Part shown: one piece after another, positions 1 to 59,864 of the stretch | Position numbering within the stretch: position 1 is the stretch's first letter | Layout: every line of letters begins with the position of its first letter | Assembly: GCA_007693295.1 (NCBI GenBank) | Contig: REDT01000194.1 | Location: 1-59,864 of the forward strand | DNA length: 59,864 nt | From: Balneolaceae bacterium | GTDB lineage: Bacteria; Bacteroidota; Rhodothermia; Balneolales; Balneolaceae | Direction of reading: 5' to 3' | Notes under the pieces: generated by a model | The model's database searches: none | Seen by the model: only the letters and a program-made list of their open reading frames with translations | Told to the model about the DNA's origin: nothing | Translations under genes and position numbers: made by a program

Positions 1-588
1 TGCCCAAAAGCGGGCAACACTATTTGAAAGGTGACAGTATAAAAGTCCCCTCTCGCCCCGTAGGGATGCCTACGACAAGCGGGGATTGCCCCGTAGGGAT
101 CCCTTCGGGAAGGGGTGTGTCCGTGAAGGGAGAATCGTTGATTTTAGCCCAAAAAACGCCATTTATAAAAATCTGTCACTGGTAGCGAAAGCCCATGCTT
201 TTATGGGCTAAAGTCGAAGGATCTCACTGCGCTTCGCTTCGTGGAATAAAAGAGGAGCCCCGTTATCAGCAGGAGCCCTTTAGAGCTTTGTTTAAGGTAG
301 TCCCCATCACTGGGAGATGTCTCCACTACGCACCGGAAACCCGTCGGTGCTCCCCCGTAAGGGATCCCTTTGGGGCGGTCGACAAGACAGGGCTGCTTTT
401 ATTGATGAAGGCGGCGTTTTAGTATCCCAACCATGCAATAACCTGATTTACGCCGCTGCCAGTATTTTACCTATCATCCCATCACTCACTCCCTCCGTCT
501 CCCCATCACCCCGAGCAACGCTGGCACCCAATGAATACGTTGTCACTGTATTGGCGGGTCTTTTTACCCATTCTTGGCCATGAATGAC

Positions 589-2583
589 CTACCTGATCTG
601 CAACCTTACTCCCCCCATCATCCATCTGCCCGGCATGGGTGGGCCGAGAATCTCCTGGTATTGGGTGTCGGTCAGGTTCAGTGCCCGGGCATAGATTACT
701 GCGCGGTTCAAAACCGAGTATTCGATATTCAGATTAGTGACGAAGTAGCTGTCGGGCACCGCTGCGCCGATGATATCGGCAGTATCTGCCGCGCGCATAC
801 GATACGAGGATTGCGAATAGATCAAAAAGCGGTCAAATGAGATCCGCAGACCCAGATTTAGCTGATGAGAAGGGTGATTGGCAATGTATTTTGAAACCTC
901 ACCGGTATCGGCTGTTGTGCGGATATAGGTGTATCCGGCCTCCAGTCCAGCCATCCGGTTGTTTGCAAGACGAAATTGCTGAGAGGCTTGAAGTTCAAGG
1001 CCGGAAGTTTGTGCGCTAGAGATATTCTGCGTGTAGAAGTAGTTCTCGCCGGGCCGGAGGTTATCTGCATTTTCAATCTGGTCTGAATTGGTTAACACAT
1101 AGTCGATCAGGTTACTGGAGGTGCGGTAAAAACCCGTAGCGGAGAGCTGGGTTTGTTCAAGCGGATTCCAGTCAGCCCCAAGATCAAAAGAGTAGGAGCG
1201 TTCGGGGGCCAGATCGGGATTTCCGATATTTCGTCCGGGTGTCAAATCGGGTATCTGCGACGATATAAAGCGCTCCGTGAAGTCGCCCACGCGAATGGCC
1301 CGGCCCGCTGAACCTCGAAGAATTACGCTCCCTAGATCATAGGATGTACTCAGCTGCGGCAGCAGTTCAGCACGGCCCCGGGTATCGAACTGGATCCGGC
1401 TGCTGGCCGTCATATTTAATCGCTCAACAGGGTTCAGCTGGGCTATCAGGTAGATGCCGCCCATCAGCTCATCGTGATCGCCGCGGTCGGTACTTGCGAT
1501 CTGTTTATTTGTGAGCTGAACGCCACCCATTAATCTTGAAGAGCCCGCCCCAATTCTGCCGGTGGTTACCTGGTGCGAGAGGTTCATGAAAAACAGATCG
1601 GTGGTGTGCTCATTTACAGGAATCCCGATACGTGAATTGAAGTCGAAATCGTCGTTTACATTTCTCCACGACACGTTCAGTTCGGTTCGATGGTTGCCGC
1701 TATCCCTGGTGAGAGCTGAGAGTAACCAGCGGCTGTTAATCTGCTCTGTCGATTCATCAAATTCACTCCGGGTGTAGAAATACCGCGCGCTGAAATCACG
1801 GTCATCCAGTCCGCCACGCAGATAAAACGACCAGTTCTCGGCTAGCCTGTAGGACAATGAGGATGTAAAGCTGGTCATCTCAAAATAGTTGTCATAAAAT
1901 TCCTGGTCTGATGCACCCGCATCAAAACCGGGATTGGAGAGGCGCTCACCGTCTGACTGAATGGTTCGCAGCGAGGCGCTTAGCCGCAACCTGTTTCTCT
2001 GCATTTCAACGGCAACATCGCCCGAAATAAGATTGTTTTGGCCTGCTGCGAAATCTGCCACCGCGTACGTTACCGTATCATCCGGGCGCTGAACCTCACG
2101 CTCCATGTACATCTTCGTTTTGATATGTACAACTCCGCCAACGGCATCGGCACCGTAGGATGCACTGGCCGGACCCCGAATCAGTTCAACCTGTCCGATC
2201 TCGGATAGTGAAACCGGTATATTTGTATTGAAATGGGCCGTAAGCGGATCATTCAGGGGCACGTTGTCGAGCATGAAAAGCACCTGAGAGTAGGTGCTGC
2301 CCCGAATGCCCACATCGGCCTGAACGCCGAAACCCTGTCGCGAATTGATATTTATACCCGATAAAGTGCGGATCAATTCATCCACAGAAGAGACCGGCAT
2401 CTGCCGGATATCGGCCTGAGTCAGTACGGAAACGTGTTTACCGCTTTCCGATACCGTAGATGTAATTCTTGACGCCGTAACCTGGATCGAGTCAAGCTTT
2501 ACGGTGGTTTGTGAATGTGCCACATCAGCCAAAAGGATGAAGGCCAATAAGATGACAGGAAGCAGACGGTTTTGCATGAGCAT
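589..2583 (-). CDS. TonB-dependent outer-membrane receptor (BtuB/CirA-like plug and barrel)
   Basis: 664-aa ORF with signal peptide, plug motifs (VSSVDELIRTLSGININSRQG, VELIRGPASASYGADAVGGVVHIKTK) and an aromatic/Arg C-terminus. Confidence 0.9.
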   Translation of the reverse strand: MLMQNRLLPVILLAFILLADVAHSQTTVKLDSIQVTASRITSTVSESGKHVSVLTQADIRQMPVSSVDELIRTLSGININSRQGFGVQADVGIRGSTYSQVLFMLDNVPLNDPLTAHFNTNIPVSLSEIGQVELIRGPASASYGADAVGGVVHIKTKMYMEREVQRPDDTVTYAVADFAAGQNNLISGDVAVEMQRNRLRLSASLRTIQSDGERLSNPGFDAGASDQEFYDNYFEMTSFTSSLSYRLAENWSFYLRGGLDDRDFSARYFYTRSEFDESTEQINSRWLLSALTRDSGNHRTELNVSWRNVNDDFDFNSRIGIPVNEHTTDLFFMNLSHQVTTGRIGAGSSRLMGGVQLTNKQIASTDRGDHDELMGGIYLIAQLNPVERLNMTASSRIQFDTRGRAELLPQLSTSYDLGSVILRGSAGRAIRVGDFTERFISSQIPDLTPGRNIGNPDLAPERSYSFDLGADWNPLEQTQLSATGFYRTSSNLIDYVLTNSDQIENADNLRPGENYFYTQNISSAQTSGLELQASQQFRLANNRMAGLEAGYTYIRTTADTGEVSKYIANHPSHQLNLGLRISFDRFLIYSQSSYRMRAADTADIIGAAVPDSYFVTNLNIEYSVLNRAVIYARALNLTDTQYQEILGPPMPGRWMMGGVRLQIR

Positions 2584-2763
2584 ATCGGACTAACGAGATA
2601 AAATATTCACGGTCTTTTTATTCGCACAAAAGGTAACGCAGTTCGCTTACAGCCACAATGAAAAGTTCAGAAAACTCGATTCCTAAAAAATTTTGCAGGC
2701 GAACTTATTCTGAATAATAGCAGCGAAACGGAATGATATACGGGATACATCAGTTTAATTCCA

Positions 2764-3654
2764 GTGGCTGCGCAAACAAAGATATATCAGGTATTAAGTG
2801 ACGAAAACGTAAAGAAAAGAGCTGAGAAGTGGACCGTCTATCTCTCCTTTTTTCTTTTTATAGGGCACCTGATTTTAATTGCTTTACGAAACACCTTTCC
2901 GGAAGCGCTCTATCTGCAGTCTCTCAACCCCAATTACCTGGCAGCACTCTATACTCCGTTCAGTGTAATCCTGGTGTATGAAGTGTACCTGCTTATTCTG
3001 GCACTGCCTCTCTCTTTTTCGAACTCTATCCGGAAACAGTATGAGATTATTTCACTGATCATTATCCGGCGGGTATTCAAGGACATCTCAATGTTTGACG
3101 ATTTTGAGCAGATTGCCGAACAGAAGGAGGTGATATTTCAAATTGCCTCAGATCTTGGCAGTGGCCTTCTGCTCTTCTTTCTGGTCGGGGTTTTTTACCA
3201 GGTAAGCCTGAAGCGAAAGAAACTCAAGTCTCTCTCTGAAGATGAGATCAAACGGTTTGTATACCTGAAGGAGAGAGTAGCCCTGCTGTTACTCATCATT
3301 TTCACATCGCTCACGGTGCTATCTGTTTATGAATTTGGTTCAGAAGTGTACCAGCTGATCTTTTTTGATGAGCCTTTTACCCTCGATTTGAACGTGATCT
3401 TTTTTGTCGAATTCTATACGGTTATGATTTTTGCGGATGTGTTTATTTTTATCGCTTCATTTATGTTCAGTCAAACCTACGCCAGGCTGCTCAGAAATGC
3501 AGGATTTGTCTGCTCAACGGTTATTCTTCGCATATCTCTTTCAGCTGATCCCGAGTTCAGCGGCTGGATTGCAGCAACTGCGCTTCTAACCGGAATACTA
3601 TCCCAGCTGATCTATGTCTACTTTAGCAAACTGGAGGAGCAGGAGTCGGATTGA
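2764..3654 (+). CDS. Multi-pass integral membrane protein of unknown function
   Basis: 296-aa ORF (GTG start) with about 6-7 hydrophobic segments; no family recognised. Confidence 0.7.
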   Translation: MAAQTKIYQVLSDENVKKRAEKWTVYLSFFLFIGHLILIALRNTFPEALYLQSLNPNYLAALYTPFSVILVYEVYLLILALPLSFSNSIRKQYEIISLIIIRRVFKDISMFDDFEQIAEQKEVIFQIASDLGSGLLLFFLVGVFYQVSLKRKKLKSLSEDEIKRFVYLKERVALLLLIIFTSLTVLSVYEFGSEVYQLIFFDEPFTLDLNVIFFVEFYTVMIFADVFIFIASFMFSQTYARLLRNAGFVCSTVILRISLSADPEFSGWIAATALLTGILSQLIYVYFSKLEEQESD

Positions 3655-3825
3655 TTTGTTCTCAAATCTCTTAGAGAATCGTTTGGGTAAACATTATCGG
3701 GTCCGGTAACTTTCGTGGTTATAGCAACTTAACCAAAGCTTACTTATCGGTTTTCAATAATTTCCAAGTCGCCCATTCGTTGATTATATTAACTGATAAG
3801 CGATAAATTTTTCTTCTATAATAAA

Positions 3826-4041
3826 ATGGCTGCACAAAATAATCTTATAGAAAGGCGAAAAGACATACTAGGTGGTACACCTGTCTTCAAAGGTACGCGT
3901 GTCCCGGTTAGCACCTTTTTTGAATATCTGGAAGCTGACCATTCCCTTAACGAATTTCTGGAAGATTTTCCCACAGTAACAAAAGAACAAGCAATTCAGG
4001 TGCTTGAGAGATTTAAAGATCAACTACTTCAGCCGCAATGA
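3826..4041 (+). CDS. DUF433-family antitoxin-like protein
   Basis: ERRKDILGGTPVFKGTRVPVSTFFEYLEA is a typical DUF433 pattern; overlaps the next ORF by 4 bp. Confidence 0.88.
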   Translation: MAAQNNLIERRKDILGGTPVFKGTRVPVSTFFEYLEADHSLNEFLEDFPTVTKEQAIQVLERFKDQLLQPQ

Positions 4042-4292
4042 TCAAGATTTTGATGGATGAATGCCTTCCAAAAAAATTGAAGTACAGAATTGAAGAATTA
4101 GACTCGACCTTTTTTGTTAAGACTACTCCTCAAATGGGGTGGGCAAGTTTTTCGAATGGAGAGTTATTATCAGTGGCCGAGGGTGAATTTGATTTTTTTA
4201 TAACCAGTGACAAAAACCTGAGTTTCCAACAATCTATTCCCTCATCTTCTATTCAGGTTGTACTTATGAAAGCACAAGACCAATACTTATGA
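4038..4292 (+). CDS. DUF5615-family PIN-like toxin candidate
   Basis: MIKILMDECLPKKLKYRI...FFITSDKNLSFQQ acidic PIN-like motifs; paired with DUF433. Confidence 0.85.
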   Translation: MIKILMDECLPKKLKYRIEELDSTFFVKTTPQMGWASFSNGELLSVAEGEFDFFITSDKNLSFQQSIPSSSIQVVLMKAQDQYL

Positions 4293-4579
4293 AGATTTGC
4301 TGCCACTGGTTCAGAAATTGACACCGGTAGTTAAAACTCATAAGCCCGGGAATTTTTTAGAAATCGAGTAGGGATTGCAAAAACAAGCTTTGCAAGCGAA
4401 TTTTGCCACTGAATAGCCAAAATCAAAGCTATTAACCTTGTAGAAAGCCTGAGTTTTCACCAGATTAACTGCCATGGATGGTCAAACCACTAAGCCGACG
4501 CCTTATTTGTATGATTAAGGCGGTAAGTGGGTTAACGTATAGTTGCCGGACCTTTTTTCCCGAACCTGAAATGAGTATA

Positions 4580-4599
4580 TTATCGTAATTAAACGATAA
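4580..4599. promoter_or_regulatory. Putative ArsR operator (inverted repeat TTATCGT-N6-ACGATAA)
   Basis: Perfect 7-bp arms 4 nt upstream of the arsR start; a similar site precedes arsD. Confidence 0.6.
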
Positions 4600-4602
4600 A
4601 GC

Positions 4603-4932
4603 ATGGAAACATTGAATCCACCTGTCCATTTGAACGATCCGGAACTGAAGAGGTCGGCGGCTATTGCAAAAGCATTAGGCCATCCGGCACGTATTGCCAT
4701 TCTGAAACTGCTGGCACAGCGCGATACCTGTTTTTGCGGTGATATTACCGAAGTGCTGCCGCTTGCACAATCCACCGTATCACAGCATCTGAAAGCACTG
4801 AAGGCTGCCGGGCTTGTCACCGGAGAAGTAGAGGGTGTGCGAACCTGCTACTGCCTGAATCCGGATGGGGTAAAGGAGCTGAAAAACCTGCTTTCTGAAC
4901 TCTCCGATGAGCTATTCGATACCTGCTGCTAG
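4603..4932 (+). CDS. arsR: ArsR/SmtB-family metalloregulator
   Basis: wHTH with AKALGHPARIAILKLLAQRDTCFCGDITEVLPLAQSTVSQHLKALKAAGLV; CFC metal-binding motif; ars neighbours. Confidence 0.88.
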   Translation: METLNPPVHLNDPELKRSAAIAKALGHPARIAILKLLAQRDTCFCGDITEVLPLAQSTVSQHLKALKAAGLVTGEVEGVRTCYCLNPDGVKELKNLLSELSDELFDTCC

Positions 4933-4938
4933 GTTTTC

Positions 4939-5235
4939 TTATCCCTGGGTGAGCAGTATTATACTGTCTTTTAATGCCCCAACCGAGTGAGGCACATTTG
5001 CGGGAATATCTATTTCATCAAACTGTTTCATGCGTATATCTTTCTTCTCCTGGTGATAGATAACATCCCCTTCTAAAACTAATAGCTTTGTGGGATGTTT
5101 AGCTTTGTGCTCTTCCAGCTTCATTCCTTTGTTAAAACCAAACAGAAGTACTTTAAATGAATCGCCAATATGAAATGATTTGGCTATCGGGGAGTCAGAA
5201 GATTTTAGCTGTTCTTTTATCTCTTTAATTGTCAT
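4939..5235 (-). CDS. Small cupin-domain protein
   Basis: 98-aa single-domain cupin pattern (FGFNKGMKLEEHKAKHPTKLLVLEGDVIYHQEKKDIRMKQFDEIDIPANVPHSVGAL). Confidence 0.8.
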   Translation of the reverse strand: MTIKEIKEQLKSSDSPIAKSFHIGDSFKVLLFGFNKGMKLEEHKAKHPTKLLVLEGDVIYHQEKKDIRMKQFDEIDIPANVPHSVGALKDSIILLTQG

Positions 5236-5392
5236 GGCAGGCTTATATTTTAAATTTGGTACCTAATCATTACACTAATAATATGATATAGCTTATAGAA
5301 TGCAAATTTTCTTCAGAAGAGAGATTTTCGTTAGTGTTGTCCTAATTAGGCTATGTTGTCAACTTATTGGTACAATTATGGCACTTTACTAA

Positions 5393-5578
5393 ATTCAAAA
5401 AGCAGAGGAGGAACTTGGAGCAGCCATAGAAGAGATCAAAGATTGGGATAAAGAGATTACGACAGCTGAATTTGGCACCGTTACCAGAGCTGAAGCACTT
5501 GCAAGAATTATGACCCATACGGCCTATCACGCCGGTCAGATTGCCTTGGCAGTTAAATACGGAGATAGCCAGGAATAA
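5393..5578 (+). pseudogene. DinB/DUF1572-like C-terminal remnant
   Basis: Open frame without a start (in-frame TAA at 5390) encodes KAEEELGAAIEEIKDWDKEI...RIMTHTAYHAGQIALAVKYGDSQE*, matching the C-terminal THxAYHxGQI motif of DinB proteins. Confidence 0.7.
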
Positions 5579-5618
5579 GCTGAAGAATTGTAAATTTGGG
5601 ATTGGAATGCCGTTCTAT

Positions 5619-5638
5619 TAATCGTATTATTACGATAA
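5619..5638. promoter_or_regulatory. Putative second ArsR operator (TAATCGT-N6-ACGATAA)
   Basis: Same half-sites and 6-nt spacing as 4580-4599, 28 nt upstream of arsD. Confidence 0.55.
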
Positions 5639-5666
5639 TAAAATAATAACACATAACCTTTTTTTA

Positions 5667-6251
5667 ATGAAGACGAATCTAGAGACAAAAACCCTAATTG
5701 AAGTTTATGATCCTGCCATGTGTTGCAGTACCGGAGTATGCGGGCCTGACGTGGATGATTCCCTTGCCGATTTTGCCAACGACATGAAATGGCTGAAAAC
5801 AGAGGGGATTGAAGTGAATCGTTTTAATCTCGGGCAGGAGCCGGAGGTTTTTAAATCGAACCCTACGGTGCTTTCAAGGCTGCAGAAAGGAGGTTCAGAT
5901 GTTCTGCCCATTATCATGATTAACGGTGAGATGGTTTCTGAAGGCGGCTACCCCGACCGGCGGCAGCTCACAGAGTGGCTTGCAATGGCTCCTGAAAAAA
6001 ACAATGGAGTGGCTAAATCATCAGATTTGTTGAACGCCCTGGAAATGGCGGTCACCGAAGGGAATGAAGCCGGCATGAGATCGCTGTTTCAAAAAGGAAA
6101 AGAGGAGGGACTTTCTATTGAGGAGCTGGTAGACTCCATGCAGACGGGAATCAACAATCGTCAGCGCGCAACCCAAGCCACGCTCCAAACGGCAAACGAA
6201 CTATTAGGTGTACAGCCCGGCGCATGCGCTCCGGGAAGCGGGTGTTGTTGA
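5667..6251 (+). CDS. arsD: ArsD-like arsenite metallochaperone with a C-terminal extension
   Basis: N-terminal ~105 aa matches ArsD (IEVYDPAMCCSTGVCGPDVD, VLPIIMINGEMVSEGGYPDRRQLTEWL); about 86 further aa ending GACAPGSGCC. Confidence 0.88.
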   Translation: MKTNLETKTLIEVYDPAMCCSTGVCGPDVDDSLADFANDMKWLKTEGIEVNRFNLGQEPEVFKSNPTVLSRLQKGGSDVLPIIMINGEMVSEGGYPDRRQLTEWLAMAPEKNNGVAKSSDLLNALEMAVTEGNEAGMRSLFQKGKEEGLSIEELVDSMQTGINNRQRATQATLQTANELLGVQPGACAPGSGCC

Positions 6252-6529
6252 GAATAAATCCCCTCTGGCCCCGAAGGGATGCCTATGGCAAGAGGGGACA
6301 GATGAAAACGCGTACAGCGATATCATCAGGGGTGTGTACAGCATGGTGTTGAGGCATACCCCGGGACACACCCCTCGTTTGACTCGAAATGCTTCGCATG
6401 CTCGTCTGCACTTATCCCCTCTCGAGAGGGGATATCTTCATCCACCATTGCCCTCCGACGGCTGGCGGAGAGACACTCACTAGCTAAGCTGCAACCAAGA
6501 AATTTATTTACATTTGAATCACCACCATC
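6252..6529. repeat. Palindrome-rich intergenic repeat between arsD and arsA
   Basis: Contains CCCCTCT...AGAGGGG and a perfect 22-bp palindrome TATCCCCTCTCGAGAGGGGATA (6413-6434); resembles sequence at 44-130. Confidence 0.6.
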
Positions 6530-8320
6530 ATGATGAATTTACCGCAAATCACCCCATATATCTTTTTCACCGGTAAAGGCGGTGTGGGTAAAACCTCGCT
6601 TGCCAGTGCTACCGCTATAAAACTGGCCGATGAAGGCAAATCGGTTTTATTGATCAGTACCGATCCGGCATCAAACCTGAAAGAGGTGCTCGAAACCGAA
6701 GTTGCGGAGAAAATCACCCCGATAAACGGAATCGAAAACCTCCACGCGGTTAATATTGATCCTGAGATGTCGGCAGAGGAGTATCGAAACCGCGTGATCT
6801 CTCCGATGGAGGATATTCTTCCGGCAAAAGATATTGAGAAGATGCGCGAAGAGTTATCGGGAGCCTGCACTACAGAGATAGCGGCTTTTGATGAGTTTGC
6901 AAGGTATGTAGCCGGTGATGAAGATGATCAGCCTTATGATGTGATCATTTTTGATACGGCTCCGACCGGTCACACCCTTCGGCTGCTTGAACTGCCGGCG
7001 GCCTGGAGTGATTTTATTGAATCCAATCCCGATGGCGCCTCTTGCATCGGTCCGTCATCTGCGCTTAAAACCAGCCAGGAACGCTACAAGAAGGTGGTAG
7101 AAAAGCTTCAGGATGAAGGCTCAACAACGATTTATCTGGTAAGCCGGCCCGATAGTTCTGCCTTGCGCGAAGCCGACCGTTCCGGCAAAGAGCTGGAGGA
7201 GATGGGGCTAGCCAACCAGGTTCTGCTCATAAACGGGTATTTTGAGCCCGTCGATGAATCTGATCCATTTGCCATCAAAATGAAGAAGAGGGCGGATGAT
7301 ACTCTTGAAAATATGCCGGACCGTCTTAAGAAAATGGAGCAGCTGGTATTTCCACTACGTCCATACAACTTGCTGGGGCTTGACCGTTTGCGAACTGTAT
7401 TTGAGCCGCTGGATAAAGAGCAGATCAAACAGAACAGCCAATCAATTCTTACTGAGCAGCATGAAAGTGAACTGCCTGACCTTGACAGCCTGGTTGATGA
7501 TCTCTCCTCAGAAAAAGATCATGGCCTGATCATGACCATGGGTAAGGGAGGAGTGGGGAAAACCATCATCGCCGCAGCGGTCGCTTTTAAACTGGCCCAG
7601 CGTGGTTATTCGGTTCACCTCACCACCACCGACCCGGCCGCACATCTGCTGGATCAAATTGGTGAATTGGACATACCGGAAAACCTGACTGTAGATCGCA
7701 TCGATCCGGATAAGGAGAAGCAGGCTTACATTGAAAAAGTACTGAACCATCGCGGAAAAGATAAAACCGAAGAGGAGTTGAAACTGCTTCGCGAAGATCT
7801 GGAGTCGCCCTGTACAGAAGAGGTAGCTGTATTTCAGGCATTTTCAAAAGCCATCCAGCAGGCAAAGCGGAAGTTTGTAGTTGTAGATACAGCGCCGACC
7901 GGACACACCCTGTTGCTGCTGGATACGACCGGGAGCTATCACAAAGAGGTATTGCGCAATTCAAAAATGGGTACGGATAAGTTGAAAACGCCGTATATGT
8001 ACCTGCAAGATCCGGAATATTCAAAACTGCTGATTGTGGCCCTGCCCGAAACCACTCCGATTACAGAAGCTGCCAGGCTGCAGGATGATCTGAGAAGATC
8101 GAATATTGAGCCCTACGCCTGGATTGCAAATCAAAGTATGTCGGCAACAGAGATTTCCGATCCGCTCCTGAAACAGCGGGCTGCGGAGGAGGTTCCGCTT
8201 TTAGAAGAGATTGAAACAAAGCATGCCAAAAAGCTATATGCTATTCCCTGGATAGCCGAAGAGTTAGTATTGGAAAATCTGCTGAAAGAAAGGATTGAAA
8301 AACAAACGAAAACCGTATGA
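6530..8320 (+). CDS. arsA: Arsenical pump-driving ATPase, two tandem domains
   Basis: Two P-loops (GKGGVGKTSLA, GKGGVGKTIIA) and two DTAPTGHTL signature motifs in 596 aa. Confidence 0.96.
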   Translation: MMNLPQITPYIFFTGKGGVGKTSLASATAIKLADEGKSVLLISTDPASNLKEVLETEVAEKITPINGIENLHAVNIDPEMSAEEYRNRVISPMEDILPAKDIEKMREELSGACTTEIAAFDEFARYVAGDEDDQPYDVIIFDTAPTGHTLRLLELPAAWSDFIESNPDGASCIGPSSALKTSQERYKKVVEKLQDEGSTTIYLVSRPDSSALREADRSGKELEEMGLANQVLLINGYFEPVDESDPFAIKMKKRADDTLENMPDRLKKMEQLVFPLRPYNLLGLDRLRTVFEPLDKEQIKQNSQSILTEQHESELPDLDSLVDDLSSEKDHGLIMTMGKGGVGKTIIAAAVAFKLAQRGYSVHLTTTDPAAHLLDQIGELDIPENLTVDRIDPDKEKQAYIEKVLNHRGKDKTEEELKLLREDLESPCTEEVAVFQAFSKAIQQAKRKFVVVDTAPTGHTLLLLDTTGSYHKEVLRNSKMGTDKLKTPYMYLQDPEYSKLLIVALPETTPITEAARLQDDLRRSNIEPYAWIANQSMSATEISDPLLKQRAAEEVPLLEEIETKHAKKLYAIPWIAEELVLENLLKERIEKQTKTV

Positions 8321-9237
8321 ACCTGACATTTGAACACGCTCTTGTTGCGCTCGATCAGTCTGAAGCGAGTGAGATTATAACTGACTGTCTTGCGCATTTT
8401 GAAAAGTTTGGAACCCGGAAGTTTACACTATTTACTTCTATCAGCGTTCCTTATCCCGGGGGAATTGCATCAATTGATGAGGAATCGTATAAAAATCAAT
8501 TGATACAGTACAAAGAAAAACTTACACCGTTTGGATTTGAGATTGAAACAATAGTTGATTTCGGAATAAATGCTTACGCACCGGTAAGAATTCTGGATAC
8601 GGCCAAAGAGCAGAACGTCGATTACATCATCATTGCAAACAGAGGGCATAACAAATACCTGGAGCTTTTGCTTGGAAGTACGGCCACAGAACTTCTGCAG
8701 CGGTGTGATCTGCCTGTATATCTGATTAATTTATCAGTTTCGGATGAATCAGAACTGGAAGACCGTAAGCTATACTGCATAAAATCTTGCAAAGAATCAC
8801 TTACAAGCATCTTGCATCCCACAGACTTTTCACCGGTTGCCAATCGTGCATTTCAGGTTGTGAAAAAATTGGCCCCCGGTCATGCACGGGAAATTAACAT
8901 TCTCCATGTTCAGGCAAGCGGCCGGCCGGGTGTAAATGATCCTGAGAAGTTAAAAGGTTTTGATAAAGAGGATTCATATTCGCTTAAAGATCTAAAAACC
9001 GAGCTTGAAAAAGTAACGGATGCTGAAATCAATATTCGCATACGGTACGGATCGCCGGTGAAGCAGATTCTTGAAAATGCAGAGGCAAAACATTCTACCA
9101 TGATTATCATGGGAAGCCAGGGCAGAGGATTTGTCAGTGACCTGTTTCTGGGTGGAGTATCCCTTCAGGTCATAAGAAAAGCGAATATTCCAATCCTCAC
9201 GATTCCTGCAGATCGGAGCAAAGAAGATGATACCTGA
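8317..9237 (+). CDS. Tandem-domain universal stress protein
   Basis: Two Usp domains; ATP-binding GSQGRGFVSDLFLGGVS; 4-bp overlap with arsA. Confidence 0.9.
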   Translation: MNLTFEHALVALDQSEASEIITDCLAHFEKFGTRKFTLFTSISVPYPGGIASIDEESYKNQLIQYKEKLTPFGFEIETIVDFGINAYAPVRILDTAKEQNVDYIIIANRGHNKYLELLLGSTATELLQRCDLPVYLINLSVSDESELEDRKLYCIKSCKESLTSILHPTDFSPVANRAFQVVKKLAPGHAREINILHVQASGRPGVNDPEKLKGFDKEDSYSLKDLKTELEKVTDAEINIRIRYGSPVKQILENAEAKHSTMIIMGSQGRGFVSDLFLGGVSLQVIRKANIPILTIPADRSKEDDT

Positions 9238-9371
9238 ATGAAGCCATGAGTAAACCAGTAAAAGTGTGTGTTCAGTAAAAATTTCAAATGATATACTGAA
9301 TTGGGGACACATTTTAAAATGTTTGATAACATAATACCTATTAAGAAAAACTAAACTAACCTGATTATTTA

Positions 9372-10670
9372 ATGGCGTTAACCATCATTGCCACGTTGAT
9401 TTTTCTTTTCACTCTTGTACTGGTGATTTGGCAGCCAAAAGGGTTGTCGATCGGATGGTCGGCTACTATTGGGGCATTATTGGCACTTATTGCCGGAGTG
9501 GTAAGTTTCCAGGATGTAATAACGGTTACCGAAATTGTGTGGAACGCCACTCTGACCTTTGTGGCCATTATCATCATATCTCTCATTCTGGATGAAATTG
9601 GATTTTTTGAATGGTCGGCGCTTCACATGGCACGGTTTGCCAATGGAAGCGGACTCAGGATGTTTATCTACATTACCCTGTTGGGAGCTGTTGTCGCCAT
9701 GTTTTTTGCGAACGATGGTGCGGCTCTGATTCTTACCCCAATTGTACTCGCTATGGTACGGGCCTTAAAGTTCAAAGATCGTATGATTTTACCGTTTGTC
9801 ATGGCCTGCGGGTTCATTGCCGATACGGCTTCTTCACCTTTAATTGTGAGTAATTTGGTGAATATCGTTTCTGCCGATTTCTTTGGCATTGGCTTTATTG
9901 AGTACGCCAGCCGGATGATCGTACCTAACTTCTTTGCTGTAATTTCAAGTCTCGCTGTACTTTATCTGGTATATCGCAAAGATATTCCTGAAAGCTACTC
10001 GCTGGATGATGTGAAAGAACCCAGAGATGCTATTCGTGACGAACGTATGTTTAATCTCTCATGGATTATCCTTACAGTACTGTTGATTGGCTATTTTGTA
10101 GCTGAATTTGTGCACATCCCGGTATCATTTGTGGCCGGTACAATTGCCATCTTCTTCTCAATGTTGGGTTTAAAAAGCAAAGCCGTTGATACACGTAAAG
10201 TGATTAAGAATGCTCCCTGGGCGATTGTGGTTTTTTCAATCGGAATGTATGTGGTGGTTTACGGACTTCAAAATGTAGGCTTAACGGACTTACTTGCTGA
10301 AGTGATTCTAATGGGAACTGAACAGGGACTGTTTGCCGGAATTATGCTAATGGGCTTTCTTGCCGCATTTCTGTCATCCATGATGAATAACATGCCAACG
10401 GTTATGATTGATGCGCTGGCTATCGAGGCGACGGGTACGGAAGGATTGATGAAAGAAGCGTTGATCTATGCCAATATCATTGGATCGGATCTGGGGCCAA
10501 AAATTACGCCAATCGGTTCACTGGCAACGTTACTTTGGCTGCACGTGCTCTCCTACAAAGGGGTGAAGATAACCTGGGGTTACTACTTCAAAATCGGCAT
10601 TGTATTGACAATACCGACTCTCTTTTTCACGCTTTTAGGACTTTATCTCTGGTTGTCACTCATTGGATAA
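9372..10670 (+). CDS. arsB: ArsB-type arsenite efflux permease
   Basis: 432-aa polytopic protein with [20 protein letters not shown]...[24 protein letters not shown]; directly downstream of arsA-usp. Confidence 0.92.
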
Positions 10671-10671
10671 G

Positions 10672-11439
10672 TCAGGATAGCAGAAGGTAGAGGCCGGCCG
10701 CAATCACTGCGCCCACCAGCGGGGCAATAACAGGCACCCAGGAGTAAGCCCAGTCGCTGCTTCCTTTGTGAGGGAACGGCAGCACCGCGTGGGCGATACG
10801 TGGTCCAAGATCCCTTGCAGGATTGATAGCATAGCCTGTGGGTCCGCCTAAAGCCAAACCGATACCCAATACAAGCAACCCAACCGGCAGCGCAGACAGT
10901 GCGCCCAGGCCAAATCCAACTTCCTGACCGTTAATTACGATCGTGGAGAGCATCTCTCCGTTTGCATTTACAAATCCCGGTGTAACAATGTAGAGCACGC
11001 CATATACAAGGATAAATGTCCCGATAACTTCAGTCATAAAATTGGAAGGATAGCTCCTTATTTCCGGTGCTGTTGAAAAGATGGCCAGTTTAACTCCTTC
11101 ATCTTCGGTAATGGCAAAATGATCTTTATAAGCCAGCCAAACTAAAACTGCACCGATAAATCCGCCAATGGTTTGTGCAATAACATAAGGGATAACCATT
11201 CCCCAGTTAAATAGCCCCGCAACCGCCAGGCCTACCGTTACCGCCGGGTTAATATGGGCTCCGCTAAATTGACCCATTGCAAATACGGCAACGAAAACTC
11301 CCATTGCCCATCCCCATGTAATCACAATCCAGCCGCTGTTATTCCCTTTGGTTTTGTTCAAAACTACATTGGCAACAACTCCTCCTCCGAAAAGAATAAG
11401 AATTGCGGTTCCAATTACTTCCGCTATGATAGGTGACAT
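10672..11439 (-). CDS. MIP-family aquaglyceroporin (GlpF-like)
   Basis: Two NPA motifs (GAHINPAVT, YAINPARDLGPR) with the GlpF-type Asp after NPAR; 255 aa. Confidence 0.93.
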   Translation of the reverse strand: MSPIIAEVIGTAILILFGGGVVANVVLNKTKGNNSGWIVITWGWAMGVFVAVFAMGQFSGAHINPAVTVGLAVAGLFNWGMVIPYVIAQTIGGFIGAVLVWLAYKDHFAITEDEGVKLAIFSTAPEIRSYPSNFMTEVIGTFILVYGVLYIVTPGFVNANGEMLSTIVINGQEVGFGLGALSALPVGLLVLGIGLALGGPTGYAINPARDLGPRIAHAVLPFPHKGSSDWAYSWVPVIAPLVGAVIAAGLYLLLS

Positions 11440-11710
11440 ATTTTATATCCTTTAGACAGGTTGGTATTAGTTTAGAATCTTGGTCAATGTAATTAATTTT
11501 ATCAATATTTAAAGAACAGAGATATTGAAAGGTTTATGATGTACTTCAAAATTGTATAGATACTTTGAAATCAAGCCTATCTCTTGTATTACATGGTTGA
11601 TCATCATAAACCTCAGCCCTTCATAGGGGTTTCCCTTATTACGAACCATGCTCGTTTTCTGTATTCTTTTTACAGAATAAACACAACAGGTAATCTTAAA
11701 CGCCAGAGTC

Positions 11711-12151
11711 ATGGAAACAAGAAAAAATAATCAGCAAAGAGAAGAAGAAAGAACGCAAGAGCTTAAAACCAATCTGAACGAGAATGAGCTGGCGTACTTT
11801 GAAGCCGTCATACTTAGGAAGAAAGAGGAAGTACAAAATGAGCTGGACTATCTGCTTTCAAGTGTCGAAGAGATGAGGACTTATAATGAAGATGAGGCAT
11901 CTTCGCTGAGCCACCATATTGGAGATCTTGGCAGCAAAGAGGAGAGCATGGATTTGAATTATCGCCTGATTCAGCGAAACAAAAAGTTTCTCAATGAACT
12001 AAACCGCGCCCTGGTTCGCATCGAGAATGGCACATATGGCATATGCCGTGCCACGGGTCAACCCATAGAGAAGAGACGACTTGAGTATGCACCACACACC
12101 CGCTACAGTATCGCAGCAAAAAATCGCGGTCTAGATAAAGTTCAGGCTTAA
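11711..12151 (+). CDS. DksA/TraR-family zinc-finger-like regulator
   Basis: Coiled coil then ENGTYGICRATGQPIEKRRLEYAPHTRY. Confidence 0.85.
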   Translation: METRKNNQQREEERTQELKTNLNENELAYFEAVILRKKEEVQNELDYLLSSVEEMRTYNEDEASSLSHHIGDLGSKEESMDLNYRLIQRNKKFLNELNRALVRIENGTYGICRATGQPIEKRRLEYAPHTRYSIAAKNRGLDKVQA

Positions 12152-12205
12152 TAAATTGATAGTAATCTGAGCAACGAAGAGAACTGTCGGTCGAAGATAT
12201 AGACC

Positions 12206-12246
12206 AAAAAAAAGCCCATCACTCAACTTAATGAGGATGGGCTTTT
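12206..12246. terminator. Bidirectional intrinsic terminator
   Basis: AAAAAAAAGCCCATC-N15-GATGGGCTTTT between convergent genes. Confidence 0.85.
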
Positions 12247-12266
12247 GCCTTTAATAAGTTTTCTAC

Positions 12267-12485
12267 CTATTCGTAAGTGAGGCTTCTTACTTCAACTGCA
12301 CTTAAGCCTTTAGGTGTCTCTTCTACGGAGAATTCAACTTCTTCGCCGTCTTCCAGTCCTTGATTTGGGCCTAAATTTTCTACGTTATTTCTGTGTACGA
12401 AAATATCTTTACTTCCGTCCGCAGGCTCGATGAAACCAAATCCTTTTTCAGTGTCGAACCATTTTACTTTGCCTTGTTGTGTCAT
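12267..12485 (-). CDS. Cold-shock protein
   Basis: QGKVKWFDTEKGFGFIEPADGSKDIFVHRNNV. Confidence 0.97.
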   Translation of the reverse strand: MTQQGKVKWFDTEKGFGFIEPADGSKDIFVHRNNVENLGPNQGLEDGEEVEFSVEETPKGLSAVEVRSLTYE

Positions 12486-12660
12486 TGTATTGTATTGGTG
12501 TAATTAATTCACCCAGAAGTAGATTCAAAAGAGAAGAGTTGGGTTAACGCGTCTATCTAAGAAGTGCCTTACTAGGTGTCGTTCTATTTATCATTTGTAG
12601 TATAAGCGTTTTACAAACCAATTGCTATTCCAGCAATAAAATATCTTTAATGTGTATAAG

Positions 12661-12918
12661 TTAACAAATATTACCTGTTTCCGGGTCGATGTAGCAGCCG
12701 TCTCCGCTGAGTGACCGCTGCCGGGAAAGCTCGGATTCAAGCTGTCTGAACCAGTTCTCCATGTGATCACCCTGTACAATCTTGTTTCCGCTCTCCTCTA
12801 TATATGCCGAATCAATCTCCGCATCTATAACAGTTTTATAAGCAACAACCAGCTTTTTAAGCCGATCTTCGATCAAATCAGCCTCAGTATCGTGCATATT
12901 TCTGATAAGAGTAATCAT
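12661..12918 (-). CDS. Small hypothetical protein
   Basis: 85-aa ORF with a coherent soluble sequence and Cys-containing tail (DGCYIDPETGNIC). Confidence 0.6.
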   Translation of the reverse strand: MITLIRNMHDTEADLIEDRLKKLVVAYKTVIDAEIDSAYIEESGNKIVQGDHMENWFRQLESELSRQRSLSGDGCYIDPETGNIC

Positions 12919-13003
12919 AGTGTTGCTGTATTGGAATGGGATTTAACGCTCCAATGGAGTACTTTAGAGCAATAAATTACCACAAAAAGTTCAATGAAAA
13001 CCT

Positions 13004-13555
13004 ATGGAAAAACGTCTTCAGGGAATCCATCGCTTATTGATGTATAATAAACGTTTAACGGAAAAGTCATTGAATCAACTTGATGACTCCCAGGTTCACG
13101 AACATGTTCAGGGATATGATCTCTCCATAGCGGCACTCATGAAGCACATCTCGGGTTGTTTAACATCTCTTTGGACCAACTTCCGCAGCGAAGACGGCGA
13201 AAAACCCTGGCGCAACAGGGAAGATGAGTTTATTGACGATTTCAAAAGCCGGGAAGAGCTGATGGAATTTTGGGAGAGGGGATGGGCTGTGCTGTTTGAG
13301 GCAATAGAATCGATTACTGCTGAAGAACTGGACAATATTATTTACATCAGAAACGAAGGCCACACCATACAGCAGGCACTGGAACGAAGTTTATCCCACA
13401 TGGCCTATCATACCGGTCAAATTGTGCTGCTTGCAAAACTGCTTAAAGGTGATGAGTGGAGCTCACTCTCCATTCCCAAAGGGAAAACCGAAGAGTACAA
13501 TAAGAAAAAATTCGAGTCAGAGAAGAGTATCGGTTTTTATAAAGACAGATTTTGA
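13004..13555 (+). CDS. DinB/DUF1572-family protein
   Basis: 183 aa with SLSHMAYHTGQIVLLAKLLKGDEW. Confidence 0.85.
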   Translation: MEKRLQGIHRLLMYNKRLTEKSLNQLDDSQVHEHVQGYDLSIAALMKHISGCLTSLWTNFRSEDGEKPWRNREDEFIDDFKSREELMEFWERGWAVLFEAIESITAEELDNIIYIRNEGHTIQQALERSLSHMAYHTGQIVLLAKLLKGDEWSSLSIPKGKTEEYNKKKFESEKSIGFYKDRF

Positions 13556-13562
13556 CATTGTA

Positions 13563-13603
13563 CAAGTGGCGCGATAGCGACATCCCGACCCATCGGGAGC
13601 GCA
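13563..13603. repeat. Dispersed head repeat CAAGTGGCGCGATAGCGACATCCCGACCCATCGGGAGCGCA (copy A)
   Basis: Near-identical to 33213-33253; core inverted at 50551-50584; related cores at 13955-13975 and 43171-43189. Confidence 0.9.
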
Positions 13604-13774
13604 GGGCGCAAGGTTCCAGGCTCAAGGTGCAAGGTTCAAGTGGCGCAATAGTGGAAACAGGACCTGACAGCACCAACCGGACTGTGTCCGACTACCGGCG
13701 GATCTGTCAGCGTCCGGCGCAGGGTGCGCGGGGCACGGAAAAGAAGGTAAGAAATTGAGAAAAGTTGAAGGTTA

Positions 13775-13917
13775 CAAGCACCAAATTCCAAAGGGTAGGC
13801 AGTTGACAGTAGGCAAATTTTAAATCACAAATTTCAATTAGCAAATTCCAAACGTAGCCTGAGTATAAAATATGGGCACGTAATCGGGAAAAGCGCCCGT
13901 TTGGAATTTGGTGCTTG
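13775..13917. repeat. Cassette with inverted-repeat ends (copy A)
   Basis: Begins CAAGCACCAAATTCCAAA and ends TTTGGAATTTGGTGCTTG; its interior is the reverse complement of the interior at 33301-33485. Confidence 0.85.
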
Positions 13918-14160
13918 TCATTTGGGATTTCTACAGTTCTACAATTCGACGATTCCATCCCGATGGGTCGGGACTGCGAACAGCGGGCAGCAATTCTACA
14001 ATTCTACAATTCGACGATTCCACAATTCCACAGTTCTACCATCATAAATTTCTCAATACTCAGGACTAAACTTACAAACTGCAAACAGCTATACTTTCCC
14101 ACGAAATCGCCTTATCTTATAAGATTGTTACCTTTTTATAAAAATTATTCGAATTCTTTG

Positions 14161-15363
14161 ATGACTTATCTGGCATTTGTCAGGAAAGAGAGAAGGCTTT
14201 TGTCCTTTGCCGTTTCCTTTACTTTTTTTTCAAGCTTCGGGCAGACTTTTCTGCTCTCCCTGTTTGTACCCTATTTTCTTATCACATTTGAACTGAGCAA
14301 TGCCTCGTTCGGTACGCTCTACTCATTGGCCACTATGACCGGCGCTGTGGCACTGCCGTGGCTGGGGCAATGGATCGATCGAATTCCGCTTCGCCAATAC
14401 AGCATCTATGTAGCTGTGGGATTGCTTTTTGCCAGCGTTTTGATGGCAGTTTCATGGCATATATCAGTTCTTTTTTTAAGCCTTATTATGCTCCGGCTGT
14501 CGGGGCAGGGCCTCAGCAGCCACACTGCTCAGACTACCATGGCCAGGCAATATGATGGTGAGCGTGGCAAGGCGCTGAGTATTTCTGCTCTCGGTTTTCC
14601 AATTGGGGAAGCTCTTTTGCCCTCATTAATAGCCATGATGCTGGTTTATATGCACTGGCAAACCACATGGGCTCTTATTGCTGCCGTAATTGCATTTGTT
14701 TTTATTCCGGTGTTATGGTTTCTGGTCAGGAATGAGAAGCAGGTTGTAAACGATAGCAAAAGCGATGATGCACCTTCTGCGTCTGATAATTACAAAACCA
14801 TATTCAGGGACTACCGAACTGCTTATATCATCCCCGCCATCTTAATGCCGCCTTTTTGGGTTACCGGTCTATTTCTCTACCAGGTATCGGCCGCCGGCGA
14901 CCTTGGATGGACTGCGACGCTTATTGCCTCTGCATTCATTGCATTTGCAGCAGCACGAGTTGTATCGGGACTCATATCCGGCCCGTTAATTGATCGTTTT
15001 TCAGCCCAGGCACTATTTCCATTTCTTCTGGTTCCCATGACGGCCGGCTTTCTGTTTGCGATATTTTTTAACGGTGCATTTTCAGCATTTATCTATATGG
15101 CACTGGTTGGAATTACCCTTGGATTAAGCGGCACGCTGAAATCTGCACTCTGGGCAGAACTCTACGGAACGGATATGATTGGAACCGTACAGAGCCTGTT
15201 TGCTTCAATCATGGTGTTAAGCACGGCTTTAAGTCCGTTCATCGTAGGCTGGATGCTCGACAATGCCTTCAACCTCAATTCAGTACTGATGCTGGCGGTG
15301 GTGAGCTCAGTTTTGGCCGGTTTGGTCTCTATTCGAATTTTCCCGGCCTTTCAGAGGAGTTGA
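14161..15363 (+). CDS. MFS transporter
   Basis: About 400 aa with 12 TM-like segments; the track ORF starts at 13915 but its first 82 codons are repeat-derived, so start reassigned to MTYLAFVRKERR. Confidence 0.88.
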   Translation: MTYLAFVRKERRLLSFAVSFTFFSSFGQTFLLSLFVPYFLITFELSNASFGTLYSLATMTGAVALPWLGQWIDRIPLRQYSIYVAVGLLFASVLMAVSWHISVLFLSLIMLRLSGQGLSSHTAQTTMARQYDGERGKALSISALGFPIGEALLPSLIAMMLVYMHWQTTWALIAAVIAFVFIPVLWFLVRNEKQVVNDSKSDDAPSASDNYKTIFRDYRTAYIIPAILMPPFWVTGLFLYQVSAAGDLGWTATLIASAFIAFAAARVVSGLISGPLIDRFSAQALFPFLLVPMTAGFLFAIFFNGAFSAFIYMALVGITLGLSGTLKSALWAELYGTDMIGTVQSLFASIMVLSTALSPFIVGWMLDNAFNLNSVLMLAVVSSVLAGLVSIRIFPAFQRS

Positions 15364-15506
15364 TTTTAAAACTTTTATCGGGCAGCCGGGCGGGCTGAAT
15401 TGCATTTATGATCTGATTTGACTCTCAGTCATTGAAATCAGTTTCATGGCACGTTTTAATTTTAAATAGCGTTTCTATTTGTAACCAACTATAAACCACT
15501 ATCAAT

Positions 15507-16115
15507 ATGAACTTAGCTGTAATTTTAATCTCACTCACATTTGCCATGACCGATACCAATCATAACAATGCTTCAAATACAGATACCGCAGTTTTCGGCG
15601 CCGGTTGTTTTTGGTGTGTTGAAGCTATTTATCAACGGGTGAATGGTGTAATCGCTGTGGAGTCGGGTTATGCCGGCGGCCATGTGGAGAACCCTACCTA
15701 CAACCAGGTTATTTCAGGAAGAACAGGTCATGCAGAAGTGGCCAAAGTTACGTTTGATCCCGAAATAATCTCCTTTGAAGAGCTTCTTGAAGTGTTCTGG
15801 CACACCCACGATCCGACAACACTGAACCGGCAGGGTGCTGATGTTGGAACGCAGTACAGATCAGCCATCTTTTTTAACTCACTTGAGCAGAAACAGATTG
15901 CAGAAAAATCGATGAAAAAGACGGATAGATCAGGACTTTGGGATAACTCCATTGTGACTGAAATTTCTCCTCTCGTTAACTACAGTACAGCAGAGGACTA
16001 TCACCAAAACTACTTTAATAACAACCCAAACGCCGGGTATTGTTCAGTGGTAATAGCGCCAAAACTTGCAAAGTTTAAAAAAGATTTTCCACATTTACTG
16101 CAAGACTCGTTATAA
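15507..16115 (+). CDS. msrA: Peptide-methionine (S)-S-oxide reductase
   Basis: AVFGAGCFWCVEAIYQRVNGV...VESGYAGGHVENPTYNQVISGRTGHAE. Confidence 0.97.
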   Translation: MNLAVILISLTFAMTDTNHNNASNTDTAVFGAGCFWCVEAIYQRVNGVIAVESGYAGGHVENPTYNQVISGRTGHAEVAKVTFDPEIISFEELLEVFWHTHDPTTLNRQGADVGTQYRSAIFFNSLEQKQIAEKSMKKTDRSGLWDNSIVTEISPLVNYSTAEDYHQNYFNNNPNAGYCSVVIAPKLAKFKKDFPHLLQDSL

Positions 16116-16150
16116 TGAGATAACCAATCACAAAAAACTTAAGACAAGAT

Positions 16151-16705
16151 ATGAAAGCACTGATTATAGGAGTCTCTGTTCTGCTTACCGGTTTGCTGTT
16201 CACCAACACTGCAATCGCCCAGGAGCGAACTACCGACCGGGTCTGGGTTAGCCCAAATGCAGCCGTTACACAAACCATAGGCCTCACCGAAATTCACGTT
16301 ACGTACGGACGTCCGGGTGTTCGCGAGCGGGCAATCTTTGGCGGACTTGTACCATTCGAACAGGTTTGGAGAACCGGTGCAAACGAAGCTACAGCTATTG
16401 TATTCGGAGATGATGTACGCGTTGAGGGAGAGCATGTGCCTGCAGGAACCTACTCACTTTATACCATTCCGGGCGAAGATGAGTGGACAGTAATCATTAA
16501 TGAAAAACTCTCTTGGGGAACTCAGTACGATGAAGCTGAAGATCTGTTGAGAGTTTCTGTACAACCTGAGGAGTCGTTCTTTATGGAGCAAATGATGATC
16601 TATTTTGAGAATGTGACTGCCGAGCAGGGAGATCTCTACATCCATTGGGACAACATTCGGGTTCCTGTACGAATTGAGCCTGTGGCTGAACTGCCTGAGC
16701 AGTAG
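16151..16705 (+). CDS. DUF2911-family secreted protein
   Basis: Signal peptide; ITEHVTYGRPGVRERAIFGG-like core, VWRTGANEATAI, VPAGTYSLYTIPGEDEWTVIINE. Confidence 0.88.
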   Translation: MKALIIGVSVLLTGLLFTNTAIAQERTTDRVWVSPNAAVTQTIGLTEIHVTYGRPGVRERAIFGGLVPFEQVWRTGANEATAIVFGDDVRVEGEHVPAGTYSLYTIPGEDEWTVIINEKLSWGTQYDEAEDLLRVSVQPEESFFMEQMMIYFENVTAEQGDLYIHWDNIRVPVRIEPVAELPEQ

Positions 16706-16711
16706 GAAAAA

Positions 16712-16752
16712 CTGGACAAACTAGCGCGAGCGTCCCGCTCGCGCTAGTTTGT
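16712..16752. repeat. REP-like hairpin (left of RAYT)
   Basis: GGACAAACTAGCGCGAGCG-TCC-CGCTCGCGCTAGTTTGTCC: perfect 19-bp arms with 3-nt loop. Confidence 0.88.
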
Positions 16753-16833
16753 CCGCTTTCATTAGAAATTCAAGCCAAACTGTAAGGAGTTTCTGTTTTT
16801 TCATTCATACATATATGAACGAGTGGAGAGTGT

Positions 16834-17382
16834 ATGAGTGAAAAGTACAGAGTCAGAAATGAGTCATTGCCTCATTTCGTTACATTTACTGTGGTTAGAT
16901 GGATAGATCTGTTTACCCGCAATGAGTACAAAGAGATTGTTATAGAGAGCCTCAAATTCTGTCAAAAAGAGAAAGGTCTTCTTATATTTTCGTACTGCAT
17001 CATGACAAATCACCTGCACCTGATAGTGGGTACAGAGGGGAGTAATAGATTGGGCAATATTATCCGGGGCTTTAGAGGGTTCACATCTAAAAAATTGATC
17101 AAAGCGATTAAGGAAAATCCAAAAGAGAGCAGAAAAGAGTGGCTGTTGCAACTATTTTTTTTGGAAGGTCAGAAAAGATCATCTAATAAATACTTTCAAG
17201 TCTGGAAGAGAAATTACCACCCAAAAGGGCTTTACGATCAAAACATTTTTGATCAGAAACGTAACTACATCCATGCAAATCCGGTAAAGGCAGGCTTTGT
17301 ATTTAAGCCGGAAGATTTTGTGTTCAGCAGTGCGTCGAACTATGCGGGAAGGGGTGGGTTGATTGATGTGATTGTTGAGTAG
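16834..17382 (+). CDS. REP-associated tyrosine transposase (Y1_Tnp / IS200-like superfamily)
   Basis: HUH motif MTNHLHLIVG; NYIHANPVKAGFV C-terminal tyrosine motif; REP-like hairpins on both sides. Confidence 0.92.
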   Translation: MSEKYRVRNESLPHFVTFTVVRWIDLFTRNEYKEIVIESLKFCQKEKGLLIFSYCIMTNHLHLIVGTEGSNRLGNIIRGFRGFTSKKLIKAIKENPKESRKEWLLQLFFLEGQKRSSNKYFQVWKRNYHPKGLYDQNIFDQKRNYIHANPVKAGFVFKPEDFVFSSASNYAGRGGLIDVIVE

Positions 17383-17391
17383 AAAAGAAAA

Positions 17392-17478
17392 GAACTGTCA
17401 CGAGCGGGATGCTCGCGCCAGTTCTTTTACGCAAACTAGCGCGAGCGTCCCGCTCGTGATAGTTTGCCCCCGCTCGTG
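17392..17478. repeat. REP-like inverted hairpin pair (right of RAYT)
   Basis: AAGAACTG-TCACGAGCGGGATGCTCGCGC-CAGTTCTT followed by CAAACTA-GCGCGAGCGTCCCGCTCGTGA-TAGTTTG; the cores are reverse complements of each other with one difference. Confidence 0.85.
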
Positions 17479-17486
17479 TAGTTTGT

Positions 17487-19958
17487 TTAAAATCTCACAT
17501 TCAAATTCATCAGCACACTTCTCTCGGCCTGAGGGAAGTAGTAGTTAAAATGCTGCTGCTCGCCGCCGGCAATCCAGCCGAAGGTATAACCATTGCTAAC
17601 ATATTTCTCGTTCAGTACATTATTTAGCTGCAGTGAAGCTGTGATATTACGTACAAACGGTACATTTGCAAATCCGTAGCTAAACTTCAGATCATTCACC
17701 CAGTAGGGATCAATTGAACGGGATTGAGATTGGGTGTTATCCAGAAATTGCCGTGAAACATATCGCGAGGTCCATTCGGTTTTGAGGTTTCCCAGCTGAT
17801 AACCAAGTATTGAGTTGGCAATGGTGCCGGGAGATAGCGCAATATCTACATTCTCAAAGACCTGCCGCTGCTGGCCGCCCTGGTCAAAATCATCCAGAAA
17901 ATACTCATACTCATCTATTTTATTCCGGCTGAAGGTCACGTTCCCGTTCCACGTAAATTGATCGGATATCTGTGCTCCAAGCTGGAATTCAACTCCTGCC
18001 CGGTGGCTGTCAGCTACATTTTCGCGAACGGTGTTACCCACGTCATTCACTTCGCCGGTTAGAATAAGCTGATCTCTGTAGAGCATATAGTAGAGATTGA
18101 CGCCGACTTCAAACCGGCTAAAACTCCCGCTGTATCCTAACTCGTAATCATAAAGACGTTCCGGATCGGGCCGGCTGTCGGGACTTGAATCCACATAGTC
18201 GCGTCGAGTGGGTTCTTTTCCGCCCACACTAAAAGAAGCGAAAGCGCGGTGGCCATCAGCAAACCGATAGACCAATCCTGCCTTGGGATTCAGGAAGTTG
18301 ATTCGTTCCTGTTGGGTTACATCGCTTACTTCACCTGTCTCTCCGTCAACCCGCAGACCCAAAAACCGATAGGTAACGGCTCTGTATTGAATATCAGCAT
18401 AGATATTGAGTTGTGGTGTGAGGTAGTAGTTCAGTTTTCCGTAAACATTGAAGTCGGTTTTAAATCCGTTATTATCGTAATAGCGATCGCCCAGGTCACT
18501 GTCGCCGGCAAAACGCGCCCAAATCACCTCACCGAAGTGGTCACCATCGTACTCATTGTACCCGCCGCCCAGGGTCAGGTCCCATCTATCCTGTTGTTCA
18601 TATTGAGTAGAGATGATCGCTCCATAAAAATGGTTATCAAGCCATCGTCTGCGAACCAGGTCGCTTCTATCAATAACCTCATTACCGATTTCAACGGGAC
18701 TGATGCTGTATGTGCTTAAGCGGTCATTATTCCTGAACTGTTCAAAATATCCCCGGCCGTAGGTATAGTGCAGTGAGGTGTTTGCGGTCCAGTTGTCCTG
18801 AATACGGTAGGAGTAGTGCAGCTGGTAATGATCCTGCTGGTAATTATCCACCTGGTTCTCGTAGGTGAATTGATTGAAGCGGCGGTTGCCCAGATTATTT
18901 TGCCAGCGTGTTGCATCATCACTTCCAAGAAAAAGCTGCGTGATGTAGTGGTCGAGCTGATCTGCATCGTTGTTGAGAATGGGTTCAGGCACACCGTTCC
19001 ATGCCTGGTAGGTCACCTCTTGTCCGGAGAAGACATCTGCTTTGAGCAAACTTCTGTCGCCATGGCGGGCTGCAGACAGGTAGAACGACCTTAAATCAGC
19101 CTCAGCCCGGTTGATATAGCCGTCAGATTCAATTTTTGAGAGGCGGCCTTCAAACTGCCAGCCGTTATCCATGAGTCCTGAACCGAGCTGAACATTGGCT
19201 TTTTGTGTACCAAACGATCCGGCCCCAAGGGTTACCTCACCATAGGCTTCCGGTCTCATCAGGGCAGTCTGTAAATTCATAGACGCCCCGAAGGCACCTG
19301 CACCCTGTGTAGAGGTACCCACCCCGCGCTGAATCTGAATATTTTGCGTTGATGATGCAAGATCAGGCATATTCACCCAAAAAACCCCGTGCGATTCTGA
19401 GTCATTTATCGGAATTCCATTAACCGTAACATTAATACGCGCCTGGTCAACTCCGCGAATTCTCATATCGGTATATCCGATTCCCGCCCCGGCATCAGAT
19501 GAGGAGACAACTGAGGGCGAAGTGCTGATCAGCATTGGGATATCCTGGCCAAAATTATTGGATTCAATTTGATCACGGCTGATATTGGTGTAGGCAATAG
19601 GAGTTGATTCATCAACCCGAAGCGCCCTTACAAACACTTCTCCACTGAGAATGGCCTGCTGTTCCAGCTCTATAGTCAGGAATTGGTCTGCATCTGAAAA
19701 GGGAATTTCTGCTGTCTTATATCCTACAAAACTGACGGTAATGTGGCTCACATCTGAAATCAGGTTCAGAGAAAAGCTGCCATCACCGGCTGCTGAAGTT
19801 CCGTTTGTGGTTCCGGTTTCAAGAATAGTGGCTCCCTGCAGGGGTTCACCGGTTGCCCGATCGGTAACACGGCCTTCAAGGGTTTGTGCGTGTATTTGAA
19901 GAGAGAATCCCAGGAATATGGGAATCAGAAAAGATAGAAATTGTACTGTTTTAGACAT
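17487..19958 (-). CDS. TonB-dependent receptor with N-terminal carboxypeptidase-regulatory-like domain; predicted thiamin(-precursor) uptake
   Basis: LEGRVTDRATGEPLQGATILETGT; plug SVVSSSDAGAGIGYTDMRIRGVDQARINVTVNGIPINDSESHGVFWVNMPD; TPP riboswitch upstream. Confidence 0.9.
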   Translation of the reverse strand: MSKTVQFLSFLIPIFLGFSLQIHAQTLEGRVTDRATGEPLQGATILETGTTNGTSAAGDGSFSLNLISDVSHITVSFVGYKTAEIPFSDADQFLTIELEQQAILSGEVFVRALRVDESTPIAYTNISRDQIESNNFGQDIPMLISTSPSVVSSSDAGAGIGYTDMRIRGVDQARINVTVNGIPINDSESHGVFWVNMPDLASSTQNIQIQRGVGTSTQGAGAFGASMNLQTALMRPEAYGEVTLGAGSFGTQKANVQLGSGLMDNGWQFEGRLSKIESDGYINRAEADLRSFYLSAARHGDRSLLKADVFSGQEVTYQAWNGVPEPILNNDADQLDHYITQLFLGSDDATRWQNNLGNRRFNQFTYENQVDNYQQDHYQLHYSYRIQDNWTANTSLHYTYGRGYFEQFRNNDRLSTYSISPVEIGNEVIDRSDLVRRRWLDNHFYGAIISTQYEQQDRWDLTLGGGYNEYDGDHFGEVIWARFAGDSDLGDRYYDNNGFKTDFNVYGKLNYYLTPQLNIYADIQYRAVTYRFLGLRVDGETGEVSDVTQQERINFLNPKAGLVYRFADGHRAFASFSVGGKEPTRRDYVDSSPDSRPDPERLYDYELGYSGSFSRFEVGVNLYYMLYRDQLILTGEVNDVGNTVRENVADSHRAGVEFQLGAQISDQFTWNGNVTFSRNKIDEYEYFLDDFDQGGQQRQVFENVDIALSPGTIANSILGYQLGNLKTEWTSRYVSRQFLDNTQSQSRSIDPYWVNDLKFSYGFANVPFVRNITASLQLNNVLNEKYVSNGYTFGWIAGGEQQHFNYYFPQAERSVLMNLNVRF

Positions 19959-20057
19959 GATGCCTCCATCAATTTACGATTCTATTGAAGGAGGGGGACA
20001 GCGTATGCGCAATAACAATATTGGTTTTATTGTTACTACATGGCATGTACTGCAGAT

Positions 20058-20145
20058 CGGTTTCCCTACGCCGGTATGACCCGGTTCAGGTTCAATGGGT
20101 ATGATCTCAGTCCCGTCACTTTCGTACCGGGACACCCCCAACCTA
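20058..20145 (-). promoter_or_regulatory. TPP (THI-box) riboswitch
   Basis: Reverse complement reads GGGGGTGTCCCGG...GACGGGACTGAGATCATACCCATTGAACCTGAACCGGGTCATACCGGCGTAGGGAAACC, with all THI-box landmarks. Confidence 0.96.
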
Positions 20146-20161
20146 TAATTGGTTTAGATTC

Positions 20162-20192
20162 CAAAGATAAGAGGGAATTAATGACGTATCAA
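20162..20192 (-). promoter_or_regulatory. Bacteroidetes-type promoter for the TPP-riboswitch transcript
   Basis: Minus strand TTG (20192-20190), 20-nt spacer, TATCTTTG (20169-20162), fitting TTG-N19-21-TAnnTTTG just upstream of the riboswitch. Confidence 0.65.
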
Positions 20193-20345
20193 GGAAAAGA
20201 AATTATTTGATGTAATTGTTCCGAACGTATGTTCTAACCTCATTATCTTTGTATTAACGACATTACTAACAAACAAAACAGATACATCTCACTCAATTAT
20301 TTTCTAATTTCACGTCACGCGTGCTATACCCAATTAAATTCATCC

Positions 20346-21593
20346 ATGAAAAAGCTTACGTTACTACCGCATCTCTTTTTACTTATTGGTTTACTTATTT
20401 TGGCCTCCTGTACAACGGAGAACCGGAAGCCAACGACAGAGAGCTTTTTAAAAGAGCATATAGAGTGGCTTGCCGATGATGCGCGCAAGGGCCGTCTGGC
20501 AGGTTCAGCCGGGGAGGCAGAATCGGCCAACTATATTGAGAACCTATTTTTGCAATTCGGTTTAATACCCGCCGGTGATGACGATACCTACCTGCAGTAT
20601 TACACCCTTACAGGACCCATGCCGCAGGCTATGGGGAAGGAGAACCACCTCTCGCGTAATATTGCCGGTATTGTGCCTGGTACCGTTTATCCAAATCAGT
20701 ATATCATTGTTGGAGCTCACTTCGACGGGCAGGGAATGGGGGGTATCATCTCAATGGATCATGATGCAGAACCGCAAATTCACAACTCAGCCGACGACAA
20801 CGCCTCCGGTACGGCCGGCCTTCTCTGGCTTGCCGGTCAGTTTGCAGAGAATCCCGCTGAAAAGAGTATTCTCTTTGTTGCCTTTTCAGGTGAGGAGTTG
20901 GGACTTCTCGGTTCCCGGTATTTTGCCCGCAACCTGGAGCTGGACCAAGATTCGATCGCAGCCATGATCAACCTGGACATGATCGGGCGCCTTGAGGGGA
21001 GAGAGCTTACCATTTTTGGAACGGGAACGTCATCTGCCTGGGAGGCAATACTGGATTCTGCCGCACATGATTCACTCACGATAGCAACCAATCCATCCGG
21101 TTCCGGTGCCAGTGACCACGCATCGTTTCATGAGATCGGGATTCCGGTGCTTCACTACTTTTCCGGCACCCACGAAAATTACCACAGAAACACCGATACG
21201 GCAGACCTGATTGACTATGACGGGATGAAATGGATTCTGGATCACACCGAGCAGGTGATCAGAGTATTGAGTGAAACACCTATTGAAGAGATTGAATTCA
21301 GGGAAAGTTCAGATCCGAGATCCCCTGTAATGCGGCAGGATGGCGTAACCCTGGGAGTTTTACCCGATTACACCTATTCAGGAACCGGATTTCGCATAGA
21401 ACGAATTCAAGCCGGCAGTCCTGCCGAGCGTGCTGGGATAGAGCCTGAGGATATAATTGTGGGTATCAATAACAAAATTATCGAAAACATTTACGATTAT
21501 ATGGATGCCATTGGCAGCTATGAGAGAGGTGACGAAACGGTTGTTAAAGTGAGGCGATCTGATGAACTTGTTGAATTAAATGTAATTTTTTAA
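20346..21593 (+). CDS. M28-family metallopeptidase with C-terminal PDZ domain
   Basis: Lipoprotein signal; GAHFDGQG, HNSADDNASGTAGLLWLA, FSGEELGLLGSRYF, NLDMIGR; PDZ at end. Confidence 0.92.
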   Translation: MKKLTLLPHLFLLIGLLILASCTTENRKPTTESFLKEHIEWLADDARKGRLAGSAGEAESANYIENLFLQFGLIPAGDDDTYLQYYTLTGPMPQAMGKENHLSRNIAGIVPGTVYPNQYIIVGAHFDGQGMGGIISMDHDAEPQIHNSADDNASGTAGLLWLAGQFAENPAEKSILFVAFSGEELGLLGSRYFARNLELDQDSIAAMINLDMIGRLEGRELTIFGTGTSSAWEAILDSAAHDSLTIATNPSGSGASDHASFHEIGIPVLHYFSGTHENYHRNTDTADLIDYDGMKWILDHTEQVIRVLSETPIEEIEFRESSDPRSPVMRQDGVTLGVLPDYTYSGTGFRIERIQAGSPAERAGIEPEDIIVGINNKIIENIYDYMDAIGSYERGDETVVKVRRSDELVELNVIF

Positions 21594-21614
21594 AAAGAAC
21601 ATATCCGGGGAACC

Positions 21615-22550
21615 ATGAAAAAAAACTATCTGATTCTGTTGATCTTACCTCTGTTCGTTGCAATTTCCTGTGTGGATCATCCAGACCTGCCTGCAGTACC
21701 ACCGGGGGTTCAAACCTATTCGCTGCTGGGAGACACTTTGTATACGCCGGAAATTCACCCGGATGATTTTGACGAGTTCAATAAAAATCTGATAGAAGCT
21801 GTTACAAACTATCGTGTTGATCCTGAAGAACCTGACTATATTATCTGGCTTGGGCGTCGCACAGCCTACTTCGGGGAGTACAGAGAAGCTGTGAGAATTT
21901 TTACAGAGGGCATTTTTAAACATGCAGACGATCCCAGAATGTATCGCCATCGCGGGCATCGTTATCTTACTCTTAGGGTTTTTGACCGGGCCATCGAGGA
22001 TTTTGAGAATGCGGTAATATTTATGAGACACATCCCTGATCAGGTTGAACCTGACGGGCTTCCAAACCCTTTAAATGAACCTGTAAGCACTTTAAAGTCA
22101 AACGTTTGGTATCACCTCGGGCTGACACATTACGTGAAGGGAGATTTTGATAAAGCGATTGAAGCGTACCAGAATGCTTTCGAATTAGACCTCTCGGAAG
22201 ATATGCGGATCGCAACGCTCTATTGGTACTATTCAGCACTGAAAAGAACAGGCAGAGATGAAGAGGCCGGATTGGCTATTAAAGGGATCACGCCCGATAT
22301 AGAACTAATTGAGAATGATGTATATCTGAACCTGATTCTTGTATTCAACGGTATATTTGATGCCGATCGATTAATGGAGAGCGGGGAGGATATCATCTCA
22401 AATGTAACGCTGGCCTATGGCTTGGGTAACTGGCACTATATGAATGGTCGTGAGGAGAGAGCCTTTGAGATATGGAATCAGATTTATGATACAGGCCAAT
22501 GGCCGGCCTTTGGATACATTGCTGCAGAGGCGGAGTTGGCAAGGCGATGA
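21615..22550 (+). CDS. TPR-repeat lipoprotein
   Basis: Lipobox LFVAISC; repeats around YRHRGHRYLTLRVFDRAIEDFENAV and YHLGLTHYVKGDFDKAIEAYQNAFEL. Confidence 0.8.
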   Translation: MKKNYLILLILPLFVAISCVDHPDLPAVPPGVQTYSLLGDTLYTPEIHPDDFDEFNKNLIEAVTNYRVDPEEPDYIIWLGRRTAYFGEYREAVRIFTEGIFKHADDPRMYRHRGHRYLTLRVFDRAIEDFENAVIFMRHIPDQVEPDGLPNPLNEPVSTLKSNVWYHLGLTHYVKGDFDKAIEAYQNAFELDLSEDMRIATLYWYYSALKRTGRDEEAGLAIKGITPDIELIENDVYLNLILVFNGIFDADRLMESGEDIISNVTLAYGLGNWHYMNGREERAFEIWNQIYDTGQWPAFGYIAAEAELARR

Positions 22551-22685
22551 GTATTGAGTATTGAGATTTTGGGTCAGGGTCTGAAGTTAATTGGGAGTAC
22601 TCAAATAGGCCGAAAGTTCAATTAGCATCTGTAATTTTCTATTTTGAGCGAAACAGGTTCACGCAACTCGCAATATAAGCCGGGT

Positions 22686-23678
22686 ATGAAAAAATTCATC
22701 GATACGGAAGTCCGCTGGGGAATTATTGGAGTGGGTAATGTTTGCGAGGTGAAATCAGCACCGGCCATGCAGAAAATTCCTTCTTCGCAGCTGATCGCCG
22801 TAATGCGAAGAGACGCTGATAAAGCCGCCGATTACGCAAAAAGACACGGGGTTCCAAAGTGGTACAGTGACGCCGGCGAGCTGATTAACGACCCCGATAT
22901 CAACGCGATCTACATTGCCACGCCACCTGATTCCCACTTGCTCTACACAAAAATGGCCGCAGCTGCTGGTAAACCCGTATATGTTGAAAAACCGATGGCC
23001 AAAACGTATAAGGAGTGCCTCGAGATGATCAAAGTATGTGAAGATGCCGGAGTTCCTCTTTTTGCAGCATACTACAGAAGAACGCTGCCTCATTTTTTGA
23101 AAATCAAATCACTTATTAAGGAGGGAGCAATTGGCGAGGTTCGCACCTTGCATATCGAGATGCGAAAGGTACCGGAACCTGATATTGTGGCTGATTCGGA
23201 GAAAAACTGGCGCGTGTTTCCGGAGATAGCCGGGGGCGGATATTTTTATGACCTGGCTTCGCACCAGCTCGATTTCCTGGACTTTTTGTTTGGGGAAATC
23301 ACCGATGCCAGTGGATTTTCAGCCAACCAGGCCGGTCTCTATCCCGCCGAAGATTTGGTGGCGGCAAGCTTTAAATTTGAAAACGGCGTATTGGGAACAG
23401 GAAACTGGTGCTTTACCGCTGCATCGATATCCGAAACAGACCTAACGGTAATTTCAGGTTCCAAAGGGCAGATCTCCTATAAAACGTTTGGCGAGGGAAG
23501 GGTCATCCTGGAAACAGATCAAGATGGAAGGAGGGAATTTCACTTTGAACTGCCACAACACATTCAGTACTACCTGATTGAAAAGATTGTGGGAGAGCTT
23601 CTCGGGAGTGATAAAAGTCCCAGCACGGGCGTTACTGCTGCCAGAACAAATTGGGTGATGGAGCAGATTGTTTATTAA
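22686..23678 (+). CDS. Gfo/Idh/MocA-family oxidoreductase
   Basis: RWGIIGVGNVCEVKSAPAMQ...AIYIATPPDSHLLYTKMAAAAGKPVYVEKPMAKTYKEC. Confidence 0.93.
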   Translation: MKKFIDTEVRWGIIGVGNVCEVKSAPAMQKIPSSQLIAVMRRDADKAADYAKRHGVPKWYSDAGELINDPDINAIYIATPPDSHLLYTKMAAAAGKPVYVEKPMAKTYKECLEMIKVCEDAGVPLFAAYYRRTLPHFLKIKSLIKEGAIGEVRTLHIEMRKVPEPDIVADSEKNWRVFPEIAGGGYFYDLASHQLDFLDFLFGEITDASGFSANQAGLYPAEDLVAASFKFENGVLGTGNWCFTAASISETDLTVISGSKGQISYKTFGEGRVILETDQDGRREFHFELPQHIQYYLIEKIVGELLGSDKSPSTGVTAARTNWVMEQIVY

Positions 23679-23989
23679 CCTTAGCTCCCCAAAAGAATCC
23701 CTTCTGCGGGGCGATTAATACTATGCCGATTTAGATGCTTTAAAGTCCCTTCCCGAAAGTGTTTTTTCCAATTGAAACTTGAACTTCGGATTGTTAATTG
23801 TTTGTAATAATAAGAATACTAAGAGCTTAAGAACTTTATATTGAAGAAATACGTTTAATAGTCAATATGTATAAATAACTTGAGTTAGAGATTGATAATG
23901 AGTTCTTAATAAATTCATTATATCCATCCTCTCGATTGAAAAGAGACCTTTTAAAATTTTTGATAAACCTTAATTAAGAGCTACCCGTC

Positions 23990-24550
23990 ATGAAAAAATA
24001 CTTTGCACCCATTATAACCGCTATACTCTCTTTATGTTTTCTTTTTTTCGTCAACCAGAGTGCTGAAGCGCAGGAATTAGATGATTCAATACTTGTAACG
24101 AATCCCGGTGATATAACATTTGGTGCCGGCCTCACCAGTGGAAGCAGTACCGGGTTATTGGGAAATGCTGAGACCGGATTAACCGCACAGATCTACTTTA
24201 CCGTAACCGAGGAGTTTAGGGGAGGCGTTGATTTTACCTACTATTTAATTGGAGAGCGCGATCTGAGTGCGAATGAACTAAATTTTAATGTTCACTATTT
24301 TGTGCGCAACAGGAACAGATTAGCGTTTTACGGTTTGGGTGGTATTAATATATCAAACACATCGGGCAGTGACCAACTATGGCGTGTTGAAAGAGATGTA
24401 GGTGACCCCAATACCCGGAAATTTGGCCTGAACATTGGTGGCGGCATCGACTTCAGAGCCGGAAATATTCTAATATACGGTGAGCCGAAATTGACACTGC
24501 TTGGATTTAATCAATTTGCTTTTACCGGCGGAGTCAGATACATACTCTGA
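23990..24550 (+). CDS. Outer-membrane beta-barrel-like protein
   Basis: 186 aa, signal peptide, alternating beta pattern, terminal aromatic strand (QFAFTGGVRYIL). Confidence 0.65.
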   Translation: MKKYFAPIITAILSLCFLFFVNQSAEAQELDDSILVTNPGDITFGAGLTSGSSTGLLGNAETGLTAQIYFTVTEEFRGGVDFTYYLIGERDLSANELNFNVHYFVRNRNRLAFYGLGGINISNTSGSDQLWRVERDVGDPNTRKFGLNIGGGIDFRAGNILIYGEPKLTLLGFNQFAFTGGVRYIL

Positions 24551-24643
24551 ACGTGAGTTCGAGAAAGGGATTGGAGGTGTTTCTGCCAAAGGCCGGATTG
24601 TATGGCAGGGCGGGGGATTTATCCCGTGAATCCTTAGTGCTTA

Positions 24644-24943
24644 GTGCGTAATACCGTGAACCAACCTCCGATTCTGTTTCGTGGTTTTGCATGAAATAAT
24701 GCGGAGGTTTTGGGTGGATTCCTACCGAACCCTGGGCGGTGCTCAGGGCTGTGTGATTACGCGCCTTCAGCGCTGGGATTTGGAAAGAAATTTTATGTAT
24801 GATCACAACTAAAACAGCCCGGAAATCCAACCCCGAATGGGGTTGAAAATGAATAGCCCCGAGTGGAAACTCGGGGTATGGTGGCGAAGCCAAAGAGCCC
24901 CGAGGCGAGATTTGGGTCAGCGCTGTGATTTTACCGAGGGGTA
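24644..24943 (+). repeat. ~300-bp structured dispersed repeat, copy 1
   Basis: Collinear with the reverse complement of 47402-47703; several internal hairpins. Confidence 0.9.
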
Positions 24944-24989
24944 GAGGGAAAGACCAGACGGTGCCTGAAAGTTCCCGGTCAAGGTCAGA

Positions 24990-27900
24990 CTACACTTCAG
25001 CTACTTCATCCAGCCTTACGCCCACCAGGCGGCTCACACCCGTTTCGGGCATGGTAACTCCATACATCATCTCGGCTTTACCCATGGTCTTCTTGTTGTG
25101 GGTAATGATGATGAACTGCGTTTCATGGCTGAACTTTTTGATCATGGCAGAAAAGCGTTCAATGTTGGCGTCATCCAGAGGTGCATCAACCTCGTCGAGT
25201 ACACAGAAAGGGGATGGTTTTACCAGGTATATGGCAAACAGAAGAGCGATGGCCGTCAGCGTTTTCTCCCCACCTGAGAGCTGATTGATACTTGACGGCC
25301 GCTTGCCTTTTGGATTGGCCTTGATGTCAATCTTGGCGTCCAGCGGGTCTTCAACGTCCTCTTCAAGTATCAGGTCACAAAAATCATCTTCGTGGAAGAG
25401 AGTGCTGAAAACCGTCTTGAAGTTTGATCGGATCTTATCAAAAGTATCATTAAATCGCTCGGTAGCGGTTTGGTTGATTTCATGGATGGTTTCCCGGAGC
25501 TCCTTCTCTGCCTGCTGCAGGTCTTCGATCTGCTCTTCGTAGAAGTCGAGCCGCTCTTTCTCCTCCTTAAACTCTTCAATGGCCAGCGGATTTACATCCC
25601 CGATATTGTGAAGCTTCTGTTTGAGCCAGGCGATCCGGTCTTTTGCTGAAGCCGGTTCCATTTCGTCAGGCAGAACTTCATTCAGCTGATCCGTCAAAAC
25701 ACCATAGGTCTCCCAGATATGATCGGCAAGGGCCTGGGCCTGCATGTCGAACTTTTCGCGGGCCATTGTAAGATGATGAACCAGTTCAAGGTTCACCTCT
25801 TTCCTGTTTCTGAGCTCTTTGAGTTCCTTCTCAATTTCGTTGATGGCGCCGCGCTGACGGCTGCTGGCATCTTCAGCCTCAGCAAGCTTTTGATCCGCTT
25901 CTTTTTTCAGAGTGCGGGTATTCTCAAGCTGCGCTTCCGTTTTATCAATCCCAGAGGTATATGCTTCAATCTTCTCCCGGCTCTCCGTGAGAAGCTCTTT
26001 TCTTGAAATAAGCCGTGTTTTAATACTTTTTATACCGGCTTCGGCCCTTTGAACTTCACGTTCGAGGTTGTCCGCTTTGTTCTTTACATCCTGGTGCTTT
26101 AGCTGGGCATCATTGTAGCGGTTCTGGGCAATGGCTCGTTCTTCCTCAAGTTTTTTCAGTGCTTCGCGCTTCTCATCCTGCTCGCTGCTCAATGCAGAAA
26201 TTTTCTTCTGCAGCTCTTTCTGTTTTGGATGAAGGGAATCAAGCTCCTCCCTGGCGCTATCCTGGTTGGATAGGAGTGAGGATTTTCTGTTTTTCAGGTC
26301 TCCAATATTTTTTTCATACACCTGAATACTCGACTGATAACGGCTTATTTTTTGCTCTTGCTCGCGTGCACTTTTTTGTACCTCGCGTATTTGAGTGCGA
26401 ATGGCCTCGGTATGATTCTCTGCCAGATCTTTGTTCAGCTGCTCGAGCAGCAGCTCTTGCGTTTTAAGTTCTTTTTCAAGATTGGCTTTTTTCTCATTCA
26501 GCTTTTCGAGCTTGTCTTTGAGGCCAAGCCGGATTCCGGATTGCTTGTTTTTGCTTCCGCTTTTCAGAAAACGATTAGAGGTCACAAGATCGCCATCGGA
26601 AGTAACGGCCGCTGTGGCGCTGCTGCTTTTTAAATGAGTTGAGGCAGCCTGCAGATCATCCACATAGAGTATAGATCCAAGCAGCAGCTCAGAGACTGCT
26701 TTGAGGCTGCTGTCGCACTTCACATGGCTGAGGATAGAGTTCTTCTCAACCGGATAGCTTTTGTTGAGTTCGGAAAGCGGGATGAAGGTTGCCCTCCCTT
26801 TTTTCTTCTCTTTCAGTATGGTTGAGGCTTTTATGGCCTCCTCCATGCTGTCTACAATCACAAAGTTGATCGCCTCTCCCAGGGCGGTTTCAAGGGCGGA
26901 TGCGTACAGTTCTGAAGTGTGAAAAACTTCGCCCACCGGTTTAAGGAGTTTAAATTCGTTTTGGTGATGCTTTACCAGGTAGGCAATGGAGGAGGGCATC
27001 GCGTCGTTCGACTCCGATATGCTCTGCATTAAAGAAATTTCTGAATCTGCAGCATCTTTTTGACTTTTTAGCGACCGCACCCTCTCCCGCAGCTCTTCAC
27101 GCTGCTCTTCAAGTTCCCCGCGTTTTTGTCCGGCATCTTGCAGGCGCTTCTCCTCTTTCTCAAGGTCGGAATTGATAGCCTCAAGATTTTTTCTGGCCAG
27201 GTTCAGCTCACCTTTGGCATTTACAATCTCATCTTCAAAATCTTCAATATCACGGGTAATCCGCATCTGATCATCTTCACTGTTTTCCAGCTTCGATTCC
27301 AGCTTGATCCGGTTCGACTGTAGTGAGGAGAGTTTTTGACTGGAGTCGCTGATCGCTATTTCCAGTTCGTAGAGTTCATGGCGAATTTTGGTGAACTGCT
27401 GCTGTACATCCGCAAAACGTTGCTTCGACTCTTTAAGGCTCAGCTCAGAACGCTGCTTCTCATCCGAAAAGTTTTCCAGTTTCTGAATACTGCTCTCTCT
27501 CAGCTCTTCAAGTTCTGCATGATCTTTCCCGCTCTGCTCAATATCGGTTTGGTGCTGTTTGATAACACCCTCTTCATTGATAATCTTCTCTTTGGTAATA
27601 CGAAGATTGGTCTCCATATCCCGAACGGATGAGTAGAGCTGGCTTACCCGGCGCTGGGCTTCAGCCTGATTCCGTTCGAGGTCAAGCAGGCGGGTTCGCG
27701 CTTTCTCTTCGCTCTCTTCCAGCTCTTCGAGTCTTGAACCTATCTCTTTCTTCTCTTTTTCCGAGTTGGTGATTCGGGTCTGAAGTGGTTCAAGCTCTTC
27801 CTTAATGGTTTGATACTCGTGAAGGGTATAGGCTTTGTCAAGGTGCTCCAGTTCAGATCTGTACGACTTGGCTTTGGCTGCTTTTTCTGCCTGAATCTCA

Positions 27901-28514
27901 AGAGACCGGGTTTTTTTGCGAACTTCAATCAGAATATCCTCCAGCCGCTGCAGATCCTTCAGCGTTTCATCCAGTTTACGAAGTGTCTGCTTTCTCTTCT
28001 CTTTATATCGGGTAACTCCGGCAGCCTCTTCAAACAGCCTTCGACGGTCGTTGTTACGGTCGTTCAGGATCTCTTCAACCATCTTGAGCTCAATCACAGA
28101 GTAGGCATCAGAGCTCATCCCCGTATCCATGAACAGTTCCATAATATCCTTAAGGCGGCAGGGGGTATTGTTGATCAGGTACTCGCTTTCGCCGGAGCGG
28201 TAGAGGCGGCGGGTAATGGTGAGTTCACTGTACTCGATGGGCAGAATTCCCTTATTGTTCACAAATGTAAGTGATACGTCTGCCATACCAAGAGCTTTCT
28301 TCTTGGCTGTCCCGTTAAAAATCACGTTACTCATGGCGCTTGAGCGTAGCAGGGAGGGGCGTTGTTCCCCTAAAACCCAGCGGAGTGCGTCTACAATGTT
28401 CGATTTCCCGCAACCATTTGGCCCCACAATAGCCGTGATGCCACTGTCAAACTTCACATGAGTTTTATGTGCAAAGCTTTTAAAACCGTGTAATTCGAGA
28501 TCGGATATATACAT
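24990..28514 (-). CDS. smc: Chromosome segregation ATPase SMC
   Basis: 1174 aa: MYISDLELHGFKSFAHKTHVKF...GPNGCGKSNIVDALRWVLGEQ, coiled coils and hinge, INQLSGGEKTLTAIALLFAIY, CVLDEVDAPLDDAN. Confidence 0.98.
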   Translation of the reverse strand: MYISDLELHGFKSFAHKTHVKFDSGITAIVGPNGCGKSNIVDALRWVLGEQRPSLLRSSAMSNVIFNGTAKKKALGMADVSLTFVNNKGILPIEYSELTITRRLYRSGESEYLINNTPCRLKDIMELFMDTGMSSDAYSVIELKMVEEILNDRNNDRRRLFEEAAGVTRYKEKRKQTLRKLDETLKDLQRLEDILIEVRKKTRSLEIQAEKAAKAKSYRSELEHLDKAYTLHEYQTIKEELEPLQTRITNSEKEKKEIGSRLEELEESEEKARTRLLDLERNQAEAQRRVSQLYSSVRDMETNLRITKEKIINEEGVIKQHQTDIEQSGKDHAELEELRESSIQKLENFSDEKQRSELSLKESKQRFADVQQQFTKIRHELYELEIAISDSSQKLSSLQSNRIKLESKLENSEDDQMRITRDIEDFEDEIVNAKGELNLARKNLEAINSDLEKEEKRLQDAGQKRGELEEQREELRERVRSLKSQKDAADSEISLMQSISESNDAMPSSIAYLVKHHQNEFKLLKPVGEVFHTSELYASALETALGEAINFVIVDSMEEAIKASTILKEKKKGRATFIPLSELNKSYPVEKNSILSHVKCDSSLKAVSELLLGSILYVDDLQAASTHLKSSSATAAVTSDGDLVTSNRFLKSGSKNKQSGIRLGLKDKLEKLNEKKANLEKELKTQELLLEQLNKDLAENHTEAIRTQIREVQKSAREQEQKISRYQSSIQVYEKNIGDLKNRKSSLLSNQDSAREELDSLHPKQKELQKKISALSSEQDEKREALKKLEEERAIAQNRYNDAQLKHQDVKNKADNLEREVQRAEAGIKSIKTRLISRKELLTESREKIEAYTSGIDKTEAQLENTRTLKKEADQKLAEAEDASSRQRGAINEIEKELKELRNRKEVNLELVHHLTMAREKFDMQAQALADHIWETYGVLTDQLNEVLPDEMEPASAKDRIAWLKQKLHNIGDVNPLAIEEFKEEKERLDFYEEQIEDLQQAEKELRETIHEINQTATERFNDTFDKIRSNFKTVFSTLFHEDDFCDLILEEDVEDPLDAKIDIKANPKGKRPSSINQLSGGEKTLTAIALLFAIYLVKPSPFCVLDEVDAPLDDANIERFSAMIKKFSHETQFIIITHNKKTMGKAEMMYGVTMPETGVSRLVGVRLDEVAEV

Positions 28515-28548
28515 GCATTAATAATAAAAAGGGGGATGCCTACTAACA

Positions 28549-28600
28549 GAAAAATGGTATTTCTTAATGATTCCGTGAAACCGTCAGAAATACCATGAAA
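28549..28600 (-). terminator. Hairpin downstream of frr, probable terminator
   Basis: 11-bp arms ATGGTATTTCT/AGAAATACCAT followed by a short U-run on the minus strand. Confidence 0.55.
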
Positions 28601-28636
28601 AACAATACATTGTTGAATAAACGTTTTAGCTGTGGC

Positions 28637-29206
28637 TTAAACCGTCATAATGTCCTGCTCTTTCACTTCCAATAATGCATCAATCATCTTGATATACTTA
28701 TCGGTTAACAGCTGAATTTCTTCTTCGCTCTCGAAACGGCTGTCCTCAGGCAGTGATTCGCTTTGCACGGTTTTTTTAATTTCATCATTTGCGTCCCGGC
28801 GGTAGTTCCGGATACTGATACGCCCTTTTTCGGCAACTTCTCTGGCGTGTTTTACCAGTTCGACCCGTCGCTCTTCAGAGAGTAAAGGGAGGGGGATGCG
28901 AATAATCGACCCGTCGTTATTGGGATTAAGGCCAAGCCCTGACGACATAATCGCTTTCTCAATGTCTTGCATGGTCGACTTATCAAAAGGCTGAACAACG
29001 AGCAGGCGCGGCTCTGGAGCTGTGATAGATGCCAGCTGATTCAGGGGTGTCATCGAGCCGTAATAATTCACCTTTATTCCATCGAGCAGTGCGGTACTAG
29101 CCTTGCCGGCGCGAATATGAGAGAACTCTTTTTTGCAGAACACAACAGCCTCTTTCATGTTCTCTTCTGCAGTATCAATAATGAGTTGTAGGTCTTCAGG
29201 TATCAT
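28637..29206 (-). CDS. frr: Ribosome recycling factor
   Basis: FSHIRAGKASTALLDGIKVNYYGSMTPLNQLASITAPEPRLLVVQPFDKS. Confidence 0.98.
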   Translation of the reverse strand: MIPEDLQLIIDTAEENMKEAVVFCKKEFSHIRAGKASTALLDGIKVNYYGSMTPLNQLASITAPEPRLLVVQPFDKSTMQDIEKAIMSSGLGLNPNNDGSIIRIPLPLLSEERRVELVKHAREVAEKGRISIRNYRRDANDEIKKTVQSESLPEDSRFESEEEIQLLTDKYIKMIDALLEVKEQDIMTV

Positions 29207-29339
29207 AATAGTCTGTAAATTTAAAACTGATTGTTATATCTGTTAAAATCCGGCTAAACGTATAATCCAAATCATCTGTTTATTACAAATGAGGCAGCTT
29301 AAATTGAGCTAGTTATAAGCTTTGAATTTAATAAATCTG

Positions 29340-30062
29340 CTACTGATCCCAAACAACGGTTGTGCCAATATTGGCATCACTGCAAACTACTTTTCTGAGA
29401 TTGTCTTTCACATTCATATCGAAGACAATGATAGGGGTCCGGTTGTCTCTGCAGAGAGTAAAAGCCGTCAGGTCCATTACGTTCAATCGTTTCTCTAAAA
29501 CTTCATCACCGGTTATGGTATCAAACTTTACAGCGTCATTGTTCAGTTCGGGATCAGAATCGTAGATCCCGTCAACACGGGTTCCTTTTAATATCACATC
29601 GGCTTCAATTTCAATAGCCCGAAGTGAAGCGGCTGTATCGGTAGTGAAGTATGGATTTCCTGTTCCGGCTCCAAAAATGACAACCCTGCCTTTTTCGAGA
29701 TGGCGTATTGCCCTGCGTCGTATATAAGGTTCGGCAATCTCTTCCATGCGGATGGCGCTCATCAGGCGGGTGTGAACATTCTTTCGTTCCAGTGCATCCT
29801 GAAGAGCCATGCTGTTAATCATGGTGGCCAGCATTCCCATGTAGTCGCCTTGAACGCGGTCCATGCCCTCGGTAGCTCCCTTAACTCCCCTGAAAATATT
29901 TCCGCCTCCAATTACAATCGATACTTCAACCCCCTCAGCCTGAACGCTTTTTATCTCATCGGCATATAGTGTGAGGATGTCGGCATCAATTCCATGGCCC
30001 TGTTCGCCAAGCAGCGCTTCGCCGCTTAATTTCAATAAAATACGTTTATAGTTGTTAGACAC
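29340..30062 (-). CDS. pyrH: UMP kinase
   Basis: [22 protein letters not shown]...[10 protein letters not shown]...[17 protein letters not shown]. Confidence 0.98.
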
Positions 30063-30089
30063 TCTTCCCGGTTTAAAAAGTTATAGTCC

Positions 30090-30124
30090 AAAAAAAAAGC
30101 TACCTGAAAGGTAGCCTTTTTTAT
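30090..30124 (-). terminator. Intrinsic terminator downstream of tsf
   Basis: Minus-strand AAGGCTACCTTTCAGGTAGCTTTTTTTTT. Confidence 0.85.
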
Positions 30125-30131
30125 AAAAAAA

Positions 30132-30962
30132 TTAAGCTTCGCCAAGCTGCATTCGATGGAATGACTTGACCAGCGGTGTGTTGGTTTTCTCAAGGTACTC
30201 TTTAACCGAAATACCGTTGTCTTTCACGAATTTCTGTTCGAGCAGAACACGCTCTTCATAGAAGCGACGGAGTTTACCCTGAGCGGCTTTTTCTGCAATT
30301 TCAGCAGGTTTGCCTTCATTGATCAATTGCTCTTTGGCAATTTCCAGCTCTTTGTCGATCACGGATGCGTCTACACTATCCCTGTTCACTGCAATAGGGT
30401 TCATGGCGGCAATTTGCATTGCAATATCTTTTCCAATGTTCTCATCAGAAACATCGCCTTCAAACTCTACGAGTACGCCGAGCTGATTGCCCGGGTGAAT
30501 ATATTCAATCAGAGAACCGTCGCTTTGAACAAAAACCACACGGCTGATCTCAATTTTTTCACCGATTTTGCCAACCATACCTTCAAGATGCTTCTCGATG
30601 GTCAGGCCATCAACTTCTTCTTTAAGCAGTTCATCAACAGACTTGCTTTCAGAAGCAAAAGCAGCATCGAGAAACGACTGGGCCTGCGCCTGGAATTCTT
30701 CATTCCGTGCCACGAAATCTGTTTCACAGTTAATTTCAATAGCAGAAGCCTTGGTTTTATCGTCACTCAGTTTGGTAAGGATAAGGCCTTCGTTTGCATC
30801 ACGCTCGGCACGTTTTTCAGAGACCTGCTGGCCTTTTTTTCGCAGAATTTCGATAGCCTTTTGCATATCTCCATCGGCTTCGGTGAGGGCTTTTTTACAA
30901 TCCATCATGCCCGCGCCGGTTGCCTCGCGAAGTTTCATTACATCTTTTGCACTAATACTCAT
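30132..30962 (-). CDS. tsf: Elongation factor Ts
   Basis: MSISAKDVMKLREATGAGMMDCKKALTEADGDMQKAIEILRKKG. Confidence 0.98.
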   Translation of the reverse strand: MSISAKDVMKLREATGAGMMDCKKALTEADGDMQKAIEILRKKGQQVSEKRAERDANEGLILTKLSDDKTKASAIEINCETDFVARNEEFQAQAQSFLDAAFASESKSVDELLKEEVDGLTIEKHLEGMVGKIGEKIEISRVVFVQSDGSLIEYIHPGNQLGVLVEFEGDVSDENIGKDIAMQIAAMNPIAVNRDSVDASVIDKELEIAKEQLINEGKPAEIAEKAAQGKLRRFYEERVLLEQKFVKDNGISVKEYLEKTNTPLVKSFHRMQLGEA

Positions 30963-30997
30963 TGGTTTATAATGATTTTCTATTAGGGTTGCCTTAA

Positions 30998-32038
30998 TTA
31001 CTTTTTGTCTGAAGACTCTTCTTCATCAGAGGCCTTTTCATCCTTAGCTGTTGCAGCAGGCTTTGTCTCTTCAGGTTTTTCTTCCACTGCAGCTGCTGTT
31101 TCTTCAGCTTTTGGTTCTTCAGTCTTTTTGGTTTCTTCTTTAGGTTCTGCTTTTACTTCTTCTTCACCTTTTACGTCGGTATCTGTATCGGGTTTGTCAT
31201 CAGATTCAGAGATTTTACGTCGTCGTTTTCTTCGTTTGCCTGATTTTGCAGCATCTTCAATCACTTCTTCTTTAACATCATCTTCTGATTCGTAAGATTT
31301 CTTGGCATCTACGGCCGCTTGCTCCATCAACTCCTCTTCTCTCATCGCTTCACGCTCTGCGTTGCCTTCAATAATTGCATCTGCAATCAGTGCAGTAACC
31401 AGCTGAATGGTTCTTGCTGAGTCGTCATTAGCAGGAATGATATAATCTGGAATATCAGGATCGCTGTTTGTATCGACCATTCCAATAATCGGGATGTTCA
31501 GTTTAACAGCTTCATTAATAGCAATGTGCTCTTTGATGGTGTCTACTACAAAGATGGCTCCCGGCAGACGGGTCATGTTGGCAATACCGCCAAGTGTATT
31601 TTCAAGTTTCTCCTTCTCACGGTCGAGCATCAGCCCTTCCTTTTTGGTGAGTTCGTCAACCGTACCATCAGTCTTCATTTTGTCAATCTCTTCCATGCGA
31701 GAGATGCTTTTTCTTACCGTACTGAAGTTGGTAAGCATTCCACCCAACCAGCGATGGGTTACAAAAGGCATTCCACAACGGATAGCTTCTGTTTTGATAA
31801 TTTCCTGAGCTTGCTTTTTGGTGCCGACAAAAAGTATGGTTTTACCGGCGCGGGCAAGTTTGGTTACCTCTTCGAGTGCTTCCTGAAGGTAGGTGTGTGA
31901 TTTCTTGAGATCGATGATATGAATCCCGTTTCGTTGCATAAAGATGAATTCTTTCATCTTGGGATTCCATCGGCGGGTGAGGTGACCGAAGTGAGCTCCG
32001 GACTTTAGTAGTTCTTCAACTGATGCTGCTTTAGGCAT
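30998..32038 (-). CDS. rpsB: 30S ribosomal protein S2 with a long charged C-terminal tail
   Basis: [38 protein letters not shown]...[26 protein letters not shown]; last ~90 aa rich in E/K/D/A. Confidence 0.97.
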
Positions 32039-32154
32039 TATATTATAGTATGTATGTTTGAGTTAGTCCTCTACACAGGTCCTTCCCTTTAACCAATTCC
32101 GTTCAAATTTTTTGAAGCAGAACACCCGGCAAAGGGTCGCTGTGTATGTGTGAT

Positions 32155-32275
32155 GTACAACGGGCAGCTTGCCCGTTTTTAAAATAAAATGATAACGGGT
32201 AGCTTGCCCGTATTCAAAGTCTTGGTGGAAAACATATACCGGACAAGCTGTCCGGTGTACCTTGTCCCGGGATAC
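32155..32275. repeat. Cluster of related short hairpins upstream of rpsB
   Basis: AACGGGCAGCTTGCCCGTT; AACGGGTAGCTTGCCCGTA; TACCGGACAAGCTGTCCGGTGTA; GTACCTTGTCCCGGGATAC. Confidence 0.65.
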
Positions 32276-32662
32276 TTACCGCTTGCTAAACTGGAATTTC
32301 TTTCTCGCTTTTGGCTGGCCGTACTTTTTGCGCTCAACCATTCTGTCGTCACGGGTAAGAAGTCCGTTCTCTTTCAAAATACCATGAAGGCCTTCATTCA
32401 GATCGTCCAGTGCACGGGCTACTGCCAGCGATACGGCTCCGGCCTGGCCGGTTACACCGCCGCCGCGAACGGTGATCTTAATGTCGTATTTGCCTTCCAT
32501 TTCTGTTACTTCAAGAGGAAGCTTGGCCACATTTATTCTGGCCTGTGTTTTGAAGTACTCATCAATTGGTTTCCCGTTGATGATGAAAGCTCCTTTGCCT
32601 TCATTAATATAGAGGCGTGCAGTGGATGTTTTTCTTCGACCTATGTAATTTTCTTGTGCCAT
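32276..32662 (-). CDS. rpsI: 30S ribosomal protein S9
   Basis: GRRKTSTARLYINEGKG...GGGVTGQAGAVSLAVARAL...KKYGQPKARKKFQFSKR. Confidence 0.98.
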   Translation of the reverse strand: MAQENYIGRRKTSTARLYINEGKGAFIINGKPIDEYFKTQARINVAKLPLEVTEMEGKYDIKITVRGGGVTGQAGAVSLAVARALDDLNEGLHGILKENGLLTRDDRMVERKKYGQPKARKKFQFSKR

Positions 32663-32671
32663 GATAGACGT

Positions 32672-33115
32672 TTAAAGCTCTTTAATTTCAGGTTTTTGTG
32701 CAGTGTGCGGGTGAACCGGTCCGGCATAAACCCTTAGATTTCTTTGAAGCTGACGGCCAAGCTTGTTTTTGGGAAGCATTCCCTTAACGGCCATGGTAAT
32801 CAGTGATGTAGGATCTTTCCGCATCATTTCACTTGCAGTGGTAAAAGTCTCACTACCAATATAACCTGTGTGACGGAAGTACTTCTTATCCGTCATTTTT
32901 TTGCCGGTAAGCTTTACTTTTTCCGCATTGATCACCACCACATTGTCACCGGTGTCGATGTGTGGGGTAAATTCCGGTTTATTCTTTCCGCGTAAAATAG
33001 AAGCAACACGTGTACTGAGCCGGCCTAAGGGCTGATCTTCAGCATCAATAATGACCCACTTTTTTTCGATAGTGGATGGTGTTGCAGAGTATGTTTTATT
33101 ACTGATCGTATTCAC
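32672..33115 (-). CDS. rplM: 50S ribosomal protein L13
   Basis: KKWVIIDAEDQPLGRLSTRVASILRGKNKPEFTPHIDTGDNVVVINAEKV; start reassigned to GTG at 33115 because the longer N-terminus in the track is not L13-like. Confidence 0.95.
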   Translation of the reverse strand: MNTISNKTYSATPSTIEKKWVIIDAEDQPLGRLSTRVASILRGKNKPEFTPHIDTGDNVVVINAEKVKLTGKKMTDKKYFRHTGYIGSETFTTASEMMRKDPTSLITMAVKGMLPKNKLGRQLQRNLRVYAGPVHPHTAQKPEIKEL

Positions 33116-33212
33116 GATAAATCTCTTTGGTTTTATACAAAATTGACAAGTTGATAAAAATAAAGGTAAAATTGATGGATTGCAATACAAAAGAGAGGAA
33201 ATTTTCAAGGCG

Positions 33213-33253
33213 CAAGTGGCGCGATAGCGACATCCCGACCCATCGGGAGCGCA
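33213..33253. repeat. Dispersed head repeat, copy B
   Basis: Near-identical to 13563-13603, same orientation. Confidence 0.9.
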
Positions 33254-33300
33254 CGGTGCAAGGAAAAGTAGTTAAGAAATTGAGAAAAGTTGCCAAATGA

Positions 33301-33485
33301 CAAGCACCAAATATCAAACCCCAAATTCCAAATGGTCTCTTTTCCCAATTACGTGCCTATATTTTAAACTCAAGCTACGTTTGGAATTTGTTAATTGCTC
33401 CAAAGGGATCGCTATGCGGGAATTCGTGATTTAAAGTTATCAACTGTCAATTGTCAACTGCCTATCCTTTGGAATTTGGTGCTTG
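33301..33485. repeat. Cassette with inverted-repeat ends, copy B (opposite orientation to copy A)
   Basis: CAAGCACCAAAT...ATTTGGTGCTTG ends; interior ACGTGCCTATATTTTAAACTCAAGCTACGTTTGGAATTTG is the reverse complement of the copy A interior. Confidence 0.85.
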
Positions 33486-34186
33486 TTATTTGGGGTTTCT
33501 ACGTTATGCGCACCGGGCTGCATTCCAGAGGGAATAACTCTGGGCATCAGGTGCTTTACCACAGAGTCAGGTTTTGAAATGGTTGCCACTTCCAGCATTG
33601 TAAGGTTTTCTGTTGCGGAGTAGAGCCCGGAAGACATGTGATTATCATAGACGATATAGTCGCTGTTCATCACGGCTCTGACTGCATTTGGGGATCCGGA
33701 AATGGGCATAAAGGGAAAATTATCCTGAAACTGAAAGTTGTGATCAAAACGGGAGAAGCGCCTCAAGGATGTGTCATGGATATAGAGGTGCTCTCCATCG
33801 CTCATTATTTCATATGGGCGAACAAATTCTCCCGGGCCGCGACCTTCACCGCCAATCCTGAAAGCCGGGACTCCCGTTTGAGGGTCAACTGCAATCACAT
33901 TCGGGGACATGAAGTCATTCAGTATCAGATAGTTCTGAAACGGAATGATCTTTGTAGGTCTGTTCAGATAGACCTGGTCATCCAGATAGAGATCCTCACT
34001 AAGAATCATCTCTTTGGTAACATAGATGGTATCAACCGGCTGAGCATCCAGGTCGATTACCTGAAACGAAGCACCCCTGAGAAACTGATTAAGTACTTCA
34101 GATGCCGTTACAGGTGGTTCAGGAGCAATCTCCGATCCGCAAGAGATCAGAAAAAGGAGAAGCAGGGTTACGGTCGTTTTTTTCAT
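33440..34186 (-). pseudogene. 6-bladed beta-propeller lipoprotein, 3' end truncated by repeat
   Basis: Lipobox LFLISCGS; RIGGEGRGPGEFVRPYEIMSDGEHLYIHDTSLRRFSRF; the C-terminal ~20 residues (VETPNNKHQIPKDRQLTIDS) come from the repeat; about 215 native aa versus ~360 in the neighbouring paralog-like protein. Confidence 0.65.
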
Positions 34187-34414
34187 CTTTGATGATGAAT
34201 AAATTAATAAATATTAGAAATTTAGGGCATCATTGGAAACATCAATATATATATAGATATATATCAACATAAGATGATTCATAATGTCTTCTGACACATG
34301 CGGATCTCAAATTCCTTGATCAGCATTCAATCACTTACATATACAATCAAAAATAGTAATGACTTTTCAAAGCTGTCTGCTATTTGTATTAAATTTAAAA
34401 AACGAGGATATGTT

Positions 34415-34677
34415 ATGAAAAAACTAAAAAAACCATTCTTGGAATGTTTACTATAGGTGCACTAGCACTTATGATGATGTTTAATGTAACGACAACAGAA
34501 GACGGATTTAATTTCAGTATTTGTGGTGAAACTGTGATGGCAAATGATGGAGTATGTCTGGAAGTAGGAGAAGAAGGGCCTACATCACTAAATTTCCAGA
34601 CCAGCAATCCGGATCATCCATTGAATTGTACCTTTGCCGGGGTTAATTGTATACCGTGTACTTCAACCCCGTTATGA
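34415..34677 (+). pseudogene. Small secreted Cys-containing peptide gene with an apparent 1-nt frameshift at an A7 tract
   Basis: ATG at 34415 reads MKKLKKPFLECLL*; adding one A at 34426-34432 gives MKKLKKTILGMFTIGALALMMMFNVTTTEDGFNFSICGETVMANDGVCLEV...LNCTFAGVNCIPCTSTPL. Confidence 0.6.
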
Positions 34678-34708
34678 GGATAAAGTGAATGAATGGAAAA
34701 TTATAGAT

Positions 34709-35797
34709 ATGTTTATTATCCCTTTAAAAGGGACGCTAATTATGGTGTCCCTTTTTATTATTTACGGATGCTCATCAAAGGAGCACACGAAGACTCAGGG
34801 GATTGAAGTAATCCGTATGGATGTTGTGCAAATCAATGACAAAATGGATCAGGCACAACTTATATATGGAGCCTTTGATGCTGTTGATGATGAATTGGGC
34901 ATTGTATACGGGATCGATTATCGAAAGCGCCTGCCATACAGGTTATCCCTCAAAACGGGTGAGTTTCAATTCCTAAGCTCAACTGGTTCCGGGCCGAAAG
35001 AGTTGCGTCTGCCGTCGCAACTTTCGATGAAAGATTCGTCTGAGTTTTATGTGTACGATACCAACCTGGATAAGGTGGCCCGGTTTGTAAATGATGAACT
35101 TATAGAGAAGACGGAAGGATTTCTTAAGCACAACGTCTGGCTCAGGAATCCGAAAGGGTACTATTGGAATCATCACATTATTACAGCCATTAAAGAGCCG
35201 GAAAATGTAAATGTGTTGGATTTTGAGAATGCCCGGCCAATCGCCATGTTGAACCTATCCGACAGTACTCTTACCAAACACGGTAAATTTTCTTCTACAA
35301 TAGATCATCTGGATCAATTCAATAAATATCCAATGATTGTATTGTCTCGTGAAGAAGAAGCGGTTTATTACGTTTTTTATACTGACTATTCCATTATGAA
35401 ATATGATATCAAACGGGATACGACGTATACGGCCAGCACGTACAGGCCTTCAAAAATGCGGGAAAGAACTGTACCGGTTGATCCTGATAACCCGGATATC
35501 TATAGTATGGCTAGGATATATGGATTGGATATTTCTCAGGTTGTTGATATTGTGCTGATGAACCAGCAATTGGTTGTGGTTTGGTATAATGCAACGGATG
35601 CCTACTACGACAATCGCTCTTACTCACCTGAACACCTGATTTTCTTTGGCGTGGTTTACGATCTGCCCGATCTGTCCAACCCCCGCGAATTTACTTTACC
35701 CGGAAAATTTCTCGGCACTTGGGGGAACCGTCTGCTAATTGAAGAAAACGATGATGTAATGGAATACACCATCGGGTTTTATGAGTTTGTGGAATAA
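34709..35797 (+). CDS. 6-bladed beta-propeller lipoprotein (TolB-like/BF3164-like)
   Basis: Lipobox LFIIYGCSS; FQFLSSTGSGPKELRLPSQLSMKDSSEFYVYDTNLDKVARF resembles the propeller motif in 33440-34186. Confidence 0.75.
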   Translation: MFIIPLKGTLIMVSLFIIYGCSSKEHTKTQGIEVIRMDVVQINDKMDQAQLIYGAFDAVDDELGIVYGIDYRKRLPYRLSLKTGEFQFLSSTGSGPKELRLPSQLSMKDSSEFYVYDTNLDKVARFVNDELIEKTEGFLKHNVWLRNPKGYYWNHHIITAIKEPENVNVLDFENARPIAMLNLSDSTLTKHGKFSSTIDHLDQFNKYPMIVLSREEEAVYYVFYTDYSIMKYDIKRDTTYTASTYRPSKMRERTVPVDPDNPDIYSMARIYGLDISQVVDIVLMNQQLVVVWYNATDAYYDNRSYSPEHLIFFGVVYDLPDLSNPREFTLPGKFLGTWGNRLLIEENDDVMEYTIGFYEFVE

Positions 35798-35800
35798 CGT

Positions 35801-38389
35801 TTATTCCAAAGCCGTTACATCCCAGCCGGTAATACCCCTGGCATTTACTCCGACCACGGATATGGGTTTGTCCATATCTACTCTTCGCAGGGTAATGGAG
35901 CTTCGGGATGTCTGTTCAGTATATTCGTTGCCGGTGGTGTCGGTATAGGAAACGACATAATGATCGATATCCCTTTCTTGTAGTGCATTCCAGCGGACTT
36001 CAGCACGGTTCCCGCTGCGTTCCCTCACTTCCAGCCCGGTCACTTTCGATGGGGCATTGGCCAGCATCATCAGTGTGGCAGTTGTGGATCGGGACACTTC
36101 CTGAACCAAGCGGTGGTTGATGGTCTCCAGGCGGTCGGTGGGCTGGTGGTAGTTCGGATTCCCCAAAATAGGGTAGGAGCCGATGCCGCCAATCACATCC
36201 CCATACGCTTCAAAGAAAACCTGAGCGTCTGTGTTGCGATAGTAGCGCGAATCATACGTGATGAGATCAGAAAAGAGAATCGCTCCGGAGTGCTGAACAT
36301 CGCGGATGCCGTAGTTGGAGAAGCGGATGGTGTTGTCAAGACGATGATGGCGGGTCCAGCCCATCATGTCGTTATTAACCACGCCTGCCGCCCATAGGCC
36401 TTCCTCTTCGGCCACTCTTACAAACTCACGGGCGCCCAAAAGCCCCGACTCTTCTGCAGTAAGCGATGCAAAAATGATGGTGGCCGGCTGTGGATTGTTG
36501 GCCAGTACCCGCGCCGCCTCAAGCAGAACAGCGGTTCCGGTACTATTGTCATCGGCACCGGGGCTGCGCTGCACAGAATCAAAATGGGAGCTGAGGATAT
36601 AGACCACTTCAGGGTGAGTGGTTCCTTCCAGGCGCGCAATCACATTGGCGGTCTGAATATCACCCCCCGGATTGAACCACTGCAGCTCCGGCTCGTACCC
36701 GAATGACTTCAGCGTTTCGTAAATGTACTCGCTGGCCTTTTGATTGCCGGGCATGGTCATATGTTTTGAGCCAAAATCGTAAAGCGATTTTTGGTAGTGA
36801 TAAAGCCGGGTAATGTTAATCTCTTCGGTTGCTGCCTTTACCTCGTCAAAAATGGGGGCATACATCTCTTCAGCATTGGCCAGCAGCAGCTGTTCACTCT
36901 CCAGGTTTTTCTGCAGTCGTTCAACAAGAGCCTCTTTTGAGATGCGCTCTCCAATCCGGACCAGGTAAACTCCCTGTTCGGGGGCAATGGTATTGCCGCT
37001 TCTTTGGGCTACAATCAGCAGATGATTTCCATTCGGGCTCGGTTCCCATTCGTTCTCCATCGAAACGGTGCGAACGCTGTTGTTGTGGAAAAGGCGGTAG
37101 AACTCCTTTGTATTCACATCATAAATATGTGAGCGCCTGTGGCGCGCTTCACCCATCATACCGAGAACCTTGTCGTTGTTCAAAAAGTGCGGGAATAGCT
37201 CGTGCTGAATGTCAAAAGAAAGCCGTTCGTGTGAACCGGCTTCTGTATGAACCATATGAATGTCCCAGCTGATTCCCTCACGCAGCATATAAGCCAGCTT
37301 GCTGCCATCGGGCGATAGGGCAGGATGTTGAATGGGGTATGATGATGACACCATCTCTGTAGCCTCGCCGGCATTCGCGGAAATCTCAACGCTGTAGATA
37401 CTGTTTTCCCTCTCACCGGGTCTCAAAAAAGCGAGTCGATTGCCGCTTTTTGATATGACCGGAGCCTGGCCTTCCCATCGATTAACCGCCCCGTTTTGCA
37501 GATGGTGCAGTATGATGCTGCTTGCTGTATCGTAAGTATGGCGATCCGCATTGGCCGGCGTCGGGAAAGGAGAGGAGGGGTAAGAGTTAAAAACAATCAT
37601 CTCCCCACCGTATGTTGGCTGAGGTGCATCATAAAATCCGGGCTCTTCTGTAATTTGATTGGGTGAGCTACCTTCTATCGACATCGAGTAGATATCGCTG
37701 CGGTTTTGGTGGTTCGGATTTTTCCCCGCAAACCATAATCCCCCCTCAGCATCAAAAGCGGGCGTGCGCACCATTAATTCTCCGGTGTTGAGAGCGGCCG
37801 TTTCGCCGCTTGCCAGGTTTACCCGGTAAAGTGACGTGTTGACGGCCTGCTCATACTGCAGGCTGTTTCGGGCAGCGATGATCGCCGAGCGGTCGCGGGC
37901 TTCAAAAGCATCATTCAGTTCTTGCTGCAGCTCCTCCATTCGGGATGATATAGTAGTGCGCATGACAACTCCATGCCTGCCATCCGGCGAGAATAGAATA
38001 TCCCGGCCTTCGAGCGTGTGAAGGTGTTCGACCCCGGTTTCAGAAATTCGTGCAATCTTTGTGGTAATGAATCCGCCGCTATTTTCCTGCCATGCAAAGT
38101 GCCGGTTATCAGGGCTGAAGACAGGATTTCGTCCATCATCTGAGATCTCATCCACGATGTAGAGCTCACCGGTAAGGCTTGCAATATCATCAAAGTAGAG
38201 ATGGGCATCCGGGCCGTTCAGGATCTCCAGGAAATCCTCCAGGGCTTCAATGTAGTTACCGGCATCCCATTTCAGGTAGGCCTGCGTATAGGGGTCAGAG
38301 GCTTGTGCAGAAACTGAACAGCTCAGAATAAAAATAGAAATCAGCGTAAGTACTCGTACGGATCGGGTCATAATTTGTAATTGATTCAA
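35801..38389 (-). CDS. TolB-like beta-propeller plus M28 peptidase and C-terminal Fn3-like domain
   Basis: Propeller repeats (NPVFSPDNRHFAW, HPALSPDGSKLAYML), SSHFDSVQRSPGADDNSTGTAVLLEAARVL, SLTAEESGLLGAREFV, C-terminal VTGLEVRERSGNRAEVRWNALQERDIDHYVVSY. Confidence 0.9.
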   Translation of the reverse strand: MNQLQIMTRSVRVLTLISIFILSCSVSAQASDPYTQAYLKWDAGNYIEALEDFLEILNGPDAHLYFDDIASLTGELYIVDEISDDGRNPVFSPDNRHFAWQENSGGFITTKIARISETGVEHLHTLEGRDILFSPDGRHGVVMRTTISSRMEELQQELNDAFEARDRSAIIAARNSLQYEQAVNTSLYRVNLASGETAALNTGELMVRTPAFDAEGGLWFAGKNPNHQNRSDIYSMSIEGSSPNQITEEPGFYDAPQPTYGGEMIVFNSYPSSPFPTPANADRHTYDTASSIILHHLQNGAVNRWEGQAPVISKSGNRLAFLRPGERENSIYSVEISANAGEATEMVSSSYPIQHPALSPDGSKLAYMLREGISWDIHMVHTEAGSHERLSFDIQHELFPHFLNNDKVLGMMGEARHRRSHIYDVNTKEFYRLFHNNSVRTVSMENEWEPSPNGNHLLIVAQRSGNTIAPEQGVYLVRIGERISKEALVERLQKNLESEQLLLANAEEMYAPIFDEVKAATEEINITRLYHYQKSLYDFGSKHMTMPGNQKASEYIYETLKSFGYEPELQWFNPGGDIQTANVIARLEGTTHPEVVYILSSHFDSVQRSPGADDNSTGTAVLLEAARVLANNPQPATIIFASLTAEESGLLGAREFVRVAEEEGLWAAGVVNNDMMGWTRHHRLDNTIRFSNYGIRDVQHSGAILFSDLITYDSRYYRNTDAQVFFEAYGDVIGGIGSYPILGNPNYHQPTDRLETINHRLVQEVSRSTTATLMMLANAPSKVTGLEVRERSGNRAEVRWNALQERDIDHYVVSYTDTTGNEYTEQTSRSSITLRRVDMDKPISVVGVNARGITGWDVTALE

Positions 38390-38625
38390 TAAGGTTGGTC
38401 AAATATATCCGTGTGAGATGTAAAATCCTGAAATAAATAAATGGGAGGGGAAAGTCATTTTCATTAGAGATACAATAATTTACTTGATTAGGCATGAAGA
38501 ATCTGAGCTCTATGGCCTTAAGCAAATCTCTTGAATTACCAAAGATATTATCTCAAAAAAACCGTACTTTTGAAAGATATGAAATAAGACTTTTTAACCT
38601 TTTTGAAAGCAACCGAGGACGATTT

Positions 38626-41346
38626 ATGACTACCGAGAATCCACTGCATAAAACAAAAATTTCTTTTAATACCGGCTCGGGCGAGGCGCATCTTTTTAGT
38701 CTGAAAAAACTGGAAGAGCTTGGATATGGCAACATCAGCAAGCTGCCCTTCACCATTAAAATACTTCTTGAAGCAGTTCTAAGAGAGTTTGACGGGTATG
38801 CCATAACGGAAGATGACGTGAAAGTTTTAGCCGAGTACAACGCAAAGGCACCGGAAGGTGAAGTGCCCTTTAAACCATCTCGTGTGGTTCTGCAGGATTT
38901 TACCGGTGTGCCCGCTGTAGTTGATCTGGCAGCACTCCGCTCTGCCATGAAGCGTATGGGTGGCAATCCGCAATCCATTAACCCGCAGGTTCCGGTTGAT
39001 CTGGTGATTGACCACTCTGTTCAGGTTGATATGTTTGGACAGGATGCGGCCCTGATGTTTAACGTGGAGAAAGAGATGGAGCGCAACCGCGAGCGGTATG
39101 AATTTTTGAAGTGGGGTAAAGAGGCATTTGATAATTTCCGCGTGGTTCCCCCGGGACGCGGTATTGTTCACCAGGTGAATCTGGAGTACCTTGCTAAAGG
39201 TGTCTTTACAAGAGAAGAGAAGGACGGCACAACCGTTGCCTATCCCGATACACTGGTTGGAACCGACTCGCACACCACAATGATTAACGGCCTCGGTATT
39301 TTGGGCTGGGGCGTTGGCGGTATTGAAGCGGAAGCGGCTATGCTTGGCCAGCCGATCTACATGCTGGTTCCCGAAGTGGTGGGTGTAAAACTGACCGGGA
39401 AGCTGAGAGAGGGAATTACAGCTACCGATTTAACCCTGACCGTAACAGAAATGCTGCGTCGTCACGGTGTAGTAAGCAAATTTGTGGAGTTCTTCGGTAC
39501 CGGCTTGAGCAATATGAGCCTTCCCGATCGCGCTACAATTGCAAATATGTCTCCCGAATATGGAGCAACCATGGGTTTCTTCCCCATTGATAAGGAGGCG
39601 CTGCGATACATGACCCGCACCGGCCGTTCTGCCGAGCAGGTGAAACTGGTTGAAGCGTACATGAAAGAGCAGGGGCTTTTCAGAACTGACGACACCCCTG
39701 ATCCGCACTTCACCGAAGTACTTGAAATGGATCTCGGTGATGTGGAAACATCTCTTGCCGGGCCAAAGCGTCCGCAGGATCGCATCACCCTGCCTAATAT
39801 GAAGAGAACGTTTGAGGCATCGCTCACCAGCAACGACCCAACCATGGGATTCAATCTCACCCAGGAGATGCTGGCCAATAAAGGCGTTTTCAAAAATGGC
39901 CAGACCATCGACATGAAGCATGGTGATGTGGTTATTGCGGCTATTACAAGCTGTACCAATACATCCAACCCAAGCGTAATGCTGGGTGCCGGTATCATTG
40001 CGAAGAAAGCAGTAGAGAAAGGAATGAAAGTTCCTCCCTATGTGAAGACCTCGCTGGCTCCCGGTTCACGGGTAGTTACCGAATATCTGAATGAAGCCGG
40101 ACTGACAGATTATATGAATCAGCTCGGTTTTAACCTGGTGGGTTACGGCTGTACAACCTGTATCGGTAACTCAGGCCCGCTTCCGCAGGCAGTTGAAGAT
40201 GCGGTAAAAGAGGGCGATCTGATTGTTGCCGGCGTACTATCCGGAAACAGAAACTTTGAAGGGAGGATTCACCCTTACGTGAAGGCCAATTACCTCGCCT
40301 CACCGCCGCTTGTTGTAGCCTACGCTCTTGCAGGAACCGTGGATATTGATCTCTCGAAAGAGCCATTAGGAAAAGACAGAGACGGCAATGACGTGTACCT
40401 GAGAGATGTATGGCCAACATCTGCAGAAATTACGGAGTTTTTGGATGAGGCCATTCGCCCTGAACTGTTTGATAAAATGTACAGCGACATCTTTGAATCC
40501 GAAACATGGGACAAAATTCCTGTTGGAGGCGGAGAAATCTATGACTGGAAACCGGAGTCAACATATATTCAGGAACCTCCATTCTTCATGGATATGGGAG
40601 TAACCCCTGAACCTATCAAACCGATTAAAGGAGCTAAAGTTCTTGTGAAAGTGGGTGATTCCATTACGACAGATCACATTTCTCCGGCCGGAAATATTGA
40701 TGAGGACAGCCCTGCAGGAGAGTATTTGATTGAAAATGGAGTTGAGAAGGCCGATTTCAACTCCTACGGCTCTCGCCGGGGTAACGACCGGGTGATGACC
40801 CGTGGCACATTTGCCAACGTTCGATTCAAGAACCAGCTTGCCCCCGGAACAGAGGGCGGATTTACCAAGTACCACCCGACCGGCGAAGTAACCACGATTT
40901 TTGATGCCGCCGAACGGTACAAAGAAGACGGAACACCGCTCGTTGCCCTGGTGGGTAAAGAGTACGGAACCGGCTCTTCCAGAGACTGGGCTGCGAAAGG
41001 CACGATTCTTCTGGGTGTTGAGGCTGTAATTGCAACTTCATACGAGAGAATTCACCGATCCAACCTGGTTGGAATGGGTGTTCTGCCGCTGCAATTTGCT
41101 GATGGAGAGTCTCACGAAAGCCTGGGGCTGGACGGATCCGAATCATTTAATATCATGGTTGATGACAACCTGAAGCCCAGACAAATCGTAAAGGCAGAGG
41201 CCACTAAAGCCGATGGCGAGGTTGTGAAATTCGACACGGTATGCAGAATTGATACACCTGTCGAAATAGACTACTATCGAAACGGCGGTATACTGCATAA
41301 GGTGCTTCGCGATTACATGGAAGAGGATAAAAAACAAAGATCATGA
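38626..41346 (+). CDS. acnA: Aconitate hydratase A
   Basis: [84 protein letters not shown]; start reassigned from 38494 to [11 protein letters not shown]. Confidence 0.97.
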
Positions 41347-41365
41347 TGAACTGATCAATAAAATA

Positions 41366-41400
41366 AAACCTTCGGAGTTATAACCTTCGAAGGTTTTTTT
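41366..41400 (+). terminator. Intrinsic terminator downstream of acnA
   Basis: AAACCTTCG...CGAAGGTTTTTTT. Confidence 0.85.
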
Positions 41401-41508
41401 ATTTATTTCAGTAAATTAATGGAATTATTGAATTGAGAAATAATTTAATAGATTCACGATACATATACATAAAGAGAAACTGCATATAGAAACGAACATG
41501 TTGCCAGA

Positions 41509-42690
41509 GTGATTATGGAAGATAAAGAGTCGAACGAGGAAAAAAGCAGAAATCTTCATGAAAATCTGCAGAAAGAGAACCTTTCGCTGCTTCTTGATAC
41601 AATAGAAGGGATCAACAATACAAACGAGTTTAAAACAGTACTTTATCAAAGCATGGAAGCCACACGGCTTGTGATGCGCTCTGAAGCCAGTTCACTTCTG
41701 CTTACAGATGATGAAAATGAAGAGATCTTTATCAGCGTGCCAACAGGCCCGGCAAAAGATGATGTAGTTGGCAAAAGCATACCGCTGTATAAAGGGATTG
41801 CAGGCTGGGTATTGGAGCATAAAAAACCCTATCTGACCAATGATGTCACTCAATCAGAGCACTTTTATGGCGATCTGACGAAAAATTTTACCACCCGTAA
41901 CCTGATTTGTGTACCTCTTATCAATAAACAAAATGAGGTGATTGGGGTAATTCAAGCGCTTAATAAACGAAAAGAAGAGGATTATAAATCTGTTGAAATC
42001 CCTGTTTTCCAGGCGCTGGCCTCACACATCACCATAGCTATCGAGCGCACCAGGAAAATAGAGACCATGCGTGATATGATTCAGCAAAAAGACGTTATGA
42101 TTGCTGAAATTCATCACAGGGTTAAAAATAACCTGCAGGCACTGTCGGGCCAGATCGACGTGGAGCTGATGGAACTTGATGATGAGCATGCCAAATCGGT
42201 ATTGAAGAAAGTGGTATTGAGGATGAAGTCGATGGCCAAGCTTCACGATATGCTCTGCGAGAAAAAAGTGAACCATAAGATCGACCTGCGTTCCTATCTA
42301 AAAGAGCTGGTTGACCGTATTGAAGAGACTATGAGTTTCCTGCTGCACGATATGGAAATTGAGGTGTCTGATAAAAATATCATGTTATCCCAGGAGAAGG
42401 CGCTTCTTTGTGGGCTCATACTCAATGAGCTGTTGATCAATGTATACAAGCATGCCTTCTTTGAGGATCAGGATAAAGTGGGCCATATTAAAGTGAATCT
42501 TGCCAATGATGAGGGGCTGGTGATCCTGAGTGTAGCTGATAATGGTATCGGGCTTCCCGATGATTTCACGCTCCAGGCTAAAAGCTCGATCGGCATGTGG
42601 ATTGTGCATGAACTTCTTCAAAAACTGAATGCTGAAATGGCGGTCCTCAATGACCCGGGAGCACGGTTTACGATTACCTTTCAGCAATAG
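41509..42690 (+). CDS. GAF-domain sensor histidine kinase (HisKA_2 type)
   Basis: N-terminal GAF; MIAEIHHRVKNNLQALSGQIDVELMEL; ATPase motifs LILNELLINVYKHAF and VADNGIGLPDDF. Confidence 0.9.
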   Translation: MIMEDKESNEEKSRNLHENLQKENLSLLLDTIEGINNTNEFKTVLYQSMEATRLVMRSEASSLLLTDDENEEIFISVPTGPAKDDVVGKSIPLYKGIAGWVLEHKKPYLTNDVTQSEHFYGDLTKNFTTRNLICVPLINKQNEVIGVIQALNKRKEEDYKSVEIPVFQALASHITIAIERTRKIETMRDMIQQKDVMIAEIHHRVKNNLQALSGQIDVELMELDDEHAKSVLKKVVLRMKSMAKLHDMLCEKKVNHKIDLRSYLKELVDRIEETMSFLLHDMEIEVSDKNIMLSQEKALLCGLILNELLINVYKHAFFEDQDKVGHIKVNLANDEGLVILSVADNGIGLPDDFTLQAKSSIGMWIVHELLQKLNAEMAVLNDPGARFTITFQQ

Positions 42691-42776
42691 ATGATATCAG
42701 GGAACTAACTGACGTGGGTTTCTACTAGTTTCCTATCAAGCGTAAATTGCCTGGTAATAAGTTGGGCCATATATTC

Positions 42777-42815
42777 TCCCCTCCTTATGAAGGAGGGGCA
42801 GGGGGTGGTTGGCCC
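42777..42815. repeat. CCCCTCCTT-AAGGAGGGG hairpin repeat
   Basis: CTCCCCTCCTTATGAAGGAGGGGCAGGGGGTGGTT, reverse complement of the element at 49410-49442. Confidence 0.75.
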
Positions 42816-42957
42816 CATGTCATTTTTTATAAACACGGTAATTATGGTTGAAATGTTTGAGCAACCCCTTCCCGAAAGTTACCGGAACAGGCTCTTACAG
42901 GCAGAGGTCGTTAAAAAAAATTAAGTTTCGAACTGAGTACCATACCTGACAGGTGGT

Positions 42958-43053
42958 CACGAAGACACCAAGACACAAGGTTACACGAAGTGGAGATTAT
43001 TTTGAAATTAATACCTTCGTGGTCCTTGGTGTCATAGTGCCCTCGTGGCAAAA
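42958..43053. repeat. Imperfect inverted repeat CACGAAGACACCAAGACACAAGG ... CCTTGGTGTCATAGTGCCCTCGTGG
   Basis: Arms visible in intergenic DNA between convergent genes. Confidence 0.6.
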
Positions 43054-43244
43054 AAGTTTAAAGGCTTTATTTATTTTATGTTTTTTTGTCAACACCTAAA
43101 CAGGAGTCAGAACTAAATTTGCCAGCTGCTGCGTGCTTTTCACTTCGTGGGAATCGCTACGCTCGGAGCGCAGTCCCGACCCATCGGGGCGAACTGTCAA
43201 AATCGACGCTGATTCCGCTTCTGTTCGGAATCTTGGGTTATTGG

Positions 43245-44405
43245 CTAAATCACCCACCTGCCTAATCCTCTCATTGTAAAGATTTTAGCAAGAAGATGAG
43301 AGAGGCCGGTCTTGATCAAAAGAGACACTCCCATCTTATAGAACAGACCGGAGGACTTCTTCCTGCCAAGATGCATATTCAGCTCGGCTCGTTTTGCAAC
43401 CTGCTTCGCAATTTTTCTATGTTCGTTTGAGTATTTCTCTAAACGGTTTTCGGCCTTCTCTCCGGATGAAACCAAATCGGTTAATGCCTGCGCACAATGG
43501 TAAGCACCTATCCAGCCCAGGTTCATTCCTTGTCCGCCGATAGGACTCACGACATGGGCAGCATCGCCGGCCAGTAGTACCCTGCCGGAGTAGAGCCTGG
43601 AAGCCAGCAGATGCTGTACGCCAAAACTGCTCATCATATAGTTTTCGCATCGATCCAGGCTGTGACCCAGACGGTGTGAGATTAATTCAACCAACACTTC
43701 TTTTTCCGGAGTTTCAATCGGGTCATCGGTTTTTGCAACCCATCGCCGATGGCCATTTGGCAGGGGAAAGCACTCAATCAAACCCTCTTCATGCAGATAA
43801 ACGGCAGCATCAGTGCCAAAAGAGGTGTTGTCGCTGAAATCACCCATGATGTAGGTATCGGGATAGGGGCCGCCTTCAAACGGGATTTGAATGGCACCCC
43901 TGATAAAACTGTTTTTCCCATCACAACCAACCACATATTTTGAAACGATCCGGTGTTCCTCATTTTGATGGTGATATGTAAGCTCAACACGGTCATTCTT
44001 TTCGATAAGCGATGTCACTTCAGCCTCGCGCAGGAGTGAATCAGGGTCTAATGCGTGTATCCACTTCTCCAGAATCTGTTCTGTTGTCCACTGGGGTATG
44101 GAAAGGATAAACCGGTAGGGCGGCGGGCATCGGTCAAAGGTTATTTCACCCACCTTTTCCCGGTTCCAGAAAGCAATACCGTTCTCAATTTTGAGCCCGT
44201 TTTCAAGAAAAGGATCAACTATGCCGGCCTCATCGAAAAGCTCCAGTGAAACCGGATGAATACCGAGTGATTTGGAGTGGAGATCAATCGATGATTTCTT
44301 TTCCAGAACCCTGCAGTTTATACCTCTCTGTAAAAGGATCCCCGCCAGGTATAAACCCACAGGCCCTCCTCCCACAATTGTGATGTCGGTTTGAGATTCA
44401 ATCAT
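43245..44405 (-). CDS. FAD-dependent aromatic monooxygenase (UbiH/PHBH-like)
   Basis: DITIVGGGPVGLYLAGILLQRGINCRVLEKK...VGCDGKNSFIR...VLLAGDAAHVVSPIGGQGMNLGWIGAYHCAQAL. Confidence 0.93.
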   Translation of the reverse strand: MIESQTDITIVGGGPVGLYLAGILLQRGINCRVLEKKSSIDLHSKSLGIHPVSLELFDEAGIVDPFLENGLKIENGIAFWNREKVGEITFDRCPPPYRFILSIPQWTTEQILEKWIHALDPDSLLREAEVTSLIEKNDRVELTYHHQNEEHRIVSKYVVGCDGKNSFIRGAIQIPFEGGPYPDTYIMGDFSDNTSFGTDAAVYLHEEGLIECFPLPNGHRRWVAKTDDPIETPEKEVLVELISHRLGHSLDRCENYMMSSFGVQHLLASRLYSGRVLLAGDAAHVVSPIGGQGMNLGWIGAYHCAQALTDLVSSGEKAENRLEKYSNEHRKIAKQVAKRAELNMHLGRKKSSGLFYKMGVSLLIKTGLSHLLAKIFTMRGLGRWVI

Positions 44406-45106
44406 CTGTCACGATTTTCATAGATAGCCAATAACCTGAAAGGAAACATGCGTTTCACACTCCAGTTTTGGGGCAATTGCTGGGCCAATTCAGGCTTTCG
44501 GTAACTTCTTCGGATGGAGATTTTTCCGTCTTTAACAATATAGCTGTTTCTGAAGATGAGCGGCGCAATCATAGAGAAAGAGATATAGCCCAGATCGCTT
44601 CGCTCGATGTCGCTGAAGATAACGAGTTCCCGGGTTAGTTTTTCAGCATCACTGCAAACTGACCGGAGCTGGGGACCGGTTAAGTGGTGCACAAGGTGGT
44701 TGGATATCACGATATCAAACTTTCGGCTCTCCTCTACAAGCGTATGCGAAAATACAGCACGAAATGTAACCGAATCGGGCCAGTCGCGTGATGAGAGATA
44801 CTCCATGGAACGTGAATCAGGATCTATTCCGGTAAATTGAACTTCATATCCATCCATCTCGCAATGTTTATGGAGCAGTCTGATGATGTCGCCTCCTCCA
44901 CACCCAATATCCAGTATGGAAGATCTGCCCTGTTTCTTGGCTAGAATGGGTTTGATATGATTTTTGTAGATGGAGCTCCAGCCGGATAGCAGCCGGTTTA
45001 TGGTGGTAAACTGGCGATAGGTATTTTGCAGCAGTTCCGCATCACAATCGGGCCTGTCCATCCACTCTGTAAGATTATCGTTACGCTGCGAGAGGATCAA
45101 AGGCAT
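44402..45106 (-). CDS. Class I SAM-dependent methyltransferase
   Basis: SSILDIGCGGGDIIRLLHKHC...FDIVISNHLVHHL; 4-bp overlap with the FAD monooxygenase gene. Confidence 0.9.
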   Translation of the reverse strand: MPLILSQRNDNLTEWMDRPDCDAELLQNTYRQFTTINRLLSGWSSIYKNHIKPILAKKQGRSSILDIGCGGGDIIRLLHKHCEMDGYEVQFTGIDPDSRSMEYLSSRDWPDSVTFRAVFSHTLVEESRKFDIVISNHLVHHLTGPQLRSVCSDAEKLTRELVIFSDIERSDLGYISFSMIAPLIFRNSYIVKDGKISIRRSYRKPELAQQLPQNWSVKRMFPFRLLAIYENRDR

Positions 45107-45146
45107 CAGTCAGGTTGGTTGAAAGGAGTTGGGTGAAAGTATTGAG

Positions 45147-46235
45147 TTACAGCCGGGTCAGTAGTGCTGACTCAAGCGTCAGGCCCGGGCCAAATGCCAT
45201 TGCCAGTGTGCGATTTTCTGCCTGATCGCATTTCGTATTCAGAAGCTCTTTCAAAACAAAAAGAACTGTGGCACTGCTCATGTTGCCGTAATCTGAAAGA
45301 ACCTTTCTGGAAGCTTCCAGCGTAGTTTCAGGAAGTGAAAGCGTGCTGATTACCTTGTCTAAAATGGCGCGTCCGCCGGGATGAACACCCCAGAGATCGA
45401 TCTCATCAACCGAGAGATTGAACTTTTTTAAAACCGGGTTCAGAAAGTCTTCAAGGCCTTCGCTTAAAAGCTGCGGAATATACGTCGACAATACCATATT
45501 AAAACCATTGTCGCCGATCGACCATGCCATATCTTCTTCACCTTTTTCGGTAATGGAGGAGGCAAACCCATCGATTTGATAGGAGGTTTGATCGGGTACC
45601 CGGTTACTCACGATGGCACCGGCGCCACCGTCCGAAAATACGGATGAGGATAACAGATCGTCCATCTTGGAATTGGCCTGAAAGTGGAGCGTGCAAAGTT
45701 CCACAGAAACAACCATCACGTTGGCATCCGGATTGGATCTGCAAATTTGATTTGCCAGTTTAAGCGCAGGTATAGCCGCATAGCAACCCATGAAACCGAG
45801 ATGGTATCGTTCAGTAGCCGGACTCATTTTCAGTGATTTTATGATATCATAATCAGGTCCCGGCGCATAAAACCCGGTACATGAAACTGTAATTATATGC
45901 GTGATTTCAGAGGGTTGAAACGTGGATTCTGATATCAGTTTTTCTGCAATTTCGACAAAGAGTTTTCGGCCTTCCCGGATATAAATTTCATTTCGGTTTT
46001 TGGTGCCGGGCGTTGCACCATGACCATTAAAAAATAGTGAGTGATCACCTGTTTTTCGAAAATCATCTACCACCGAGTGGCGGGTGTTAATTCCGGATCG
46101 AGCATAGAGGTGATGAATAATCCGCCTGTCCTGATCACTGCCCGGCACAATTTCTTTCATCCGGTCGCGCAGCTCGTCTTGAGTGTACGCATAGGGTGGA
46201 ACAGCTGTTGCAATGTGATGGATGAAAGAAGGCAT
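45147..46235 (-). CDS. Type III polyketide synthase (chalcone/stilbene-synthase-like)
   Basis: ITVSCTGFYAPGPDYDII (catalytic Cys), LWGVHPGGRAILDKV (His), YGNMSSATVLFVL (Asn), AFGPGLTLESALL; start reassigned to MPSFIHHIATAVPPY. Confidence 0.94.
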   Translation of the reverse strand: MPSFIHHIATAVPPYAYTQDELRDRMKEIVPGSDQDRRIIHHLYARSGINTRHSVVDDFRKTGDHSLFFNGHGATPGTKNRNEIYIREGRKLFVEIAEKLISESTFQPSEITHIITVSCTGFYAPGPDYDIIKSLKMSPATERYHLGFMGCYAAIPALKLANQICRSNPDANVMVVSVELCTLHFQANSKMDDLLSSSVFSDGGAGAIVSNRVPDQTSYQIDGFASSITEKGEEDMAWSIGDNGFNMVLSTYIPQLLSEGLEDFLNPVLKKFNLSVDEIDLWGVHPGGRAILDKVISTLSLPETTLEASRKVLSDYGNMSSATVLFVLKELLNTKCDQAENRTLAMAFGPGLTLESALLTRL

Positions 46236-46610
46236 AGTGAGATGAATTAAGACCGTGGTGTTTAATCTATCAATAATATTATTCAAAGTATCGTTCGATA
46301 ACCGGTAGAAGTGTCGATTTCCCATCAACTTGGCGGAAGTGACTTCTCAATAAATTTCGGCAGGGTTTCTTTCCCGATTAATTTCATATAGCTGTGTAAT
46401 TAACGTAATAAATTTTTTCCTGTTGAATAGAAATTATTTACGCCTGTATTTGTGAAACCTGTAGCTTCACAAAAGCTGAAAAGAAAACGTTCACGGCATA
46501 ATTTTCATAGCAGAGTGCCATATTTTTCCATGGTACTCCAATAGATTCCATTGGCGTTCAATTTATTTTTTGATAAATTTTAGTAGAGAGAAAATAAATC
46601 ATGTTATGTC

Positions 46611-47312
46611 ATGATACGGTGTAACACTACCATAATTACACTTTGTGTAGCTTTCCTTATTACTTCCCTGATACCGCAAATCATGGAAGCACAGTCTTTT
46701 TCGCGTATTGGAATTGTGGGTAAGGCGGATACCCTTAATCGGGAGAAAGATCCGTATAAAGGAATCATTCTGCAGCCTGTTCTTGAAGAGTATCTCTATT
46801 ATGATCCATATCACGATATTTATACCCTTCAGAACGGTCTCTTTTTGGGTCCTTCACATGGGGGGATAGAAACGACAATTCGTCATTCCGGCAGCGACCT
46901 GTTTGCCAGCTTGTTTTTTGGTGCTTTGAGCGCAAGCAGGTCGGGTTCACCGGTGCAAGAGACATTTACAATTGGCGGACTCTCTTTTGGAAGTGAGTAT
47001 CTGTTGTCCGGTAATCGCATGGTTGTTGATCAAAGGGGACCTGAATTCTACATGAGGCTGAGCCCGGGTATTGGCATAGCCGGAAGAGGGGTGTTTACAG
47101 ATTATGAACCTGATTTTTACCTGGGTGTTTTCACTACTGCAATACTGGGGGCAAATCTGCGAATTTCTGATCGCACATCCTTTTTTATGCATGGAGGGGG
47201 GAGGGTGATCTGGTTTCCGGGCCTTGATGAAATCGGTTTTATGGGCGTGCCGGTCATCTCGGTCGGAATTCAATTTACGACATCTCCTCAGCTACCGATG
47301 GTCAGGTATTAA
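46611..47312 (+). CDS. Secreted/outer-membrane protein of unknown function
   Basis: 233 aa, signal peptide, beta-strand-rich; no family recognised. Confidence 0.6.
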   Translation: MIRCNTTIITLCVAFLITSLIPQIMEAQSFSRIGIVGKADTLNREKDPYKGIILQPVLEEYLYYDPYHDIYTLQNGLFLGPSHGGIETTIRHSGSDLFASLFFGALSASRSGSPVQETFTIGGLSFGSEYLLSGNRMVVDQRGPEFYMRLSPGIGIAGRGVFTDYEPDFYLGVFTTAILGANLRISDRTSFFMHGGGRVIWFPGLDEIGFMGVPVISVGIQFTTSPQLPMVRY

Positions 47313-47401
47313 CGAGCGGTAAATGCATATCATGCTCCCATCGCCCTGAAATGTAATCCAACCGCTGCCACTTATTCCCATACACCATCAGGTCTTTCCC
47401 G

Positions 47402-47703
47402 CTGCCCCTCGGTTCAATCACAGCGCTGATCAAAATCTCGCCTCGGGGCTCTTTGGCTTCGCCACCGTACCCCGAGTTTCAACTCGGGGCTAATCACGTT
47501 CGACACCTTCGGTGTTGGTTTCCGGGTAGTTTTTGAGTGTGAGCAATACACAAAAAACATTGCCAAATCCAAGCGCTGAAGGCGCGCAATCACACAGCCC
47601 CGGGCACCGCCCGGGGTACGGTGGCCCACCCACCCAAAACCTCCGCATCGATCTAGGCAAAACCACGAAGTACAATTGGAGGTTGGTTCGCGGGGTTACG
47701 CAC
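47402..47703 (-). repeat. ~300-bp structured dispersed repeat, copy 2 (inverted relative to copy 1)
   Basis: Reverse complement is collinear with 24644-24943. Confidence 0.9.
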
Positions 47704-47744
47704 CGATAAATAACGGAATCGATTAGCTTCGCACTTTTAACTTC

Positions 47745-49103
47745 TCACGCTCCCATTGCCCTTGTTTTCTTGTGGAAACGGATATTGTGCAGAATTCCCG
47801 CAACGGTTAAACCGGCAATTAATCCCACCCAAAGTCCCGGAGCTCCATAATCAGCGATGAACCCGAGATAGTAGGCTACGGGAATACCGATTAGCCAATA
47901 AGCAAGAAGATTTACATACATAGGCACTTTGGTATCTTTCAGCCCGCGGAGAGCGCCGAAACCGCTCACCTGCAGCCCATCTGAAAGCTGGAAGATAGCA
48001 GCCATCAACAGCAGCTGTACAGCAACTTCAATTACCTCCTGGTCGGTGGTATAGATGGAGGCAATCATTTCCGGAAAAAGATAGATAAAGAGTGCTGTAC
48101 ACGCCATGATACAGGAGGCCACACCCACACCCACAAATCCGCGGAACCGGGCTTCAGAAGGACGCTTTCTTCCAACGGACTGACCAACCCGGGCTGAAAT
48201 GGCCACAGACAGCCCGAATGGGATCATAAACGCCATGGATGCAAAGTTAATGGCCACCTGATGGCCCGCTATGGCTAAAGTGCTGATGGTACTTACCAAT
48301 AAGCTGACTACAGCAAACATGGATACCTCCATCGTTGAACTGACTCCTATAGGCCCTCCTATTCGAAGCAGTTCTCCCAGGTATTTTTTCTCAGGCCATC
48401 GAAACTTCCCGAAGATATCGAACCGCTTGTAGGCTTCAAATCCCATGGTAAACCAGAGCATCGCAATAAACATCACGGTAAATACTATTGCAGAGGCATA
48501 GCCTGTACCGATGGCTCCAAGCTGGGGGAATCCGAGCTTGCCAAACATTAATACGTAATTGGCCGGAATATTGACCAACAGGCCAATGCCTGCAATAAAC
48601 ATGGCCGGCCGGGTTACACTGAGGCCTTCATTAAAATATCGTAAAGCCCCGAATGCATATGCCGGAAAAATACCCCAGGAGATAGCTTTGAGATAACCGT
48701 TGGCAATCGGTACAATCTCTTCGGTAACGCCAATGAGCGGGAAGGCAAAATCGAGATTTCGCAGCAGGATAAAGCTGGGAACTGCCAGGATTTGACTCAG
48801 CCAGAGGACCTGCCGCGCATTTTTACCGATCTGCGTAAATTTGCGGCCACCCACATTTTGAGCCACGATTGGGGTTACGGCCATCATGCAGCCAAGGCAG
48901 AGTACCACAAAGGGAAGAAGTATGCTCGATCCTACCGCAACAGCTGCAAGATCTTCAGGTGAAAGACGGCCGGCCATCACCGTGTCAACAAAACTCATGC
49001 TCATTTGGAGCAGTTGAGCGATAATAACGGGTATACCGATTTTGAGCAGGCTCGAAACCTCCTGTTTAATACTGTTATTATATGTGGGTTGTGTGGGTTC
49101 CAT
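47745..49103 (-). CDS. MATE-family efflux transporter
   Basis: 452 aa, ~12 TM; IPVIIAQLLQMSMSFVDTVMAGRLSPEDLAAVAVGSSI...QVSGFGALRGLKDTKVPMYVNLLAYWLIGIPVAYYLGF. Confidence 0.95.
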   Translation of the reverse strand: MEPTQPTYNNSIKQEVSSLLKIGIPVIIAQLLQMSMSFVDTVMAGRLSPEDLAAVAVGSSILLPFVVLCLGCMMAVTPIVAQNVGGRKFTQIGKNARQVLWLSQILAVPSFILLRNLDFAFPLIGVTEEIVPIANGYLKAISWGIFPAYAFGALRYFNEGLSVTRPAMFIAGIGLLVNIPANYVLMFGKLGFPQLGAIGTGYASAIVFTVMFIAMLWFTMGFEAYKRFDIFGKFRWPEKKYLGELLRIGGPIGVSSTMEVSMFAVVSLLVSTISTLAIAGHQVAINFASMAFMIPFGLSVAISARVGQSVGRKRPSEARFRGFVGVGVASCIMACTALFIYLFPEMIASIYTTDQEVIEVAVQLLLMAAIFQLSDGLQVSGFGALRGLKDTKVPMYVNLLAYWLIGIPVAYYLGFIADYGAPGLWVGLIAGLTVAGILHNIRFHKKTRAMGA

Positions 49104-49318
49104 CAGAAATTGTGAAGGGCAGATGGTACGAAGATTTAGGCTGACTTGTTACCGGAAATATCTGTGTAAGGCAGGTTGAGTTAAATCTGCCGGGCAGCTA
49201 GTTGCGATCCGATTTTTCAGTTATATATTTTAGAGGCAACAATTCGGAAAATCCACTCAACTTTTAGTACATTTTAACCTGACTTCAAGATATAATCATA
49301 GAGCTTGGCAATGAAAAA

Positions 49319-49442
49319 GTCCCCTCCTTTCCAAGGAGGGGATTTAGGGGAGGTTGAATCAGGCTAATGAGCTAACTTCTAAACTTAAAGCCTTGTTCTA
49401 AAAGCAGTAACCACCCCCGACCCCTCCTTACAAAGGAGTGGA
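49319..49442. repeat. Inverted pair of CCCCTCC-type hairpin elements (REPIN/MITE-like)
   Basis: CCCCTCCTTTCCAAGGAGGGGATTTAGGGGAGGTT ... AACCACCCCCGACCCCTCCTTACAAAGGAGTGG. Confidence 0.75.
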
Positions 49443-49538
49443 AGCTCTTTTCTCAAATTTTTAATTCGAACTCATGTTTTTAAAAATTAGATTTAAAAAG
49501 AGATACAAGCAGATTAAAAGCTAAACAAAGGAGAACGT

Positions 49539-50435
49539 ATGGCCAAGCGTGTATTGATAATGAGCGGTGGTGGTGCAAAGGGAGCCTTTCAGGCCGGAGT
49601 TATTGAGCAGCTAAGCAAAAACGGATGGAAACCAGACGCAGTTGCCGGGATAAGCGTAGGGGCTCTGAATGGTATAATGGTGGCAACGGGTAAATCGGAT
49701 GAATTGGGTTCTGTTTGGAGTGATCTTCGCGAAGAGGAGATTCTAAAAAGGCGCCGGTTTGACCGGAAAGTGAGTAATTTTATACTGCACAAAATCGGTA
49801 TCAGAAAACCTCCACTGGGTTTTTTTGATAATTCGCCGCTCAGAGAAAAACTGCGAAAGTCTGTGGGAAACCGGTTTATAACAGATTTTTATTGTGGCAC
49901 CGTAAACATTTCAACAGGTGCTTACCGGGAGCACAAAGGCCTTCGTGGAATGGTGCCATGGAATATGCTTGAACAAGTGCTTGCCAGTACAGCCATCCCG
50001 GTGGTTTTTGATCCGGTTGAGTTGAATGGCGACCTGCATGTGGATGGTGGCATTCGCCATGTGAACCCGATTGGCCAGGTCTTAAAAGATCACAGCCCGG
50101 ACGAAGTAGTCTTGGTGATAACCCGAAAGTTCAGGGAATTTGGTGAACCCCGAACGGTGAAAGACATAGTGGATATTTCCGTTCAGACTCTCAATATCAT
50201 TCTTGAGGAGATCTTTATGAAAGATTTGCGGGAATTTACCCGGATTAACCGGCTCGTAAAGCAGGCTGATGAGCAGGGGGCTGTATTGAAGAAAAGCAAC
50301 GGAAAGCCTTATAAAGTATACAAAGCCACTCTCTATCAACCCAATGAATCTCTCGGAAGCAGCCTCAACTTCTCAGCAGAACAGGCCAGAAAAAACATCA
50401 AAATTGGCCTTGAGGCTGAGGGCGTTGAGCTTTGA
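49539..50435 (+). CDS. Patatin-like phospholipase
   Basis: MSGGGAKGAFQAGVIEQL, GISVGALNG (GxSxG), VDGGIRH (DGG). Confidence 0.93.
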   Translation: MAKRVLIMSGGGAKGAFQAGVIEQLSKNGWKPDAVAGISVGALNGIMVATGKSDELGSVWSDLREEEILKRRRFDRKVSNFILHKIGIRKPPLGFFDNSPLREKLRKSVGNRFITDFYCGTVNISTGAYREHKGLRGMVPWNMLEQVLASTAIPVVFDPVELNGDLHVDGGIRHVNPIGQVLKDHSPDEVVLVITRKFREFGEPRTVKDIVDISVQTLNIILEEIFMKDLREFTRINRLVKQADEQGAVLKKSNGKPYKVYKATLYQPNESLGSSLNFSAEQARKNIKIGLEAEGVEL

Positions 50436-50550
50436 TGCCGCCAGTGTTTTCCTAGCCCTGATTTCTTGGGGCGCATTGAGGAAGAAGGTTGAAGGTTGAA
50501 ACGTTAAACGCTGAACGTGTAACCTTTAACGTAACACCGTGCACCGTGTA

Positions 50551-50584
50551 CTCCCGATGGGTCGGGATGTCGCTATCGCGCCAC
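50551..50584. repeat. Dispersed head repeat, copy C (inverted)
   Basis: CTCCCGATGGGTCGGGATGTCGCTATCGCGCCAC is the reverse complement of the copies A/B core. Confidence 0.9.
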
Positions 50585-53500
50585 CTACGTCTTCACCGGA
50601 ATTGTGATATAGAAGGTAGTACCCTTGCCCTCTTCCGACTCGAAGCGAATATCTGCATGGTGTGCCTCCATGATCTTCTTGGTAATGGCCAGACCGAGAC
50701 CGGTACCGCTCGATTTGGTTGAAAAGTTGGGCACAAAAATCTTACTTCTGTCTGCTATGTCTATTCCGCTTCCGTTATCGCGGATACTGATCAACACATC
50801 ACTCTTCTGTCGCTTTACGGTTATTCCGATGTTGGCATGTCCGTTCTCATGGGCCTCTATACCGTTTTTAACCAGGTTGATGAGAGCTCTTCTAAGCTCA
50901 TCTTCCGATGCCATGACGATAATCTCCTCGGTTGGCTGTGAAAGGGTAACCGTAACGGCTTCATCATTGTTGTATAGATTTACTACAGAATCGATCAGCT
51001 TGTTTAGGTTTAACGGCTCCAGCGCCTCCTGGACAGGTTTGGCAAATTTGGAAAAATCGGAAGCAATTTTATTCAGAGAATCGATCTGCTCAATCACATT
51101 CGCTGCCGTCCGTTCAATAACAGGCTTCAGTTTCATCACATCGTCGGGATTGGCTTCGAGCTGGCGCTGCAGGTGCTGCAGGTTCAGCTTCATGGGAGTG
51201 AGCGGATTCTTGATCTCATGGGCTACCTGCTGTGCCATCTCCTTCCATGCGGCTTCCCGCTCTGCAAGCAAAAGTTCTTTTTGAGCTTCATCGAGGCGTT
51301 CAACCATTTGGTTATATGCATGGGCCAGCGTTCCAATCTCATCCTTGCTGGTAACAGCAACCTGTGTTTTCATATCTCCCCTTGAAATTTTATTCAACCC
51401 CGATTGAATGACCTGTAGTGGTTTGGTGAGCTGATTGGAGAGGAAAACCGTTCCGATAATGAACAGGCCAAAAATGACAAGATAAACCCCAAAAAGATAG
51501 CTGATGGTCTCTAAAAGCTGTTCCTTGTAAACGGGTGATTGAACGAATGTAGGAATAGCAATGGCTCCAACCGGCCTGTTCTCTTCATTGAGCAGTGCCC
51601 GGTACCCGATGAGCAGTGTTTCGCTGCCAATTTGTGCAGTAGTCATGTAGTGCCTGCGCTCACGATTGTAAAGGAAATCATAAGCGGGGTAGGGCATCGA
51701 CCTGGGCATGAGATGCTGCTGAAAAATCTGAGGGGTTGTAGAGTCGATTACATTTGCCCGGCCATAAAGGATGGCATCTACATTAAGCGGTGTTGCAAAT
51801 TCATTTAAACGCGAAGAGCTGCTCTGTACCTGCTGGAAGTTAATTTCACCCCGAAGAGATTCACTTAGGCTATTTAATGTTGTGATCAGTTCACGCTCTA
51901 CATTTTTTTCATTCTGGTTTCCCACGGCATACTGGGTGGCGAAAATCAATACGGTAAGAAAAAGTATGGTAGCCAGGGTAAGGCCATCTAAAAGGCGGTG
52001 TTTGAACTTACGGCTCTGACCAAACAGCCCGAGGCTTTTTAATCCGCCCAGGGCCAAAAGAGAGAACACGATCAACCCGAAAAAAACCAGCACGATTTGC
52101 AGCCTGAAGTAGGAGAATAAATGATGGTTAAAGCCATAGACGGCGGTGCTGGCCTTAAATATTTTTTGATCATCTCCTTTAAGAAGCACCTCCCTGAATG
52201 AACCTTGGGCTGTAATATTTGTGATAAACGCTATGGAATCACTCCTGGCAATTTCAGCTTCACGAACCGGCAGGCGGTTGTATTCGGGCTGATTGTTGTA
52301 GATTCCCTGCATGGCGCTGCGGGTAACCCGGTTATCGGTAAACTCGGCTATGTAATAACTCTGTTTCCAGTCGTCGCTGGTAGCAGCGGCCAGTACGGCC
52401 CGCATCGGTTTGTTGTAATCGGGCCGTTCCTGGTATGCGGCTCCAAAGATCCAGGCGATGATTTCATTCACTTCAGCCTCGTCATAAATTGGAATCCATC
52501 CGCGGTTAAACGAGATGAAATTCTCACCAAGATTAACAGGCCTTTCATAAATGATTGGCCGGTTAGTCATTCTGCGGATTTGCTGCTCCCGGTGTGAAGT
52601 CGACATCAAGGCAATATCCACAAGCGATCTCCAGCCGGGAGTGTCGAGATTGGTCGAGAAGTCGCTAATCATTTCACCCTGTGTATCAAGCAGCTGTATC
52701 TCAAAGGAGTGGTTTCTCCAGTCCGGCCGAATACTTGAGCGAATAGCACGCTGAAATTGAGCCTGAGCAGTCAACGTTCGATTCTGAATGTCTTCTTCAG
52801 ACAGATAAAGCAGGTTTCGCTCAAGGTCACTAAGCAGTGTTGTTAAGATCTCCCGGGTATCTGTAATCTCTTCACTGGCAAAAGTGCTGGCCCGTTCAAG
52901 CAACTCCCTGTCCATCCGTTCGTTGGAGGAGTTCCAGATAACAACATAGATCACTGAGGAGGCAAAAAATACACCTATCATCAACTTTCTGAAACCGGAC
53001 ATTTCACGAAAATAGTAGGTGTATTTGTGTATGGCATGAACAAGCCACAGAAAAATTAGAAACTGGCCCGCAGCAAGCAGAAATACCCAGCTAAACATTG
53101 ACTGAAGAGCCAGGAACAGGTCTGTCAGATAGTAAAAAAGTATGAAACTGAATGTAGCGGTTACAGCAATTACCGTAGATTTATCCTGTTCTCTTTGATA
53201 GAGGTAGTGGGTTGAAGTAAGAATAATTCCGCTTATGGCGATAAAGAAAAGGGCAGATGATACATAGAAAATGAAGGATTTGGGATCAGGTACAAGCTCC
53301 AGGTCTAAGAGCGGTATTCTGCTTTCAACCAACAGGTTTTGGGTTGCTAAAATAAAAAAGAGGATCAAAAACGCCGACACCGCACCCAGCAGAATCGAGA
53401 TCGTCAGCATTTTGAAATGATTTTGACCTTTGGCATCCGGATCATGCATATTACGGGCGTAGTAAACAATAATAAAGGCCAGGAAGAACAAGAGAGAGTT

Positions 53501-54445
53501 GAAAAGGTAAGATGCCAGGCTCAAAATGGTGTTTTCATCCGCCCCGCTGAAAACAGTTGTGAAATAGCCGGCCCAGCTATCTAAAATTCCGGATTGGAAG
53601 AGCACCGGCCAGCTTAACAAGACAATTACGAGCCAAAACAGCTGCGAAAGTTTACTTCTGCTTACCCGGCTTGCTGCGATAACAAGAATAAAAAAAGCGA
53701 AAAACAGTGTAATCTGAAACCAAACCCTCCATGTTGAAACCTGTTCACTGTAGGTTTGCGAATAGGTTTCAATATCATCAATAGAGGCGTATACAATACC
53801 AACCGAATCGGCAGATTCTGTGGATAGGGTTTTATATATAATGTTATCGGTCTCCGGGTCAAAAAAATTAAAGCTTACCGGGTAGTGGTTTTTTAGTGAG
53901 GGATCTTTTGAGAGATTAAAAATAACATCGTCAGAGAAGGGGAGGTTGCTGGTGAGTTCCAGCTTTCGGGCGGTTAGCAGATCATAGGAAAATTCATCAA
54001 TCTGAAACGAACGTTGCCCGAAAAGGTAAACAACGTTATTTCTTTTCAGCAAACTTACCTGTAAAGAGTCATGATCAGCCGGACCTCCCATTGTGACCGG
54101 GGTGAGGTTAAACCCCTTCCAGACCCATCGGCTGTCGTTCCGGTGCAGCGATATGCCCCAGAAGTTAAACTCTTCAAATTGATTATAAACAAAGGATCTG
54201 TTTTGTTCGGCTAACGGTACCCTGGAGAGTGTCTGGTATAGTTGATTGGATTCTTCAACAAAATCGTCATGGATTGAGTTGAAAAGTTGGCGGCCCTTAT
54301 CCAGACTTCGTTCAATTTCATAATCGAAATTATCACCATGGGCCTGAGGCTTATTGTTCGCAAACTCAAAAAAGCCGTAACTGACTACGATTGCAATCAG
54401 CAGCAATAACGGCCAGGAGTAAGGATATGTGAATGGGTTACTCAA
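50585..54445 (-). CDS. Large membrane sensor histidine kinase (NtrY-like)
   Basis: 1286 aa; many TMs, HAMP, HEIKNPLTPMKLNLQHLQRQLE, GTGLGLAITKKIMEAH. Confidence 0.92.
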   Translation of the reverse strand: MSNPFTYPYSWPLLLLIAIVVSYGFFEFANNKPQAHGDNFDYEIERSLDKGRQLFNSIHDDFVEESNQLYQTLSRVPLAEQNRSFVYNQFEEFNFWGISLHRNDSRWVWKGFNLTPVTMGGPADHDSLQVSLLKRNNVVYLFGQRSFQIDEFSYDLLTARKLELTSNLPFSDDVIFNLSKDPSLKNHYPVSFNFFDPETDNIIYKTLSTESADSVGIVYASIDDIETYSQTYSEQVSTWRVWFQITLFFAFFILVIAASRVSRSKLSQLFWLVIVLLSWPVLFQSGILDSWAGYFTTVFSGADENTILSLASYLFNSLLFFLAFIIVYYARNMHDPDAKGQNHFKMLTISILLGAVSAFLILFFILATQNLLVESRIPLLDLELVPDPKSFIFYVSSALFFIAISGIILTSTHYLYQREQDKSTVIAVTATFSFILFYYLTDLFLALQSMFSWVFLLAAGQFLIFLWLVHAIHKYTYYFREMSGFRKLMIGVFFASSVIYVVIWNSSNERMDRELLERASTFASEEITDTREILTTLLSDLERNLLYLSEEDIQNRTLTAQAQFQRAIRSSIRPDWRNHSFEIQLLDTQGEMISDFSTNLDTPGWRSLVDIALMSTSHREQQIRRMTNRPIIYERPVNLGENFISFNRGWIPIYDEAEVNEIIAWIFGAAYQERPDYNKPMRAVLAAATSDDWKQSYYIAEFTDNRVTRSAMQGIYNNQPEYNRLPVREAEIARSDSIAFITNITAQGSFREVLLKGDDQKIFKASTAVYGFNHHLFSYFRLQIVLVFFGLIVFSLLALGGLKSLGLFGQSRKFKHRLLDGLTLATILFLTVLIFATQYAVGNQNEKNVERELITTLNSLSESLRGEINFQQVQSSSSRLNEFATPLNVDAILYGRANVIDSTTPQIFQQHLMPRSMPYPAYDFLYNRERRHYMTTAQIGSETLLIGYRALLNEENRPVGAIAIPTFVQSPVYKEQLLETISYLFGVYLVIFGLFIIGTVFLSNQLTKPLQVIQSGLNKISRGDMKTQVAVTSKDEIGTLAHAYNQMVERLDEAQKELLLAEREAAWKEMAQQVAHEIKNPLTPMKLNLQHLQRQLEANPDDVMKLKPVIERTAANVIEQIDSLNKIASDFSKFAKPVQEALEPLNLNKLIDSVVNLYNNDEAVTVTLSQPTEEIIVMASEDELRRALINLVKNGIEAHENGHANIGITVKRQKSDVLISIRDNGSGIDIADRSKIFVPNFSTKSSGTGLGLAITKKIMEAHHADIRFESEEGKGTTFYITIPVKT

Positions 54446-54599
54446 TGGAGTAATTTCTTAAAAGATGTTTAAAAACCCTTGAAAGCCGGGGGATTTTAAA
54501 ATTCAGGGGAATCGATTTATGCCGGAAACTGAAAAGTGCCCCTTCCATTTAAAAAAAGGGGGCAATCTCAATATTTAGCGAAAGTTCGAGATTAAGCTT

Positions 54600-55019
54600 C
54601 TATAGGGCGTCTGCCACTTCGGTAACAACAGCATCATTCCACATTCGCTCTATTCCGTAATAGTCTCTTTTCTCTTCACTAAAAATGTGAACTACTATAT
54701 TTACATAATCGAGAATTACCCAGTTTCGGGCCTCCATACCTTCCTTTTTCCATGGGTTTTCTCCAATCTCTTCCTTCACTTTCTCATGAACACTGTTGGC
54801 TAGTGCACGTATTTGGGTATCGGATGTACCATGGCAAACAACAAAAAAATCGGCTAAAGTGGTCAGGTTTCTCACATCAAGAATAACAATATCCTTGGCT
54901 TTCTTTTCAAGAAGCCCTTCAGTAATGGCCTCAATTAATTTTTTAGAATCCGCTGTTTTATTTGAAGATGAAGTAGAAAATTGACTTATTTTTGTCTCTT
55001 TTTGATCTGTCATTAGCAT
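54600..55019 (-). CDS. rsfS: Ribosomal silencing factor RsfS
   Basis: DIVILDVRNLTTLADFFVVCHGTSDTQIRALA...EGMEARNWVILDYVNIVVHIF. Confidence 0.95.
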   Translation of the reverse strand: MLMTDQKETKISQFSTSSSNKTADSKKLIEAITEGLLEKKAKDIVILDVRNLTTLADFFVVCHGTSDTQIRALANSVHEKVKEEIGENPWKKEGMEARNWVILDYVNIVVHIFSEEKRDYYGIERMWNDAVVTEVADAL

Positions 55020-55020
55020 T

Positions 55021-55476
55021 TTAAAGATTTAATGATTCATAATCTGATCCTATGACCAGAGTCACATCCAGGTAGAAGTCGGGTGACTCTTCTCTGAGTA
55101 TTTGTTGTTCGGATATTCCAATGGCACGTGCCACCCGTCTTGCGTTCTCCATATGACCGCTTCTCGAAATCACCATTGAACTGGTAACATTAAAATGGTC
55201 GAAGTTTCCCGTTTCTACAACATCAAATCCAAACTGCCTTAATGAGCTGGTATACTGTGTGGCAAGGCCGGGTACACCGGCGCCATTTAAAACTTCCAGT
55301 TGAATGATGTTGCTGATTAAAGCAGGATCCTGTGTTGCCCGTTCACTGATAATTCTGGGGTAGAGTAAGCGGGTTGCAAGGGCAACTATAAGAATAAAGA
55401 GGAGTACTCCGAGAAATCCTATCGCTGAATTAAGCAGTAAATTTTTTTGGCTGTTGTTGAGTGATTTTTGGGCCAT
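55021..55476 (-). CDS. LytR C-terminal-domain protein with one TM
   Basis: TM then IQLEVLNGAGVPGLATQYTSSLRQFGFDVVETGNF...VTLVIGSDY. Confidence 0.82.
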   Translation of the reverse strand: MAQKSLNNSQKNLLLNSAIGFLGVLLFILIVALATRLLYPRIISERATQDPALISNIIQLEVLNGAGVPGLATQYTSSLRQFGFDVVETGNFDHFNVTSSMVISRSGHMENARRVARAIGISEQQILREESPDFYLDVTLVIGSDYESLNL

Positions 55477-55484
55477 TTAAAACG

Positions 55485-56024
55485 TTAATACAAGGGTGAT
55501 CTTCGATTAAATGGAGAGTACAGGTTGCCAAACCCGTGGCGATTGTAGTTGGAGTAGTATGGATTTTGGGAAAATGAGAGTGAGATACGCGCATTATCAG
55601 AGATCTTATAGTCGATCCGTGCCTGATCAATCACAATTTGTGCTCCCAAATTATCATTACTCATAAAGCTGTTGCCGAAAGGTGAATGCAGAACAGAGAC
55701 GTCGAGCTGCGCGTCAAAACGTTCACTTACATCAAAAAACATTGAATTCGTATAGGCATTCAGATTTTGAGTTTGCCCGCCAAAATTGGAAAAACTCATC
55801 GAGTATGAGTGGCTCATTGTCATGTTTAATAAATTCATCCAGCTACCTGTAGAAGGGGTCTGTGTGTGCGTAATGGCGCCGGTATACTCCTCAGGGGTGT
55901 ATGTAAGATCTTTACGAAGCTGAGCTTCGGCAATGAAAGCTGTGCAGAACACAATGAGTATAAGTAATGATGTGAATTTCATAGCAGGATCAATTTGTTT
56001 TCTTAAGAAACGATTCATGAACAC
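55485..56024 (-). CDS. Hypothetical secreted protein
   Basis: 179-aa ORF with signal peptide directly upstream of the LytR_C gene. Confidence 0.65.
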   Translation of the reverse strand: MFMNRFLRKQIDPAMKFTSLLILIVFCTAFIAEAQLRKDLTYTPEEYTGAITHTQTPSTGSWMNLLNMTMSHSYSMSFSNFGGQTQNLNAYTNSMFFDVSERFDAQLDVSVLHSPFGNSFMSNDNLGAQIVIDQARIDYKISDNARISLSFSQNPYYSNYNRHGFGNLYSPFNRRSPLY

Positions 56025-56217
56025 CTTTAATTATACGCAAATGGGAAGAGTTAGTAAACAAATTTGAATTTTTTTGAATGGTTCTTATAAGTACATATTA
56101 TAAGCGGCTTTCCAAGCGTTAATGTAAAAGAGGCTTGTAAAATGCACTATAATACGGTATATTAACTAGCTTCTGCTTTAATGAAATTTTTAACGCAAAA
56201 CCACTACCGTTTTGAAA

Positions 56218-57264
56218 ATGAAACTTACGGATTTCAAGTTTGAAATCGAAGATTTTAATGTACCCGACGAGCCTGTAGATCCACGAGATTCCTCCAAGTT
56301 AATGGTCTTAAACAGAGAAGACCGATCCATTAAGCATGAGACCTTTTCCGATATTCATAAATATATGAATGAAGGAGATGTGATAATCTATAACAACACC
56401 AAAGTTTTCCCTGCCAAGCTTAAAGGTAAAAAAGAGAAGACTGAAGCCGATATTGAAGTTTTTCTTCTCAGAGAGTTGCAGCCTGAAAACATGTTGTGGG
56501 ATGTTCTTGTTGAGCCCGCACGAAAAATTCGAATCGGCAATAAGCTTTATTTTGGCGATGAGTTAATGGCTGAGGTTGTGGATAATACCACATCGCGCGG
56601 CAGAACCATACGTTTCCTGTACGACGGGCCCAATGATGAGCTGTACGACCGTCTCGATGAGATAGGCGACATGCCGTTGCCTCCGTACATAGAGCGCGAG
56701 CCGAAAGACTCTGACAAGGAGCGCTATCAAACCATCTTTGCAAAGGAGAGGGGTGCGGTTGCGGCTCCTACTGCGGGCATGCATTTTACACCGGAACTGG
56801 TGCAAAAATTAGAGAAAAAAGGTGTTGAATTTTTACCGGTAACGCTCCACATAGGATGGGGAACATTTCGGCCTGTTGAGGTTGAGGATTTGACAAAGCA
56901 CAGAATGGACTCGGAGAACTACTACATCTCCAAAGAGACTTCAGATCGCATTAATATTGCCCTGAAAAGTAAAACCAATAAAGTGGTTGCTTGTGGTACT
57001 TCTGCAGTTCGGGTTATTGAGACCAGTGTAATGGCCAGCGGTATGTCGAAAGCAGGAACCGGCTGGACCGATAAGTTTATCTATCCCGATTATCCGTTTA
57101 AGATTACGGAAGCGGTAATTACAAATTTCCACCGCCCTGAATCAACACTTCTCATGCTTGCCGCAGCATTTGGCAGTTTTGAATTTGTAAAAGAAGCCTA
57201 TAAAGAGGCTGTGGCGAACGACTACCGGTTCTTCTCGTTTGGAGATGCAATGCTCATTCTTTAA
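56218..57264 (+). CDS. queA: S-adenosylmethionine:tRNA ribosyltransferase-isomerase
   Basis: DVIIYNNTKVFPAKLKGKK...AAPTAGMHFTPELVQKL...LHIGWGTFRPVEVEDLTKHRMDSE. Confidence 0.97.
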   Translation: MKLTDFKFEIEDFNVPDEPVDPRDSSKLMVLNREDRSIKHETFSDIHKYMNEGDVIIYNNTKVFPAKLKGKKEKTEADIEVFLLRELQPENMLWDVLVEPARKIRIGNKLYFGDELMAEVVDNTTSRGRTIRFLYDGPNDELYDRLDEIGDMPLPPYIEREPKDSDKERYQTIFAKERGAVAAPTAGMHFTPELVQKLEKKGVEFLPVTLHIGWGTFRPVEVEDLTKHRMDSENYYISKETSDRINIALKSKTNKVVACGTSAVRVIETSVMASGMSKAGTGWTDKFIYPDYPFKITEAVITNFHRPESTLLMLAAAFGSFEFVKEAYKEAVANDYRFFSFGDAMLIL

Positions 57265-57279
57265 GAAGGGTGGACTGTT

Positions 57280-57990
57280 GTGAGCAATTCGAGCCTGGCA
57301 CTAATTATTCCGGCAGCCGGTTCCGGGGCCAGGCTTGGGAGTGAAGTTCCCAAGCCGTACCTGGAAATTGCCGGGAAAACCATTCTCGAACATACGCTCT
57401 CCAGGTTTACAACGATTTACGGCCTCCGGGAAGTAGTGGTTTCAACTTCACCGCAATACGTAGATAGCACCGGTTACATTCTGAAAACCCTGTTTGAAGG
57501 TTTGAAAACCACAGTAGTTGTGGGCGGGGTTGAGAGGCAGCACTCTATCAGGAATGCTTTGAACTCTCTCTCTGAGGATGTGCAATTTGTTGCAGTGCAT
57601 GATGCGGTTAGGCCTTTCATTGACCCGGAATCGATCCAAAAATGTTTTGAAGCAGCAATAGAGGCAGGCGGTGCTATTATCGCTGTTCCCGCTAAAGATA
57701 CTATAAAGATATCTGACGGCAGCAAGCAAATAGTTCGAACGCCCAACCGGAAGAACCTGTGGCAGGCCCAAACTCCGCAAATATTCAAAACGGGTCTTCT
57801 GAAGCAGGCCTACCGGAAAGCCGAACAGGATAGCTTTCTTGGAACTGACGACGCCTCGCTGCTTGAGTATCTGGGCGAGAAGGTTTTACTGGTTGAAGGC
57901 AACAGAGAAAATTTTAAGATTACATATCCGCTGGACCTGAGATTTGCAGAGTGGTTATTAACATCTGATATGAAACAGGATATAAAATGA
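57280..57990 (+). CDS. ispD: 2-C-methyl-D-erythritol 4-phosphate cytidylyltransferase
   Basis: ALIIPAAGSGARLGSEVPKPYLEIAGKTILEHTL...VAVHDAVRPFI...LWQAQTPQIF. Confidence 0.97.
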   Translation: MSNSSLALIIPAAGSGARLGSEVPKPYLEIAGKTILEHTLSRFTTIYGLREVVVSTSPQYVDSTGYILKTLFEGLKTTVVVGGVERQHSIRNALNSLSEDVQFVAVHDAVRPFIDPESIQKCFEAAIEAGGAIIAVPAKDTIKISDGSKQIVRTPNRKNLWQAQTPQIFKTGLLKQAYRKAEQDSFLGTDDASLLEYLGEKVLLVEGNRENFKITYPLDLRFAEWLLTSDMKQDIK

Positions 57991-58460
57991 GAATAGGCTT
58001 AGGTTATGATGTCCATTCATTCCGGGAAGGGGATGGGATTATTCTTGGCGGAGTATCCATTCCATTTGACAAAAGTTTAAAAGGCCATTCAGATGCAGAC
58101 GTTCTTCTTCATGCCATAACCGATGCAATTCTTGGAGCACTGGCGCTGGGTGATTTAGGGGAGCATTTTCCCGATACGGATCCGGCCTATAAAGGGATAG
58201 ACAGCAAGATTTTATTGGCGGAAACCTATTCCATGATGATCGAAAAAGGGTATGTTCTGGTAAATCTCGACGCCACCGTTGTTGCTGAGAAGCCAAAATT
58301 AAATCCACATATGCACGATATCCGGCACTCAATATCAGAATGCCTGCATTGTGATATTGAGCAGGTTTCTGTAAAGGCAACTACCAGCGAAAAAATGGGT
58401 TTTATTGGCAGGGAAGAGGGCATCGCTGTTCATGCAATTGTATTAATCCAGAGAGTTTAG
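57987..58460 (+). CDS. ispF: 2-C-methyl-D-erythritol 2,4-cyclodiphosphate synthase
   Basis: MRIGLGYDVHSFREGDGIILGGVSIPFDKSLKGHSDADVLLHAITDAILGALALGDLGEHFPDTD. Confidence 0.98.
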   Translation: MRIGLGYDVHSFREGDGIILGGVSIPFDKSLKGHSDADVLLHAITDAILGALALGDLGEHFPDTDPAYKGIDSKILLAETYSMMIEKGYVLVNLDATVVAEKPKLNPHMHDIRHSISECLHCDIEQVSVKATTSEKMGFIGREEGIAVHAIVLIQRV

Positions 58461-58466
58461 ATCGAT

Positions 58467-59129
58467 ATGGAAGGTTACCTTGATCAAATTGTTGATTGGA
58501 TTCTTACACTTTCGCCTTTGAGTGTTTATGTGATTTTTTCCCTGATTGCATACTTTGAGAATATAGTGCCGCCCATACCCGGTGATGTGCTGGTTGCATT
58601 TGGCGGGTACCTGGCGGCAGAACAGATCGTGGGCTTTACGCCGCTGCTCATTCTCACCACTATAGCCTCTGTTGTAGGTTTTATGAGTATGTACGCCGTT
58701 GGGGCGCATTTCGGTGATATTATCGCCGTTCAGCGCAGAAAGTATTGGCTTATGCGCTTTGTGGATATCAAGTATTTCGATCGTGGAAAACGATGGATGC
58801 AAAAATGGGGACAGGGAGTGATTTTGGCTAATCGTTTTCTGGCCGGCACGCGTTCTGTAATCTCATTAACGGCAGGTATTACGAGAACTAAAATCTATTC
58901 TACGGTTGCCAGCTCATCAATAAGCTCACTTCTTTGGAATTTTATTCTGCTTGGATTGGGCTGGCTGGTGCACGATAATTGGCAAATTATTGGCTACTAT
59001 CTTAATGTTTATGGTTGGGTTATACTTGTATTTATAGTACTCGTGATTCTTGCCAGACTACTGTTTAAAAAGAAGGGGTATAAAAAATTACGAGAGATGA
59101 AAAAAAAAGAAGCCAAAAAGGTTGATTAA
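58467..59129 (+). CDS. DedA-family membrane protein
   Basis: FENIVPPIPGDVLVAFGGYLA...WGQGVILANRFLAGTRSVISLTAGITR. Confidence 0.93.
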   Translation: MEGYLDQIVDWILTLSPLSVYVIFSLIAYFENIVPPIPGDVLVAFGGYLAAEQIVGFTPLLILTTIASVVGFMSMYAVGAHFGDIIAVQRRKYWLMRFVDIKYFDRGKRWMQKWGQGVILANRFLAGTRSVISLTAGITRTKIYSTVASSSISSLLWNFILLGLGWLVHDNWQIIGYYLNVYGWVILVFIVLVILARLLFKKKGYKKLREMKKKEAKKVD

Positions 59130-59302
59130 TAAGCAGGATATTTTTAGATTTCAGGTCTTTCACTGATGGGAAAAATATGCGCATTTTTAAAGAAGATAGG
59201 ATCTGTGTTTCTCCTTTGAAAAGCTCAAATTAATCCGTTTTACTCAGTGAATGTTTGACATATTGATGTGCTGATATATTTCAGTAATAAATTCCAACAT
59301 AA

Positions 59303-59374
59303 GCCAGTGTAGCTCAGGGGTAGAGCAGCTGTTTTGTAAACAGCCGGTCGTCGGTTCAAATCCGGCCACTGGCT
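59303..59374 (+). tRNA. tRNA-Thr (TGT)
   Basis: Cloverleaf GCCAGTG...CACTGGC; anticodon arm GCTGT-TTTGTAA-ACAGC. Confidence 0.97.
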
Positions 59375-59448
59375 CATGTTGGAGTTTGCACGTTATTAAA
59401 GTACTGTTCGATCTATTTAATTAGATGAAGAATGGGAATTTTGATACC

Positions 59449-59531
59449 GGGGGGATACCAAAGCGGCCAACTGGGGCAGACTGTAAATCTGTTGTCTTAC
59501 GACTTCGCAGGTTCGAATCCTGCTCCCCCCA
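59449..59531 (+). tRNA. tRNA-Tyr (GTA)
   Basis: GGGGGGA...TCCCCCC acceptor, long variable arm, CAGACTGTAAATCTG. Confidence 0.97.
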
Positions 59532-59594
59532 CTGCTTCAAATACGTAATATTAATTTCAGAAGAACTTGATGATAAATATTTGAAGCATTCCAG

Positions 59595-59667
59595 GCGGGC
59601 GTAGCTCAATTGGTAGAGCGTCACCCTTCCAAGGTGAATGTTGTCGGTTCGAGTCCGATCGCCCGCT
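59595..59667 (+). tRNA. tRNA-Gly (TCC)
   Basis: GCGGGCG...CGCCCGC; TCACC-CTTCCAA-GGTGA. Confidence 0.97.
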
Positions 59668-59678
59668 CTCTGAAAAAA

Positions 59679-59750
<72 letters not shown>

Positions 59751-59809
59751 CTTCAGGTGAATGTTAAACCGTATTATAATTAACAAAACATAAATAATTC
59801 TTTTTTACA

Positions 59810-59864
59810 ATGGCAAAAGAACAATTTCAACGCAACAAGCCGCACGTAAACGTAGGTACCATTG
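59810..59864 (+). CDS. tuf: Elongation factor Tu, 5' end only (runs off window)
   Basis: MAKEQFQRNKPHVNVGTI; directly follows the tRNA cluster. Confidence 0.96.
   Translation, partial: MAKEQFQRNKPHVNVGTI

Follow-up and report, generated by a model that had tools for sequence, protein, structure and literature searches.

A RAYT locus of a Balneolaceae bacterium with REP hairpins of common core and site-specific, complementary outer arms

Genes and hairpins at the RAYT locus

We analysed a 59.9-kb stretch of DNA from a Balneolaceae bacterium (contig REDT01000194.1), hereafter the window, which belongs to a draft assembly of 334 contigs (G000). The gene of a REP-associated tyrosine transposase (RAYT), a small domesticated transposase, lies together with three hairpins between a DUF2911 protein gene and a TonB-dependent receptor gene (Table 1); many relatives that lack the RAYT have these two neighbours in the same order. 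The only close relative that we found, the sister genome G050, has a nearly identical TonB receptor (99% amino acid identity, dS 0.21), which therefore serves as the anchor for comparison of the two genomes.

Table 1. Features between and including the DUF2911 and TonB receptor genes (window coordinates)
Feature	Position	Strand	Remarks
DUF2911 protein gene	16151..16705	+	Pfam PF11138, E 4.2e-51; stop codon 8 bp before left hairpin
Left REP hairpin	16714..16754	.	Arms GGACAAACTAGCG / CGCTAGTTTGTCC; 19 base pairs, uninterrupted
RAYT, 182 aa	16834..17382	+	NF047646, PF01797
Right hairpin 1	17388..17428	.	Arms AAAAGAACTG / CAGTTCTTTT; 5 bp 3′ of RAYT stop
49 bp missing in G050	17429..17477	.	G050 has CTTTT joined directly to GTAGTTTG
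Right hairpin 2	17431..17467	.	Arms GCAAACTA / TAGTTTGC; inverted relative to hairpin 1; absent in G050
Half-unit CCCCGCTCGTGTAGTTTG	17468..17485	.	Repeats hairpin 2 loop, 3′ core half and 3′ arm
TonB-dependent receptor gene	17487..19958	-	Pfam; convergent with RAYT

The three hairpins share the core CGAGCG-TCC-CGCTCG, and half-core matches within the window are confined to them. The left one reads GGACAAACTAGCG-CGAGCG-TCC-CGCTCG-CGCTAGTTTGTCC, hairpin 1 reads AAAAGAACTG-TCACGAGCGGGATGCTCGCGC-CAGTTCTTTT, and hairpin 2 reads GCAAACTA-GCGCGAGCGTCCCGCTCGTGA-TAGTTTGC, its arm being that of the left hairpin. The initial annotation had described the outer stems as either unrelated or related, yet each self-complementary. 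This holds in G000, where the AAAAGAACTG arm is indeed unrelated to CAAACTA, except that the bases adjoining the core, (C)TRGCG / TGMYA, are common to the copies and belong to the repeat. The left hairpin, unlike its relatives, shows no G-T or G-A irregularities. Folded as DNA, the hairpins reach -26 kcal/mol (left), -13.5/-17.5 (hairpin 1) and -16.1/-12.2 (hairpin 2), with z-scores of -4.5 to -10.3 and no shuffle as good, and all were recovered independently by repeat and folding tools. That hairpins 1 and 2 are mutually inverted can be read directly in the sequence, as had been noted; of this REPIN-like pair G050 has only one member, and inverted pairs are common in two other relatives, G067 and G068. 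The 49-bp difference between the genomes, made up of hairpin 2 and a half-unit, would represent either an insertion in G000 or a deletion in G050.

The RAYT scores 94.4 bits against NCBIfam NF047646 (cut-off 80) and also exceeds the cut-off of Pfam Y1_Tnp, and its flanking hairpins recur elsewhere in the genome, in four core copies on three other contigs plus one recovered by a covariance model, which upholds its annotation as a RAYT with flanking REP hairpins. The HUH motif is H60-L61-H62 (NHLH), the catalytic tyrosine is Y145 in YIHANP, and an FSS motif lies near the C-terminus. Y145 is invariant among the homologues covering it and stands opposite position 115 of TnpAREP 4er8 in the alignment. 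The alternative that F139 in IFDQKRNYIHANP marks a lost catalytic tyrosine was rejected, since alignment with 4er8 and the homologues places the tyrosine at Y145, intact. Judged by motifs and spacing against the table in PMC6006769, the protein fits TnpAREP subclass 2.6, which is characterized there by NH[LIV]H, YIH[QN]NP, a HuH-Tyr spacing near 82 and an SS motif, and found mostly in Bacteroidetes; our protein deviates in having A for [QN] in YIHANP and WK for WQ. It forms a clade with the RAYTs of G050, G063, G065 and G067 (support 99/97), and hairpins of the CGAGCG/CAAGCG type adjoin the gene in 5/5. RAYT homologues in other genera (L134, L137) lie near identical hairpins with another core, ctttgaagca TCC tgcttcaaag, and these flanking sequences suggest one cognate hairpin per RAYT lineage.

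Elsewhere in the window, positions 13563-13613, 33213-33263 and 43167-43188 hold a second family of dispersed repeats, which have in common the motif CATCCCGACCCATCGGGAGC and some further stretches; a tandem 8-base repeat, TTCTACAA/TTCGACGA, occupies 13921-14046 near the start of a long ORF (13915-15363); and GCCCCGTAGGGAT-type repeats at 55-115 and 6268-6295 may constitute another palindromic repeat family.

Core copies and their arms in G000 and its relatives

Searching G000 for the core pattern with at most one mismatch, and disregarding the arms, yielded seven places on four contigs, while the reversed pattern, used as a control, yielded none. The covariance model recovered eight distinct places, the extra copy being C321:7524. 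Complementary arms are present in 7/7 pattern matches and are of the types CAAACTAG, AAAAGAACTG, CAATAG, AAAAAAATAG and TTGGCTTG. At arm positions 5-12, 82% of the pairs are Watson-Crick, as opposed to 47% when the 3′ arms are dealt anew (9/20,000). Pair counting over the seven copies found 90.5% of the cells paired and nine pairs changed on both sides. The covariation score is 0.476 versus 0.171 in shuffles (0/500) and 0.07-0.12 with slid partners, in a procedure where the shuffle ignores kinship; since two arm types occur twice, the set amounts to about five independent arms rather than seven. The stem covariation that the initial annotation proposed to look for among collected copies is thus present in G000.

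The arm CAAACTA is found at two sites 690 bp apart, the left hairpin and hairpin 2, and GTTGGCT, or ten bases GTTGGCTGTA, at both C302 copies (5625 and 9294), 3.7 kb apart, so that some arms can apparently also be transferred to a nearby site, or copied there. The core is preceded by (C)TRGCG in most copies and by CTTGTG at C302, neither of which is a GTAG-type REP foot. A search for CAAGCG...CGCTTG revealed no further long-armed copy among the G000 places inspected, and no Rfam family reached its threshold. Half-units consisting of arm, half core and loop lie in tandem beside the hairpins at C302, C107 and hairpin 2, those at C107 and C302 being equivalent to CCCCGCTCGTGTAGTTTG. Tandem half-REP arrays (arm + GCGAGCGTCCCG) were recorded at L181 (C302 of G000), L182 and L187/L188 (C227 of G050), with units of ~22-34 bp; each array ends in one complete hairpin, and the number of units differs between G000 and G050.

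The core is patchily distributed in the family, being present in 17/92 genomes, with 36 copies in G067, 24 in G010, 15 in G068, and 7 in a fourth relative. Copies in G067, G010 and G068 are ordinary REPs; in G067 and G068 they often form inverted pairs (GATRGCG-core-TGCY...RGCACAAGCGAGACGCTTGCGCYATC). The inner four positions covary (A-T/G-C) in G067 (0/20,000) and, less strongly, in G068 and G010, while the outer arm positions pair at 21-35% in these three genomes and, in G059 too, no better than when dealt anew. As this is the chance level, the long arms are not part of the repeat. A scan of public genomes found the same core without paired arms in Flavobacteriia as well, which, together with the relatives, indicates that over long range the core spreads without arms. 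In a set of 129 genomes of the order, high-scoring model matches with long arms were confined to G000 and G050 and to single sites in G057, G068 and G010. In G063, the REP beside the RAYT has ten additional pairs with T9 behind them, and is located right after a stop codon; the closest relative of this genome, G052, gave only paralogous matches to the site, and other relatives are too diverged. Across these genomes, long arms are a property of particular sites, concentrated in the G000/G050 species pair. The initial annotation would have been contradicted by the absence of copies away from the gene, or by copies without complementary outer stems: such copies exist and are all armed in G000, and elsewhere same-core copies are unpaired apart from single cases.

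The Flavobacteriia loci (L290, L236, L268, L259 and others) carry the same 15-base core with flanks GCTRGCG...TG in low-GC Flavobacterium genomes, with several core copies within 8 kb in F. geliluteum, and by sequence comparison the REP core is conserved across distant lineages; in high-GC genomes the 15-base core alone is not diagnostic, and matches there are probably due to chance. A scan of viral contigs for a longer core retrieved nothing.

Differences between the sister genomes

Changed but complementary outer stems mostly hold in G050 too, and the arms of hairpin 1 are identical in both genomes. At C302:5625, the REP adjoins what we take to be a yjbQ-like protein gene. In 16 relatives that lack the REP, the yjbQ-like orthologues terminate with ...VQ(V/I)xG plus a few residues, and in G000 and G050 the REP starts right after those codons. 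Because the 16 REP-less relatives keep this ending, GTTGG in the outer part of the arm is evidently host coding sequence that was there before the REP; its complement, GCCAA, is found in the opposite arm. The insertion also affects the protein: at L120:5206-5655, the REP at the last yjbQ-like codons extends the C-terminus by LYERDARTSQA in G000, and by a tail read in a different frame in G050.

The array-side arm at C302:5625, CTTGGCTTGTG, is unchanged in both genomes, and its partner is TACAAGCCAAG in G000 and TACAGCCAACC in G050. Compared with the G050 partner, that of G000 has an A inserted and a G in place of a C; each of these two changes restores pairing, and together they raise it from 5 to 10 of 11 pairs. 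In simulations, independent mutation produces such pairing with P 4e-6 at the neighbouring divergence of 2.8%, and 1.5e-4 at 15%. The G000 form is probably derived, since TACAGCCAAC is also found at C302:9294 in both genomes. In the left hairpin, 13/13 arm pairs are formed in G000 and 8/13 in G050, and all five differences give pairing (P 0.004 given the sites). Here the 3′ arm TGATAGTTTGCCC is common to the left hairpin of G050 and hairpin 2 of G000, while the left copy of G000 has CGCTAGTTTGTCC, so that the perfect G000 form is again probably the derived one. Relative to G050, both sites thus display clustered changes which all raise complementarity, the pattern expected of quasipalindrome correction, with polarity assigned by parsimony among paralogous copies only, because there is one close sister and both assemblies are drafts. 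Both differences fit copying of one arm from the other in a single step.

The RAYT itself is under purifying selection between G000 and G050 (dN/dS 0.11), and its dS of 0.85 is four times that of the neighbouring TonB receptor. Over window positions 16701-17360, it is a mosaic, with ~64-85% nucleotide identity 5′ of ~17285 and ~95-97% 3′ of it. The high dS and the breakpoint near 17285 point to replacement of the 5′ part of the RAYT, and perhaps of the left hairpin, in one lineage, and the mosaic suggests allele replacement by recombination; the five changes in the left hairpin need therefore not be one event. As E. coli TnpAREP activity needs a mismatch bulge (PMC8266576), the perfect left hairpin, devoid of irregularities, may no longer be a RAYT substrate.

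Two other comparisons were set aside. The C107 locus of G050 was rejected as an empty site, as it fits a deletion-decayed form of the same element, and in orthologous DUF2911-TonB gaps that lack the RAYT the divergence was too great for the origin of the arms to be read from them.

Origin of the arms and comparison with known systems

The explanation that we favour, giving it a slightly better than even chance, is a REPtron whose resident REP arms arise by in-place template-switch copying, with terminator use possibly retaining some of them. The locus would comprise a RAYT and its cognate REP hairpins, with only the core and 4-5 flanking bases being mobile and conserved, and with old resident copies bearing long arms of local flanking DNA. 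During replication, the core hairpin would stall or fold the nascent strand, and the polymerase would briefly copy one flank from the other arm (quasipalindrome correction by intra- or inter-strand template switching), whereby one arm is replaced by the reverse complement of its partner. Overwriting of an arm from its partner would explain why each site has its own sequence and yet complementary arms, and slippage in the same structures would make the tandem half-units. Where a hairpin comes to lie close behind a stop codon, or in the space between two convergent genes, it may be retained as a transcription terminator. It is established for E. coli that template switching perfects imperfect palindromes (PMC7202029), and the same has been inferred for RNA hairpins (PMC8794818). 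We infer the switching step, its direction and the terminator role from the arm comparisons and hairpin positions; replication template switching is the likely agent of arm copying, and selection for termination is a serious rival or partner. Several points speak against the favoured explanation: if correction were a general replication error, the 36 copies of G067 should show some long arms, which they do not, unless they are too young; CAAACTA and GTTGGCT each occur at two sites, so that arms can also be carried along; and the left hairpin lies in a stretch 5′ of ~17285 where G000 and G050 differ by ~15-35%, and may thus be a replaced allele.

Selection for hairpin stability, in which REPs were taken over as (often bidirectional) terminators and stem-restoring point mutations were fixed one by one, is in our view unlikely as the full account. 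In its favour, several hairpins sit 2-11 bp away from a stop codon or in the gap between two convergent genes, the outer arms AAAAGAACTG/CAGTTCTTTT and AAAAAAATAG/CTATTTTTTT are A/T-rich, the G063 hairpin with its ten additional pairs and T9 stands directly behind a stop codon, and terminator-like sites are enriched in 16000-18000 (7 versus 1.9 in shuffles). Terminator use is plausible from these positions, and may help to retain hairpins. However, T-runs follow the stem in some copies and are missing in others (C107 and both C302 copies), the G067 and G068 copies are unpaired outside the core region, and, at a background of 2.8%, the stepwise origin of two clustered changes, one of them an exact-base insertion, is improbable. 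Movement by the RAYT, which would cut and move single-stranded hairpins with their arms or prime synthesis at the foot, so that arms are carried or generated, is distinctly less probable. It agrees with a RAYT that is intact by motifs and under purifying selection, with the arm common to the left hairpin and hairpin 2, with the presence of hairpin 2 in G000 and its absence in G050, and with GTTGGCTGTA at both C302 copies, only one of which lies at the yjbQ-like gene to which GTTGG is native. Against it, an arm is in most cases peculiar to its site, and arms are lacking from the dispersed copies of G067, G068 and G010, so that arm carrying is not the usual mode; moreover, neither target duplications nor a clean empty site were found. 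A variant, which we regard as very doubtful, has the RAYT nick single-stranded DNA at the hairpin foot, upon which the 3′ end would fold on the core and copy the flank, building or renewing site-specific palindromes besides or instead of moving REPs.

Insertion of the core into loops of resident terminators or inverted repeats, the stems of which would then have become the outer arms, is more doubtful still. RAYT-less relatives do have unrelated terminator-like hairpins in the same DUF2911-TonB gap, but the arm at C302:5625 includes gene-end codons and no matching stem is seen in the 16 REP-less relatives, nor is there one in relatives of the G063 site, and arms are present at all own-genome copies. 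A fold-back artefact of assembly or amplification is scarcely credible: G000 is a draft, and fold-back chimeras do make inverted repeats, yet hairpin 1 has the same arms in two species that were assembled independently, and the arms are short with unique sequence on both sides. Of the two mechanisms that the initial annotation had offered, arm copying is favoured by the sister comparison, as probable template-switch correction in place rather than as a part of RAYT mobilisation; selection on hairpin shape, through terminators, may act as well.

The benefit of RAYTs to their hosts, and the way in which REP stems drift yet keep pairing, are open questions. Where arms are clearly local and differ between two close species, as here, nature itself supplies the states before and after a template-switch correction in bacteria. 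Such pairs also allow stem covariation that arose by mutation to be told apart from covariation selected for structure; the two are often conflated where covariation is accepted as proof that an RNA is functional. The patterns suggest template-switch correction, a known mutation process that has seldom been shown for REP-type repeats, and such behaviour of arms was not found described for REPs in the literature searched.

Subclass 2.6, or Bertels group 5, resembles our RAYT, as far as the consulted part of PMC6006769 goes, in NHLH, YIHxNP, ~83 residues between HuH and Tyr and SS after the Tyr, as well as in length (~180 aa), low copy number, and flanking “atypical secondary structures” with copies elsewhere; locus-specific complementary outer arms and half-unit arrays are not described in that part. 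The GTAG REPs, REPINs and BIMEs of proteobacteria (PMC3116915, PMC3733652, PMC8266576) are likewise short GC-rich hairpins in inverted pairs near a RAYT, with stem covariation, at gene 3′ ends and between convergent genes, locations also reported for other REPs (PMC3733652). Unlike them, the hairpins described here have no GTAG/GTGG foot, are few in number, and have an outer stem that is site-specific rather than constant within the family. TIRtrons (PMC3733652) also combine a RAYT-like gene with flanking inverted structures that differ in sequence, but the core of our flanking hairpins is that of a repeat with copies dispersed elsewhere. Quasipalindrome template switching (PMC7202029; PMC8794818) is alike in that clustered changes, including indels, perfect an imperfect inverted repeat; it has been described in reporters, single hotspots and RNA genes, whereas here it would shape the arms of dispersed REPs.

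Follow-up and report, generated by a model that had tools for sequence, protein, structure and literature searches.

Two stretches of DNA within a 59,864-nt window from a Balneolaceae bacterium are very probably non-autonomous elements of the REPIN/BIME type, each composed of two inverted double-hairpin REPs and tied to a RAYT (TnpA-REP), a single-domain Y1 HUH transposase. Most likely, such an element would be copied as single-stranded DNA (ssDNA) by a RAYT. The window, by which the whole stretch analysed is meant, is contig C158 of a 3.56 Mb genome in 334 contigs, and statements about the genome as a whole rest on searches of these contigs.

Copy 1 (24588-24989, plus strand) and copy 2 (47343-47703, minus strand) are homologous, with 83% identity over 320 bp (BLAST, E 5e-87). 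A previous reading of the sequence only had described 24644-24943 and 47402-47703 as a collinear inverted pair without a credible ORF. The collinearity was confirmed, homology in fact reaching past these limits to ~24588-24989 and ~47343-47703, and the copies share no ORF of 100 aa or longer. The two copies are homologous and inverted as claimed but are no unique pair, being two among dozens: ~56 BLAST pieces of the element were found in the genome, as well as 55 matches to a covariance model (R1, below). Many of the copies are partial, and many pieces are located at contig ends, as expected of repeats that break an assembly. A survey of 28 genomes of the same genus gave long matches in two, the genome under study and one of the other 27 (G001), and a single short match in a further genome (G005). 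Copy 1 occupies the whole gap between two convergent genes and ends at the stop codon of the SMC gene. The neighbours of copy 2, also convergent, are a 233-aa ORF (46611-47312, plus strand) and a MatE transporter gene (47745-49103, minus strand).

Two modules recur among the copies, A (query positions 47-184) and B (209-384), and are arranged as A-B in the window and also as B-A, ~45-60 bp apart, and as A-B-A. Behind these arrangements lies a compound unit of ~350-400 bp, mosaic and tandem-like, whose ends are ragged. Each module carries a REP in which a short hairpin with a GAA loop is joined to a longer GC hairpin through a linker of ~11 nt that closes with an AG-type foot. In copy 1 the module A REP (24730-24774, plus strand) comprises the hairpin CCCTGGGC-ggt-GCTCAGGG, a 12-nt linker and the hairpin GCGC-cttca-GCGC; upstream of it lies a long hairpin, AACCTCC ... 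GGAGGTT (24659-24710, plus strand), seen in the sequence and, for copy 1 only, in the predicted ssDNA fold. The module B REP of copy 1 (24827-24879, plus strand) comprises the hairpin CAACCCC-gaat-GGGGTTG, the linker AAAATGAATAG and the hairpin CCCCGAGT-ggaa-ACTCGGGG, and is followed by a conserved tail, TATGGTGGCGAAGCC...AGCCCCGAGGCGAGATTT...ACCGAGGGGTAGNGGGAAAGACC (24880-24958, plus strand). The corresponding REPs of copy 2 lie on the minus strand at 47572-47616 (A) and 47467-47518 (B). The hairpins previously listed as maintained between the copies, CAACCCC-GAAT-GGGGTTG versus ACACC-GAA-GGTGT and CCCTGGGC-GGT-GCTCAGGG versus CCCCGGGC-GGT-GCCCGGGG, are all present.

Comparison with Rfam identified the module A REP as RF01687. 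Copy 2 scored 39.1 bits over model positions 1-46, above the gathering score of 37, and copy 1 scored 35.5 bits, slightly below it; 9 of the 22 RF01687 matches in the genome were above threshold. RF01687 may be linked to group II introns. Module B gave no match to RF01687 at E ≤ 1, and a second Rfam family, RAGATH-28, was rejected at 19.3 bits against a gathering threshold of 45.3. The sequence-only reading had put the element forward as a candidate undescribed one and had named an existing Rfam family as a result that would count against it. The core does belong to such a family, and what survives of the claim is that the RF01687 entry describes an sRNA and is silent on any transposase. Elsewhere in the window, Rfam identified a TPP riboswitch (20046-20149, minus strand, 70.9 bits), and four tRNA genes are clustered at 59303-59750 (plus strand).

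The relationship between the two modules was investigated with R1, a covariance model built from 20 B cores only (GAA-loop hairpin, 11-nt linker, GC hairpin), for which E-values are rough owing to a short calibration. The 60-kb window was searched with every filter off. The B REPs of copies 1 and 2 scored 76.2 and 74.3 bits, respectively, both being training sequences that match by construction. On the opposite strand R1 also picked up module A, its matches falling precisely on the RF01687 hits in copy 2 (47570-47619, E 2.1e-5) and copy 1 (24727-24776, E 0.011). A and B are therefore inverted copies of one double-hairpin REP type, as in a REPIN. When B was compared with reverse-complemented A by sequence profile (nhmmer), significance was not reached (best E 0.05). 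The relatedness of A and B, drawn from structure plus sequence, is clear in copy 2, which carries most of it, and weak in copy 1.

The BIMEs of E. coli combine REPs of alternating orientation and conserved spacer motifs into mosaics; the mosaic layout of the present element is alike, its sequence is unrelated, and its REPs are double-hairpin. The A and B REPs stand in inverted orientation ~50 bp apart and many copies are dispersed in the genome, both of which are features of REPINs. The canonical GT[AG]G tetranucleotide was not found at the hairpin foot, which by inspection is (A/T)TAG or ACAG, and the element is therefore named REPIN-like rather than a canonical REPIN. Its likeness to the REPIN/REP and RAYT system (Bertels & Rainey 2011, PMC3116915; reviewed in PMC6006769) lies in dispersed, intergenic, non-autonomous inverted hairpin pairs and in the same hairpins flanking a single-domain Y1 HUH transposase. 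It differs in having two hairpins per REP, no GT[AG]G foot, a compound unit and a RAYT of the subclass 1.2 type. RAYT subclasses 2.6 and 3 are reported to be likewise without GTAG and to have atypical structures (PMC6006769).

Paired changes in the stems had been taken to imply selection on an RNA or ssDNA structure. Covariation was measured on a hand-named structure in 30 copies of B (15 pairs) and 23 copies of A (12 pairs). Standard pairs were formed in 91% of cells for B and 94% for A. Double-sided compensatory changes occurred at 3 of the 15 B pairs (23 cells) and 4 of the 12 A pairs (17 cells), although these changes are common to subfamilies and so represent fewer independent events than cells. 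The covariation score was 0.140 for B, compared to 0.066 in shuffles, and 0.197 for A, compared to 0.074; in neither case was the score reached by any of 500 shuffles, and both scores dropped when partners were slid by 1-3 columns. Copies folded as ssDNA also outperformed shuffled sequences (z −4.0 and −2.7). The compensatory changes are real, but a working RNA does not follow from them; a hairpin that serves as an ssDNA substrate would be just as likely to show covariation.

The covarying stems, together with the classification of RF01687 as a "Gene; sRNA" family in Rfam and the regulatory role suggested for it beside Tannerella forsythia proteases (PMC13298647), are the evidence that the copies might be a functional structured ncRNA, transcribed and acting as an sRNA or 3′-UTR element with stems selected as RNA. 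This explanation is considered very unlikely. The copies are variable, number tens per genome and are patchily distributed; they occur as inverted pairs and their positions are tied to transposase genes, as described below; and no promoter-like site was found at either window copy. The orthologous SMC site of G001 also argues against it. There the B module is present with its stems broken. At this one site its identity is 74.5%, whereas third codon positions in the gene next to it retain 89.7%, so that the copy evolves faster than those positions. Conservation of the structure at orthologous sites of close relatives was accordingly not found at the one site compared (SMC, in G001), and the G001 copy looks like the neutral decay of a mobile repeat rather than the maintenance of an RNA. 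The RF01687 copies beside the T. forsythia proteases may be RAYT-linked repeats instead.

At the SMC site of G001, module A is replaced by another repeat, the dispersed ggattcgcttggtgcccgataaaagcaatcaggataggcgaaatgaccggagccgtgg (on G001 contig C247; L068, L188), and a stretch related to ggattcgcttggtgcccgataaaagcaatcaggataggcgaaatgaccggagccgtgg lies between A and B at another locus (L097). As a test for an empty site, SMC could serve in G001 only, because its neighbour gene is not syntenic in other congeners, and the MATE site of copy 2 was used instead. The convergent stop codons lie 432 bp apart here. Among the 11 congeners that keep both genes, eight have them separated by −11 to 30 bp; the gaps in the other three are 154-644 bp, with no R1 match there. 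In G001 the distance is 336 bp and contains scrambled remnants of the element. Relatives may have lost intergenic DNA at the MATE site, which could account for part of its near-gapless state.

Among the copies for which both neighbours could be called by a simple ORF scan, 9 of 16 lie between convergent genes. This bias, and the terminator-like B hairpin of copy 1 at the end of the SMC gene (2 sites versus 0.4 expected), would be consistent with ordinary REP-like 3′-end elements that the host retains between convergent genes to terminate transcription or stabilise mRNAs. Insertion followed by purifying selection would give the same convergent bias, however, and copy 2 has no terminator-like site, congeners do without the element at these genes, and the association with RAYTs is left unexplained, such that host-kept 3′-end elements have very little likelihood.

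The link to RAYTs was investigated in the genome under study and then in other genomes. Nine Y1_Tnp matches were found in the genome itself. The RAYT on contig C71 (5311-5655) is an intact protein of 148 aa (Y1_Tnp E 2e-22) with the HUH motif DHIH, WQ and YIKNQEIHH, and it is flanked on both sides by inverted pairs of B-type REPs, as identified by a sequence profile and by R1 (E 5e-15, 1e-14, 2e-9 and 9e-8). It is the best candidate within the genome for the RAYT of the B-type REP. RF01687, the A type, was absent from the eight RAYT loci scanned in this genome; the same REP flanks a RAYT as type B at C71 and as type A at RAYTs of other genomes.

Four other RAYTs of the genome were rejected as partners. 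On contigs C189, C106 and C276 the hairpins or repeats flanking the RAYT are of another kind, and the RAYT in the window (16834-17382) is of a different motif class with unrelated hairpins. The latter (NHLH / YIHANP) lies between two hairpins related to each other, an upstream GGACAAACTAGCGCGAGCG palindrome (16714-16754) and a diverged downstream one (17429-17469), and is apparently another RAYT with hairpins of its own. The RAYT on C276 (L078, G000:C276, 1-1600) similarly sits amid its own repeats, GCCCTGAAAGGGCG and GCCCCAAAGGGGCGC, unlike the window element.

Elsewhere in the phylum RF01687 occurs patchily and in multiple copies, with matches in 78 of 399 genomes. Twelve RF01687-positive genomes contained 308 matches in ~50 Mb, and within these genomes RF01687 was present at 9 of 30 RAYT loci, compared to ~2% expected per locus (binomial p 5e-9). 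Possession of RF01687 had been the criterion for choosing these genomes, and a second set was therefore picked by protein, through a RAYT search of genome contigs in which the query alignment consisted mainly of RAYTs flanked by RF01687. RF01687 was found at 27 of the 60 RAYT loci scanned (E ≤ 0.02), 15 of them at or above the gathering score. Records with RF01687 at a RAYT came from Bacteroidetes, Acidobacteria, Planctomycetota, Verrucomicrobia, Ignavibacteria and Zixibacteria, in a survey that took in no Lentisphaerae genome.

The nearest RF01687 copies lie mostly 45-80 bp, and usually ~50-60 bp, from the ends of the RAYT genes. Of 44 such copies 35 face away from the gene (p 1e-4), being on the minus strand in 18 of 25 upstream and on the plus strand in 17 of 19 downstream; the orientation is a bias, not a rule. 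R1 gave 116 matches in 271 kb of RAYT loci, compared to none in 181 kb of non-RAYT loci, and coincided with RF01687 on opposite strands at many RAYT loci (e.g. L244, L261, L283, L235 and L222). In two genomes with a single RAYT (G391 and G326), that RAYT was flanked by RF01687. In the first of these, RF01687 occurs as −/+ pairs with a constant spacing of ~160 bp, and one inverted pair at the RAYT locus is predicted to fold into a long ssDNA hairpin (z −12). The motifs (D/N)H[VI]H, WQ and YIxNQxxHH were present in the C71 protein and in the proteins extracted from 8 of 9 RF01687-flanked loci (all but L141), one of the flanked proteins having NHIH in place of DHIH. By motif alone, the flanking transposases would be of the TnpA-Y1 subclass 1.2 type (DH[IV]H / WQ / YIxNQxxHH, ~148 aa), a subclass whose motifs are tabulated with REP "no" (Quentin 2018, PMC6006769). 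Rather than an sRNA gene, RF01687 most likely represents the hairpin that flanks RAYTs of this subclass, and it is more likely a transposase recognition site than a non-coding RNA.

The element exceeds a typical REPIN in size and has conserved flanking sequence outside its REPs, both of which would suit an element derived, like a MITE, from a conventional DNA transposon and associated with RAYTs secondarily. Shared terminal inverted repeats or exact ends were not seen among the copies, and the double hairpin of the Y1 transposase flanks is present in both halves, so that a MITE-like origin is judged highly improbable. Against the REPIN-like reading stands that the element ends are ragged, and neither an exact insertion junction nor a target duplication could be defined there. 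The sequence-only reading had offered a structured ncRNA or a nonautonomous mobile element. Taken together, the dispersed mosaics, their patchiness, the near-gapless sites and the hairpins held in common with RAYT flanks favour the mobile element over a working RNA.

As a RAYT-copied REPIN-like element, its REPs would fold while the DNA is single-stranded, at the replication fork. By analogy with known RAYTs, which bind and cleave folded single-stranded REPs with a tyrosine and copy REP pairs (PMC3116915, PMC6006769, PMC8266576), the transposase would bind a hairpin plus its foot, cleave with its single tyrosine and copy or insert the REP pair at a new place. Copies may then survive chiefly where they are harmless, between gene 3′ ends, and subsequently drift, recombine and decay. 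A further and very improbable reading is that the double hairpin is also transcribed and co-opted as an RNA partner of the RAYT (as guide, decoy or regulator), in which case RF01687 would serve a Y1 transposase of subclass 1.2 both as transposition site and as functional RNA.

As a RAYT-linked, REPIN/BIME-like repeat, the element is of an ordinary kind and an uncommon form. Y1 transposases flanked by TIRs, some double palindromic and some dispersed in the genome, are described as TIRtrons/TIRYTs, including a defined acidobacterial group, in the portion of Di Nocera 2013 (PMC3733652) consulted. These resemble the present loci in their inverted, partly double palindromic flanking repeats, as compared by description rather than by TIR sequence, and RF01687 is unmentioned in that portion. 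Under the name Acido-Lenti-1, RF01687 was categorised as an sRNA that occurs in Acidobacteria and Lentisphaerae (Weinberg 2010, PMC2864571), whereas module A, which matches it end to end, is here a transposase-flanking, often paired DNA repeat present in more phyla. An incomplete literature search found no link between RF01687 and RAYTs; most likely, what is new is the identification of RF01687 as a RAYT hairpin and its attachment to a subclass tabulated without a REP. This would give a mechanism-based identity to an Rfam family of 2010 that was lately still read as a possible regulatory ncRNA (PMC13298647), and annotations naming such loci sRNA genes would need correcting. A widespread RAYT subclass without a tabulated REP (PMC6006769) would gain a specific candidate hairpin substrate, and the paired hairpins, with their natural compensatory variants, would be ready substrates for studying REP recognition that does not depend on GTAG.
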